In this document: piece after piece, positions 1 through 64,000 of the stretch
Numbering within the stretch: position 1 is the first letter of the stretch
How the letters are laid out: the number at the start of each line of letters is the position of its first letter
Source: Rhizophagus irregularis
Lineage: Eukaryota; Glomeromycota; Glomeromycetes; Glomerales; Glomeraceae
DNA length: 64,000 nucleotides
Direction: 5' to 3'
Assembly: GCF_026210795.1 (NCBI RefSeq)
Contig: NC_089436.1
Location: 4,092,001 to 4,156,000, forward strand
Made by a program: the position numbers and the translations under genes
Notes under the pieces: generated by a model
What the model was told of the DNA's origin: nothing
What the model saw: only the letters and a program-made list of their open reading frames with translations
Database searches by the model: none

Positions 1-569
1 AAACCTCACTTATATTATATCAAACAAAAATTAGAAACTTATGTTGAACGAGAATTCCATTGTTATACAGATGGTTCAGTTAAAGATTTAGGTAAACCTT
101 CTGTAAGTTTAGTTTATGGAACAACATTTTACACACCACAAAAACAATTTATAGATCAATTTTATTCAAGTGGAGAAAATAATATTTCGGTAGTAAAGTC
201 TGAATTATTACCACTTTTAATCAGCCTAATAGTAATGCCGAAACAATTAACAGTTCATATTTTTACAGATAATGATCAAAATTTTTCAACATTCCATAAA
301 TTACAGTCAAAAAATTTTAAAATAACACCAAGACAATATTTTAAAATGATAAATAATGGAATCCTTTGGCAAATAATAATGGAAATAATAGAAATTTTAT
401 CTTTAAATATAACCTTATTTAAAGTACAAGCACATGCCGAAGATATATATAATAATTTTGTTGATCAACAGGTAGCACGTATTCATGATGAGGTAGATCT
501 ACATAGTATTAACATAAGAAACCAACCACTTCAGCTAATACGATATATCCCTAGTTGGAATAATGTTAT
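1..569 (+). pseudogene. LINE-type retrotransposon ORF2, RNase H region (5' partial)
   Basis: The frame is open from base 1 and is cut by the window edge. It reads an RNase H fold: YTDGSV near 64 (first Asp), KSELLPL near 196 (Glu), FTDNDQ near 259 (Asp) and a late AHAEDIYNNFVD segment near 430 resembling the terminal helix. This is the RNase H domain found C-terminal to the reverse transcriptase in many fungal LINEs. The frame runs into the inserted TIR element at 570 and meets a stop at 598-600 inside it. The rest of the protein resumes in frame at 1987. Reverse transcriptase and endonuclease would lie upstream of the window. The family assignment is by recognition of the motif order. Confidence 0.75.
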
Positions 570-1982
570 CAGTCAGCGGTCATTTCAGATCACTTGCTGA
601 TCATTAATTAAAATAATTTTGTGTAACCATAATTGAATATTCCATCATGTAGCTAAAAAAAGAAATTCTTAATACAACGCTTATACAAATTAAGTAAATT
701 AATAGTTCGTCATGTGTATTATAAATTTTCATCATCATTTCCTCTTTAGTAATAATAATTTTTTTTTTTGCATATACAAGAAAGTTCGTCTCAAAAATGA
801 AGTTTTCCTTCAGATGCAACTTAAAAGTAGATGTAAAATACAGTTTAAACGATAAAAATATATGTAATTTTACGAGAAGAAAAAGATTTACTAAGTTGAA
901 AAAGGTAGTTATTTAGGTAGTTTTTGTGTAAACCGCAAAAGTTAATTTTTATAATAAAAAAAAATTTTTTTGATTTCAATAAAACTTTTAGCAAAAGCTT
1001 TTTTTAACCATTAATTAATTTATTTCTAGCCATAATTTGGCGAAACAAACAACTTTTGTTAAGCTTAGAAGGGTGATTATTATACCAGATTTTTTGTTAT
1101 TTATAAATTTTGTTAAAATTTTTTAATTAAGACGCTAATAAGAATTTTTTTTTTTATTAGAATAATATTATTAGGTCTATTTGGGTATCATAAATAATTT
1201 TAAATCGCAAAACTAGTTAAAATATAATGTTTTTTTGTTTATCTATATTAGACCTTTAATGCTTAAATATTGGTATTGTAGTAATCATGTAAATTTTTGT
1301 AATTTATTAAAAAAAAACTTTAAAATTTTTAAATTTTAGTTCATTTAACAAGAAAATAAAGCAAAAATTATTTATTTATAGAAAAATTCAAGTTGGATAT
1401 TAGGTTTGCTTACCTTGTTAAACCATAAATACAAATAGTATAATATGAATAAGTAAAATGTTTTTTTTATATCTAAAGTAACGTTAAAATAAAAGATATT
1501 TATAATATATTTAAAAAAAATAAGCAAAAGAAAAAAGTTAAAAAAGTTTTCTTAATACTTTATTAGATTGCTATATTAAAATAACCATATAATTGACAAC
1601 CTTCACTGACCAGATGCAACTGAATAAAGTGAAGTTTTTGACTTTTAAAAGGTTTAAAAATATTTTTCAAACCTTGAACGAACATGTTTACTATTGTTGG
1701 AAAAAGTGTTACATTGCATAAATATGGTGTTACCTTTGATCTGAAAATTCCGATTTTAACAAAATTTAGGCCGGCATTATGAATCTGGCCGGAATTAAGA
1801 AAAGTTTGGCCAGAATTATAATTTAAAAATTAATGAATTTTAACTAATCAAATTAATTTAGCCGAATTTAAATATTAAATAAATATTATATACCTAAAGA
1901 CTGTATCATATTAAGAATTTTTATTATAATATCATAGTACAAAAAATCTCACCACTAATTTTGCTGAAATGACCAGTGACTG
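570..1982. mobile_element. Non-autonomous TIR DNA element inserted in the LINE
   Basis: The left end CAGTCAGCGGTCATTTCAG (570-588) is an imperfect inverted copy of the right end (about 1963-1982, TGAAATGACCAGTGACTG). The flanks carry TTAT at 566-569 and 1983-1986, a likely 4-bp target duplication. Removing the element plus one TTAT joins the LINE reading frame exactly (gtt at|t att gaa), which fixes the borders. The 1.4-kb interior is AT-rich with no credible gene. Part of it (about 620-950) is clearly similar to 13629-13955, so the window holds a second, diverged relative. The superfamily is uncertain. Confidence 0.75.
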
Positions 1983-2815
1983 TTATTATTGAAAAACCAT
2001 TAAGAAAATTTTTAAGATTAACAACAAATGTCACCAATTTAGAAAAATTCCTAAATCTTAATAGGAATGCGAAATACCGACAACTGGATATAGATATTAA
2101 AAATACTTTTTCTCTTTTAAAAGGAGAAGAAGGATCTTTATATACTACATTTGCTGAAAATAAAATAAGACGAAGGAAAATACAGTTAATGATAGAAGAA
2201 CTTCCCTGTATTCACCAAATCCTAAAAAGTCTGAACAGCCTTTATAAGGATAGATTATGTCCAATATGTGAGAATGAGGAAGAAGACTTTAATCATATAT
2301 GGTTGTGTGTAGACCGATCATTAGATATGTTAACTTTAATATCGTCAACTAAAACAGCATTGAAAGAATCTATATTATCTCATATAGATAACAATGAAAC
2401 GCATATAGATAATCAAGAAATTAATGATCTGGATATATGGGATATAAATATAGATAATAACAAATTTACATTTATAGACTTAATAAAAGGCTTTATCCCA
2501 AAAAATTTGTCACATTTTATAGATCGTTTCAGCAAACAAAAGAAATTAACATCAAAAATTTTATACTAATTTAGAATGAAAATGGGTCATCATATTTTCC
2601 ATGAATATTGGTTGAAACGTTGTCAAGAAATGGAGAAAAAAGACAAAGATTTAGGAATCAATAAAAATCTAAAGAAAAGGCATTATGGTGTTGATTGTTT
2701 ATATAGATTAAGACAACAGTCAACAATTAATAAATATGAAGATTTAATAGGAATTAGGAACAATATACATTATGGTAGTGATATATTAGGATACTACGAT
2801 AGTTGTACTCCTTAA
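1983..2815 (+). pseudogene. LINE ORF2, C-terminal part (zinc-knuckle region)
   Basis: This continues the frame interrupted at 569. It contains a Cys/His knuckle with spacing C-x2-C...H-x4-C (CPICENEEEDFNHIWLC, about 2260-2310), typical of the region after RNase H in LINE proteins of these fungi. An in-frame TAA at 2567-2569 breaks the frame, which then continues unchanged to the natural-looking stop at 2813-2815. The copy is dead through at least one nonsense codon and one insertion. Confidence 0.7.
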
Positions 2816-3114
2816 AATAGTATTGTTACAGAATTTATTGTATTTTATTAATTTATTTTATTTGGTGCCTTTCAATTACAGTACTATTTAAGGTGGGTCT
2901 GGCCTTTTTTCTGCGAGAAAACTGGATGGATTTGAGGGTGTAGCTAGTGATTCAACTCACGTTTGCTTATCCTGATTGCATGCCCTTTGTCGTAGATCTT
3001 AGTGTAGCTAATTTCTATTAATTTTGTAGTATTGTAATTTTTATTTTTATTTGTATTTTATATCTTATTTAATAAAGTTAACGTTGTGTACATCTTAAAA
3101 AAAAAAAAAAAAAA
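2816..3114 (+). other. LINE 3' UTR with AATAAA and poly-A tail
   Basis: An untranslated stretch with an AATAAA signal at 3071-3076 ends in a pure run of 18 A (3097-3114). This is the retrotransposed 3' end and sets the strand of the LINE as plus. The 5' target duplication cannot be checked because the 5' end is outside the window. Confidence 0.7.
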
Positions 3115-3294
3115 TATTCAGTATCTGATTCAGATTCAGACTCTGATTCAGATACTGATTCTGAAGAGGCCTGTAATTTTTTTTACGAATTAAAGTTATT
3201 TTATAGAAAAAAAAAAAATTTGTAGATCACCCAGTGACTAATGGGAAATGCGGCTGATTTGGAAAAATTTGTAGATCAGCATATTTACCGATGG
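3115..3294. repeat. Short near-palindromic GATTCA repeat and hAT target site
   Basis: Bases 3119-3157 form a near-perfect inverted repeat built from GATTCA/TGATTC words, between CAGTATCTGA and TCAGATACTG. In one frame it reads alternating Ser-Asp. A motif TTTGTAGATCA occurs twice shortly after it. The last 8 bases (3287-3294) are the left copy of the hAT target duplication. Confidence 0.5.
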
Positions 3295-3637
3295 TAGAGC
3301 TGTGACCCGTTACCCATTTACTCGGATACGGTATACCCAGATAATTGTGAATATCCGGGTCATAAAATTGCAAATGGCTAAAAATGGGTAATACCCGTTT
3401 TGTATCCATTTTATATTTAGAAGAGTTGATCCGGATATGATCCGGGTAATTTATATTTGATTGATAAATAAAAAAATTGAATTATTCTATTATTAAATAC
3501 AGTAAATGAAATGTGCGATTCTGTACGATCTTATCATTCTTATGATCTTCATAGTGTAACTGTGTAACAAATAAATGAAATAATATTTAAATCATTCGAT
3601 CACCACCTTTTTTTTTTAAAAAAAAAATTTATTTGTA

Positions 3638-6601
3638 TTGATTATGGCTTGTAATAATAAAAAATGGAAAGAAATTATTAATAATGAATATGAATTTAAC
3701 GATAATGCAGAAGAAAGCAGTGCAGCTGCTGCACAAAGACAAAACACTGATCAATCACCTGCCAAAAAGGCTAAAATTAAGCAAAATACTAAATCACGAA
3801 CCAGTTGGGTTTGGAATTATTTTGAAATTAACAATGATAATGCAGAAAGTATATTTGCTCAATGTAAAGTTATTGAAGATGGTGAAATGGAATGTAGAGT
3901 AAAAATTCTTCATACTGGATCAACTGGTAATTTGATTAAACATCTAGCCTAGGAATGGCAATGGTTACGGTCATAACCGGTCATGACCGGTTAATAACTG
4001 TGACCGATATCAGCTGGTCAAAGGCTCTGACCGACCGTTTAACCAACCGTTCAACCGATCGTTAACCGACCATTTAACCAACCCTATTCATTTAACACTT
4101 TTTTTATGAGCTGAATCAATAAAAAAAGTTGTATAATGCTTTTGTTAGCAGATTTAATCAAAAAAAAAAAACTTTTTACCATTTTTTCTTAATTAAATTC
4201 ACTAAAAAAATGGTTAAACGGTTGGTTAAACGGTCAGAAAAATGGTCAGCAAAAACGGTCAGTCGGTCAAAGACCCATAACCAGTTATGACCGACCGATA
4301 ACTAACCGTGACCGACCGTTGCCATCCCTAATCTAGCCCGTAAACATACTTTAACAAAAAATTCATCTGCCCCATCTGAAAATAAGGTACTGTATCTTTT
4401 GTTTTACAATTATAGATTTTAAGGTTTAACTAATAAAATGTTGAATAATCATAAATATAGGGCAAATTAAAGCAAGTAAAGATCACAACTATGGTCAAAT
4501 CTGCTAATCCTGGAGCATATTCTAATAAAGTACAAGCACGCTATCATCAAGAAGTTTTAGACTATATTTTAGAAGATATACAGCCTATTAGTTGTGTAAA
4601 AAAGTCTGGTTTTAACAAATTACTTAATTTTTTTGATTCGTGTGTTACTTTACCTTCTGATCATAAAATTCATGAAATGTTAGCAAAATCTTACAACTAT
4701 ACTTATCGGGAATTACATGATTTAATTAAAAAGGAAGCTAAATCTGTTGCCTTGACTGCAGATTGCTGGTCTTCAAGAAGTCGCCATCCTTATATTGGTG
4801 CTACTGCAACTTGGTGTGACTCAGATTTTGATATTAAAGAAGTTCTTTTTTTTTTATCTATTGAATAATTTGATCATCCACATACAAGTGAGAAAGTTAA
4901 GGTTAAGATGGAAAAATATTTTCGTGATTGGAATTTAGAACCAAAATTTATAACAATAACCTGTGATAATGGGTCTAATATGGTTGGAGCAATAGATGTG
5001 ATGTCAAACGCAACTAGGATTCCATGTGTTGCTCATACATTACAATTAGCCGTTGGAAAATGCTTAAAGCCATGTCTTAAACTTATTGCTCGTGTAAATG
5101 CATTAATTCATTTTTTTTCTGGTTCACCTAAACAAACACAGCGACTGGAAAAGGCACAAAAAGGGATTGGAAAAGCACAAAAAGTTTTAAAAGTGAAAAC
5201 AGATGTTGTTACGCGTTGGAACTCAACATTTTATGCATGGGAGCGTCTTTTAAAATTGCGACTTGCAATTGCAACAGTAAAAAATCAATTGGATGTTAGT
5301 TCACTTTCAACAGACATTGATGATAGAAGAAGACTTAATTCTATTATGTTAACAAATGAGGAATGGAGTTTTATGAAATCTCTTTTAAATATTTTACAAC
5401 CTGTTGAAGAAGTAACGCGAAAACTTAGGTAAATTTTTGTTTTTAACTTTTATATATATTTTATGAATATATTTGTAACACATTATTAATATTGGACTTT
5501 TTAATTATAGTGGTAGTAATTATGTAACATTAAGTCTTGTATATCCAACTCTAGCATTGCTTTTAAAATGAATTCATACTGGTGTTGATTTTGGGTTAGA
5601 TGATCTTGAAAATATTAACTACAACAATGAAGATACTGTTTTTGAAGCTTTATGGAATGAAAGTGATGATGAGGATGATTTTGAAGTTGAATATGAATTC
5701 TATACTGATACAAATGGCCGACGTCGTAAAAAAAAGAAACCAATCGATATATCAAGTCCATTTGATCCAACAGGAGTTGAAATAAAAGTGAGAAAAATAT
5801 TATATAAGGCCATTAAACATTATTGGTCAGTTCGGAAGATGTAAGTAATTATTATAATATAATTTTTTTGAAAATATTTATAATTTTAAATTCTTTTATT
5901 ACACTAATTACAGATTGGACTTATGGCGAGCCTATTAGATCCAAGATGGAAAAATCTTTCATTTGCAACGCAAGAAGAAATTAAAAGAGTGCATGTATGT
6001 ATTATTGCGTAAAGAGTGTGAAATAATAAAATTACAAGAATCATTAGAAAGAAGCTTAAATAACAATGCACAAGAAGAGGAACTTGACGAATTTGTACAA
6101 GAAGACAGTGATGATTGTACTATTGATTCTGAATTTAATGATACCTTAGAAGAACATGATGATGAATGGGGAAGTAATGAAAGTGACCATTATGAAGAAG
6201 AGGATGAAAATGTGGAGGAAGAGAAAAATAAGGAAGAGGAGGAAGTAGTAAATGAATATAGAAGTATTTTTGAAAGTATTCAATCTCATAAGGAAATAAT
6301 GTTAATATTGAAATCTCTAATTTTCTTGCACGTCCACCTGTTTTAGATCTTGATACAAATCCATTTGAATGGTGGAAAAATCATAAAATGGAATTTCCAG
6401 TAATTGCCCATCTTGCACGAAAATATCTTATAATACCTGCAACTTCTGTACCAAGCGAAAGGTTATTTTCAGACGCAGGCAATCATATTACTAATAAAAG
6501 AGGGAGTATGGAGCCAAACACATTGAAAAAATCCTCTTTTTAAGGCGAAACAAGCAGGTGATTAATATTCACCTTCCAGATGGTAAGAATAAACATTATA
6601 A
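3638..6601 (+). pseudogene. hAT transposase (BED finger, RNase H-like core, hAT dimerisation domain)
   Basis: Exon 1 (3638-3949 plus 4339-4386) encodes a BED-type finger ending ...TGNLIKHLA and, after the nested insertion, RKHTL. An intron at 4387-4460 follows. The core is at 4461-5429, with ALTADCWSSRSRHPYIG and a CDNGSNM segment. Another intron lies at about 5431-5509. The last part carries the dimerisation domain NPFEWWK...IPATSVPSERLFS near 6360-6465. The copy is dead: the nested element introduces a stop at 3950-3952; nonsense codons lie at 4866-4868 and 5569-5571; and frameshifts occur near 5840-5914, 5990, 6300 and 6530. Apart from these the motif order is complete, so the copy may have been autonomous in the past. 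Confidence 0.85.
3950..4330. mobile_element. Nested hAT-type MITE (381 bp)
   Basis: Ends TAGGAATGGCAATGGT (left) and its inverted counterpart (right, reading TAGGGATGGCAACGGT on the other strand) bound a 381-bp element. The subterminal halves are full of inverted GGTTAAACGGT / ACCGACCGT words. Identical 8-bp duplications ATCTAGCC flank it (3942-3949 and 4331-4338). It interrupts the BED finger exon of the host hAT transposase, and removing it with one duplication restores that frame. It has no coding capacity and was presumably mobilised in trans. Confidence 0.92.
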
Positions 6602-7049
6602 ATCTTTTTTTCCACATAAAAATTACTAATTTTACTAATATTTCAATTATTAATTAAGGTTACTAATTGAATAAATTGAATTAAACAACTATTAAAATAG
6701 TGGGTAGATAGAGATCAATTTTTTTTGCTTTATTTGAAGTAAAATTGTATTGCTTTCAAATTACAATAATAAAAATATGTTGCACTAAATTTTATAAATC
6801 CATAAATGGTTATAAAAAAAATATTATTTACCCGAGTATACCCGGATATTACTCGGGTCATATATGGTAAAGTGCTAAACGGGTAACCATATTTTTTATT
6901 TAGGTATAATCCGGATACTGAAATTCTGACGGGTCACAGCTCTAACCGATGGACTAATTTGTTTTTTGCCAATTTTTTTTATTTTAAACTATAATAGTGT
7001 TCTAATTAGTTTATTAATCTAAATAACTATACTAAATCTGAAAATTAAT

Positions 7050-7430
7050 TTACCATTACAAGTTTAAACTTGTGACTTTGAAAATAAAAAAAATTGACCT
7101 AAACAAAACAACATTGGTAAATAACATTTTGACAATCACCCGTTTAACAATATTATTTTTTTTTTCTTTGAATATTATTAATCAAGCCACTTCTTTTTTG
7201 CCATTTTAGGTTTATTCTTGTAGCTTTGAAATAAATGGAATTGGTCTAAACAAAACAACACTGGTAAATAACATGATTGTGACAATCATATATTAAAAAA
7301 TATTATTTTTTCTTTTCTTTAAATATTACTAATCAAGCCACTTTTTTTTCTACCATTTTAGATTTATTCTTGTGGCTTTTAAATAAAAAAAATAACTGAA
7401 ATAGAACAATACTAATAGATCAAATTGAAA
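7050..7430. repeat. Imperfect tandem repeat, ~150-bp period, 2.5 copies
   Basis: Three copies start at the CCATTAC/CCATTTTAG words near 7052, 7201 and 7353. They share AAACAAAACAAC, GGTAAATAACAT, GACAATCA and AATCAAGCCACTT blocks. No coding potential is seen. Confidence 0.65.
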
Positions 7431-8051
7431 ATTTAATAAATGTCTCGATAAATATCTAATTATTTATTACAAATCATTAACAAAATATTCATTCTTTTTT
7501 TATTAACTAAAAACAATTCATCTTGGGAATAAAATGATCTTTAATCAATTAGATAGTATAATAGTTCAAATAAACTAATGTCACCATATTTATTACTGAT
7601 TAATAACAACTTTTCCGATTTTAATAATCAATTGTTAACCAGGTTTTGGCGAATTTTTCTAAAAATCTAACGAGTAACTTTATATTTGCCCCAGTCACTT
7701 ATGCTTTAAACAATATATCTGGTGGTGATGAAGTCACCACATATCAACCTAATCTAGTTTTATATAAAAATGAATGATAATCATTTCATTGGCGCTTAAT
7801 AATTACCTAAGATGAAATGATTAAAATGATTAACCAGTTACTGCAATTTTGTAATAATTGATCCACATTCTGGTTTGTTTGTCACATATGCAATGTACTT
7901 GTAAATTGTGATCACCATTTTTACACAATATATTTTGCATAAATATTGTTACCATATTTATTTATACTAATAAAGGTGCTCAATAATAAAAAAAAAAGAA
8001 AAAAAGATATTTACTTTATTTTTTCCAATTAAAGATAATTTTGATATAATA
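7431..8051. other. Upstream region of kinase gene 1
   Basis: AT-rich sequence with no gene. A short imperfect inverted repeat GGTGGTGATGAAGTCACCAC lies at 7720-7739. The presumed promoter of the kinase lies here, but no box can be assigned with confidence. Confidence 0.3.
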
Positions 8052-10476
8052 ATGGACCAACGTATTGAAGGTATACCAAACAATCTGAAATATTAAGTTT
8101 TTGTTTATAAACAATTTATCTATAATTCAACTAATTTTATTCTTAATTTAAATAACTAGATTGTAAGTAATATATATATAATTTACAATAATTACTTTTA
8201 TATTATTTTTATATCTAACTAATTAATAATTAATAATACTACAGGGTGTAAGTTATATGATATCTATATTTATATTATTTGTACAATCCAATCTAACCAA
8301 TTTCTTTATTTAAAAAATTATTAAATAAAATAGGGAGTAAGTTATTTATTTAATTCTATTATTACTTATTGTTATAATATTTACATATAAAAACTATCTA
8401 ATTTCTTTATTTATTTAATAGTTGGTAAGTTATTTATTTAATTCTATTATTACTTATTGTTATAATATTTACATATAATTTAAACTATTCTAATTTCTTT
8501 ATTTATTTAATAGTTGGTAAGTTATTTATTTAATTCTATTATTACTTATTGTTATAATATTTACATATAATTTAAACTATCTAATTTCTTTATTTATTTA
8601 ATAGATCGTAAGTTATAAGTTATTTATTTAATTCTATTATTACTTATTGTTATAATATTTACATATAATTTAAACTATCTAATTTCTTTATTTAAAAAAT
8701 TATTAAATAATATAGGGTGTAAGTTATTTATTTAATTCTATTATTACTTATTGTTATAATATTTACATATAATTTAAACTATCTAATTTCTCTATTTAAA
8801 AAATTATCTATTATCTAGCTTGTAAGTATCTCTATTGTTCTATTGTTATATATTTTATATAATATTTATTTGTTAATTTAATTCTTTCATTTAAAATATC
8901 TGTTACTTTAGTTGGTAAGTTGTAAATTATAGATTATTATATTGTATTTAACCAAAAGCTAAGACTTATATACATTAAATTCCTATTTAAATTTTAGAGT
9001 AAGTAATAATTTATTTTTGTGTAAATTATAATACAATCTATAATATAATAATTTTAATTATTTAAATTTATAGATTTGGAAAAAGTGGAAATGCAATTAT
9101 AGATGATTTTATTCTTAAAAAAGTATTACAATGGATTCCTTATGACAAATTTAAAGAGGTTGAACATCTTAGTGAAGGGGGATTTGGTACTATATACAGA
9201 GCTATTTGGTTAAAGAATAATGAAGATAATGAAGATGAAGAATCTGATAAAGAGGATGAAGAAGTAATTCTTAAATGTCCCAAGAATTTAAATGAAGATT
9301 TAAATGAATTTTTAAAAGAAGTATGATAGTATATTATTTTCTATTTTTAATTTAAATTAAAATTTATCTATATTAATAATAATTATTATCTTTTATAGTG
9401 GGAATATCATACAAGTGTTTTAACTTCAAATGATATTATAAATGTTTATGAACTCACAAAAGAGCCAAATACTTCAAAATATATGGTAGTAATGGAGTAT
9501 GCAAATAAAGGTAATTTAAGAGAAAATTTAACAACAATAGTCGAAAATAATTGGAATCAAAAATTATATATGTTGTACGAAATTATTTCTGGACTTAGTA
9601 AGATACATGGAAAAAATCTCATTCATTGTGATTTTCATGATGGTAATATTTTAAATCATAATGATAAGAATGAGGATAAAATTTATATTTGTGATTTAGG
9701 ATTATGTCAACCTGTAAAATCGTTTTTGAAAAAGTATGATATTTATGGTGTTATACCATTTATGGCTCCTGAGGTTTTAAGAGGCAAATCTTATACTCCA
9801 GCTAGTGATATATATAGTTTTTCTATGATTATGTGGGAACTTACATCTGGGATACCACCATTTAATGATAGAGCACATGATATTCAACTTAGTTTAGGTA
9901 TTTGTAAAGGTGAACGACCTGAAATTATTGAAAATACTCCACAATGTTATGTAGATTTAATGAAAAGATGTTGGAATGAAGATCCATTAAAAAGACCATC
10001 TTCTAAAGAAGTATTAGAAATTATTAAAAAATGGATTTTCCATTCTTATAATAATGAAGCCAGTGAAGAATTACAAAGCAACATTATGGAATTTATAAAT
10101 GCACCAATTGGGCGTAACAATCTTTCTACTAAATCTCACCCTAAAGCATGTTATACAAGTCGCTTACTTGATTTTACTAGTAAAAAATTGAATGAAATTC
10201 TTGAAAGTGAAAATTCACAAGCATATCGTGCAAGTCATTCAGATTTGAATGATTGTTTGATTAATGATGATAGGTCATTAGGTATATACTATAATATATA
10301 AAAATTAATCTTGCAAATTATTTATATGAAATTAATTAATTCATTTAATTATTAAAACAGATAAGAATACTAGTAAAAAGTTGAATGAAAGTCTTGAAAG
10401 TGAAGATTCACATGCTACTAGTTTAAAAGCAAATGAAGTGCTAGTAAGTGAAGATATGAGTGATTATATAATTTAG
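8052..10476 (+). CDS. TKL-type protein kinase 1, with 3-nt micro-exon array
   Basis: Model: exon 8052-8070 (MDQRIE + G), nine 3-nt exons and one 1-nt exon (8998), exon 9074-9320, exon 9399-10281, exon 10361-10476. It totals 1293 nt = 430 residues with no stop. Kinase marks: Gly loop SEGGFGTIYRAIW, Lys in VILK, catalytic loop LIHCDFHDGN (Cys in place of the usual Arg of HRD; Asp and Asn kept), DLG for DFG, MAPEVLRG, and the C-lobe W...RP motif. The C-terminal tail holds SRLLDFTSKKLNE. Exon 9074-9320 has no in-frame Met before the Gly loop, so translation must start upstream, which needs the array region to be spliced. A read-through of the last intron would stop at 10299-10301. The protein is probably a cytosolic Ser/Thr or dual-specificity kinase; substrates are unknown. 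Confidence 0.8.
8071..9073 (+). repeat. Short intron/micro-exon array in kinase 1 (9 three-nt units + 1 one-nt unit)
   Basis: Between donor gtatac at 8071 and acceptor tag at 9071-9073 lie candidate exons bounded by AG and GTAAG: att 8160, ggt 8245, gga 8334, ttg 8422, ttg 8514, atc 8605, ggt 8716, ctt 8819, ttg 8912, and a single a at 8998. The intron bodies are 80-110 nt and similar to each other. Read from the phase-1 upstream exon these give D-W-W-I-V-D-R-S-F-E and then FGKSGN of the kinase exon. The last residues align with NFKNWTSGN of the kinase pseudogene at 52433, which has no array. The splice signals are seen directly; inclusion in mRNA is inferred. Confidence 0.75.
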
Positions 10477-13400
10477 AATTTGGGGTCATTGGGTATGTAC
10501 TATGATATATAAAAGGAATTAATCTTGCAAATTATTTATGTGAAATTAATTTTATTTAATATTTAATTATTTAGATATTAAAATAAATTAAAATTAACTA
10601 ATCATTGTTTGTTCTTAAAAAAAATTTATAGTTTTTTTTAAGTGATATTTGATATTACGCATTCAGAAGAAATTGTTCTTTATTTTATTCTTTTTAGATT
10701 TATTTAAATACTAAGGCTAGAGTAGTAAAATATTTTACAAATTTCTTAGTTTGTAATTTAAATAATTCCTTTTTTTTTAGCTTTTCACTTTTTTTATTAT
10801 ACTTAGAATTATTTAAACACTAAGACTAGAGTAGTAAATATTTTACAAGTTTCTTAGTTTGTAATTTAAATAAATCTTTTTTTTATAACTTTTCCAATCC
10901 AATTATGAGATATAAATTATTAATATAAGGCTATTATTATTTGGCGACCCTGTCACCATGGCGCCCACCTCATATCATGTGCTTTTTAATTTTTCTGATA
11001 CTTTATTTTTTCAATATTAATTTTTTTAATTAGTACTCTTAATACTTTTTTTTTTATGTGTAAAAAATTGAGAAATTTTTAATAATAAACAAACCAATGA
11101 ATAAATAAATAAATGAGCAAACAATAAACGAATAAATAAATGAATGAATAAAAGCATGAATAAAACAAACAAACCTATTAAAATATAAGAAATGATTATA
11201 CAATTTGTATACATTTTACTGAAAATTAACGTGTATATGTTATAATTGATGTCATATATTGTATGGGCTTATCGGACTCATTTCACTAAGTAATGATTAG
11301 GTGATAAAATTGAGGGGATATGGGAAACATCTTACTAATATCACGTGATTCAATCATAGAATATTATGTGAAATAAAAAAATTTGTCTAGTTTTTATATA
11401 AAACTAACAGATATTCGCTCGTTAAAAGAAATTCTGTATTATAAAAAGATTTGAATAAAAATAAATTTTTAGATACATACTTTTCTATCAATCAGCTTTA
11501 AATTTAAGAATGAGCCAATGAGAATATTGCTAATACAATTCGATTCTCTTAATTTATAATCTGAAGAAGTTGGTTATTTAATTTCCGAATAATTTTTTCT
11601 AAAATTAAAATCTTCGAACATTTACCTTTTCAATTATATTTGACTATGTATGACCCTAGAAACTTTTAATTATTATTTATTTATTGATTTACTTCGTATG
11701 GGCATAAAATTTCTTTATATTTTGCAAATGTTTGTAAATATTTTATTGAGATAAATATGAAATATATAGTGGGTTAAATATTAAATATTAATCCAAATAT
11801 AAAAGCGTTATAAATTTTAATGAAAAAAAAAAGTTTTTAGAAGGTAACCATTCTAATAATTTTCGAGCAATATGTAAATGATTTTAAATTTGTTTTTTAA
11901 TGTATAAAATTTTATAACGATGAAATTTTCTTTTTTTATTAACTTGTGTTCCGAAGGGTTGAGTCGGGTCAGGTTTTGAGGTCTATTCGAAGTTTCGAAC
12001 TCAATTTTTAACAATAGATTGGGTATAATTATTTTTTTCGCCATTCAGAAAATTCTTTGTACTGTATAACAATAGGTCGGATATAATTAGTTTTTTTTGA
12101 CATTTGGAAAAATTTTTTGGATAACAATAGATTGCTATGATATGATTTTTCTGAAGAATTTTTTTTGCAACAATAGATTGTTATAATGTGATTTTTTTTT
12201 TCTGTCACTTGCTGCTTTGTTAATAAAGTAAAAAACTAATAATAAAAATATCTAATCCTGATTTAAAATTAATTATTATTATGATCTATACTAATTATCT
12301 TTGTTATTTTTATTTATATAGAGTAAAATATAAGTATAATTAACAAATGTCACAATAATCAACTCGCAGTTAACATATCATTGTAGTACCGTATTGTGAT
12401 GACTAATAAAAATTGTACTACTATCAGAATTTGCTATTTTTCATTCAGCTTGAATTGTTCAATTAATAATCAAAAAAGGTCCTCCATCAAGAAATTATTA
12501 TTAATTTACTGATCAAATTTTTTTAACGCAGATTTATCATACATTATATAAATTTAAAAGAAACAATATTAAAAAAAATTATGTGTGAATTGTTAAAAAA
12601 AATATAAAAAAAAAATTTATCCATGGTGATATTTGCTGAAAAAAATTTTTAAGAAAAAAAAATTATGCATAATATGATTTTATTTATTGGTTAGGAAACA
12701 GTATTATTGAAAAAAAAATTTAAGAAAATGGTTAAGGAAACAATATTGAAAAAAATATAAGAATGTTGAAAAAAAATCTTACTAAGAAAGAAAAATTATG
12801 TGTTGTTTGAGAAAAAAAAAATGTTCATTAAGAAAAAAATTATCCATATTGTTAAAAAAAAAAAATTTTTTTGCCAAAATAAAAAAAATTATTTGTGTGG
12901 CTTATTAGTTATTAATAATAATACCTATAAAAATTTTGTAATAAATCAGACACAGATAATATTAGCCTCCCATAATTTTATATGCTAAATGACAATAAGT
13001 AACCCATCAGTTATATAATGAACCCATCAATTGAGCTTAAATATTAATTGGCTTGATTTTTCCAATCAGCCGATATGATATGTTACAGAATTCAAAATTA
13101 TATCAAAGATTATTTAAAGCCATAATAACAATACTAATTTTAAAGCCTATTTATTATTGATTACTAAATTATTTATTTATTTCACTTATTTAAGAAATTA
13201 ACAAAATTCACTATATAATCGCTAGAAAATTCTCTATTTTCAATACATAACTGAAACACAATAAAATATTAAAAAAAATATTTTTTTTTATCGCCAAAAT
13301 TAATCAGCTATTTCAGGAAATGATCAGCAAAAATTGTCATGTGATCGACTGGTGCTGTTGGGAAAAATGTAGCCAACCGTTTTTGATTTAATATAAAAAA

Positions 13401-13578
13401 ACATTTCTTTATATTATTATTAATAAAAAAGTATTGCAATTTAAGTGTTTAATATAAAAAATATTTCGCAACATATTTTTATATTATTATTAATTTTTAA
13501 TGTTTTCAACATATTTTTATATCGAAACAAAATTTGTGCGCTACCTGCGCATGTAATTTTTATAGTAAAATTGTTGAT
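10477..13578. other. Non-coding stretch between the kinases (duplicated flank, microsatellite, tandem repeat)
   Basis: At 10700-10768 and 10806-10876 there are two copies of a block ending TTCTTAGTTTGTAATTTAAAT. The same block follows kinase 2 (25071-25137), so 3' flanks were duplicated with the genes. An AATA/AATG tetranucleotide run lies at about 11080-11175. Four imperfect copies of an AACAATAGATTG...TATAAT unit (about 50-60-bp spacing) lie at about 12005-12200. The rest is low-complexity AT sequence without a credible gene. Confidence 0.5.
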
Positions 13579-14420
13579 AATTAATTGTCACGTGACTTCA
13601 TTAAATCCCGATTTTTAACGAGAAATTTGTGTAACCATAATCGAGTTACTCCATTTTATAATTAACCATTGGTTTTAATATGCAATTCCTATACAAATTA
13701 AGCAATTTCATATATTGTCATGTGATTTACTAGTTTTTAATGCTAATTTTCTTTCTTTTTTCTCTTTGCATATACATGAATTTTACGTTAGAAAACTTAC
13801 GTTTTTTGATATCCTTTTAAAAGTATGGACAAATATATAATTCAAACAACAAAAATACATGTGATTTTACGTGAAGAGAAATATTTTCTAAGGTTGTAAA
13901 GGCGGGTTTTCAAGTAGGTTTTGTATAAACACGAAAAACTGGTTTTTTGATAAAAATAGCTTTTTTTGCATCAATAAAACTTTAAAGAGAAATATTTAAC
14001 TAAATAGTAAATATATCATTTTTAATCTACATATATATACTATATGTTCAATGATAAAAAAGATTGGTTCTTACATGCATGGTGATTGTCAATGAGTCAT
14101 GAAGGGTTTAAAATGTCATTTTTGACTTTTATACATAATGTATCCATACAAATTTTAACCCTTTTAATAATAAAAAATGTTAATCTTATATTATTATTGA
14201 TAAAAAACATAGCGAAACATTTTTTTTTTAATTGTTTTAATATAAAAAAACGTTTTGCAATATTTTTTTTATAAATATTATTGATGAAAAACGTTGTATA
14301 AAATATTGCTTGAGTTATCCTATGATCTAACAATTAGAAACTAATAATTAATATCATAAAAATTGAATCCTTTAACATAAATGTGATATATCACGTGACT
14401 GATAATATGTCAATGATCAT
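13579..14420. mobile_element. Diverged relative of the 570-1982 TIR element
   Basis: The segment 13629-13955 matches 620-950 over most of its length (GTGTAACCATAAT..., CTATACAAATTAAG, TTTGCATATACA, GATTTTACG, GTAGGTTTTGTATAAAC). The outer ends differ. Both sides carry CACGTGAC words (about 13589 and 14392) that could be worn inverted ends, but no target duplication is evident. Borders are approximate. No gene is inside. Confidence 0.45.
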
Positions 14421-14426
14421 CCCTAC

Positions 14427-14463
14427 ATCCAGGGGGTAAATGTTTTGAGATGTTACCCTGGAT
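14427..14463. repeat. Small inverted repeat (hairpin)
   Basis: ATCCAGGGGGTAA pairs with TTACCCTGGAT across a 13-nt loop, just upstream of kinase 2. It may be the end of a transposed fragment. Role unknown. Confidence 0.45.
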
Positions 14464-14654
14464 TTTTGAAGGGTACGGCACTTCGTAGTGCACACCCACT
14501 TAGTTTGGAAACTATGTCGATCATTCGGCTGGGTGGTATTATTCCGCATGCTTGTACTTTTGATCAACATAATGCATTTTGCATACCATATATACCAAAG
14601 GCGTTTAATAATAATAATAATAATCTTTTCCAGTCAGAATATAATTATATAGTA

Positions 14655-17600
14655 ATGGCTTTCAATAATGATAAAGGTAATAGAATATGTATAGTATAAA
14701 TATTTAATACAATTAAAATTCTTATATTTTTAAACAAATTTATAATATAATAAAACTAGTTTCTGGTAATATTGAATTTGAAGGAAGCAGCACTAAAGAA
14801 TTTGAAGGAAGTGGATCTGAGGAATTCAATGGAAATGACTCTGAAGAATTTGAAGAAAGTAATATCAAGGAATCTAAAGGTATATTAAAAATGCTAAAAT
14901 ATAAAATATTAAATTTTTATTTGTAAATACATTAAATACATTTAAATATTATATATACTATATAATTAAACTTTACATAATATATTTAAATAATCTAGCT
15001 CGTAAGTTAATAGGTTATCTTATAATTGAATTACTTATCATTTTTATTACATCCATTTCAAGTAATTAAATAATTTTATTTAATTATTAATACAATGTTA
15101 TACTAGTCAGTAAGTTATTAGTTATTTAAATCTTCAATTTTTTACCTTATTTTATTTATTCTACATAATATTCAAATAAATAATTCTTTATTTAATTAAT
15201 TACTTAATAATTAATTGTATTACAGATGGTAAGTTATAATATCATATTTATTTGCTTATTATTTTATATAGCTTTAACTAATTATATTCTTAATTTAAAT
15301 AACTAGATTGTAAGTAATATATTTAATTTACAGTAAATACTTTTTTATTATATTTATATTTATATTTAATAATTAATTAATAATACTAGGGTGTAAGTTA
15401 CAGTAAATATCTATATTTCTATTATTTATATAATTTAAGTTAACTAAATTCTTTATTTAAAAAATTATTTTGTATTTTTTTAAAGTTGGTAAGTTATAAG
15501 TTATTTATTTAATTATATTATTATTTATTTATATAATATTTACATATAATTTATGCTAACTAAATTCTTTATTAAATAGATCGTAAGTTATAAGTTATTT
15601 ATTTAATTTTATTATTACTCATTTATATAATACTTGCATATAGTAATTTAAATTAACTAAACTCTTTATTTAAATAGATCGTAAGTTATAAGTTATTTAT
15701 TTAATTCTATTATTATTTATTTATATAATATTTATTACATATAATTTAAACTAACAAAATTCTTTATTTAAATAGATCGTAAGTTATAAGTTATTTATTT
15801 AATTCTATTATTATTTATTTATAATATTTATTACATATAATTTAAACTAACAAAATTCTTTATTTAAATAGATCGTAAGTTATAAATTATTTATTTAAAC
15901 CTATTATTACTTTTTAATATAATATTTACAAATAATTTAGATTAACTAATTTCTTTATTTAAATAGATCGTAAGTTATAAGTTATTTTTTAATTCTATTA
16001 TTATAATATTTATATATAATTTAAACTAACTAAATTCTTTATTTAAAAATTATTTAATAATATACTAGGGCGTAAGTTATTTATTTATATAATATTCAAA
16101 TATAATTTAAACTAAATAAATTCTTTATTAAAAAAATTATTTAATAATATAGGGAGTAAGTTATTTATTTATATAATATTTACATATAATTTTAACTAAC
16201 TAAATCCTTTATTTAAAAAATTATTTTGTAATTTCCTTTAGTTAGTAAGTTACAAGTTATTTACTTAATTCTATTATTACTTTATTTATATAATATTCAC
16301 ATATGACTTAAACTGAATTCTTTATTTAAAAATTATTTAATAATATAGGGTGTGAGTTATTTATTTAATTCTATTATTACTTATTTATAATATTTAGCAA
16401 ATAATTTAATTTAACTAAATTACTTAATAATATAGGGCGTAAGTTACTACCTATTTAATTCTATTATTACTTATTATTTATTTATATAATATTTATATAT
16501 AATTTAAACTTACTAATTTTTTATTTGAAAAATTATTTAATAATATAGAGCGTAAGTTATTTGTTTAATTCTATTATCACTTATTTATATCTATTATTTA
16601 TTTACATAATATTTATATACAATTTAACGAATAAATTCTTTATTTAAAAAATTATTTAATAATATAGGGCGTAAGTTATTTATTTAATTCTATTATTACT
16701 TATTTATATAATATTTACATATAATTTAAATTAATTTAAAAAATTATTTTGTAATTTCTTCTAGTTTGTAAGTTATAAGTTATTTATTTAATTCTATTAT
16801 TACTTATTTATACATTATTTAACTAACCAAATACTTATTTAAAAAATTTTTTGATAATATAGGGCGTAAGTTATTTATTTATATAATATTTACATATAAT
16901 TTTAACTAACTAAATTCTTTATTTAAAAAATTATTTTGCAATTTCTTTAGTTGGTAAGTTATAAGTTATTATTTAATTCTATTATTACTTATTTATATAA
17001 TATTTACATATAATTTAAATTAACTAAATTCTTTAAAAAAATTATTTAATAATTAGAGCGTAAGTTATTTATTCTATTATTACATATTTATATAATATTT
17101 ACATATAATTTAAACTAATTAAATTCTTTATTTAAAAAAATTATTTGATAATATAGGACGCAAGTTATTTATTTAATTCTATTATTACTTATTTAAATAA
17201 TATTTGTATATAATTTAAACTAAATAAATTAATTATTTAAAAAATTATTTTGTAATTTCTTTTAGTTGGTAAGTTACAAGTTATTTATTTTATTCTATTA
17301 TTACTTATTTATATAATACCTACATATAATTTAAACTAAATAAATTCTTTATTCAAAAATTATTTAATAATACAGGGAGTAAGTTATTTACTATTTAATT
17401 CTATTATTATTTATTTATTTATAATTTAAACTAACTAAATTCTTTATTTAAAAATTATTTTGCAATATTTTTTAGTTGGTAAGATATAAGTTATTTGCTT
17501 AATTCTATTATTAGTACTTATTTAATATAATATTCACATATAATTTAAACTAACTAAATTCTTTATTTAAAAAATTATTTTATAATTTCGTTTAGTTGGT

Positions 17601-20600
17601 AAGTTATAAGTTATTTATCTAATTATATTATTACTTATTTATGTAATATTTACTACGTATAATCAAAATTTATTTAAATAGATCGTAAGTTATAAGTTAT
17701 TTATTTAATAGTATATTATTACTTATTTATATAATATTTATATATGATTTAAATTAACTAAATTCTTTATTTAAAAACTAGGGTGTAATTTATTTATTTA
17801 ATTCTATTATTACTTATTTATATAATATTTGTATATAATTTAAACTAATCAATTTCTTTTTCTAAAAGATTGTAAGCATAAGCTATTTATTTAATTCTAT
17901 TATTACTTATTTATATATAATTTAAACTAACTAAATTCTTTATTTAATATTATTTAATAACATAGGGTGTAAGTTATTTATTTAATTCTATTATTACTTA
18001 TTTACATATAATTTAAACTAAGTAAATTTATTCAAAAAAAATATTTTGTAATTTATTTTAGCTGGCAAGTTATAAGTTATTTATTTAATTCTATTATTAC
18101 TTATTTATATAATATTAATATATAATTTAAACTAACTAAATTCTTTATTTAAAAAATTATTTTGTAATTTCTTTAGTTGGTTAGTTATAAGTTATTCATT
18201 AAATTCTATTATTATTTATTTATATAATATTTACATATAATTTAAACTAGTAACTAAATTTTTATTTAAAAAATTATTTAATAATATAGGACGTAAGTTA
18301 TTTATTTTCCATTATTACTTATTTATATGTAATATTTACAAATAACTTGAACTAACTAAATTCTTTACTTAAATAGATCGTAAGTTATAAGTTATTTATT
18401 TAATTCTCTTATTACCTATTTATGTAATATTTATATATAATTTAAGCTAACTAAATTCTTTATTTAAAAAATTATTTAATAATATAGGACGTAAGTTATT
18501 TATTTAATTCTATTGTTACTTATTTATATAATGTTTATATTTAATTTAAACTAACTAGATTCTTTATATAAAAAATTATATGATAATACAGGGCGTAAGC
18601 TATTTATTAAATTCTATTAGTACTTGTTTATATATATTTACATATAATTTTAATTTAAACTAACCAAATTCTTCATTTAAAAAATTATTTAATAATATAG
18701 GGCGTTAGTTATTTATTTAATTCTATTATTACTTATTTATATAATATTTATATATAATATAAACTAACTAAATTCTTTATCTAAATAGATCGTAAGTTAT
18801 AAGTTATATATTTAATTCCATTATTAGTTATTTATATATATCGATATAATATTTGCATATAATTTAAACTAACTAAATTCTAATATAGAGTGTAAGTTAT
18901 TTATTTAATTCTATTATTACTTATTTACATAATACTTAGATATAATTCAAACTAACTAAATTCTTTGTTTACTAAAAAATTATTTAATAATATAGGGCGT
19001 AAGTTATATATTTAATTCTATTATTACTTATTTATGTAATAATACTTACATGTAATTTAAACTAACTAAATTCTATATTAAAAATTATTTAATAATATAG
19101 GGAGTAAGCTATTTATTTAATTCTATTATTACTTATTTATATAATGTTTACATATAATTTAAATTAATTTAAAAATTATTTTGTAATTTCTTTTTTAGTT
19201 GGTAAGTTATAAGTTATTTATTTATTTCTATTATTACTTATTCATAATATTTACATAAAATTTTAAACTAACTAAATTCTTTATTTAAAAAATTATTTTG
19301 TAATTTCTTTTAGTTGGTAAGTTATAAGTTATTTCTCTTACTTACTTATTCATATAAAATTCGCATATAATTTAAACTAACTAAATTAATTATTTAAATA
19401 GATCGTAAGTTATAAGTTATTTATTTAATTCTATTAATACTTATATAATATTTACATATAATTTAAATAAATTCTTCATTCAAAAAATTATTTAATAATA
19501 TAGGGTGTAAGTTATTCATTTAATTCTATTATTACTTACTATTTATATATTATTTACATATAATTTAAGCTACTGAATTCTTAATTTAACAAATAATTAA
19601 TAATATAGGGCGTAAGTTATTCTATTATTACTCATTTATATAATATTTACATACAATTTAAACTAACTAAATTCTTTATTTAAAAAATTATTTTGTAATT
19701 TCATTTAGTTTGTAAGATATAAGTTATTTATTTAATTCTATTATTACTTAATTATATAATATTTACATAATTTAGACTAACTAAATTTTTCATTTAAAAA
19801 ATTATTCAATAATAATATAGGGTGTAAGCTATTTATTAATTCTGTTATTACTTATTTGTATAACATTTGCACATAATTTAAACTAGCTAAATTCTTTATT
19901 TAAAAAATTATTTTGTAATTTCTTTTAGTTGGTAAGTTATAAATTATTTATTTAATTCTACTAATTCTATTATTAATTATTTATATAATACTGTATTTAT
20001 TCTTTATTTAAAAAATTATTTAATAATATAGGGTGTAAGTTGTTTATTTAATTCTATTATTAGTACTTATTTATATAATATTCTAAATTCTTTATTCAAA
20101 AAATTATTTAATAATATAGGGAGTAAGTTATTTATTTATTCTATTATTACTTATTTATATAATATTCGCATATAATTTAATTAACTAAATTCTTTATTTA
20201 AAAAATTATTTTGCAATTTCTTTTTAGTTGGTAAGTTATAAGTTATTTATTTATTTCTATTATTATTTATTGTTATAATATTTACATATAATTTAAACTA
20301 ACTAAATTCTTTATTAAAAAATTATTTAATAATATAGGGTGTAAGTTATTTATTTAATTCTATTATTACTTATTTATATAATATTTACTTATAATTTAAA
20401 CTAACTAAATTCTTTATTTAAAAAATTATTTTGCAATTTCTTTTAGTTGGTAAGATATAAGTTATTTAATTATTTCTATTATTACATAATTATATAATAT
20501 TTGCAAATAATTTAACTAACTAAATTCTTTATTTAAAAATTATTTTGTAATTTCTTTCAGTTTGTGAGTCATAAGCTAATTATTTAATTCTATTATCACT

Positions 20601-23600
20601 TGTTTATATAATATTTACATATAATTTAAACTTACTAAATTCTTTATTTTTATTTAATAATATACTAGGGCGTAAGTTATTTATTTAATTCTATTATTAC
20701 TTGTTTATATAATATTTACATATAATTTAAACTAACTTCTAAAAAATTATTTTGTAACTTCTTTTAGTTGGTAAGTTAATAAATTATTTAATTCTATTAT
20801 TACATATAATATTTAAATTAACTAAATTCTTTATTTATAAATTATTTAATAATATAGGGTGTAAGTTATTTATTTAATTCTATTGTTACTTATTTATATA
20901 ATTTTTAATTGTAATTTTAAACTAACTAATTCTTTTATTCAAAAAATTATTTAATAATATAGGGTGTAAGTTATTTATTTAATTCTATTATTACTTATTC
21001 ATATAATATTTGCATATAATTTAAGCTAAATAAATTCTTTATTTAAATAGATCGTAAGTTATAAGTTATAAGTCATTTATTTAATTCTATTATTACTTAT
21101 TTATATAATATTTACATATAATTTAAACAATTTCTTTTAGTTGGTAAGTTGAAGTTATTTATATATATATTTATTTATTTAATTCTATTATTATTTATTT
21201 ATATAATATTTACATATAAACTAACAATTCTTTATTTAAAAATTATTTTGTAATGTCATTTAGTTTGTAAGTTATAAGTTATTTAATTCTATTATTACTT
21301 ATCTATATAATATTCACATATAATTTAAACTAACTAAATTCTTTATTTAAAAAATTATTTAATAATATAGGGTGTAAGTTATTTATTTTAATTCTATTAT
21401 ATAATATTTACATGTAATTTAAACTAACTAAATTTTTGTTTATAAAAATTATTTAATAATATAGGGAGTAAGTTATTTATTTAATTCTATTATTACTTAT
21501 TTATATAATATTTACTTATAATTTAAATTAACTAAATTTTTTATTTAAAAAATTATTATGTAATTTCTTTTAGTTGGTGAGTTTAAGTTATTTATTTAAT
21601 TCTATTATTACTTATATAATATTTACATGTAATTTGAACTAACTAAATTCCTACTTTAAAAAATTATTTTGTAATTTCTTTTAGTTGGTAAGTTTAAGTT
21701 ATTTATTTAATTCTATTATTACTTATTTATATAATATTTTTATGTATTTTAAATTAACTAAATTCTTAAAAAATTATTTTGTAATTTCTTTTAGTTGGTA
21801 AGTTATAAGTATTTAATTCTATTATTACTTATTTATATGATATTTACATATAATTTGAACTAATTAAATTCTTTATTTAAAAAATTATCTTGTAATTTCT
21901 TTTAGTTGGTAAATTATAAGTTATTTATTTAATTCTATCATAATATTCATATATAATTTAAACTAACTAAAATTTTATTTAAAAAATCTTTAATAATATA
22001 GGGCGTAAGTTATTTATTTAATTCTATTATTATTTATTTAAGTACTAGTATTTAACTAGATATAATTTAAACTAACTAAATTCTTTATTTTAAAATTGTA
22101 ATTTCTTTTAGTTTGTAAGTTATAAGTTATTATTTAATTCTATTATCACTTACTTGTATAATATTTAGATATAATTTAAACTAACTATATTCTTTATTTT
22201 AAAATTATTTTTTAATTTCTTTAGTTTGTAAGTTATAAGTTATAATTCTATTATTACTTATTTATATAATATTTACATATAATGTAAACTAACTTAATCC
22301 TTTATTTATAAAATATAGGCCGTAAGTTATTTTAATTCTATTATTACTTTATTTATATAATATTTATATATAATTTAAACTAACTAAATTCTTTATCTTT
22401 TAGTTTGTAAGTTATTTACTTAAAATCTATTATTACTTATTAATATTTACAAATAATTTAAATTAACTAAATTCACTATTTAAATAGATCGTAAGTTATA
22501 AGTTATTTATTTAATTCTATTATTACTTATTTATATAGTATTCTAAATTCTTTATTCAAAAAATTATTTAATAATATAGGACGTAATTAATTCTATTATT
22601 ACTGATTTATATAATATTTGCATATAATTTAAACTAACTAAATTCTTTATTTAAAAAATTATTTAATAATATAGGACGTAAGTTATTTATTTAATTCATT
22701 ATTATTTATAATATTTACATGTAATTTTAATTAACTAAATTTTTTATTTAAAAAATTATTTAATATATAGGGCGTAAGTTACTTATTTAATTCTATTATT
22801 ACTTTTTTCATATAATTTAAACTAACTAAATTCTCTATTTGAATAGATCGTAAGTTATAAGTCATTATTTGATTCTATTATTACTTTATTTATATAACAT
22901 TTACATATAATTTAAATTAACTAAATAATAATTATTTTAATAATATAGGGTGTAAGTTATCTATTTATTCTATTATTACTTATTTATATAATATTTACAT
23001 ATAATTTAAACTAACTATATTCTTTATTTAAATAGATCGTAAGTTATAAGCTATTCATTTAATTTTATTATTACTTATTTATATAATATTTACATATAAT
23101 TTAAACTAACTAAATTATTTTTTGAAAAAATTATTAATAATATAGAGCGTAAGTTATTTATTTAACTTTATTTTTACTTATTTATAATATTTACATATGA
23201 TTTAAACTAATTTAAAAAATTATTATATCATTTCTTTTAGTTTGTAAGTTATAAGTTATTTATTTAATTTTGTTATTACTTTATTTATATAATTTTTACA
23301 TATAATTTAAACTAACTTCTTTATTTATAAAATTTATTTAATAATATAGCTTGTAAGTTATTTATTATTTCTATTGTTATATATTTTATAAGTATTTATT
23401 TGTTAATTGAATTCTTTCGTATAAAATTTCTATTACTTTAGTTGGTAAGTGGGTTATTATTATATATATTTATACAAAAACTAAAACATATATTATATTA
23501 AATTTCTATTTAAATTTTAGAGTAAGCATTTATTTTAATCTTAAATAATTTTTAATATAAACGTCAATGATAATTCTAATTATTTAAATTCATAGATTTG

Positions 23601-24894
23601 GAAAAAGTGGAAATACAATTATGGATAATTTTATTTTGGAAAAAAAATTAAAATGGATTCCTTATGATAAATTTAGAAATGTTGAGTTTCTTGATAAAGG
23701 AGGATTTGGTACTATATACAAAGCTATTTGGTTTTATGATGATGAAGATAATGAAGTAATTCTTAAATGTTATAATAATTTAAGTGAAAATTTAAATGAA
23801 TTTTTAAATGAAGTATGATGATATATTATCTATTTTTTTTTTAATTTAAATAATAATTTATTTCCATTAATATAATATTATTATTATTTATAGTGGAAAT
23901 ATCATGAAAGTTTTTTAAGTTCATATGATATTATTTATTTTTATGGGTTCACAAAAGATCCAGATACTTTGAAATATATGGCGGTAATGGATTATGCAAA
24001 CAAAGGTAATTTAAGAGGAAACTTAACAAGAATAATCAAAAGTGGTTGGAATCAAAAATTATATATGTTATATGAAATTATTTCTGGGCTTAATGACATA
24101 CATAATCAAAATCTTATTCATTGTGATTTTCATGATGGTAATATTTTAAATCATAATGAGAGTAAAATTTATATTAGTGATTTAGGATTGTGTAAACCTG
24201 TAGAATCATTTTTGAAAAAATATGATATTTGTGGTGTTGTGCCATTTATGGCACCTGAAGTTTTAAGAGGCAAATCTTATACTCCAGCTAGTGATATATA
24301 TAGTTATTCTATGATTATGTGGGAATTTACATCTGGAGTACCACCATTTAATAATAGAGCACATGATTTTCAACTTAGTTTAAGTATTTGTAAAGGTGAA
24401 CGTCCTGAAATTATTGAAAATACCCCACAATGTTATGTAGATTTGATGAAAAAATGTTGGAATGATGATTCATCAAAAAGACCATCATCTAAAGAAGTGT
24501 TGGATATTATTTATAAATGGATTTTTCGTCCGTATAAAGCTAAACTTGAAGATATTAATGAAGAATTAAAATGCAATGTTATGGAATTTATAAATGCACC
24601 AATTGAGCATAACAATAATCTTGCTACTAAATCTCATTCGCAGGCATATTATACAAGTCGCTTACTTGATTTTACTAGTAAACAATTGAATAAAACTCTT
24701 GAAAGTGAAGATTTACAAGCTAGTGTAAAAGTAAATGAAATGCTAGTAAGTGAAGATTTGAATGATTGCATAATTGAAGATATAAAGTCATTAGGTATGT
24801 TATAGTATATAAAAAGAATTAATTTTTCAAATTATTTATGTGAAATTAATTTTATTTATTTAATTATTTAGATATTGAAACAGATGAAAAATAA
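14655..24894 (+). CDS. TKL-type protein kinase 2, 10-kb gene with large micro-exon array
   Basis: Model: exon 14655-14676 (MAFNNDK + G), exon 14760-14879 (acidic Glu/Ser-rich, with repeated EEF-type motifs), about 85 three-nt exons, a 1-nt exon at 23521, kinase exons 23596-23812, 23894-24794 and 24872-24894. The full set gives 1539 nt = 512 residues without a stop. Kinase marks: DKGGFGTIYKAIW, VILK, LIHCDFHDGN, SDLGLC, MAPEVLRG, WEFTSGVPPF. It is a close paralogue of kinase 1, with shared introns and 3' flank. A Met at 23621 could serve as an internal start giving a shorter product if the array is not used. Upstream starts in the same frame as 14655 exist, so the first Met is uncertain. Confidence 0.75.
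14880..23595 (+). repeat. Giant tandem intron/micro-exon array (about 85 three-nt units + 1 one-nt unit)
   Basis: Every unit, averaging about 100 nt, has the order GTAAGTTA-rich donor, AT body (TTTAATTCTATTATTACTTATTT..., ATATAATTTAAACTAACTAA), T-rich or AT-rich tract, AG, three nucleotides, next donor. Candidate exons start ctc 14999, tca 15107, atg 15236, att 15307, ggt 15390, ttg 15486, atc 15580 and end ttt 23241, ctt 23350, ttg 23442, a 23521. Hand tally: ttg 18, atc 13, ggt 12, ggc 11, ttt 8, gga 5, gac 5, agc 3, att 2, others 8. Unit types group by intron end: ...TTTTAG|ttg/ttt, ...AATATAG|ggN/gac/agc, ...TTTAAATAG|atc. Donor variants include GTGAGT, GTAAGC, GTTAGT, GTAAAT and two GC donors (17160, 18065). 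The AG-3-GT spacing held in every unit I inspected. Confidence 0.85.
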
Positions 24895-25383
24895 CTAATT
24901 ATTTGTGTTTTTATAAGAATTTGGTTTTTTTAAGTGATATTTTATGTTATGCAGATAACAGAATTTATTTAAACATTAAGTAAAATAGTTTATAAGATTA
25001 ATTTAAACAATTCCTTTTTTTTATAGCATATCCAAATATTAAATATTTATATTCTCTTTTATTTTACTTAGAATTATTTAAACACTAAGACTAGGGTAGC
25101 AACCAGCAAGTTTCTTAGTTTGTAATTTAAATAAATTTCAGTTATTAAATATAAATTATCAAAATAATAATATAAACATAGTATAAACCATTTCCAATGC
25201 ATAAAATTAAAAATAAATAATACAAAATTTTTCTATACTCATTTCAATGGCTAATTGAATTTAATTTATATTGTTGACTTTTATAGGATTATTTTAATGT
25301 TCAAAGAGGTGAATCCACCTGGGGTGATTTTTACTGTATCATATAATTTATAAATAATTACTAGGAAACGGGAACCGTTGTAA

Positions 25384-25483
25384 GTCCGGAGCGAAAAACT
25401 TAAAATTTGCGATTTCATTGGGTGACGATCACATGGCGGGCAGAGAAATTCACATGATCGATTTTTTTTTAGACGCTCCGGAC
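25384..25483. repeat. 100-bp inverted-repeat element
   Basis: GTCCGGAGCG at 25384-25393 is matched by CGCTCCGGAC at 25474-25483, a perfect 10-bp terminal inverted repeat around a more GC-rich 80-bp interior. Possibly a very short MITE; no clear target duplication. Confidence 0.5.
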
Positions 25484-25894
25484 AATTATATTAAAATTTA
25501 AATTTTTTCATTTTTGAAAAAAAGTAAAAAAAAAACCAAAATATTAATTTTTAACATGGTATTGTATATTAATTAAAAATATAATAAAAGTACAATATAA
25601 CTGAACAAAATTGTTGTTTCTTAATTTTGTAGGAATTTCCAGCTAGTAGTTAAGGAAAGGGAATCTATTTTTTTTATTTTTAATTTAAGAAATTAACTAA
25701 CATTTCTTTTCATTATTATTATTTTTTTGTAGGGCTTCACCCTTTTTGTATACAGCTTTGATTCTTTAAAGATATTAAAAAAATGGTGGTAATATTATTA
25801 CATCTATTTCAAGTTGCTATATTCTAATCTTTGTGACCAATATATTGATCTTCTTTCTATAATGCTTTGGAATATGATGGTATGGAATTTTTTA

Positions 25895-26260
25895 CATCCT
25901 AGCGAATGGTACTTTTCATTTATAGGACTCTCCTTTTATCTTTTTAGGCAAAATTTTAATTCTTTGGAATATTGACTGGTAGAACGATATGAAAATTTCT
26001 TTTTTTGCTTTTTTTTAGATCTAGCAAGCAGTACTTTCCTAGAGTGTATTTTATGGGAGTATTTGAAACAATATTAATAGGTAAAATTTTGATTTATTGA
26101 AATTTGAAATTAGTAACTTTTTTTCATTTTGTTTTTTAGATTCTAGCGAACGTTACTTTCCTAAAGGTGATATTTACATTCTTGAAACATTATCAATAAT
26201 ACTTGCTTTTTATTTTTTATATAAAATTTACGTCCATCAGTTTGTGATATTGGCAAATAG
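25895..26260. repeat. Decayed tandem repeat, ~115-bp period, three copies
   Basis: Three related blocks around CTAGCGAATGGTACTTT (25901), CTAGCAAGCAGTACTTT (26022) and CTAGCGAACGTTACTTT (26142), the last two preceded by TTTTTTAGAT. In one frame the third block reads DSSERYFPKG, so they might be remnants of duplicated short exons, but no gene model can be built. Confidence 0.4.
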
Positions 26261-26280
26261 AATGATTAAAATAATAATAA

Positions 26281-26425
26281 TACCTAACCCTAACTCTAAC
26301 TCTAACCCATAACTCTAAACCAATCCTAATACTACGTTAAATTATTTGATTAATAAATTTATTATAGTACCTAAAAAAATTATCTCTAAATCTAACCCAA
26401 CTAACTCTAACAAACTAACAGTAAT
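26281..26425. repeat. Degenerate interstitial telomere-like repeats
   Basis: CCTAACCCTAACTCTAAC and related CTCTAACCC words occur at 26282-26324, with a second cluster at 26385-26412. They resemble the fungal telomere repeat TTAGGG on the C-rich strand, mixed with CTCTAA variants. They lie between a kinase gene and a BTB gene, so they are internal to the sequence as given. Confidence 0.5.
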
Positions 26426-26777
26426 ACTTCTAAAGTTAATAATTAATGTTGGAACAAAATAAAACCACGATGTCAGCCACCAATTCTGAAGAGACTTTAG
26501 GATTACCTTCGTTCATAATAAATATTGTCACTTAAGGATAAAGGGGTAGAAACAAATGAAAGTAAGTTTGATAGTTAAAGAAAACAGTAAAATGGTAAAG
26601 AAAAAATTTAAATGATAAAAAAAGATAAAAAAAAAGCATAGGAAAATTTGTTAAGGATAATCAATAATGATAAATTCCAATATTTCGCTTTTGTTTAAAG
26701 AATACGTCACTAATTTACGAAAAAAGAATGAAAAAATTAATGAACAATAACATGATAATCTAATATAAAGCTACTAA

Positions 26778-28265
26778 TTATCTTTTTTTAATTTGAATAA
26801 TTTGGAATACTTCATAATCTTCTATAGAAAATGGATCCGTGGTTTCTCTTATACTTTTTTCATAATATTTCTTTTTACACCAATTCTTATTGTAGTTCAC
26901 AGATTCACTAGAAGCACATATAATAATGTCACTGCCAAAATATGGACCACTTATATTACTACACAATATTGCACATTCTGAATTTTTTACGTTACTAATA
27001 ATAGCATCTTTAATATTCTTATTTTTAAAAGAAAAAATAAAACTTTTTTTAGTTCCAGCCATGAAAGTATGAGATTCCCATGTTAAAGGATTATATCCAC
27101 CAACAATTTCTTCTGTTCCTTTTATTTTAATAAAAGTAACAGTATTATGTTTGCCATCACATAATTCATGAAACTTTTTAGGAGTAAATCCATCTCGACT
27201 TCCTCTTAATAATAATTCAAATTTATATTCAAATTTTTTGTTAACTGTTTTGTTAATCCGATTTAAAATGGTTGAAACAATACTAGAATTAACGATCTGT
27301 GAATCGATAATTTGAGCGGTACTTTCAAGCGAAACTATTTTTCTAGGACGGAAAATGTTATGAATTGATACACTATTAGGATCTAAATAAGAATTCAATA
27401 ATTCTTCATAGAATTGATTATTTAAGAGTTTTTGATACGGTCGTACTTTATATAAAAATTCTTTAGATGATAAACAAAAAAATCTAACTAAAGGTATACA
27501 ATTTTGTAAAGTAATTTTCATTTTATTGAAATCATCATCCGTCCAAGTACTAGGATCTGGAATTAGAGTTGGATTTTGTGCAAGACCCCATTTTAAAACA
27601 TGTTCCCATACTTCAACCTCATTCATTTGTAAATCATCACTCTTAATAAGTGAAATTAAAGAGCTTTCAGAAAGTGAAGTAAAATCAAATGATTTGAATA
27701 TTTTTTCAGGCGATTGAACCATTAAATTTGTACAAAATTCTTGAAGTTCTAATAAATTATTAGATTGTGAACTTATTTGTTGAGTAAATTCAAAATGTTG
27801 TTCCATCCACTCTGATTTACTTTCGATCAAATATTTTTGTAAATAATTAATTAGTTCTTGAAGACAAAGTATATCTGCAGCTGCCAAAATCTTAAGGAAG
27901 TCTAAAGTATCTTGACCGTTTAACGAAAGAATACCACCATAAATATATCTAAAATAAAACAAATAATTAATAAATATTGGAAATTAAATTAAAGAATATA
28001 TTGAATTTATAACTTACTCTAAAACAAACTGAAATATTTCTGGTGATATATTTGGTAATTTAATATGAAATAAAAAGTTGTCATTATTCTTTTTATTCAA
28101 ATTTCGTCGAAAGTATGGAGAACGGTAACACAAAATGTTCATGTGAGCACGAAATATTTTTACGTCTGGATCTTCACCAACTTCAATTGTAACATCATAA
28201 TATTCACTATCCTTTAATAATTCAATATAATTTTGACTTAATTTTGAAAAAAATTGGGTAGACAT
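26778..28265 (-). CDS. BTB-BACK-TLDc domain protein 1
   Basis: Two exons, complement(26778-27948 and 28018-28265), with a 69-nt GT-AG intron splitting the codon after VL. The product is 472 residues. BTB/POZ lies at about residues 22-115 (YYDVTIEVGEDPDVKIFRAHMNILCYRSPYF), a BACK-like helical region at about 130-235 (DDLQMNEVEVWEHVLKWGLAQNP), and TLDc at about 315-470 (FELLLRGSRDGF, GGYNPLTW, EDYEVFQI). BTB proteins often act as dimerising Cul3 substrate adaptors; TLDc is linked to oxidative-stress tolerance and V-ATPase binding in other eukaryotes. For this family in fungi the function is inferred only. It is the intact member closest to copy 2 at 48718. Confidence 0.9.
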
Positions 28266-28334
28266 TTTATTCTTAAAAAAAAAATGAAAAATAAGGTTTA
28301 TGGTAATTGTTTCGGATGTGTCCAAATTTATACA

Positions 28335-28405
28335 GTGCATTACGCCACATGCATACATTAATGACGTTACACGGTTATAACAATCAGCTGGTCAGCTGGT
28401 TGATC
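28335..28405 (-). promoter_or_regulatory. Conserved upstream block of BTB-TLDc gene 1
   Basis: TTACGCCACATGCAT (28340-28354), TGACGT (28362-28367) and ATCAGCTGGTCAGCTGG (about 28383-28399) recur in the same order upstream of BTB-TLDc gene 2 (50271-50350). Conservation in a fast-decaying background suggests promoter elements, the TGACGT being CRE-like. Duplication age alone could also explain it. Confidence 0.4.
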
Positions 28406-28441
28406 CTGAAAAAAATAAAGTTGATCACGTAACATAACCAC

Positions 28442-31327
28442 CCTAGCGTCGCCTAGAAAAAATGGTAGCCGGATAGGTTTTCCGGGTTACACATGATTCG
28501 GAAAATGATTTCCGGTTAGCTTGTTAATTTTTATAATAACGTAGTAGCAAAAAAACTTTGATAAATAACTGAATAAATAAATATAGTAAATATTTAGAGT
28601 TTATTAAGAAAATTGCTGAAATTTTGTTTATTGCTATTATTTATTTTATTTATTCCCAATACATTGTATTTTTGTTAAAGTTTTTCCATGTTTTTGGCAT
28701 TGTTCGACGGTTTTCTAGTGCTTTAATATCATTATTCATCTTTTCCAACAATCTGAAATTCTTGCGAACATTTTTTAACCATAGATGCCGTTTTGGTTTG
28801 TTATATGATTCTTTTAACAATTCTTTAGCCTAAAAAATTTATTTTGACGTTAGTAAAGGTTAAAAATGCATCTGTATATGAAATTTATATTTACCTTATC
28901 TAATACTTCGCATAAATAAGCAAAATCAGTTTCATATGTTTGTTGTTCTTCATTATCACTTTCGATAATATAATCATCTTCATTCTCAGTAATCGAATTT
29001 TGGATCAATAAAATATTTGAAACTTTATAATTTTGAGGAGCTTCCATACCAAATACATTTACCAGTTCACCTTCATAGGATGAAATTAATGGATAATTTC
29101 CATTTCTTTGCACCTTTAATTAGAGACACTATTAAATAAAATAATAAATACAAATATCAAAAACAAATTGTCACTTACTTTTTTGAAGAATATTGCATCA
29201 ACTTTTTGAACAGAATTAACTAGATGTTTACACAAAAAAAAACGGCTTTGAATGTATGCAGGACATGCACATATCCATTTTGTTGAATCTGTAAAATATT
29301 TGCCATTTAATTGTGTGGTTTTTTTTTCATGTTGCTTCCATTCTTTTTTAAACTCTTTCCGCCATGGTACTGAATAGCGACCTTGTTGAAGTAATTGAAT
29401 TCGATATAATTGTTGGCTGATTACTTTTTTAACAAGAATAAAACATAAATGATCAACTCTGGGCTTGTGAAATTTGTATAAGTGATCATGTTTAATATGT
29501 CGCCAATGTGACTCAACAATCATTGTAGTTTTAATATGGCTAATGTTTTTATTAGCCGCTCTTGCCCATAAATTCCACTTTTCTTTTGAATACCATTCTC
29601 TCCACAAGTAAACCCATAATTGAAGTAATTCATTTTCTTTACAAAATTCTATCATTTCTTTAACACACTCTTTCCAAATTTCGTCTGCATTTGTAATAAA
29701 GGTGCCATCATGTTTCGGTAACAACATATGACGATTTGAATGATTTTCAACGATGCTAATTACAGTTTTTCGTAACTTTAAAGGGCAAAATACCAAATTT
29801 GAATTATTAATAATTCCCCAACTAGGATCAATTGATGAACATTCTTCATGTGCAACTTTTGGATTATAAGAATAATATGTACCAATTTTATTAGATGATA
29901 AACGTTGCTTAATAGCCCGTCTTAAATGCCAAACACATAATTGTAAACGTGCTTCAGGCCATACTGTTTGTGCTGCATTGATTTCTGAGAAATCTTTATC
30001 AGTTAAAATAAAAGGAAAGTTTCTCAGGTTTCGTTCTTTTAAAGCTTGCATCCACTGAGTAAGAATCCCTGTTATATTTCGATTTTTTCCAACTGAAATT
30101 ATAAGATAGCTAAGAGGAAATCCAGTACCATCTATAACACCCATAATAGCATATAATTCCCATGCCAAATTATTGGTACCATAAGTTGCATCGATTTCAA
30201 TTGCTTCAAATTATAGTAAATCAATTTGTAAAACAATTCTGTTAAAAATCCAAGAGCGGGCGCAGAAGTATTAAGATTATTTACTATAATTTCTTGGTTA
30301 AACTCTTCTAGCAAACATTTTGCTGATAATAAAGAATTGGTGTCACGGCAGTATGCCTTACGAGATTGAATAGACCACCAATAATAGGTCTGTTGAACTG
30401 TTATGTTTTCATGTCCAATAATTTGATTTTCTCGAATTTGGCGCCAAATTTCTGAAACAGGACAATTAAGATTATCCTGGATAAATCTTTTAATTTCATA
30501 CGTAGTATTAACATGCCTTGGTCGTGGATGTAACATTTTATGAGAATATTTAACTTTGATTAAGTCCAGTTTTGATAAGATCTCTATATTTATTGTTCCC
30601 TCACAATGGTACTGTTCTAAATAGGTAGATGTGTCTCTTTGTTTATCTAATATAGGATGCTTTACTTGCCATTTTCCAAGCTCAATTCGACAATTGCAAT
30701 AATATAATATATGAAGAGAGTCTTTTTTTTGATTTTTATTCCGATAAACCCATGAATAGCCATCACCTTCCGAAATAAGTGTTATTACATGATTGCTAAC
30801 TTCAATTTCAAGGTTTTCTTTATTTGACTCATCTTTTTCTGAAATAAAGTCAAGAAAAGATGATAATTCAATATCAAGATCAAGGTTTAACTCCACATTT
30901 TCACCTTCATAAAGTTCATTAGTATCATTTAGAGAAATTAAATGGTTGTATATAGTTTCAGTAATATCTGAATAATTAATTATTGCGTCAGATTGTTCAG
31001 CACTTTTTTTTAAACGAGCAATTTTAAGTTTATCTCGGCAGTGCAAACATTTTTTTAAAGCAACACCTTTATCATTTAGAAAATTTTCATTGCTTTGACG
31101 AACATGACATCCTTTACAAGTTCTATTTTCTTGGTTTGACATTAGTGAAATTAGAAAAATAAGAAAAGGGTTTATAGTGACGTGTCTGACGAGATATTGA
31201 TGAAAAAGTAAAAAGGTAAAAAATTGATTTATAATCAATTTGTAATTAATGTAACCGGAAATCAGTTTCCGAATCACGTGTAACCAGCAAACCTATCCGG
31301 CTACCATTTTTTCTAGGTGACGCTAGG
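28442..31327 (-). mobile_element. MULE-like DNA transposon with 76-bp TIRs
   Basis: The left end (28442-28518) and right end (31252-31327) are inverted copies over about 76 bp with few differences. They start CCTAGCGTC and share TAGAAAAAATGGTAGCCGG. Long TIRs and the transposase type fit the Mutator superfamily. I could not find a convincing 8-10-bp target duplication beside the ends. The element is 2.9 kb, holds one transposase gene, and is the best-preserved transposon in the window. Confidence 0.85.
28650..31142 (-). pseudogene. MULE transposase (zinc-binding N-terminus, DDE core, SWIM finger), one frameshift
   Basis: Exons complement(28650-28829, 28895-29113, 29179-31142). The N-terminus has paired CxxC sites (CKGC...CLHC). 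The DDE core includes IDATYGTNNLAWE (first Asp), LTDKDFSEINAAQTVWP (second Asp) and the CVWHLRRA helix. A SWIM motif follows (CACPAYIQSRFFLCKH). The last exon ends NKNTMYWE. A single missing base near 30207-30212, between KLIYYN and the IEIDATYG core, splits the frame; apart from it all exon phases fit (2363 nt, one short of 788 codons). It could be a very recent mutation or a sequencing error. The start at 31142 was chosen because it sits just before the zinc site. Confidence 0.85.
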
Positions 31328-33539
31328 TAAGTTGGACGATCCTGTAGATCGGCGAGGTTTTATTAATAATGTTTCACATCAATTACATTAATTAATAAAA
31401 ATAGTACGCAATTTCAATTTTTTCTATACTGAAATTTAGAAGGAATAATTTTTAAATATAATGTTGGACTTACAAATTTTATTCCATCACACTTTGATAC
31501 TACCGCAATATTAGTAATGATTATGGCAAGCCGAGTTGGACAAAATTATCAGACATTGCGTGATAAAATATCAAGCATGGCTAGACAAAATGTCACTCCG
31601 TGTCTGACATTTTACCTGTTTATGCTTGATTTTCATCTGTCCCGTGCTTGATATTTATCTGATATTTTTATCTGTTCATGCTTGATGTTTATCTATCACG
31701 TGCTTGATATTTTTATCTGTTCATGCTTGATGTTTATCTGTACATGCTTGATGTTTTATCTATACGTGCTTGATGTTTTATCTGTACGTGTTTGATGTTT
31801 ATCTGTACATGCTTGATATTTATCTGTATGTGCTTGATGGTTTTATCTGTACGTGCTTGATGGTTTTATCCGACCATGCTTGACATTTTTATCCGTCCAT
31901 GCTTTATGTTTTTATCCATCTGTGCTTGATATTTTTGTCCGTCTGTGCTTGATGTTTTTGTCCAACTGTGTTTGATTTAATCCAACTATGCTCGATAATT
32001 TTATCTTTGTCAAAAATTAGTTTCTTTGTCAGCACAGGGTTGATATATTGTTGGTCACATGTTTTAAGTTTAGCGTAGTTTTAAAAAATTTTTTTTTTTT
32101 ATTGGCTTTTTTTTATAAACAAATTTTGTAGAGAATTTTATTTTTAATATAGGCAAAGGCTTAGTTTGATAGAATTTCTTTGGGAATTTTTTTAATAAGA
32201 TTTTTTTGATAAAAAATTTCGTTAGAAAATTTTTTTCATTGATAGGAACATTTCTGAGTTTTTTTTTTTGATGATAATTTCGTTAAAAATTTTTATTTGA
32301 TAGAAATTTTATTGGAGAATTTTTTTTTGATAAGATTTTTTTTTGACATATACTTAACAATTTTTTGTGACAGGAGAAATTTTTTTTTTTTGCAGAAAAT
32401 TATTTGAAGAATTTTTTTAATAGGGAAGATTTTTTTTTTGATAGATAATTTCGTTACTAGAAAATTTTTTTAACAAGTGAGATTTTTTTTTGATAGAGAA
32501 TTTTGTTAAGAATTTTTTTTTTAATAGGTAAGATTTTTTTTTTTTGATAGATCATTTCGTTAATAATTTTTTTAACAGGAGAGATTTTTTTTTTTGATAG
32601 ATCATTTCGTTAATAATTTTTTTAACAGGAGAGATTTTTTTTTTTTGATAGATCATTTCGTTAATAATTTTTTTAACAGGAGATTTTTTTTTTGATAGAA
32701 AATTTCGGTAAAGAATTTTTTTTTTAATAGGGAAAATGTATTTTTTGATGGAAGATTTTCGTTAGAAATTTTTCTTAATCAGGGATATTTTTTTTTGATT
32801 GAGAATTTCATTAGAGAATTGTTGGTTGAAAAGTTTTTTTATTTTTTTGATGGAGAATTTTGTTAGAAGTCTCAATAGAAAATTTTATTGAAAATAGTTT
32901 TTTTTTAATAAGGGTATCGAGAATTTTGGCTTGAAATTTTTTTTTTTTAATAAAGAATTTCATTAGAGATCTTTTTTTATAAAATTAAAAAAAATACTAA
33001 ATTACATTAATAAGATTAAGATAAAATTAAAAAAAACTATGATAGAATCCTAAGTAGCATAAGTAGCATAGTAAATTAAGCAAATTTTATATACTAGTAA
33101 AGCTCCGCATGAGCCAACATAAATTAAGAAGTTAACTTTAAGAAAAGTATATAGCAGAAATTTGTTTGCAGTGTTTCTTCTTTTTATCATTAATTAGCAT
33201 AAAAACATTTTTGAAAATCTACTATTTTAAATACTTTTAATATATATAAATAAAAATTGGGATTGCTAAATGTCGCCTGGGCGATCATCGCCTGGGGTTT
33301 TTTTTTCAAATATGTATCTAATTTTTGATCGGTTATTATTAAAAAGATATTTTTTAAAAAAATTTTTTTGCAAACATATTTATTCAAAATAACCTTATTT
33401 AATGAAATTTTATTTACAAAATTAAAATTTAAGTCACATTTACGATTTTAAAGAATAAAATCACCATATTTATTTTTATTGAAATGTACAAATAAAAGAA
33501 ACAATAACAATAAATAAAAAAGATAAGTAAATTACAATG

Positions 33540-34105
33540 ATCAAGGAAAAAAAAATATAATAACAATGGAGTAATGGAAAGTAATAGAAGATGAAAGGGA
33601 GTAAAAAAGAGTATTGAGAAGTGATAGGAACCAAAAGGAGAAATAGGACATGATGAGAGATGAAAAGGAGTGATGGAAGACGAAAAGAAGTGATGGGTGA
33701 CAAAGAGGAGTGATGGGAGATAAAAAAAAAGAAGTGATGGGAAGATTAAGAGGAGTGATGGGAGATAAAAAGGAGTGATGGGAGATGAAAAGAAGTGATG
33801 AGAAGATTAAGAGGAGTGATGAGTGACGAAAAGAAATGATGGGAAGATTAAGAGGAGTGATGGGAGACGAAAAGGAGTGATAGGAGACGAAAAGAAGTGA
33901 TGAGAAGATTAAGAGAAGTGATAGGAGACGAAAGGGAGCGATGGGAGACGAAAAAGAGTGATGGGAGACGAAAAGGAGTGATAGGAGACGAAGAGGAGTG
34001 ATGGGAGACGAAAAGGAATGATAGGAGACGAAAAGGAATGATGGGAGACGAAAAGGAGCGATGGAAGATTAAAAGAAGTGATGGGAAGATGAAGAGGAGT
34101 AAAAA
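33540..34105. repeat. 20-bp minisatellite in the fold-back loop
   Basis: Tandem units of GGAGTGATGGGAGACGAAAA, with variants such as GAAGTGATGAGAAGATTAAG, run from about 33660 to 34105 with a degraded start near 33540. Purine-rich on the plus strand. The unit length is not a multiple of three and the frames do not look coding. Confidence 0.8.
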
Positions 34106-35409
34106 TTTATTAAAATTGTAAAATTTAATAAAAAATTTTCCAATCAATTTTCAATCAATTTTTTATAAAAAAAAAGATCTCTAATGAAATTCTTTATTAG
34201 AAAAAAAAAATTTCAAGCCAAAATTCTCGATACCTTTATTAAAAAAAAACTATTTTCAATAAAATTTTCTATTGAGACTTCTAACAAAATTCTCCATCAA
34301 AAAAATAAAAAGGCTTTTCAACCAACAATTCTCTAATTAAATTCTCAATCAAAAAAAATATCCCTGATTAAGAAAAATTTCTAACGAAAATCTTCCATCA
34401 AAAAATACATTTTCCCTATTAAAAAAAAAATTCTTTACCGAAATTTTCTATCAAAAAAAAAAAATCTCCTGTTAAAAAAATTATTAACGAAATGATCCTA
34501 TCAAAAAAAAAAAAATCTTACCTATTAAAAAAAAAATTCTATGATGAAATTTCTATCAAAAAAAAAAAATTCTCTAATAAAATTTTCTGTCAAAAATACT
34601 ATTAAAAAAAATTCCCAAAAGAATTCTTTATCAAGGAAAACTCCCTCCTATTAAAAAAAATTCCCAAAAGAATTCTTTATCAAGGAAAACTCCCTCCTAT
34701 TAAAAAAAAATTCTTAACGAAATTCTCTATCAAAAAAAAATCTCACTTGTTAAAAAAATTTTCTAGTAACGAAATTATCTATCAAAAAAAAAATCTTCCC
34801 TATTAAAAAAAATTCTTCAAATAATTTTCTACAAAAAAAAAAATTCTCAATTAATTCTCTATCAAAAAAAAAAAATCTCTCCTGTAAAAAAAAAATTGTT
34901 CCAACAAATTAAGTATATGTCAAAAAAAAAATCTTATTAAAAAAAATTCTCCGAAATTATCATCAAAAAAAAAAACTCAGAAATGTCCCTATCAATGAAA
35001 AAAAATTTTCTAACGAAATTTTTTATCAAAAAAAATCTTATTAAAAAATTCCCAAAGAAATTCTACCAAACAAAGCCTTTGCCTATATTAAAAATAAAAA
35101 TTCTCTACAAAATTTGTTTATAAAAAAAAGCCAATAAAAAAAAAAATTTTTTTTAAAACTACGCTAAACTTAAAAACATGTGACCGACAATATATCAACC
35201 CTGTGCTGACAAAGAAACTAATTTTTGACAAAGATAAAATTATCGAACATAGTTGGATTAAATCAAACACAGTTGGACAAAAACATCAAGCACAGACAGA
35301 CAAAAATATCAAGCACAGATGGATAAAAACATAAAGCACGGACAGATAAAAATGTCAAGCATGGTTAGATAAAACTATCAAGCACGTACAGATAAAACCA
35401 TCAAGCATA

Positions 35410-36309
35410 TGGCAAGCCAAATCGGACAAAAGTCTGTCAATGCACAGATAAATTTTCACAGTTATTCTTTGCCATTTTTAGTAATTTTTTGCAGATGATC
35501 TGTGATATTTTGCATATATTATCTGCGAAACTTTCCAAAAATTTTTACAGATATTTTTTCCAAATTTTCCCATTTTTTATTATCTGTGCATCAACAGATA
35601 ATTTATCTGTACATTAGCAGATAATTATCTGAATATTAACAGATAATCATCCAGATTTTAACAGATAAATTACTCTAATTATTAAGATAATAATTTGCAT
35701 TTTAGTTTTAGAGAGAATGGTATTAAATGTATGAATTTAAAATAATTTTTAAAAATTTATTTGTTTAATTTAAAAACAAATAGTACAATTGAGATATTAA
35801 AAAAAAAAATTCATTCTGTTATAGTGTAAGATAAAAATATAATAAATAAATTATGTATCAAAAACTATAAAGTAATTATTATTTATTAACAAAATATTAT
35901 AAAAAGTATATTAATAAACATTAAAAACTTTCCTTGTAAAGCAATAGATAAAAAATCATGAAAAAAAGTTTAAGTTTGACAAGTTTCAGAATTCTAAAAA
36001 ATGTTTTTTTTAATTTATCACACAAAAAAATATAAAAATTTAATGATAATTTATCTGCTATTACCCAGATGATTATCTGTTAATATTCAGATAATTATCT
36101 GTTAATGCACAGATAAATTATCTGTTAAAGTTCAGATAATAAAAAATGGAAAAATTCGGAAAAAACATCTGTAAAAAATATCAGACTGTTTCACAGATAA
36201 TAAATGCAAAATATCACAGATCATCTGCGAAAAATTACCAAAAATGGAAAGAAATAACTGTGATAATTTATCTGTGCATTGACAGACTTTTGTCCGTTTT
36301 GGCTTGCCA
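35410..36309. mobile_element. 900-bp fold-back element nested in the larger one
   Basis: Ends TGGCAAGCC...GGCTTGCCA with TA on both sides (35408-35409 and 36310-36311). The arms (about 35410-35690 and 36040-36309) are inverted copies rich in CAGATAATTATCTG words. It interrupts the 21-bp repeat of the host right arm, which continues on both sides. The shared terminal GGCAAGCC shows that both elements belong to one family. Confidence 0.88.
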
Positions 36310-36834
36310 TACAAGCACGTACAGATAAATATCAATCACGTACAGAAAAACATCAAGCACGGTACAGATAAAACATCAAGCACGTACAGATAAAACATCA
36401 AGCACGTACAGATAAAACATCAAGCACGTCAGATAAACATCAAGCATGAACAGATAAAAATATCAAGCACGTGATAGATAAACATCAAGCATGAACAGAT
36501 AAAAATATCAAGCACGGACAGATGAATATCAAGCATGAACAGGTAAAATGTCAGGCACGGTGTAACATTTTGTCAATCCATGCTTGATTTTTCACCCGCC
36601 CAATGCCTGATAGTTTAGTCCAGCTCGGCTTGCCATAAATGATATCATTGAATAGTGATGTGCAACTGTTTGGTTGCACAAATCATACTAAATAAGTTCA
36701 TTTTGGAATAGACACATCGCATAAATTTACGCCAACTTGCAGTTGTACAAAACTTACATTTAAACGAAAATATTATTCCTAAATAAAAATCTTACGTCGC
36801 TAGAGGTTTTAATTCTTTTGCAACAAAAAAAAAT

Positions 36835-39800
36835 ATGGAAGGAAGTTCAAGTCAGGTAAATTAGAATTTAGAATTTTAAATAATATTGAATATTTTAATT
36901 AATTAAAATTAAAAATTGGGTTTATAATAATTTCATAAATATGTAGAGCGGAAGTTCTTCTAGCAATACTATTCCAGAAATTCACGACTCTGTTTTTTCA
37001 TATAAAACGGTTTCGCATGAAAACTTCTTCAATAATAGTATTCTTTTAAAATTAGAAGAGGATGGATTTACAACTCCCGATGAAAAGGCAGAAGAACTTA
37101 TTAAGAGACTGGCCTACATTAAATATTTATATGCATTAAAATTACTTTTTGAAAATTTACAAAATGAATTTTCACCTCAAATTCTCCGAGATACTTTAGT
37201 TGCCTTGGCGGATCCGACCCCATTCGACTTTTATGCAAAACAAAGTGTGACTAGATTGGAGTTACATTTAAGAACTTGGGTAACAGTTTTAGAACGGATA
37301 TGCTTTTCTCCAATAGTACTTAGTAAAGAACTTCGAGATAAAGTTTATAATTCTTTATCAAAATTTGCAGAAATTCATCGTAAAACGACTCAAGTTTTTG
37401 AAATAGGAGTTGATAATAATTTTAGATCAAATTTTAACCAATTTAACCAACAAGACAACAATCAAGATGACCAAATTATCACCAAAAAGCGTAATTATAA
37501 CATTGACTTCTTATTAATCCACTTACGAGACACATTACATAGTTTGCGTGATGATGAAACTTGGTTACAAGAAATTATACGAAGAACTAAAAATATACTG
37601 AAAACTGCATTGAATATCACACCAGGGATTTTAACAACAATAACGGGAATTAATCTTCCAAGTGATTGTTCAATCTTATCAATGCTTAATCAAGTTCGGG
37701 AAAGTTTAAGTTTTAAATACCCTGTAGCATCTTATTACGTTGATTGGAGAATTATGTTGATAATTCAACATAATCTTTTTACCTGGTCTGAAGGTACTGA
37801 AATGATAATTAGTAAAAAATTCTGTGAATTGGTATTAATGGAATATCTTTGGAGCTTTTTGGAAAGAGAATGGATTAATGTAACTAATAAATCTATTTTA
37901 GATTCTCAAACAAAATTTGATGAAGTATCAAACAAAGTTACTAAAGCTTTAAAAAACACTGGAAATTTCTTAAATGATCTCGCTGGAAATGAACCTATTA
38001 CATTACCACATACCTTATGGTTTGGAATATTGGATCTTGCACAAAAGCTTATTCAAAAGTCTACTCGAACTGCTACATATGGCCTTTGTTATTATTTAGC
38101 AATTGAATCACTTAATAAAGCCCCAAGTAGTTTCATTCAATTTAAAGCAGTTGAAATACTATTACATTTACATAATATTGATAGTAAAATGTTTTCAATG
38201 ATTGATGATGATTTTGAACAATATATAAAAAAATTAAATGAAAATAAATCATCCGATTTTTCAGAAAAATTTCAAAATTTATTATTATTTATTAAAGAAA
38301 AATATCTTGAAGACTTAAAGATTTTAAGTGAAAATATTGGAAAAGAAAAGGAAGGAAAAGGGAAAGGAAAAAGTTTAAATCAAAATTCATATTTAAATAG
38401 AGAACAGGCATCAAATTCTAATGTTATAGATATTATAGCAGATGAAATGACTTGTCCGGTTAGTAGTGAACCAGAGGATCAATTATGTATTTTAAAATGT
38501 CAACATATATTATCATTAAATAATTTAAAATTATTAAAACAAAAAATATGTCCTAAATGTCGAGAAAAAATTGAAGAAAATGACATCAGATATTTACCAC
38601 AAAGTTCTATTTATAAAAATTTATATACTAAATTTTCTGAATCTGGACATATTATACCTTTAATTAAATTAGAAAATTCAGATCAAATATTTGATAGTGA
38701 TGATTCAGATAATTCAGAAGCTGATCTTATATTAGTTAAAAAGAAGAAATCTATAAATTCAATTATTAAATTAAATTCAAATATATCATTATTATCAATA
38801 CTTCCAAAATTTTCAAAAAAACAGCATCCAACTTATCAAAATATTATAAAAGAAATAAATGAAAAACATTATGAAAAAGCTGAATCATTGTGTAAAGAAT
38901 TTTTAATTTTTTTCCTGAAAGTTATTCTTTAAGATGCATTTTAGGTTATATTTATAGATGTCTTAAAAATTATGAACAAGCATACTTCTGTTTGAAGGAA
39001 GCCATTAATTCAAAACCAAAAGAACCAATTGCTTATCTAATTTGTGGGGAAATATTTTTTTGGCAAGGTGAATATAACAAAGCAATAGATAATTTAGAAA
39101 AATCAATAAATTATAAGGCTAAAATAAATAACTTATATATAATACTTGGAAATAGTTACTTATTAGATAATGATTATTATTATGCAAATTTTTATTATAA
39201 TATTGCATTAGAAAATGGTCCAGATAATTATTTATGTCTTAAGAGTAATGTATATAGCCATGAAAAGTATGGTAAATATTCAGAAGCTTTAAAATTGTTA
39301 GATAAACTGCTGAATACCAACAAGGATGATTCTTTAATTTTATGTTATTATGGAGAAATTTTATGTAATATGGAACAATATAGTAAAGCTATATTATATT
39401 TTACAAAAGCAAATATTATTGATCCAGAAAATACTCATAATTTGAATAAGAGAGCTATTGCATATTATACTCTTCAAGATTATAATAAAGTTTTATTAGA
39501 TCTTAATAAAGTTATACAATTAGATCCATTAAATAATTTAGCATATTATCTCAAGTGTCTAATTTATTATACAAAAAAAGATATTGATAATTCTATAATG
39601 GTATTTGAAAATTGTAAAGAATTATTAGATTTTAATGATATCTTATCAAAAACTCAATTATTTCATCTGGAATATTTACTGAATAAAAATAATTCTACAG
39701 AATTAAATAATATATTAACAAAAATTAATCAAATTTCTAATATTGAAAATATTGAATTACTACTTTTTGTTAGATGCAAAGTATATGTAGAATTAAAAAT

Positions 39801-40890
39801 GTATCATGAAACAATATTAGATTTGAACTTGTTATATGATAATTATTATTATAACTATTATTATAAATATTTTTATATTTTACATATTTATTTATACACG
39901 GATTTTTGGTTATATTTAAATGTTACTAATAATACTAATGATCTTTTCAAACTTGGAATTGTTAATGGATTTAGTAAACACATGTATGAAAGTAAGAGGA
40001 TGTTTAATTTATTAACTTATTATAATGTTTAATAATTAATCTATTGATTAATAAATTATTTAGAACCACAAGTTTATTTTATATCAAATCTGGTAAATTT
40101 AAATAGCAAACTTCATCAATTTCAAGAAAATGACATAAATAGGTAAATGAATGTTATACATTTTAAAAATTGAGGTAAATTTTTTAACTTTAAATTTCTT
40201 AGTTTATCAGAAAAGATAATAAATTCAAAAAATGAAGAACTTCATTTGAATTTGCCCAGGCTACATTTTAAGCTGTGGGATTATGGAATTATTTGGAAAA
40301 TAAATGTTAAAGAAATACTAAATAAAGATTGTTTTATAAAATTTATAATTAAAAGCACTGTAAGTCTTATTAATTGCTAAAATCTTTTTTTACTATTAAA
40401 AATGTTATTTTTAATTAATATATAGATTTATTATAGGATTCTGAATGGGATAAATATCCTGATCTAGTAGAATATCATGAATATGTGTTAAAATATGAAG
40501 ATGTGTTAAAACTTGAGGGATTAGGTTGGATTGAATATCAGCTTCCAATAAGTGTATTTGGATCTTATGTACAACCTTCAATTGAAATAAATGGTTCTAT
40601 TAATATGGTATGTTTCTAGTATTTTACTTGTAACTTTTTATTTTAAAAGAAAATTGATTTAAGCAACTCATCATTATTATTTATTCGCATAGCAAATAGA
40701 TTATTTTCGACGTGGGCATAATAAAGAAGAGATAACTTATATTCCTACTAGCATTTCTAGCATGGGTGATTTATTACCAAATTTTCATAAAATTTGTCCA
40801 AATGTTCCAGAAACTTTTAAAGATAAATATTTTTCAAGAAAAGTAATGGAAAATTTGCTTGAGCTGAAAGATATAATTAACCACCTATGA
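36835..40890 (+). CDS. RING-finger and TPR-repeat protein, one frameshift
   Basis: Exons: 36835-36855, 36947-39991, 40064-40142, 40203-40359, 40437-40607, 40693-40890; all splice sites are GT-AG and phases fit. The N-terminal half is a helical region of unknown function. A RING-like zinc site follows at about 38450-38590 (CPVS...CILKCQH...CPKCREK), then a run of TPR repeats (about 38830-39620, e.g. YNKAIDNLEKSINYK, YSKAILYFTKANIIDPEN), then a unique C-terminal region ending LELKDIINHL. A missing base in the T-run at 38907-38913 shifts the frame between two TPR halves that otherwise continue. If the gap is a sequencing error the protein is about 1223 residues. A RING plus TPR suggests an E3 ubiquitin ligase scaffold; substrates are unknown. 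Confidence 0.8.
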
Positions 40891-43800
40891 CTGTTTTTTT
40901 AAAATTAATACTGTTTTATTTTTTTCATTTTTTTCATTTTGCTTTTATTTGTAATATTTTAAAATTAATAAATTCATTTTATTTATTATAAAAAAAAATT
41001 CAATTTAAAAATAATTAAACTAATATTTTAAAACTTTAGACATCACTGACCTTGACCAAAACCTAAAAGGTAAAAGAACAAAAAATAATAGAAAGAAAAA
41101 AAATAGTAAAAAATAACTAGGGAAAAAAAATATTATTAAAATAAAAATTGGAGGTATTTACTATAACATCACAGCATCTTTCCGATCACTGATCCAATAT
41201 TAAATATTAGCAAAAAAAATAGAGATAAAAAAAAAATTATTATTGAAAACAAGGATTGAAAAAAATGTGCTTACCATAACAATCCGATCATTGATATAGA
41301 TTCAAGTCAAAAAAAAAATATTAATTAAAAATGTACTTATATAACAATAATAGAAAAATAGTATATAAAATTAAATGAAAAAAATCATATAAAAAAATAG
41401 TATAGATTATAAAGGAAAAAAAAATAAAAAAAATTGGCTCAAAAAAAAACAAAAATTAAAAGAAAAAATTTTCAGTTTTAGAAAAAAAACCTAACTAAAA
41501 AAAGAAATTAAAAAAAAATCAGTTAAAAGAAAGCCAAAATAAAAAAAAATCGGTTTTAAAAATAAAATAAAAAAAAAGGAGAAAAGGATGGTTAAAAAAA
41601 AAACTGAAAAATAAGTTTATAAAGAATTTCGAATCATTTATTCATGTACGATAAAAGTTATATATTAGACTTACTTTATATTATTAGGATTAAGAAAAAA
41701 TAATTTTATAAGCGAAAATCCGTTGATATAAATAGGTTATAATATAATTTTTTTATCATAGTTGTTCTTTTATATGACTCATTGATCCATCCATGTAGCT
41801 GTAGATATTAATCCTACTAAAATTATTAAAAGAATTCGAAATAAAGAAGAATTATTATTTTTAAACTTTTCAATAAAAACGCCAGAAAACCGCCGGTTAA
41901 CTCATTAAAATACTTATATGAAAACATAGTCATAACAACTTTTTAATATATAGTATATATAAGTATATATATGTATATGAATACTATATAAGAGAGGATT
42001 TAAAAAAAACATAAAATATTCATTTATATATTCACCATATAATTACAATTATTTCATACTAAAGAATTTTTATTAATTAATGAATTTATTTTTAAGAATA
42101 TTTTTCTTTTTCTTGCCTAAAGCAGGACATGTAAAGACCAATATAATAAATATTGTACCTATTAAGCCTCTTATCATACAATATTCTCTTCTTTATTTAA
42201 CGTGTATATAATATATACAAGTATATACTGTATATGTGTATGAATGAATGTACATAACGTAAAAGTTTGTAACTAAAAGTGAATTGTTATACATAATTTA
42301 TTATTAAAGTAATAATTTCGTTATTTCTATTTTTTTTAACTACGTATTGTAAGCCACTTTAGATTAGCGATTTTCTTTTTATTTACTTTTTTTTATAGCT
42401 GTATATACACAAAATAAGGCTTAGTAGAAAAAGAAAAAATTTATAAATTCGGTATTAATTTTACGCGTTTTCTATCAGGAAAAAATTCAAAAAGTAATCA
42501 AAAAAAAAAAATAGTAATGATAACAAAAATAAAAAAAAGCATAAAAAATGTTTTTTAAAAATAATTAAAAATTAATCAAAAAAAAAAGAATTTAAACAAT
42601 AAAGCTCTATACGTTTTATCTAATTATGTTTATAATTTCATTTTCATAAAAAATTCGATAATTTCTATATATAATAATAAATATCGTATCGTTTATTTTA
42701 TTTATTTATTTTAAGGTAAGCCAGGAGAATAATAAATACTGTATCGTAGAAATCTAAGCCTGAAAGTATTTCACATAATCCACGTGATAGACAAACCTTG
42801 GTGTGGCTTTGTAAGTAATTACACAATAATAGTCCTTTTAGTTAAAAAAAACCAAAAAAATTGTTACAAACAACAAACAAAATTAAACATTTTCAACTAC
42901 AAATCATGTAGAAAACCCATAATTAATCTATAGAAATTTCTAGATTCTTTAATGAGATCATTAATCATTATCATAAAATAATAAAACTATAGATTAAAAA
43001 CAATTAATAATAATAACAAAAATGATTTTATTTACCAAATTTTATAGATATAATAATATTCTATATTAAAAAAAATTTTTAGGCCTTCTCAATACTCTTA
43101 ATAATATGAATCAATGATATTATTATTTATTTTTATAAATACTACTTTGGTCATAATTCCTTATTAAATACTTTCTAGTATATCTCATTGATACACATAT
43201 TATAAAATGTGATAAATGCGTATCAGTAAATGATAAAATATTTTTACCTATATTTCTCAAATTTTTTATCAATTAAATTAATATACATCAAATATAAGTT
43301 TATATTCTATTATTTATGTTAAAATAATTATAGTCTTAATATTAAACTAGATAACTGTCAAATAAAAATGCTCTTTCATAATGAAATTGCCTAGTTCATA
43401 AATATATTTATATAATAGTATATTAGAGATACTCTTTTTTTCCTTTATAAATGGATATATTGAATTTTATTATATAGATTACAAAATGTATATTCTCAAA
43501 GAAGTAGGCCCGAGAAGAAAGGTATATCAGATAAAATTCAGCAACATAGAAGATATACTGGCCATTCATGTGAAAGAAAGTAGTGAAATTTAGTATAGGA
43601 ATTTCATGTAAAAAAATCCGCATTACTATACAAAATACATTACGCAAAATCCACAAAAGATATATGGTTAACATATGGACACTTTTTATTCATTTATAAT
43701 TTAAAAAGTTTAATATTATTATAGACATGTTAATATATTGAATAGATTTTATATATGCACTACTTATTCTAACTGAAGGTTTTAGTCTGAATCCTACAAA

Positions 43801-46800
43801 TTAAAAGAAATAAAAAAAGAAATCTTAATGAATCATACATGAAAATACTGTATAGAACTGATGGAAAAAATTACTATTGACCTTTATTAGATACCTCCAC
43901 TTTTCATCTACAGGATTCAACCTTCTACCTAAAGAATTAGTAGACAAATTATGTGCAAATTTTGAAAATTATGAATTAATGAAAGATTATTAAACTAATT
44001 AATGATGACCTAAAATATATAAATGAAGAATATATTTAAATCTATATTATTAATTTATATTATCTTCAAAAGTCTAAAATTTTGGATACAAATATTATAA
44101 TAATTAAAATACCAATTATTTAATATATTTGAAACAATTATTATGCTTACAATATATTATAATAAATTATTAGGTTTATAAGTATTATGTATAAACCAAA
44201 TTTATGATATATGCATGAATAAAAATGATATAATTTATTTTAATATCAAATATATAAAAAATACATAACAAACAACTCTATTTTCGGTATCAAAATATTC
44301 ATAATCTATAATTGTAAAAGTTCAAGCAGGGACTGAATAGTAACAGTAATAGGGGATGAATAAATAAACTTGTCAGTCTTCTTAAAAGTAATCATAGAAG
44401 TATTGGGAATCTTAAATAAATATTATTAACAATAATAGAAAGCAATCACGATATCATATCATTGAAACCATAACAGATATCATATAATAATATAATCTAT
44501 ATCTTTTATATTAAAAATGATTAAAAAATTGCAAATAAAATAATTACAATATATTACGTATCTCTTTAAATAAGGCACATACAAAAAAATGCCATGATTA
44601 CTTAAAGGAAATTTCATCAAACATAAGAGAGTAAAAAAATTATTATTTGCAAAATAATCTTTGAAATATTTAGAAATAATCTGTGGAAATTAAATGGTAT
44701 AATGATATAATACCCTTTAATAATTGATCAGGAATACCTTTTAATAGTTAGCTGAATAGTAATTATCCAAGCCATTCCAAATTTTTATCATCATATACTT
44801 GAATGGATTATTAATAATACTAAATTCTTTTTCATATAAGTCAAAAAATAGTGATGACCATAATGAATACAATTCATTTTATAATTTATTTATATTAATA
44901 CAATGGATTATTTATAATATGAAATTTATTTGTAATATACTGACCCAGTCAAACTCTTTTTTATTTTATAATAATCATTGAGAAATCAAAGAAGAAGATG
45001 TTATAACGATCTATAGATCAATTTATAATTTGTGAAGAATGTAACAAATATTAATAGATTACAATATATTTACTGATGGTAGTTTTTTAAAATTTTTTAA
45101 TACTCTAAAATTAAATTTACATCTGGATAAAGTGAAGAAAACCATTATAGTCCATTTTGATGTTCTTCTCAAAGACAATAAAATTCCAGATGGATGTTTG
45201 TAGATCAACTGCTATTTTCCAACAAAACATTTATTATTTTTTAAAATTATATAGAAAAAAAAAAATAATAATTTATTATAATGATAATTAAGATTTAATT
45301 AAATTATAATCATAACAATTGTTGCAAAATACAAATCATTGTATATTAGAAAATAGAAAAATTTTCTCACAACACTTCCAGATTTCTTCTTATTGAATAG
45401 AATTAATTGTTATTATTATTATTATTATTAAGTTAGTATTATTAATCAAATTTAAGATTGTAGTAAAAAGAAAAAAACACTAAAGATTAGTAGTAGTGCT
45501 AATATAGTATTTAGCACTGCAAAATAACATTAATGGATGCTATATACTACTTGTTATTATAAACTATAAATTTAATTAGGTAATAATTAAATCTAACATT
45601 GCAAAAAACACAAGTGGGTATACTAATTGTTAATAAATTCACTACAAAAAAAAATTTAATTTTATAGAAATTATCTTTGAAAATGGATAAAAAGATTAAT
45701 GAAGAAATATAACTATAACATTTTTATCTCAAAATTGAAAAATGAGCAATAAATAAAGTCATAATATTATAATTCTAATGACAATAATCAATTAATTTAT
45801 GAGAAATTTAGTAAAACAATTTTTTCATAATACAGTATACTTATATATGTTTGATTATATTAGTTAATTCTATTGTGATCATACATCAATTTGTAAATTA
45901 ATTTATTTTTATAGTAATAATCTTTAAAAATAACAAAAATCTTGAGAAAATTATAAATTGACAAAAGTGTGCTTTGAAAAAAAAAAAATTATCAAAAAAC
46001 AAATCTATCAATTGGAGAATAACAAATATTTTTTGATTTTATAACATCACTGAATTCAATTGTTAAAATATAAATGTTAAAAAAAACAGATAAGAAAGAA
46101 TATTAATGGATATTTTTAATATACATTACGGGCTTAATAATCATAAATTAGTAACTGTGAAAAAATATTAATGGATGTATTATATTTTACTCAAGATTGA
46201 TAAATAGTGTAGAGTATGCACTTACTATGTGATATTCACTACAATATCATAATTTAACTTTTACTATGATGATTTTGGAACATATAGAAGATTATCACTA
46301 AAATATTTATGACTTCCAATCAAACATAACTCCATACAACACAATGGTGAGATTTAAACAATAACCTGATAATCAATAATATTAATAATTATTATTGATT
46401 ATTAAAGAATATAATAAATATTTAATAATATATGTAGTTTCAAAATACAAGAATTTTTTAAAATTTAAATATATGAAAGAAGAAACAGAAATACAGAATA
46501 TTGGGGGATAACTGGGTGTAGTAAAGTTGTGTTTTGGACAAGTGTGGCAGGGAAATTAATAGCAATTTTAGAACTTCTTTCACTAGTGTAGGGAAAAATT
46601 TCAAAATATAGTAAAACAAAAATAAGGCAAGAAAATTACAGAATGATATGATTTAATTTAATTATTCATTAGGAATTTAATTTCTACATTTTTTCATTGA
46701 TTAGTTGATAAGGGCGTTCTTAAGAGGAGAGGGGCAGAAAGATTTTGAAGAACGGAGAAGTATATTATATTGACAAATCTATTTATGAAAGAAAAACCAA

Positions 46801-48717
46801 CTGATATCTATAATTAAAAATACCATTTACTGTAGAGTATATAGTACTAGAATTTTGCATGATTTATTCATTACTCTCAAATATAAAAATTAAAACTTAA
46901 TTCATCATTTAAATCCATTCGGGATCCTATCTTAGCATCAAATAGTCCAATTTCAATGGACTCTTTTTTATTTTGTAGCTCTTATTTAACTCTACAATTT
47001 AAAAGAGTTCATTCACTTGATGCTGAAATAGCAAAAAACAACTTTTTGAAAAGAACATAATCTTGTGAGATATTGAAAATATAAATTTATTATAATTAAT
47101 ATATACTATATTAAATGCTTGCTTTTCATAATATAAGTTTAAAGTCAATAAAAGTTTCTTTAATACTGATATGTCAAATGTTAAGGTGTTCTTATTATTG
47201 ATCACTAAATGACTGAAAAGATAAATATATGTCCCATTGTGTCAAATGGCAATAATTTTGTGTCTTAACTCAATGGTAAGTATTGAACATTTACTGTATA
47301 TGAAATTGACAACTGACCGAAAAAAATATAACCTACTGAAAAGCCATAAACTTACCAAAAAAAGCTGATAGAAACTAAATATGATACCAAAAACTTATCA
47401 GCAAAACACTCTAGTAAAAGAGCCAAGAAGAAAACGATTTAAAGTTGAAAATCATGCCATTTGAAAATCAAAATTCTCTTTCAAACAGAATACATAAACC
47501 GAACGGCATAACAGTAAATTCATAAGTATTGATTATTAAAAAAAATTCAATGGTTATGAAACGATGTAAAAAATTTACGAAAGAATTATTAGAATAATTT
47601 TATCACGAATTTTTCAGCCGCAAGAAGTACCTGATTCATTGATCAGTTGGACCCGGTTTAAGAAAAAATTTTTGTGCAGATTGGCAATAAAAATCTCTGA
47701 TCATTATTATTGTGTGTTTTGATCTATAACTTTAGGCAAACCACATAAAATATTCTTGAACTAATCAGATTTATACATAAAATAATTAAAGATAAGCCAA
47801 ATATTGTAATGTTACTTCCCTTTATCGGTAGGTTATTATATTAAGTGATAATACTGTTTCTACTATTTTCTCAAAATTATTGCCTTATTTTTAGATAGAA
47901 TTGCTCGTTAATTATGACAAAATAAAGACATCCCGAGTTATCTTAGAATTAAACACAGAACTGGGAGAAACTATCAGATGAACTACTTGAGTCCGAGTGA
48001 AGTGCAAGAGGCACTACGTCTTTGAATAAAATTGATCAATTATAATTTAGTGAATTATTGTAATGTAAGCATATCTTATTATGAAGGTAAGATATTTAAA
48101 ACTGAAATACTTTAAGATTTGACAGATTAGTTAATATTTGTGAAGACAATTATTTAAAAATAAACCTGAGTGGATAGAAAAATTTAGAAATTTGAATTTT
48201 GTTTTTGCAGTTCAGAGAATATTTTGCATAATAAATTTGCTAAAATTCTACATTTACAGAATATATTCCCACTAAAATGGAGACAAATGAATGTGAAGTG
48301 TTATTATATAAAGTTGTTTCTAGTAAATTACAATTTTAAATTCAAAATTTATAATCTAAATCAGTAAAATTATCAAATAATCCAAATAAAAAGATCAATG
48401 ATCAGAATATTGCATAGCAGTAGTATATATTTAAAGTCAGGAATAAATACCTACTAAATGTTCTGTCACAAAATTTATAAAATGACATTTATATTATTTT
48501 TATATAATTAAAGCATTAATTGTTAAAATGAAGATTTTTTCCTAATGATATAATAATATATTTTATTTTTATTAAATGTGGTAAGAATCCAATATACAAA
48601 TAAACCAGAAATTTAAAGTGCTTTTAAAATCTTTTCTTAAAAAAGTATATAGAGTAAATATAATTTAAAAAGTTAAATTATAAGATTGCACCTAAATAAT
48701 ATCATCTAATATATAGT
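40891..48717. other. 7.8-kb gene desert
   Basis: Low-complexity A/T sequence: A-run-rich at 41000-41640, an (ATT)n microsatellite near 45408-45430, and a 15-nt perfect hairpin AGTGCAAGAGGCACT at 48001-48015 in a locally less AT-rich patch. The one segment that looks like coding remnant is GFNLLPKELVDKLCANFEN near 43915-43971. Apart from the small reading frame listed at 42073 I see no gene. Confidence 0.5.
42073..42177 (-). CDS. Possible small secreted or membrane peptide (34 residues)
   Basis: The reading frame starts MIRG, has a hydrophobic run LIGTIFIILVFTCPALG and ends in a basic KKKKN tail, resembling a signal peptide or a single membrane segment. A TATA-rich stretch lies about 30-45 nt upstream. 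No homologue is recognised and a short frame like this can arise by chance in AT-rich DNA. Confidence 0.2.
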   Translation of the reverse strand: MIRGLIGTIFIILVFTCPALGKKKKNILKNKFIN

Positions 48718-50193
48718 TTATTTCCTTTTGATTTGGAATACTTCATAATCTTCCATAGAAAATGGATCCTTGGTTTCTCTTATATTTTTTTCATAACTAC
48801 TAGTCCATTCACACGTAATGTAATTGTAATCCACAGATTCACTAGAAGCACATATAACAATGCCACTACCAAAACATGGACCATATTCTATGCTATAAAG
48901 TAATGCATATTCCGCATATTTTACATTACTAATAATTGTATCCTCAGTATTCTTATTTTTAAAAGAAAAAATAAAAGTTTCTTTAGTTTCAGCCCATTCG
49001 CCATAAGATTCCCATTTTAAGGGATTATAGCCACCAATAATTTCTTCTGTTCCTTTTATTTTAATAAAAGTAGCAGTATTATGTTTTCCATCACATAACT
49101 CATGGAATTTTTTAGGTGTAAAACCATCTCGGCTTCCTCTTAATAACAATTCAAATTTATAATCAAATTTGCTTTTAGCTGTTTTATCAATTCGACTTGT
49201 AATAGTTGAAACAATACTAGAATCAACTATCTGTGAATCAATAATTTGTTCAGTAGAGATTATTTTTCTAGGACGGTAAATGTTATAAATTGATTTACTA
49301 TCGGGATCCAAATAAAAATTTAATAAATCTTCATAGAGTCGATTATTTAAGAGTTTTTGATATGGTCGAACTTTATGTGAAAATTCTTTAGATGATAAAT
49401 GAAAAAATCTAATTGAAAGCAAAAAATTTTGTAAAGTAGTATGCATTTTCTCGAAATCATCATCCGTCCAAGTAATAGGATCTGGAATTAGAGTTGGATT
49501 TTGCGCAAGTCCCCATTTTAAAACATGTTCCCATACTTCAACCTCTTTCATTTGTAAATCATCACTCTTAACGAGTGAAATTAAAGAGTTTTCAGAAAGT
49601 GAAGTAAAATCGAATGATTTAAATATTTCTTCAGGCGATTGAATCATTAAATTTGTACAAAATTCTTGAAGTTCTAATAAATTATTAGATTGTGAACTTA
49701 TTTGTTGAGTGAATCCAAAATGTTGTTTCATCCACTCAGACTTATTTTCGATTAAATATTTTTGTAAATAATTAACTAGTTCTTGAAGACAAAGTTCATC
49801 TGCAGCTACCAAAATTTTAAGATAGTCTAAAGTGTCTTGACCGTTCAACGAAAGAATACCGCCATAAATATATCTACAATAAAACAAGTGTTTAATAAAT
49901 ATTGGAAATTAAACTACAGAATATATTGAATTTATACTTACTCTAAAACAAACTGAAATATTTCTGGTGATATATTTGGTATTTTAATATGAACTAAGTT
50001 GTAGTCATTCTTTTTATTGGAAGTCAAATTTCGTCGTAAGTATGGAGAACGGTAACACAAAATGTTCATATGAGCACGAAATATTTTTACGTCAGGATCT
50101 TCACCGACTTCAATTGTAACATCATAATATTCATCATCTTTTAATAATTCAATATAATTTTGACTTAATTTTGAAAAAAAATTGGGTAGACAT
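48718..50193 (-). pseudogene. BTB-BACK-TLDc domain protein 2, start-proximal frameshift
   Basis: Exons complement(48718-49873 and 49942-50193), same intron position as copies 1 and 3. BTB, BACK and TLDc are all readable (FELLLRGSRDGF, GGYNPLKW, EDYEVFQIKRK). The A-run at 50174-50181 has eight A on the plus strand where copy 1 has seven. This puts the expected start codon (50191-50193) one base out of frame. The rest of exon 1 is open. Either the gene is broken, the run is miscounted, or translation starts at the internal Met of AHMNILC, which would delete half of the BTB domain. Confidence 0.8.
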
Positions 50194-50270
50194 TTTTAAA
50201 AAATGAATAAAAAAAAAAAAAAAAGTTTAGGACAAAATACTTTATAACATGTATTAATTTTTCGGATGTG

Positions 50271-50350
50271 TCAGTGCGTTACGGCCGTTACGCCACATGC
50301 ATGCAACGTTTTACATTAGTGACGTCAACAACTATCAGCTGGTTAGCTGG
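50271..50350 (-). promoter_or_regulatory. Conserved upstream block of BTB-TLDc gene 2
   Basis: It contains TTACGCCACATGCAT (50288-50302), a full palindromic TGACGTCA (50320-50327, CRE consensus) and ATCAGCTGGTTAGCTGG, in the order seen upstream of gene 1. bZIP proteins are the usual binders of TGACGTCA in fungi. Confidence 0.45.
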
Positions 50351-52432
50351 ATGCGCAGCTAAATATTATAGCAATTTTAACATTTAATTATAACTATACA
50401 TTATACATAATAAAAAATATATATATTTTAATACAAAAAATATATATAGGTGATATTACAAAGCAAAATAAAATGTAATAAATATTTCAATTAATAATTT
50501 CAGTTTGTTGAATTACTCCAACGTTATAGTAGTATATTTTATTAAAATTTAGCTATCGCTGTTTCCAATATTTTAAGAAGTTTACTAATAAATTGGAAAT
50601 ATTTGATAATAATGATAATATTTTGAAATTATTATTAGTTACTACCATCATTCTAAACATTTTATTTTAAATTTCTTAAGACAACGTAATATAATGCGAA
50701 AGATGCGAATTTATAAGGAACATTATTCACTAACGAAGAAATTGTACGGAAAAGGTTAGTTCTCTAAAATTTTTATCAATTTTTACACTTTCCGGATTTG
50801 AAGAATTTTTTACAACAATTATTGTTCAATCAATTGTAGCCAATTAAATTCTTTATTTTAGCTCTTTTATAAAATTAAGAAATCCTGTTTTTGGTTCAGA
50901 CAGTAACAAAAGATTTTAGATTTATGTTTCCTGGATATTAAAATATCACACATCAGGCACAGGAACTGGGACCAATAAATATTAATTGACTAGGTTCTTT
51001 AAAAAACAAAATAACTATCAAAATAGTTAGGCATAAAAAACAATGTTCAGCCTACGATGAACTGATCTTAAGGTAAAAATCTTGAGGATAATGTTGATGT
51101 ACGTTAAATATGTTACGTAAAAAGGTTTGAATAAAGTTTATTTAAAGCATTATCACGAGTTTCCATTAAAAAAAATTTTTATTATAAGCAAATTGCATTG
51201 TGCGACGTTTCAATGTACGTCTGACAATTAATATATGAAATTTTAATTCTTACATTTTTTAAACTAATTTATTTTTTATTTTTATAATAAAAAATGGCTT
51301 GCCAACTTACATCTGACTGTTTAAATAATATACTCATTCATGTTTGTTAGTTAGTAATCATCGTAAAGTTTCTATTAGAATTTATGACGAAATATTTGAA
51401 TTTTATGAGTTATGTAAAAATGAAATTTTTATTCCAACGCTCACTTCTATTTAATTATGTAGCATTTTGCATAATTCCTTCAATCGATAATGTCCCTGGA
51501 GATGCGAAAAAGTAAATTTGTAACTATAATCATTATCAATATCGTAATAATTTTTATATTGTATCCCAAATTGTCTTTCAATTTTATTATTTAAAACGAG
51601 TTAAATGAATTAATTTCTTTACAGAAAAATTTGAAAAGTTAACTTTAATAAATTTTTATGTTGGGATTATAAGAAAAATTTGAAAATAATTAAAATATAT
51701 GTAATTAAATTTAATATATATTGTTTAATTAACTATTAATATATTTAAATAATAATATTTATTAATGCTTTTTTCATTTCTTGTACTTCTTGTATTCATA
51801 ATTCTCTCATAAATTATTTTTCATTTATGTTAGTTTAATAAATTGATTAATTTTATTAAACTATGTATTGAAATTATTTTTTTACGAAATTATTTTTGTG
51901 AAATATTTTTTTTTTTTAAAAAAAAGAAAAATTATTACAATTAAGCTAATTTTATTTTACAATACGATATCAATCTATATGAGTTTGTGGAAAAGATTTG
52001 TATTTCAATTACTTTAAAACAATTCAAAATTCCTAAATTCTCTCTTTGGATAAATATTCTAAAATACATTGAATATAATAGATTTCTTAAAGTTTAGCCT
52101 TCAATTACGTCAATAAATTATATTACCTACCATGATTTTTTCACTTGTTATTTGCCTTTCGTTAATTACTATATTTAGTTAAACTTTATTTATTTTATTT
52201 GTCATTTAATCTTACCTATGCCAAAATTGAATAAATTTAATTGCCGATCAGGATTGTTGTGTTTCACATGGTATTTTAACTAGTCTTTTTTGATAATTTT
52301 GTTGCCGATCTTGAAATCAATTGCAACATAAAATAACGTTTCAGTCGTTTCACCTCATTATTTTTTTTTTGTAATTTTTACATACGAATTAATAACATAT
52401 TTTTTATTTAATAAATTATATTTTTTATTAAA
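50351..52432. other. Intergenic stretch with gene remnants
   Basis: Mostly AT-rich and non-coding. A short open segment MRKMRIYKEHYSLTKKLYGK starts at 50694 and ends at a GT. I cannot assign it. The F-box remnant is listed separately. Confidence 0.3.
51294..51515 (+). pseudogene. F-box protein gene remnant
   Basis: MACQLTSDCLNNILIHV resembles the start of the F-box proteins common in these fungi. After a stop and a gap it continues with IRIYDEIFEFYELCKNEIFIPTLTS, and in another frame with FCIIPSIDNVPGDAKK. The F-box core is mostly missing. Identification is by resemblance only. Confidence 0.4.
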
Positions 52433-54064
52433 ATGGATGAAATTAAATTAAGTGATGATGTATTTGAACAAATAAAAGACTTCACATTTTGGAATTTGAC
52501 TAAAAAAACTGAAATAGTTAATTGATAAACTAATAACAGACAAAGAATTAAAAGAACGTTATAAAATAAATGGTTTATGTAAACATTGTAAACAGCCTAA
52601 TACTGATCGATATTCTTATTGTCAGCCATGTTATACTAAAAATTTTCAACAAAATTTCAAAAATTGGACAAGTGGAAATCATGACGTTGATGAATTTATT
52701 CAAAAAGCACAATTAAAAGTTGAAAAATTCAAAAGTGTTATAGAATGGATTGAATTTGATAAATTTGAATATGTTGAATATTTAGCAAAAGGGGGATTTT
52801 GAACTACTTTCAAGCAGTTTGGAAAGATGGATATATTGATGATTGGGATTATGTCAATAATCAATGGAAAAGAATTGGTGAAACAAAAGTTGCTTTAAAA
52901 TGTTTACATAACTCACAAAACATTACAACAGATTTTTTAAATGAAGTAAGATGTTTTCTTATAAATCTTCATTAGCCTTTATAAATGTTAAACTAACTAT
53001 AATTTCTTTTAAGATTGAATCTAATATTATAGTATGTAAACTTTCAAGTGGTCATGTAGTTCGTTGTTTTGGAATTACCAAAGATCCAAAAACAAATGAC
53101 TTTATAATGGTGATGAAGTTAATAAATGGTAGTTTAAGACAATATTTAAGTAATAATTTCATTTCACTGAGTTGGAAGAAAAAATTGGGGTATTTAATTG
53201 ATATTGCACATGTTCTTAGAGATATTCATAATAAAGGATTAATTCATCGTGATTTTCATTGTGAAAATATATTAAGCGATTTTAATACAATTGTTTATAT
53301 TGCTGATTTGGGTTTATATCAACCGGCAAATGTCAAATCCTCTCAAAATAGTAATAAAAAAATATATGGAATATTACCTTATGTAGCTCCAGAAGTTTTA
53401 AGAGGAAAAGAATATACTCAATCAAGTGATATTTATGGATTCGGAATTATTGCATATAAAATTTGTACAGTATTATGATATAGCTCATGATAATTTCTTA
53501 GCATTGAAAATTTGTAAGGGTTTGAGGCCAAAGTCTAATTATAAAATTCCTCAATTAATTTTTGATCTTATTAATCAATGTTGGGATGCTGCTCCTTTAA
53601 AACGACCTAAAGCAGATGAATTACTGAAGTTATTAGAGAATTTATATGATGATATTATTGATAATGTTGAAGGTTTTGTGATCATTAAGCAAATTAAAGA
53701 AACAGATGAAATTAATAAAAAATCATCATTTTCAATACCGTCATCATCTACTAGTAGTACTCTCATATACTATATGACACATCCTCAAGCAATTTATACA
53801 AGTAGACTTTTAGATTTTAAAAATCTTCCCGAACCGAAAAATGCAGATAATGATGACTTAGAATATTCAGGTAATTTTAATTCAAAATAATTATTCAAAT
53901 CTAATCTATTTGTAAATAATAATTATTCTTTATTTTACAGATTCCTTAAGAATGGATTTTACTAAACTTGATATTAATTCTAAAGGTAATTACTTTTTCA
54001 CGTAACTTTTTTATTAAATTTTAATTAAACTATGTTTTTTTTTATTATAGATGAAAGAAATTAA
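52433..54064 (+). pseudogene. TKL-type protein kinase 3, pseudogene
   Basis: Exons 52433-52945, 53014-53870, 53941-53985, 54051-54064. The N-terminus has CxxC pairs (CKHC...CQPC) followed by NFKNWTSGN, all in one ordinary exon with no micro-exon array. Kinase marks: AKGGF, VALK, LIHRDFHCEN (canonical HRD), ADLGL, VAPEVLRG. Defects: a frameshift and stop near 52515-52524, a disrupted Gly loop at 52796-52803, and a small deletion near 53472 that shifts the frame between the alpha-F region and YYDIAHDNFLALKIC. It is a useful in-window comparator for the N-terminus that the arrays of kinases 1 and 2 replace. Confidence 0.85.
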
Positions 54065-55639
54065 ATCCATTTTACTTTGAAGAAAATATTTAGTATATTA
54101 AAAAAAACATTACGGATATATTTTATTTTAAATTTAAGGATAATTGTTAATTTTATTCTGGGACATTTCATGGTAATAAGGCTCATATTTATCAATTTAA
54201 AAAAAATTGAAGATTAGCATTATAATAAATTTATAAATTATGTTTTTATTTGATCATATTAAATATCTAAAATCAATAATAAATAAATCATTAACTAACT
54301 TTAAGTTTACTGTAAAAATTACTTTTCAATTATACCTTATTGCAGTAAAATAGATAAAATAAACCACTAAAAGTTCAATATATTAAATATGACTTGAAAA
54401 GATATACCATGTGTACATTGTATTAGGTATGATTCTTTTGCATTATATAAATTGTGAAATGAAAAATTATTCTTTATAAATATTCATTACATAGTAATTG
54501 AAAACATAAAAAGAGGTTAAAATATTTTGAAGTTAATAATTTTTCAAAAATTTGATCATTCTATTTTTACCTTGTCCTTTTACTCGCTATATAAGTGAAA
54601 TACAAAAATGAATATAACGAATGTAATAGTAATAAATCTAGTAATCTCGAAGAATTTGAATAAATTTTATGTTAGCTAATAAAGAACTTTTAATGGATCT
54701 ATAAATAAAATTTACATATTGTTATTTATTTTTTTAAAAAAAAATATATATACACGTACATAAAATATAACCAAAAAATTTATTAAAGCTGACTTTCGTT
54801 TCTGGAAACTTCTATTAACTGGTTTACTTCATTTCTTAAATGCTTTTAAAGGTTGATTATTCCATTAATTAGTAAATATGTATAATTAATTTTTTTTATT
54901 TCAAAAAAAAAATATTTATTAAAATTAAAATAAGTTACGTACCATCCTAACTATCATATTCCTTATATTTATTTTTTAATTATCATAAATTTTTTCTGCA
55001 ATATATGGAACTATTGGTGAATAATCACATAATATATATTTAAATTCCACACAAAAATAAACTCTGATGTACATTTTTATATAAATTAAAATATAATTAC
55101 TGAAAAAATGGTTAAAACATCTCTTTTATTTTGAACTTACAGTAAGTGATCTATTTTTTTATATTTATTAATAAAAATAAATTAATAGGCTATTAATATT
55201 GAATGTCTAAAACCAATATTTTCAAAACACCTTTATTAAATGCATATTCACCATAAAAAATCTTTATTTTTACAAAATGATAAATTTCATACATGTAACA
55301 TTGTAACATATTTATTAATCAACAAAACAATTAAATTAGTTTTTAACCATAACTTTTAGTAAACTACTAACAAAATCAAAGTTCCTCATATACAACTAAT
55401 TAATTATATTCAATCATCTAACATAAATCTTATTGTATTAAAATATGTTCAAATATTTCATTCACAGTATAGAAATATTCTTCATCCAATAATAACCAGG
55501 AAAATATTTCAGATGTGGTCACTCGTACTTCTGCAATTGTTCATCATATCTTCTTTCACATATCAATTTTGTCTTATTTGAAGAATGTGAATTGAGTATA
55601 TTTTATAGTAAATCTTTCAGCCAAAAAAAAAACAATAAA

Positions 55640-56049
55640 ATATAAAAATTAAATCCAGGATAAGTCAGTTTATCATTCTGCCAAAGTATCAGTTTAATTG
55701 GAGAAGGCACATAACTAATTCCTCCTTCAAATCAGTGAAAAACTTGCATTTCAATAAAATTGCTTTTTTGGGTTTAAAGGCTCTCTTTCTTTCTTTATTT
55801 TGCATTGTAGTATTGTACTCATCATCACCTTAACTTTTGTACTCATTTCACTCATGAAAAATCCATCAAATCTGTAAGTATGCCCAAATAAAGTTACCTG
55901 AAAATCTCCATAATTTGAGTGCAATAAGGTAGATCCTCAAGTATTGGGCCTACTTGATTGTACAATCCCCAAATGTCCTATTTCCTTATGTGTTAATCCG
56001 ATCAACTTCATTGCTATTGATTTTGGATTAACTGTACCCACTCACTGTC
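55640..56049 (-). mobile_element. Possible Tc1/mariner-like transposon remnant
   Basis: The minus strand begins GACAGTGAGTGGGTACAG at 56049, similar to Tc1-type ends. About 50 nt later it reads MKLIGLTHKEIGHLGI, like the first helix-turn-helix of a Tc1 transposase. Stops follow and no second end is found. Confidence 0.3.
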
Positions 56050-56788
56050 TTAATTTTTTTTTCATTTTAATATCTAATGCTTATAATACTATAATAAATA
56101 ATGATGAGGATAATTAAGTTTATTGTTTATAAAATATTTAACTTTAAAATTTTAAAAATTATGTGGAAGTTGGGTGATATTGGGAACATCCACCTATGAT
56201 CAACTGATACTTATATATATATTTATTTATTTATTTTGTTAAAAATTGTGGGATAAGGAATAATGATAAAATCGCAGATTTTATAAGTAGATAGTTGATT
56301 TTTTCTAATGCTAATTTTTTTCTTTTTTTAAAATTTGCTTTCTTCTTTTTTATAGTATTGTTTGACTATTAATTCTTTTTTTTTTTAAGAAAAAAAGCAA
56401 TTCAAAAAAATTATTCATTTTTTTTTCTTTAGGTTCAGTTGGAAATCTTATACAAGCATGCTGTAACAAATCAGTAAATACAGGATTTTTACCTTTTTTT
56501 TAATGATAATTGATTATTAATCGATTTTTTTATTTATTTTTAAAAAAACTCATTCTATCATTAATATGTGAATATTCACATGAATATAATATTAGTAAAA
56601 CCAATTAATTTTGCTGATGATCAGGAATCATTAAACCAAAAATGATTAACAAGTAACCAGTTATGACCCTTAAACATATTATTTTGGGCCTAGCCGACTA
56701 AGTCATTTAATGTTCGCGGTCAAATAGCTAGCATTTTTATGTACGTTTGGAATATGTCAGATGGCGGCGTAGCGGTTGGCGCAGCTAC

Positions 56789-56868
56789 CCAATTGCGATT
56801 TACCCACAAAAATGTCACGTGATTTTTCGTGACATTTTTGTAGGGTACGCTGGGTAAATCCCAATTGC
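56789..56868. repeat. Strong hairpin with CACGTG core
   Basis: ACAAAAATGTCACG (56806-56819) pairs perfectly with CGTGACATTTTTGT (56828-56841) across an 8-nt loop. The outer words GATTTACCCA and TGGGTAAATC extend the arms. Could be a miniature inverted-repeat element or a cruciform site upstream of BTB-TLDc gene 3. Confidence 0.6.
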
Positions 56869-57195
56869 TAACGGAGACCTTTTTTTTAATATAAATGTCT
56901 TTATGGAAAAATATAACGAAATTGGCGTATTTTTGCCATGCTGTAAGTTTATTTAAAGTAGGTTGCTTTGAATTCCATTTATAACTAAATTAGTAAAATT
57001 AATTTATTCAATTTTTGAAAAGATCAACAAAGTCGACTCTTTTTCATATGTAAAAGTCAAAAAACGGCACTCAATGACTCAAAAGAGCCTTTACGTAAAC
57101 TTGCAAATTTGGTCACTTCCAAAACGATTATAAATACTGTTCTCCATATTTAAAACCTTAATTTTTTTTTTATTTGTTTTTTTTTTAAAAAAAAA

Positions 57196-58698
57196 ATGTC
57201 TGTAAAATTTTTTTCAAAATTAAGTCAAAATTATATTGAATTATTGAAAGATGATGAATATTATGATGTTACAATTGAAGTTGGCGAAGATCCCGACGTA
57301 AAAATATTTCGTGCTCACATGAATATCTTGTGTCACCGTTCCCCATATTTACGAAGAAGTTTGGCTTCTAATAAAAAGAATAACGACAACTTTTTAGTTC
57401 ATATTAAATTACCAAATATATCATCAGAAATATTTCAATATATTTTAGAGTAAGTTATAAGTTTAATCATATTTAATTTTAATAAGAAATTTTCAATATA
57501 TATTAAATATTTGTTTTATTATAGATATATTTATGGTGGTATTCTTTCGTTGAACGGTCGAGATATTTTAGACTTTCTTAAAATTTTAGCAGCTGCAGAT
57601 GAACTTTGTCTTCAAGAACTAATTGATTATTTACAAAAACATTTAATTGAAAATAAGTCTGAGTGGATAGAACAACATTTTGAGTTTATTCAACAAATAA
57701 GTTCACAATCTAATAATTTATTAGAACTTCATGAACTTTGTACAAATTTAATTATCCAATCTCCTGAAAAAATATTTAAATCATTTGATTTTACTTCACT
57801 TTCTGAAAAGTCTTTAATTTCACTTATTAAAAGGGATGATTTACAAATGAAAGAGGTTGAAGTATGGGAACATGTTTTAAAATGGGGTCTTGCACAAAAT
57901 TCAAATCTAATTCAAGATTCTAATACTTGGACAGATGATGATTTTAAGAAAATGAAAGCTACTTTACAAAATTGTATACCTTTAATCAGATTTTTTTGTT
58001 TATCATCTAAAGAATTTACACATAAAGTTCGACCATATCAAAAACTTTTAAATAATCAACTCTATGAAGATTTATTGAATTCTTATTTAGATCCCGATAG
58101 TGTATCAACCTATAACATTCTACGTCCTAGAAAAATAATCTCGACTGAAAGTACCGCTCGAATTATTGATTCACAGATAGTTGATTCTAGTATTGTTTCA
58201 ACTATTTTAAGTCGAATTGATAAAACAGCTAAAAGCAAATTTGAATATAAATTTGAATTATTATTAAGAGGAAGTCGAGATGGATTTACTCCTAAAAAAT
58301 TTCATGAATTATGTGATGGTAAATCTAAAACTCTTACTTTTATTAAAATAAAAGGAACAGAGGAAGTTGTTGGCGGATACAATCCTTTAACATGGGAATC
58401 TTCTGAATCTTCTGGTGAATGGGGTGAAACCAAAGAAAGTTTTATTTTTTCTTTTAAAAATAAGAATATTAAAAATGCAATTATTAGTAATGTAAAAAAA
58501 ACAGAATGTGCAATATTATATAATAGTATAGGTGGTCCCCTTTTTGGTAGTGACATTATCGTAAAGGCTTCTAGCGAATCTGCGGTTTACGATATTATTT
58601 GGTGTAGAAAGCTTTATTATGAAAAAAAGATAAGAGAAACCACGGATCCATTTTTTATAGAAGATTATGAAGTATTTCAAATCAAAAGAGATAATTAG
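57196..58698 (+). CDS. BTB-BACK-TLDc domain protein 3
   Basis: Exons 57196-57449 and 57525-58698 give 475 residues with no defect. Domains and intron position match copy 1: BTB (YYDVTIEVGEDPDVKIFRAHMNILC), BACK (DDLQMKEVEVWEHVLKWGLAQN), TLDc (FELLLRGSRDGF, GGYNPLTW, EDYEVFQIKRDN). It is the only one of the three similar copies on the plus strand, and its upstream region lacks the TTACGCCACATGCAT block shared by copies 1 and 2, so it may be regulated differently. Likely a Cul3-type adaptor by family logic; not shown here. Confidence 0.9.
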
Positions 58699-60537
58699 AG
58701 TATCTCTACATTAGGTGATATATATTCGAAACAGGAAAAGCGTTTTAATTACTTGTTAATTTTAAATTATATTTAAATATTATAAAGATGTGTCAATTAC
58801 GCCAAATTTCTATCTTATTTGTATGTTGTGTCGACATTATATTTTATTTAATAAATTGTTTTTAAATTTTAAATTGATCTTATGACATTAGAAAAATTTT
58901 ATGTTAATGCTTTAATTTCATATCACAATTCACAAATGTTTAATTTTTGTACTTTTCTATTTATACATTATTATAATACTAAAATATATTCTCCTATTTT
59001 GCGTAACAATTAAAATTACATTACTAATATTTACAGCCGAATGTGACTTATTATTAGTCTAAAGCCTGTATAAACTGAATTAATTTTATAGTTGATCATG
59101 AAAATTGTCTAATAGTGGAAAGATAAACATTTATTAGTTATGGCCTACAATTTATTTACAACTGGAAAAGCGTAAACAATATATATTAAACTGCAAAATG
59201 AAAATTATAAATATTAAAAAAAATCTCAAAGCAAAAACTTTCTTATGAATAAAATTAATAATTTTATTAATAATTACAAACTATGGTATGAATAGAGTTC
59301 GGTTTAAAACATTATGTTAATATGTCTTTAAATTTAAAAGTCGAAATTTTATGTATAAACGCCATTCAATATTTACTAATTAAATAATAAAATATTTCCA
59401 GGCAAAATTGTTAAAAAGATTAAATTAATCATAAGATTGTGCGGTAAATGATAATTCTAAAGATATAAACTATTGCATGTTCAAAGAAATGCGACGATAA
59501 TCATGTGATGCGATTTTTATCCGCGAAGTTACGTCATTGAGAATTTAGAGAATTTAATTGAACGTGACTTAAAAAATGAATTACATAGATTTCGTGTTTT
59601 GATTTCTGAAATTTTACTAGTTGGAGTAAAATAACCAAAGTTTATCAGCATGAACTCCAACAAATCATTTTTCTTATTATTATTATAGATTTCTTGAGGT
59701 CAATATCATTATTCGTTCAATATTGAACTGATTGATTGGTGCAATTCGGTGGTTTTTAAGCAGAGAAAGTTTGAAACATGTTTCGATGACATCACATCCT
59801 TACTTTCTTTCTACACGGAAAAAGGTGATAAAATAAATTTATCTGAATCAAGTGGTTTGATTAAATCCTGAAAGTATAAATTAACCAAAAAAGCTTAATT
59901 TATCAGGCGATTTTACAAAATACGGACAATTTTAACAGTAATTACCATTGTTTCGTATTTAAGCTGCAGCAAGACAAAGGATGTTGCATGGAAGGTTATT
60001 ATTTTTATGTTATAATATATTACGTTATAAAATACCATTAAATAATAAATTGACTTACATTTTAGTATTAACATCGTACAAATAAAACGTGTTGGTTCAC
60101 TGATTGGTTTTTTTGTAAGTAAAAAATGAATCATTTTCTTGGTAGTTTTTGCTTGATAATAAAAATTGAAAGATCAATAATACGAAAACGAAAGAATTTA
60201 CAATGCAATTTTTTATGTTTGTTTACATTTATAATTTTATTTATTAATATATTAGAGTGATTACGTTATCAATTTTGTCAATTTTCTGGTGAATTTGTCT
60301 TAAAGTCATCTCGATTTCATTCACATAAACTTCAATCATTTCAATCATTTAATCATTTAGAAAATACTCACTCAAAATAAGTATGAAATAATAATGTATA
60401 CATTTAATTATCATTATAAACTCAATTATTTACATAATATCATATTGAAAATGAATCTTGCATAAATGCACAAAAATTGTACTAGAAAACGAAATAAAAT
60501 TCTTTTATTCATTTATATAAATTTGATGTTTTTTATT
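58699..60537. other. Intergenic stretch between convergent BTB-TLDc genes 3 and 4
   Basis: AT-rich, no credible gene. Scattered short GC-containing words such as GTTACGTCATTG near 59526 are seen, but no arrangement that can be called regulatory. Confidence 0.4.
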
Positions 60538-62025
60538 TTATTTTTTAATTAGTACTTGAAATACTTCATAATCTTCTACTTCAAAATTTTCTGGGATTCC
60601 TATTTTAGGATAACGTTCTCCATTATCATAATTAGCGTAATACCAAACATTATTTTCACAGTATATGTTGCCCATAGTTGGTCCACGATTAGTGTTACAA
60701 CAAACAGCGTAATTCCTCTTACTAACATAACTCCTTTTTGCGGTAGAAATATCTCTTCCATTTGTAAAATTAAACAAAAAACTGTCTGCTGTAGATTTCC
60801 AAGTCTGACTTTGATCCCAGTCAAGTGGATTATACCCACCAATTAATTGAGTAGAATTTTTAATTTTTGCGATCCAAATAGTAGCTCCTTTATTATCACA
60901 ATTTCTATGAAATGATAAAACATCATTTCCGTCCTGACTTGAGCGATATAATAATTTTAAGTAATAAGGAATAATTTTTCTATTATAATGTGAAGAATCA
61001 TCTTTTCTATCAATCCAAGAAGCAAAAATAGGAATATGGTCTGATTTAATCAAGGTTGAATCAAGTTGATATTTTGGTTTTCTCGGTGTCAGATGAGATT
61101 TAGGTTTCATATCGGGAACTATATGAAATTCTAAAAGATTATGAATTAAATCTTGTGGTAAGACATCCTTATAACAATAAACTTTATAAAAGAAATCTGT
61201 AGGTTCAATATCATAAAATCGAATTAAAGGAATAAATCTGTACAATGCCCTTTCAATCTTTGTAATATCTTCTTTATTCCATTTCGATGGTTCATTCTTT
61301 ATATTTTGCTGAGCAAAACACCATTTTAACAAATTCTCCCAAATTTCAATTTCATCCATATCTAAATCATCTCTCTTTAACAATGATTCTAACAAAGGCG
61401 CTTTTAAATCAGTAAAACTATTAGAACTGAATAAAGCTTCAGTTTCTTCACAAATTTTTTCAAGACAAAAATTCCACAAATCTGTAAATGTTTCATGTTG
61501 ATAAACAGTTTCAAGAATTCCAATTGGATTTTGGTATAAAAATTCAGTTTGGTGTTCAATCAAAAATTCTTGAATATGAGAAACCAAAGGATGAATATTG
61601 AGCTCTTCGACTGCTATTAACAATTTCAATACATCAGGACCTTGTAAATTCTTTAATTCAATATTTCCACAATAAATAAACCTAATAAATAATAATATAA
61701 TATTAATTTGACTTTCTTTTTATAACATGAGGTTAATATATATATATGTGTATTATAAACATTATAAATACCTAAGAATAATATTAAACAATTGCGGAGA
61801 AATATTAGGCTTTTTTAAAATAAATTTTCCATCTTTTTTCTCAGCCCATTCATTAGAAAATGCTGAACGAAAATATTGAGACCTAATAGATAAAATATTT
61901 GAATGAGCATGAATTTCCTTAACATATTGTTCTTCACCAGCATAAATAATAACGTCATATCCAATTTCTGTCTCAAAAAGTTTTTCGTAATCATTAGATA
62001 ATTCTGCCCAAAATTTTGAAGACAT
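60538..62025 (-). CDS. BTB-BACK-TLDc domain protein 4 (divergent)
   Basis: Exons complement(60538-61681 and 61772-62025) give 465 residues, with the intron at the same position as in copies 1-3 (after residue 84, phase 2). BTB: GYDVIIYAGEEQYVKEIHAHSNILSIRSQYF. BACK: DDLDMDEIEIWENLLKWCFAQQN. TLDc: KLLYRSSQDG, IGGYNPLDW, VEDYEVFQVLIKK. The sequence is much more diverged than copies 1-3, so this is an older branch of the family. Intact. Confidence 0.9.
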
Positions 62026-62259
62026 TGTTATTAATTTTTAATATTACTAATTCATAAGAATAAGCAAAAATGCCGAAAAAAATTTAAGTTTGAAGTGCAA
62101 ACCCTTTTATATTTGTTTTTATGATGATCAATTTCTATAACCGGAAACATAGCGAGATGAACTCTTCCGGACGATCTTTCGGACCAAATTTTTTACGAAA
62201 GAAAAATTTTATTTTATTAAAACAAAACATATAATAATACACAAATACACATATTAAAT
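62026..62259. other. Region between BTB-TLDc gene 4 and the LINE ORF1
   Basis: An inverted CTTCCGGACGATC / GATCTTTCGGACC-like pair lies near 62164-62187. The segment may contain the promoter of gene 4 and the 5' UTR of the LINE. Nothing else is seen. Confidence 0.3.
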
Positions 62260-63811
62260 ATGGAAGAGACGCTCAAACAATACATAACAGAGTACTATAG
62301 AGGCTTTATAGGTTTTGAGATAGAACATATAGAAGACTTTTATCAGGCTTCCAAAACTTACAAACGTATAAATTTGGGAGACAGTCTTGGACAGAGATAT
62401 ATTATATCCACTAGGCGAAATAAGGATAGGAGTACGAGACGCAAGGTGTATGGCAACAAGGCCAGTCCAAAAGCACTTTTTAATGGACCTTGCCATCTTT
62501 ACAATGAAACTAGGTGGCGAAACCGTCAAAAAAAATACTCCGTGAGAATCCTCGAGAAGGCGCAGCAAACGAAAAGATGAACAACGAATTAGATTCACTC
62601 AAAAAGAGAAGTTTAGAAGATAGTGAAAAAATAGAAGAATTGAAAAAGGAAATAAAAAAGGCAGAAGAACGAATAAAATTCTTAGAAAATGAGGCAATAA
62701 GTCAGAGAAGAAAATGACAACGGGCGAGATTGCCACTTCTAGTAAACAGAAAAGTAAGACAAAAAGCCAAGATCCGATAACAAAAATCAAAAAAGAAGAA
62801 ATCATCGACACAAGATATCAAAAAGGGGAAGATCACCAAAATTCCGGTTCAAACAACTTCCGATGATGATCATTTGGAAAAACATTTTGCCAAACGGTCA
62901 CGTGACTCGAAATTCTACGATTTTCCAGCTTATTGAAGGACACAGAAATTTATGAAAGCCTTAAAAAAGTAGGATACATAGAAAGGCTAGAAGTCAAATG
63001 GAATTATAAATATAGAACTGTTCGGGCTAGAATCCGCTTAACAAAAGAAACGGAAGAATCATTTATCAAAGGAGGATCCAATATAGTCATAGCAAAAAAC
63101 GATCAGTACTATTTTTTTAGGATGTTTGACGCGAAGTTAAATGCCTCAGAATTAAAAAGAGATACGAATGGCAGGCGTATAAAAAAAATTAAACGAAGAA
63201 GAATGCAAGAAACAAGATTATGTAACGCTAAAAATGCATAAGTTCAAATATGGCGGTCATTTTTCAAAAATCATCAAAGCCAACAAAATTAAATACAGAT
63301 GTATTTTAACAACGAAAATGATTTTCTACAAGCGGTATATAAATCAACAATGGATGAGTCATTAGGAGATGGATTAAAGATTAAAAGTCAACACGAGTTG
63401 ATAGGAGTAGAGGGAACGTACAAGAAAAAATTTGGAATCAACAGATTTAAGCTGCCACAACAAGAAAAAACTTCAAAATCAAAAGACAAATTTTTTGACG
63501 CTCCTTCTGATCCAATTTCAACGATTCCCAGGACTTTGGAAGAACACAAAGAATTAGACAATTTAAATAAAAACTTTAGTAAAAATCTCGAAGAAGTTAA
63601 TAAAGAGAGACAAAGCTTGCCATCAACGAAGGGAAAGAAAGTAGAAAGAAGCGAAGAAAATGAAGAGAAGATTAATGAAAACAAAAAGCGTATGGGCGTA
63701 AGCAGGGAGAAAGGAAAGATTCTGACACAGAATAAACAAATTATCCCAAAATTTCCTCACAAGTTTGGTAAATTTTCTAGGCGATCAACACTTGAATTTG
63801 ATCGAAGATAA
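62260..63811 (+). pseudogene. LINE-type retrotransposon ORF1-like region, frameshifted
   Basis: Four open pieces in shifted frames: 62260-62580 (basic, Arg/Lys-rich end), 62514-62717 (coiled-coil with EKIEELKKEIKKAEERIKFLE), 62933-63241 (DTEIYESLKKVGY...NYKYRTVRARIRL...FFRMFDAKL, an RRM-like or nucleic-acid-binding segment of the kind seen in fungal LINE ORF1 proteins) and 63299-63811 (charged, low complexity). Base composition is less AT-rich than the surroundings, as in the LINE at 1-3114. The reverse transcriptase ORF would lie beyond the window. Family assignment is by resemblance. Confidence 0.55.
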
Positions 63812-64000
63812 TATAGGCCAAGAACATCGATTTGGACCAATTTCTTAGATATTTTCAATATATAGTGTAGTTTTTTTCTTTAGAATTGTTCTCAAATGTA
63901 AAAATTTATTGCTTAATTTTGAACGCTTTTTATATATTATATATTTTAGTTTTTATTATCTTTCTTCAATTCATAGATAGAATGATTAATATAGTAAAGC
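63812..64000. other. Window end, probable inter-ORF region of the LINE
   Basis: AT-rich and non-coding as far as visible. It is cut by the window edge. Confidence 0.3.

Follow-up and report, generated by a model that had tools for sequence, protein, structure and literature searches.

In the micro-exon genes of Schistosoma, many tiny exons follow one another, their lengths are multiples of three, and skipping them keeps the reading frame; most of the coding sequence of such genes lies in short exons of 3n length. Introners are near-identical introns found in many unrelated genes. Recursive splicing uses adjacent AG|GT sites with no exon between them and, as in stwintrons, several splicing steps take place within one interval. 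The micro-exon genes have been reviewed (PMC8293314), and introners or introner-like elements (PMC9860276, PMC4457414) and stwintrons (PMC5639578) are treated in papers which, like the review, were accessible in part. Isolated exons of 3 nt or 1 nt are described in the accessible parts of reports on Drosophila homothorax (PMC7392893), Arabidopsis (PMC4674806) and Fusarium CYP621A (PMC12940212), and coding minisatellites of the PRDM9 type in those of PMC3890296 and others. In the open literature of PubMed Central, a search which leaves most subscription papers and preprints outside, no array of one-codon exons was found and nothing on the Rhizophagus arrays presented here.

The DNA stretch analysed here (64,000 nucleotides of the Rhizophagus irregularis genome, hereafter the window) contains two protein kinase genes, each preceded by an array of short repeated units. 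From the sequence features detailed below, these arrays are probably runs of one-codon exons which would be joined in phase 1 ahead of the kinase domain.

The two kinase genes and their relatives in the genome

The first gene (kinase 1) is located on the plus strand at positions 8052-10476 and displays nine 3-nt units plus one 1-nt unit. Its entry exon (8052..8070) encodes MDQRIE plus one base and ends in phase 1 at GAAG|GTATAC. The array with its introns (8160..8914) includes the triplets ATT (8160), GGT (8245), GGA (8334), TTG (8422), TTG (8514), ATC (8605), GGT (8716), CTT (8819) and TTG (8912), each sitting between TAG or CAG and GTAAG; its phase-1 reading would be DWWIVDRSF plus E. A predicted 1-nt exon, an A at 8998 (8998..8998), is bounded by AG and GTAAG like the triplets. 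The kinase exons (9074-9320, 9399-10281 and 10361-10476, i.e. 9074..10476) carry FGKSGN and the protein kinase domain (PF07714, E=2.4e-41).

The second gene (kinase 2), also on the plus strand (14655-24894), has 85 triplets plus one 1-nt unit. Its two entry exons (14655-14676 and 14760-14879) contain acidic repeats, and they end in phase 1 at AAAG|GTATAT. The array (14999..23444, introns included) can be read in phase 1 without stop and is made of CTC, TCA, ATG, ATT and GGT, 78 more units, then CTT and TTG, the triplets starting at 14999 to 23442. Eighty-one of the 85 units are caught by the pattern of TAG or CAG, triplet and GTAAG; in the remaining four, the acceptor is AAG or the donor GTAAT. 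The 1-nt junction pattern predicted a single-base exon, again an A, at 23521 (23521..23521), and the kinase exons at 23596-23812, 23894-24794 and 24872-24894 (23596..24894) match the kinase domain (PF07714, E=3.4e-40). In the Pfam test for the PF07714 / PF00069 family, the two genes scored 142.2 and 138.4 bits with PF07714 (cut-off 23.1).

The unit lists given for both genes in the sequence-only reading were correct (nine versus 85 triplets, each plus the 1-nt A), as was the statement that their middles differ in length (9 versus 85 units). The sequence around ATT was likewise recovered in both genes, at 8145 and 15292, and the proposed frame-neutrality of each unit agrees with an array that is both entered and left in phase 1. 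The contrary outcome had been named as a satellite that has nothing to do with splice sites, and the paralogs show otherwise.

Other features of the window were recorded. A 108-base tandem repeat in two copies is present downstream of kinase 1 (10678-10894), and sequence resembling it lies behind kinase 2 near 25040. The region 31539-36559 looks like a large fold-back element: minisatellites with the unit TTTATCTGTACATGCTTGATG (31667-31959) and its inverse (35262-35407 and 36312-36559) flank a 20-base array (33651-34100), and the GC skew reaches 0.52 at 32-34 kb within that region. Judged by eye, positions 5000-6600 look like the remnant of a hAT-type transposase gene.

On the plus strand of the window, the distance from TAG or CAG to GTAAG was 3 nt in 83 cases, while any other distance between 0 and 30 was found in at most four. 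Sites of the form AG-NNN-GTANG showed the same concentration, with 84 of the 86 plus-strand sites inside the two arrays and two sites on the minus strand of the whole window. The 3-nt spacing in these arrays is not a matter of chance.

The search was extended to the R. irregularis genome (146,748,485 bases in 32 contigs). The 35-base start of the unit, with any triplet, gave 822 matches (391 + 431) and the 1-nt-exon junction was found at 88 places (44 + 44), while both reversed-pattern controls gave 0. At least 64 of the 88 junctions adjoin a listed kinase match on the same strand; this is a lower bound, since only 91 candidates were scored for kinase match. Two sets of loci were then defined. 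Set 1 consists of 16 loci drawn from the first 100 of the 822 listed places (contigs C1-C4). Set 2 consists of 16 of the 88 junction places, which were chosen before their arrays were read and covered by 3 kb each, so that arrays may be clipped. An array was present in 14 of the 16 loci of set 1, with a kinase exon directly downstream in 14 of 14, as well as in both window genes. All 14 arrays and the two of the window lead into the same kinase family. In one of the 14 (L025+L024), the 1-nt exon appears to be a G. The other two loci of set 1, L010 and L026, are remnants with neither array nor gene; one unit near 4942 and about three units near 4852, respectively, were seen there, with no kinase motif in the 10 kb fetched. 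Foreign sequence, probably from mobile elements, lies inside array introns of L012 (8599-8727) and L046 (1198-1712).

The array introns have a median length of 96 bases (63-130), the five ordinary introns of the two kinase genes measuring 77-83. The branch-site motif CTAAY is present in the last 60 bases of only 699 out of 940 array introns, which counts against the proposed splicing, and a relaxed version of the motif in 895. In 446 aligned segments, their splice dinucleotides GT and AG are 96-100% conserved. The array introns resemble ordinary introns and would be recognised individually.

Reading phase and stop codons at the unit junctions

Entry exons were located by their acidic motif, and a candidate was printed for 17 loci. 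In thirteen of these the exon stops in phase 1 with AG|GTAT as donor, and in a fourteenth (L032) with AG|GTAG; in the three others among the 17 candidates (L012, L016 and L020), a phase-1 donor of the AG|GTAT type was absent. On the exit side, the carried base, the 1-nt exon and the first base of the kinase exon make up one codon leading into FGKSGN. Because the exons on both sides set the phase, the triplets would be read in phase 1, and each codon then takes its first base from the end of one triplet and its other two from the start of the following triplet, about 96 bases away on the DNA.

The codons formed across these distances avoid stops. In set 1, T was found before AA, AG or GA in 2 of 78 cases versus 158 of 547 before other pairs (p=8e-9); considered by pair, this amounted to 0/52 before AG, 0/16 before GA and 2/10 before AA. 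The effect persisted after de-duplication, with each pair counted once per locus (p=8e-7) or once overall (p=9e-4), and was found again in the 16 further loci of set 2, where T preceded stop-completing pairs in 1 of 49 cases versus 87 of 287 (p=1.9e-6). For the combined sets, junctions were counted solely where units measured 50-135 bases. Cleaning removed 23 units and 21 junctions from the initial 1047 units and 961 junctions (one false L012 unit in an inserted element, and the runs of L041 and L043 with less than 60% strict motifs) and lowered the stop count from three to two. The cleaned sets contain two phase-1 stops in 940 junction codons, a TAA in L027 and a TAG in L031, against 29.6±4.2 in 1000 within-array shuffles (minimum 16). 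The codons GGG, GTT and TAT, which are not stops, also departed from the shuffle by about 3 SD. The order of units is thus not random, and the de-duplicated counts together with set 2 outweigh the shuffle score. In the third phase, stops were present in 105 of 624 codons.

These counts bear directly on the view that each array is a minisatellite within one long intron, which would be removed as a whole or stepwise with its triplets left untranslated. The tandem repetition of about 100 bases and the fact that most of the sequence is common to all copies agree with it, and an array skipped as a whole would still preserve the frame if the 1-nt exon was kept. A satellite has, however, no reason to avoid stop codons across about 96 bases, as was observed at the phase-1 junctions of two sets of loci, and this avoidance speaks for coding. 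The bases that vary are, moreover, placed exactly between a conserved AG and a conserved GT. A minisatellite of this kind is considered very unlikely, and a plain satellite was rejected on the stop tests and the column conservation.

It was also considered that splicing includes the triplets as whole codons of frame 0 and that a last exon of 5 nt (AGTAA) replaces the 1-nt exon, as some deposited models, P0028 among them, would imply. Twenty-three proteins, all from R. irregularis, were retrieved; most of them have their start close to FGKSGN or exactly there, or include translated intron sequence. Models which look like chains of frame-0 triplets were found for P0001, P0002 and P0013 from R. 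irregularis and, among 125 proteins, for P0028, P0044 and P0052; P0033 and P0060 from Rhizophagus diaphanus are similar. P0028, an R. irregularis kinase with a 99% match to a locus of this genome, is the only model that was traced to DNA, and its chain corresponds for the most part to the frame-0 triplets of a locus on contig C11. The third base of the triplet is also the most variable one in several arrays, as would be expected of codons whose last base is free to change. In contrast to what this reading requires, the entry exons end in phase 1, and it does not predict the stop avoidance seen at the phase-1 junctions; it was rejected on these two grounds. Furthermore, kinase 2 has GC instead of GT after AGTAA. 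Frame 0 itself contains stops in 3 of 688 codons, and few are expected anyway, since none of the 1024 triplets begins with TA. Triplets seldom begin with TA or TG, and TGA makes up five of the eight TGN triplets, so that there is no sign of stop avoidance in this frame. Reading in frame 0 thus appears highly improbable, and the chain of P0028 apparently arises by retaining part of an intron.

The deposited models indicate that gene finders accept the splice sites, which is not proof of splicing. The N-termini of this kinase family are probably misannotated in them, and the two protein models of R. diaphanus suggest that arrays exist in a second species. Minimap2-style alignment with an intron limit of 3,000 bases is not known to place 3-nt exons. 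Such a limit was used with minimap2 in one long-read mapping (PMC10234402).

Within the coding interpretation, each transcript could use some of the triplets only, and many isoforms would then be produced by frame-neutral skipping. Splice sites are nearly equivalent along the array and any combination of units stays in phase 1, as such partial inclusion would need, but it is between adjacent triplets that stops are avoided, and adjacent triplets should therefore be joined frequently. Partial inclusion is considered rather unlikely. It is likely that the triplets are spliced together, because neighbouring triplets avoid the formation of stop codons.

Variation of the triplets and of the introns

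A set of 446 segments was cut by an intron anchor and aligned, using the columns filled in at least half of the rows (121 of 384). AG was conserved at 99-100% and GT at 96-98%, while the three exon columns in between reached 48, 65 and 30%. Most intron columns were above 90%, with a few columns specific to unit subfamilies at 54-81%. Within single arrays (29 of 32, those with fewer than 12 introns being left out), exons differed by 0.55-0.73 per site, which is near saturation, and introns by 0.03-0.20. In L033, the triplets CTC, GGA, ATG, GGT and TTC stand between many introns of 101 bases with identical or almost identical sequence. Among 201 pairs with identical 80-nt flanks, exon sites still differed at 0.31; as this figure leans on a few homogeneous arrays, the per-array values are preferred. 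Both the stop avoidance and the hypervariability of triplets between similar introns were missed in the earlier reading.

The nearest relative of an intron was found in the same array in 282 of 862 cases, versus 37.3 expected at random. When both whole flanking introns were identical, the triplet was identical too in 22 of 24 groups of units, indicating that very young copies have not been diversified. Hypermutation of the exons as the sole cause of their diversity is weakened by these copied blocks which keep their triplets.

An origin by insertion was weighed as well, in which mobile introner-like introns would have entered an older continuous exon every three bases, so that the codons would be the older part and the introns copies added later. 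One 88-nt intron is indeed identical in seven copies from five loci with differing neighbour triplets, and the triplets beside an intron and beside its nearest relative agree in merely 25% and 36% of cases (8% by chance). Against it, tandem blocks have been copied together with their codons, and the sampled places outside kinases gave remnants only (2 of 16 loci). The segment ranges from 9 to 85 codons in length, and insertion into an older exon was rejected because the coding length varies with the number of units. This origin is held to be improbable. Homogenisation of the introns, with codon diversity being kept or favoured, would be the simplest account of the pattern.

The end units had been called orthologous, which is borne out by the identity between kinase 1 and kinase 2 of the ATT>GGT intron (0.85) and of the CTT>TTG intron (0.88). 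Three middle introns of kinase 1 show a mutual identity of 0.97-0.99; they reach 0.97-1.00 with introns of a gene on another contig and 0.88-0.89 with kinase 2. A fourth one reaches 0.94 with kinase 2, compared with 0.99 for a gene elsewhere. All eight introns of kinase 1 had a match outside the window that equalled or exceeded the best one in kinase 2, in a comparison which favours outside matches, as the intron pool of the other genes is about ten times that of kinase 2. The expansion or shrinkage of the middle had been attributed to unequal exchange of intron units. Such exchange is plausible within the family; a direct exchange between kinase 1 and kinase 2 was sought by intron identity and none was found. 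Judged by their introns, the ends of the two arrays can be regarded as orthologous and their middles as independent.

Proposed architecture and comparison with known systems

The DNA itself displays the 3-nt spacing, phase 1 at both ends, the avoidance of stops, the near-saturation of the triplets between similar introns and a single position in one gene family; from these features we infer both the splicing and the mode by which arrays change. A unit of about 100 bases would consist of an intron-like stretch from GTAAG to AG and three bases. The spliceosome would remove the introns in succession and the triplets would be joined in phase 1. The resulting segment, some 10 to 90 residues long, would lie directly ahead of the kinase domain and be closed by the predicted 1-nt exon. 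Whole codons would be gained or lost, without frameshift, when units are duplicated, lost or exchanged via their introns; these events would also keep the introns alike, and selection may keep or make the codons diverse. In the least certain step, the segment could give each kinase a hypervariable region for recognition or docking, a role suggested by its variability and its location before the kinase.

Taken further, the arrays might form a repertoire of codon cassettes in a kinase family of up to 88 or more members, with every residue of the hypervariable segment encoded by its own exon. Exchange between units with like introns would edit one amino acid at a time with the frame intact, skipping may add isoforms, and the whole could provide this arbuscular mycorrhizal fungus with a recognition system that diversifies. 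This wider proposal is tentative, and somewhat more likely to be wrong than right.

If the triplets are spliced, a single transcript presents the spliceosome with tens of 3-nt exons in a row, and the smallest known exons would turn from isolated cases into an architecture. A new route of protein diversification would be at hand, with the intron as the recombination tract and the codon as the unit of change, in which both the length and the sequence of a segment vary without frameshift. The host is a model arbuscular mycorrhizal fungus. Such exons would be overlooked or misinterpreted by ordinary read alignment and annotation, as is suggested by the deposited models, so that comparable arrays may have escaped notice elsewhere.

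In comparison with recursive splicing and stwintrons, the Rhizophagus arrays also would involve multiple splicing steps per interval. Unlike in recursive splicing, three bases are present from each AG to the next GT and these avoid stops; the gap between acceptor and donor was 3 nt in 83 cases and 0 nt in two. With introners, as far as the accessible parts of the papers describe them, the arrays have in common near-identical introns at many places. The sampled arrays differ from them in being all located at one position of one gene family and in adding codons. No insertion of array introns into unrelated genes was found in set 1, i.e. in the first 100 of the 822 matches, where 14 of 16 loci belong to one kinase family and two are gene-less remnants. 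PRDM9-type minisatellites, from what is accessible of their descriptions, resemble the arrays in that units are alike save for a few diversified codons, and the Rhizophagus units are indeed alike except for particular variable codons. In the PRDM9 type, however, the repeat itself is coding and translated into a domain, whereas here the units resemble each other in their intron and contribute a single codon each to the coding sequence, with about 100 bases per unit and three between AG and GT.

Like the micro-exon genes of Schistosoma, the arrays would be made of consecutive tiny exons whose skipping keeps the frame. The micro-exons of Schistosoma are longer and of varied size; in Rhizophagus each exon has the length of one codon, every codon is shared between two adjacent exons, and the introns have been copied from one another. 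The exons measure 3 nt, yet most of the coding sequence lies in ordinary kinase exons. Isolated exons of 1 or 3 nt in other organisms, according to the accessible parts of the reports, can be spliced and have the same size as the Rhizophagus units. Those cases are, however, single exons in single genes, while Rhizophagus presents up to 85 consecutive ones in a gene family.

Follow-up and report, generated by a model that had tools for sequence, protein, structure and literature searches.

Schistosome micro-exon genes (MEGs) are described, in the available excerpts, as fast-evolving genes with runs of very small symmetrical exons (PMC4350168). Passages from other reports indicate that exons of 1 and 3 nt can be spliced, as in Arabidopsis APC11, plant VPS55, Drosophila troponin T, and mouse Ncam (PMC4674806, PMC8042270, PMC8831610). 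Introners, or introner-like elements, are presented in the accessible portions of two further papers as one intron sequence with many genomic copies (PMC4457414, PMC9860276), and part of a report on the potato RdRp gene describes an intron gained through tandem genomic duplication (PMC4974935).

We analyzed a window of 64,000 nt, the whole stretch of DNA under study, from Rhizophagus irregularis, an arbuscular mycorrhizal soil fungus associated with plant roots, in which the kinase family concerned is large. The original prediction had placed in this window an array of about 85 introns separated by exactly 3 nt, and this array was confirmed as real and larger than first noticed. The gene that carries it has the following layout.

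14655 to 14676, forward strand: coding exon 1, which starts with ATG and ends in phase 1 (gene-model translation)
14760 to 14879, forward strand: coding exon 2, with repeats rich in Glu/Ser, ending in ...AAAG, phase 1
14880 to 14998, forward strand: intron preceding the first triplet (gene model)
14999 to 23444, forward strand: 85 three-nucleotide exons (CTC TCA ATG ATT GGT TTG ... CTT TTG)
23521 to 23521, forward strand: one-nucleotide exon A, whose single base is needed to return to the kinase frame
23596 to 23812, forward strand: first kinase exon (FGKSGNTIMDNF...), entered in phase 2
23894 to 24794, forward strand: main kinase exon (gene model, Pfam)
24872 to 24894, forward strand: last coding exon, including the stop (gene model)

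A regular-expression search of positions 14981-23460 returned 92 AG-NNN-G(T/C) sites, 7 of which overlap the preceding site, leaving 85 units spaced 76-123 nt with none missing; each of the 84 introns between the triplets measures 73-120 nt. Two splice-chain callers agreed on this chain. The first had no preference for length 3, mildly favored short exons (penalty 0.03 per nt), and also penalized long introns, and it produced some exons 20-130 nt long; the second treated lengths 1-12 equally and penalized longer exons and introns >140 nt. Both gave 84 three-nt exons after the first triplet, then a 1-nt exon, and then the kinase exon. Donors of the 86 introns 3' of the first triplet are GT in 98% and GC in 2%, with A4 in 100% and G5 in 97%; acceptors are AG in 100%, with T before the AG in 93%. 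All 86 thus run from GT or GC to AG and meet the criteria for U2-type spliceosomal introns, their excision itself being inferred. A branch-point-like motif (CTAAC, TTAAC, CTAAT, or CTTAC) lies near the acceptor in 65 of these introns, and no recognized branch-point motif was found in the other 21 of the 86. Because the caller demands GT/GC and AG, the real test against chance is spacing: GTAAG[TCA]/GTGAGT occurred exactly 3 nt past the nearest AG at 676 of 808 sites (27 fetched stretches plus window positions 1-25000), and at only 1 of 49 sites in the control (window positions 25001-64000, both strands). There are three main types of module, AG/GGN, AG/ATN, and AG/TTN, each of which mostly retains its own intron ends. 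The 5'-most triplets (CTC TCA ATG ATT GGT) are flanked by distinct introns.

When all exons of the window gene are joined, a single open kinase frame of 512 residues results, with Pfam matches to the kinase profiles PF07714 and PF00069 (E = 3.4e-40 and 5.2e-38) that exceed the curated cut-offs. The micro-exons supply 256 of 1,536 coding nt (one sixth), and the segment encoded by the chain amounts to 86 residues between the short N-terminus and the kinase domain; a Pfam search with this 86-residue peptide matched no family. The triplets had been regarded as single codons. The chain, however, is read in phase 1, with base 1 of each codon taken from one exon and bases 2 and 3 from the next, so that every codon is split by an intron and this part of the prediction must be revised. 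The codon at the 1-nt exon, GAA, is built from three exons. The end of exon 2 has similar counterparts in the loci C18:317k, C17:4262k, and C9:299k.

A second gene of the same kind lies upstream in the window.

8052 to 8070, forward strand: exon 1 of the short-chain paralog
8160 to 8998, forward strand: its triplets ATT GGT GGA TTG TTG ATC GGT CTT TTG and a 1-nt exon A at 8998
9074 to 9320, forward strand: its first kinase exon

The chain of this paralog comprises nine 3-nt exons plus the 1-nt exon. Neither this second short chain nor the 1-nt exon at 23521 that completes the main chain had been mentioned in the original prediction. A close paralog of the window gene is C18:317k, whose first kinase exon is identical at 212 of 217 nt; it has 11 three-nt exons versus 85 in the window gene, and nearly all other called loci have 8 to 91. 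Variation at the conserved end of the chains is not entirely synonymous.

For chain calling, 37 loci were assembled, with C4:3475k and C23:3395k (no kinase hit) left out; some additionally fetched loci, including a 17.9-kb stretch of C23, likewise remained outside the counts. Among the 50 kinase loci submitted to chain calling, which include both genes of the window, 49 had at least eight 3-nt exons, and 49 of the 50 chains had a final 1-nt exon. Chains were fully clean in 32 loci; the remaining 18 showed odd exons beside long stretches and weak or mutated sites, with a few units that would shift the frame, and at C17:4227k the chain stops short of the kinase exon. Among 1,491 internal exons found by the second caller in the 50 loci, 1,399 were of 3 nt, 14 of 6 nt, and 59 of 1 nt; hence 1,413 satisfied the multiples-of-three criterion for MEGs as exons of 3 or 6 nt, and 49 of the 59 single-nucleotide exons were the last micro-exon of their chain. 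Lengths of introns <140 nt were scattered over the three residues modulo 3 (526/517/458). G+C content was 36, 34, and 53% at the three exon positions and 9.9% in intron bodies.

Of 29 loci picked via kinase-exon hits, 28 had at least eight 3-nt exons (at C14:3026k the first caller found none and the second found one, within the fetched stretch only), and of 29 picked via array DNA, 28 had the kinase exon downstream in the same orientation; C4:3475k had 3 introns and no kinase within the fetched 2.7 kb. Genome-wide, a strict two-unit pattern matched 2,349 times versus 2 in the reversed control, kinase presence not being checked pair by pair, and a spacing of 4 nt gave 0 pairs versus 1 reversed. 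The signature of the 1-nt exon had 104 matches against 7 in the control, which corresponds to about 100 genes by pattern count; three of the matches listed looked unlike the family by eye, in agreement with the control. We also searched for contiguous copies of the chain peptide, with a 63-residue query made of the exon-2 end, the short-chain peptide, and the kinase exon (kinase from residue 19): among the hits listed, with 150 of 3,671 candidates scored, none begins before residue 8, and nine of ten loci with hits beginning at residues 8 to 13 have chains of 11 or more 3-nt exons. The C23 stretch (3.3824-3.4003 Mb, 17.9 kb) was considered as a kinase-less array and then rejected as such, the kinase having been found in further stretches; its chain, in which odd exons are numerous and long gaps occur, was excluded from counts. 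An assembly artefact was dismissed by judgement, since the structure recurs at dozens of loci.

Stop codons at exon joins provide the main evidence for coding. For the 35- and 50-locus tests we took, from the output of the first caller, every uninterrupted series of at least two 3-nt exons; a series ended wherever an odd exon occurred, and such exons were dropped, so that frameshifts do not count as stops. When the reading frame was taken from the flanking exons, 1,324 adjacent joins in 50 loci contained 0 stops, whereas within-gene shuffling gave 42.1 +/- 5.1 and never fewer than 24 in 2,000 shuffles; the second caller gave 0 in 1,349 versus 42.0 +/- 5.1. Joins within a gene are not independent because units duplicate together with their neighbors; counting distinct pairs, which lessens this dependence without abolishing it, left 0 stops in 1,056 per-gene pairs (38.5 expected) and 0 in 442 globally distinct pairs (27.7 expected, 500 shuffles). 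The window array by itself is only weakly informative (0/84, 2.5 expected, P = 0.04). Exons of 3 nt that end in T were never followed by one starting with AA, AG, or GA (0/316), while such starts followed exons ending in A, C, and G in 56/317, 60/314, and 83/373 cases. In the remaining two frames of 35 loci, stops numbered 4/1,153 and 152/1,093. Stop depletion was absent from joins that skip 1, 2, or 4 exons and from reversed joins; skip-one joins had 41 stops in 1,241, with 39.5 expected from shuffling. Joins skipping three exons were also low (24/1,088, 34.9 expected, 1.3% of shuffles; 19/887 for distinct pairs, 0.2% of shuffles), which is unexplained. The absence of stops at adjacent joins, together with the shuffled rate at skip-one joins, means that selection sees each exon joined to its immediate neighbor. 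This pattern indicates that the chains would be spliced in order and translated rather than serving mainly as a skipping library, although splicing is inferred here without RNA.

Such a library, in which regulated skipping of subsets of a real intron chain yields many in-frame isoforms per gene like those of schistosome micro-exon genes, had been a conditional part of the original prediction. Skipping a 3-nt exon preserves the frame, nearly all internal exons being multiples of three, and about 97% of skip-one joins carry no stop, so that some skipping cannot be excluded. However, only adjacent joins are stop-free, skip-one joins carry stops just as often as shuffled ones, and frame reasoning on the gene model indicates that the window 1-nt exon cannot be lost without a frameshift; we regard the library as very unlikely. 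Even less credible is a non-coding minisatellite in one long intron, with the kinase made from an ATG at 23621 or from a direct join of 14879 to 23596. TRF does find the array units as AT-rich tandem repeats, and the ATG at 23621, inside the first kinase exon, is in frame; but omission of every micro-exon shifts the frame and leads to a stop 18 codons past the join, a start at 23621 leaves the selection on the chain unexplained, only one of the frames lacks stops, and the 1-nt exon and end triplets recur among paralogs.

We give almost no weight to recursive splicing, in which the AG-NNN-GT sites would serve to ratchet out one large intron and the triplets would be thrown away. Recursive splice sites consist of AG/GT with a zero-length exon, from which nothing is retained. 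The geometry here is similar, but 3 nt lie between AG and GT and show coding constraint, so that the zero-length criterion is not met, and if the triplets were thrown away, one would expect neither a lack of stops at adjacent joins nor so strong a difference from introns in base composition. A further proposal concerns origin only and is compatible with the preferred explanation: mobile introns of the introner type may have entered one exon repeatedly, with one insertion per codon, in place of tandem module duplication. The units are indeed similar intron copies within one genome, and the 5'-most triplets with their distinct introns could represent an older intron-cut exon. This origin is conceivable but improbable, given that in 28 of 29 array-chosen loci the array is followed by the same kinase exon in unchanged orientation and that the bases of an exon go together with the half-introns on either side, as duplicated modules would show.

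Our preferred explanation, to which we assign a probability of roughly 0.9, is that the array is coding sequence present solely in the form of split codons, the triplets being spliced in order into a variable kinase segment. It builds on observed geometry, frame, avoidance of stops at adjacent joins, family recurrence, module structure, and copy-number difference between paralogs; actual splicing and constitutive inclusion at the RNA level are inferred in the absence of RNA or peptide data. The predicted chain of spliceosomal introns adding about 85 residues to the kinase is, with the same reservation about splicing, supported by the frame, the lack of stops, and the recurrence in the gene family. 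Each unit of about 100 nt would comprise a 3-nt exon together with one half of the intron on either side. The spliceosome may remove every intron, most likely stepwise by intron definition, because two assembled spliceosomes would have little space at an exon of 3 nt; the triplets would then be joined in sequence, and the terminal 1-nt exon would set the kinase frame. In the putative kinase product, a variable segment lies between the short N-terminus and the kinase domain, and a role of this segment in binding or recognition beside the kinase is inferred. Arrays appear to evolve as exon modules are duplicated or lost through breaks that fall in introns, the recombination mechanism being inferred: modules could be duplicated, lost, or exchanged through breakpoints in similar AT-rich introns, and because each codon straddles an intron, gain or loss of a module would change whole residues and create new ones at the joins with the frame kept. 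We lean, with clearly less assurance, toward a hypervariable region of a new kind, namely a coding minisatellite readable only by splicing, in which intron recombination shuffles and invents residues with the frame kept and recognition segments of the kinase family are perhaps diversified, with maybe about 6,900 three-nt exons genome-wide (a rough extrapolation from the strict-pair count and called chains).

If the chain is spliced as proposed, a spliceosome can accurately join about 85 three-base exons and one single-base exon consecutively, which bears on minimal exon size and ideas of steric limits, and the roughly 100 replicate genes (by pattern count) offer a natural test bed. A route to protein hypervariability is also suggested, in which introns would act as spacers that let single residues be recombined. 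Exons of this kind will probably escape routine annotation and spliced alignment; hence, kinase models of Rhizophagus irregularis may omit the segment or begin too far downstream, although the annotation was not inspected.

This architecture was not found among the open-access matches listed in our literature search, which did not cover subscription papers and preprints. As in MEGs, tiny symmetrical exons occur serially; unlike those of MEGs, the Rhizophagus irregularis exons are of 3 nt, follow one another by the tens, and for the most part repeat a small number of modules as similar copies, the gene encodes a kinase, and the evidence favors full inclusion. The MEG criterion of a coding region made mostly of micro-exons is not met by one sixth of the coding sequence. 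As far as the excerpts go, the exons of APC11, VPS55, troponin T, and Ncam are isolated, whereas here tens are arranged serially with a terminal 1-nt exon in about 100 genes by pattern. Compared with introners as portrayed in the available portions, the copies here are in tandem, carry a coding triplet per unit, and belong to one gene family in the loci examined. The potato RdRp intron, in the part of that report available, is a single case, whereas each gene here has tens of units whose exonic portion is constant at 3 nt.

The genome searched was that of Rhizophagus irregularis (146.7 Mb, 32 contigs). The array ahead of the first kinase exon of the window gene is real and far beyond chance, and it is best explained, without proof from RNA, as a chain of 3-nt exons that are joined and translated. 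The window gene is modeled as follows.

Predicted exons of the window gene
14655-14676, upstream exon
14760-14879, upstream exon
14999-23444, chain of 85 triplets
23521, extra 1-nt exon
downstream of the 1-nt exon, three kinase exons

Each triplet has an AG acceptor on its 5' side and a GT donor (GC twice) on its 3' side, at a spacing of 76-123 nt and in a series without any gap, so the original observation of a tandem array of about 85 AG-3-GT units was borne out. A splice-chain search having no preference for length 3 returned the same chain and added the 1-nt exon (TTTTAG-A-GTAAGC). The predicted spliced sequence of 1,539 nt encodes 512 residues and a stop, and its product matches kinases (E 3.4e-40); in this open model, not yet supported by transcripts, the included micro-exons would add the anticipated ~85 residues to the kinase. 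Omitting every micro-exon shifts the frame, with a stop 18 codons past the join. No Pfam family was matched by the chain peptide of the window gene. A 24-bp coding repeat (GAATTTGAAGGAAGTGGCTCTGAA) was seen within exon 2, at 14774-14860. A motif (AGAATTATTTAAACACTAAGACTAG...) lies 3' of both window kinase paralogs, at 10678-10921 and ~25060-25130, and after the first paralog forms a 108-bp tandem repeat of ~2 copies. Farther along, 31539-36559 holds nested tandem-repeat arrays that appear inverted by eye, and that are perhaps one large palindromic element.

Repeat arrays within 31539-36559
31.6-32.0 kb, 21-23-bp units, with the reverse complement at 35.3-36.6 kb
32.2-32.9 kb and 34.3-35.0 kb, AT-rich ~50-bp units
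33.65-34.10 kb, purine-rich 20-bp array of 22 copies

Exon 2 ends in phase 1, so in each chain codon the first base belongs to one exon and the second and third bases to the next. The micro-exons are thus 3 nt long, as had been proposed, but they are not single-codon exons, because their codons straddle introns. GAA, the codon leading into the kinase, draws one base each from TTG, the 1-nt exon and the kinase exon, and the chain and kinase frames differ if the 1-nt exon is absent.

A chain that is joined and translated predicts zero stop codons at adjacent joins, and this is what was found. Across 50 loci, whose unbroken runs comprise 1,407 three-nt exons, none of the 1,324 adjacent joins makes a stop; within-gene shuffling of exon order gave 42.1 +/- 5.1 (minimum 24 in 2,000 trials). 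The count stayed at zero when distinct pairs were taken once per gene (0/1,056 vs 38.5 expected) or once over all genes (0/442 vs 27.7), and with a second caller that treats exon lengths 1-12 alike (0/1,349 vs 42.0). A next exon starting AA, AG or GA never follows a T-ending exon (0/316) vs 199/1,004 cases after A, C or G. The other two frames, counted in 35 loci, contain 4/1,153 and 152/1,093 stops. The window array alone gives 0/84 vs 2.5 expected (P = 0.04), and hence the strength of the test rests on the family. Composition and length are further signs of coding: G+C by exon position is 36, 34 and 53%, vs 9.9% in intron bodies, and introns shorter than 140 nt, unlike the exons, have no clear preference for multiples of three (residues mod 3, 526/517/458).

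In-frame skipping of subsets, yielding many isoforms, had also been suggested. If exons were often skipped, joins from exon i to i+2 should avoid stops as well; however, 41 of 1,241 such joins are stops vs 39.5 expected, and this claim is not supported. Skip-two (48/1,160 vs 37.1 expected) and skip-four joins (35/1,024 vs 32.9) gave stops too, as did reversed exon order in 35 loci (34/1,093). The skip-three value is low (24/1,088 vs 34.9 expected, reached by 1.3% of shuffles, or 0.2% with distinct pairs); it has no explanation so far, although repeat structure may play a part. As skip-one joins do not avoid stops, the detected selection acts on neighbors joined in order.

The kinase repertoire of R. 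irregularis DAOM197198 is given as 2,533 members in the portion of the source available (PMC10234402). The array unit has 317 matches genome-wide, not every one listed; for the first kinase exon the number is 151, including the two of the window, with only the best candidates scored. Unit and kinase-exon searches, with the window, gave 37 assembled loci, and 15 more were then added. The kinase exon is present in 35/37, all 35 of which have a chain of 3-nt exons, running on to the kinase exon in 34; at C17:4227k (loci are named by contig and position in kb) an unresolved stretch intervenes. At least 11 three-nt exons were found in 14 of the 15 further loci. The exception, C14:3026k, has 0 or 1 depending on the caller, and is possibly an array loss; its fetched stretch (L053) retains the 1-nt exon, but the 2.2 kb before the kinase exon contain hardly any chain. 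Many loci were chosen for likeness to the array, and 29 were chosen from kinase hits (9+15+5); at least 8 three-nt exons occur in 28 of these 29. The last five of these belong to a kinase group that is further removed (exon identity 59-63%), and they likewise carry chains. Conversely, the kinase exon lies downstream in 28/29 loci chosen by array DNA (26+3). At C23:3382400-3400300 (L071, L072, L023), a related array extends over ~17.5 kb, with long gaps between unit blocks and the same kinase exon downstream.

Several genes share the chain start CTC-TCA-ATG-ATT-GGT or a near variant, and 25/35 loci share the end CTT-TTG-A. In 49/50 chains a single nucleotide forms the final micro-exon (A 45, G 2, T 1, C 1). 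Changes at the chain end include, in the proposed frame, synonymous ones, TTG to TCG (TTT to TTC) and A-A to A-G (GAA to GAG), and non-synonymous ones, for example a 1-nt exon that is T, G or C. Among called exons, 1,399/1,491 are 3 nt and 14 are 6 nt; the 6-nt exons ATTCTT in C24:1385k, C24:973k and C19:356k (L052, L055, L057) keep the frame and resemble two triplets united by exact loss of the intron between them. The odd exons listed adjoin long stretches or mutated sites and only 32/50 chains are fully clean, so some family genes may be broken. Single units with a mutated donor or acceptor, or frame-shifting 1-nt internal exons, were seen in C9:1556k (L003), C2:1189k (L043) and C28:1610k (L050), possible decaying copies.

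Genome-wide, TAG-NNN-GTAAGT occurs twice at intron spacing 2,349 times vs 2 for the reversed control; with NNNN the counts are 0 vs 1. In 50 loci this strict pattern saw 479 pairs, vs 1,399 three-nt exons called, from which a rough extrapolation suggests that the genome may hold ~6,900 such exons. The 1-nt-exon signature was found 104 times vs 7 in the control.

Within the window array, an exon's first two bases mostly track the 3' end of the preceding intron and the 5' end of the following one: TTN goes with TTTAG and TATAAG (17/24), GGN with AATATAG and TATTTA (14/20), and ATN with TAAATAG and TATAAG (11/12). Because exon bases are coupled to both flanking intron ends, the moving module looks like half-intron, exon and half-intron, with breakpoints inside introns; since codons straddle introns, each new neighbor creates a fresh codon where the two exons meet. 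Between the window gene and its paralog C18:317k, 5/217 bases of the first kinase exon and 8/120 of exon 2 differ, yet C18:317k has 11 three-nt exons and the window gene 85. Phe, Asp, Glu and Trp occur more often, and Val, Gly, Tyr and His less often, than in shuffled order, which is partly due to shared chain ends.

Splicing is inferred to be intron-defined and stepwise, because a 3-nt exon would leave two assembled spliceosomes little room. It is only a guess that the variable segment beside the kinase serves binding or recognition.

Serial 3-nt exons were not reported in any of the open-access literature matches listed. Exons of 1 nt and 3 nt are documented singly, as far as the accessible parts of those reports go (PMC4674806, PMC8042270, PMC8831610). 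Schistosome micro-exon genes, as described in the available text, have series of small symmetrical exons and alternative splicing (PMC4350168); in those genes, however, micro-exons make up most of the coding region, a defining feature on that partial account that the window gene fails.
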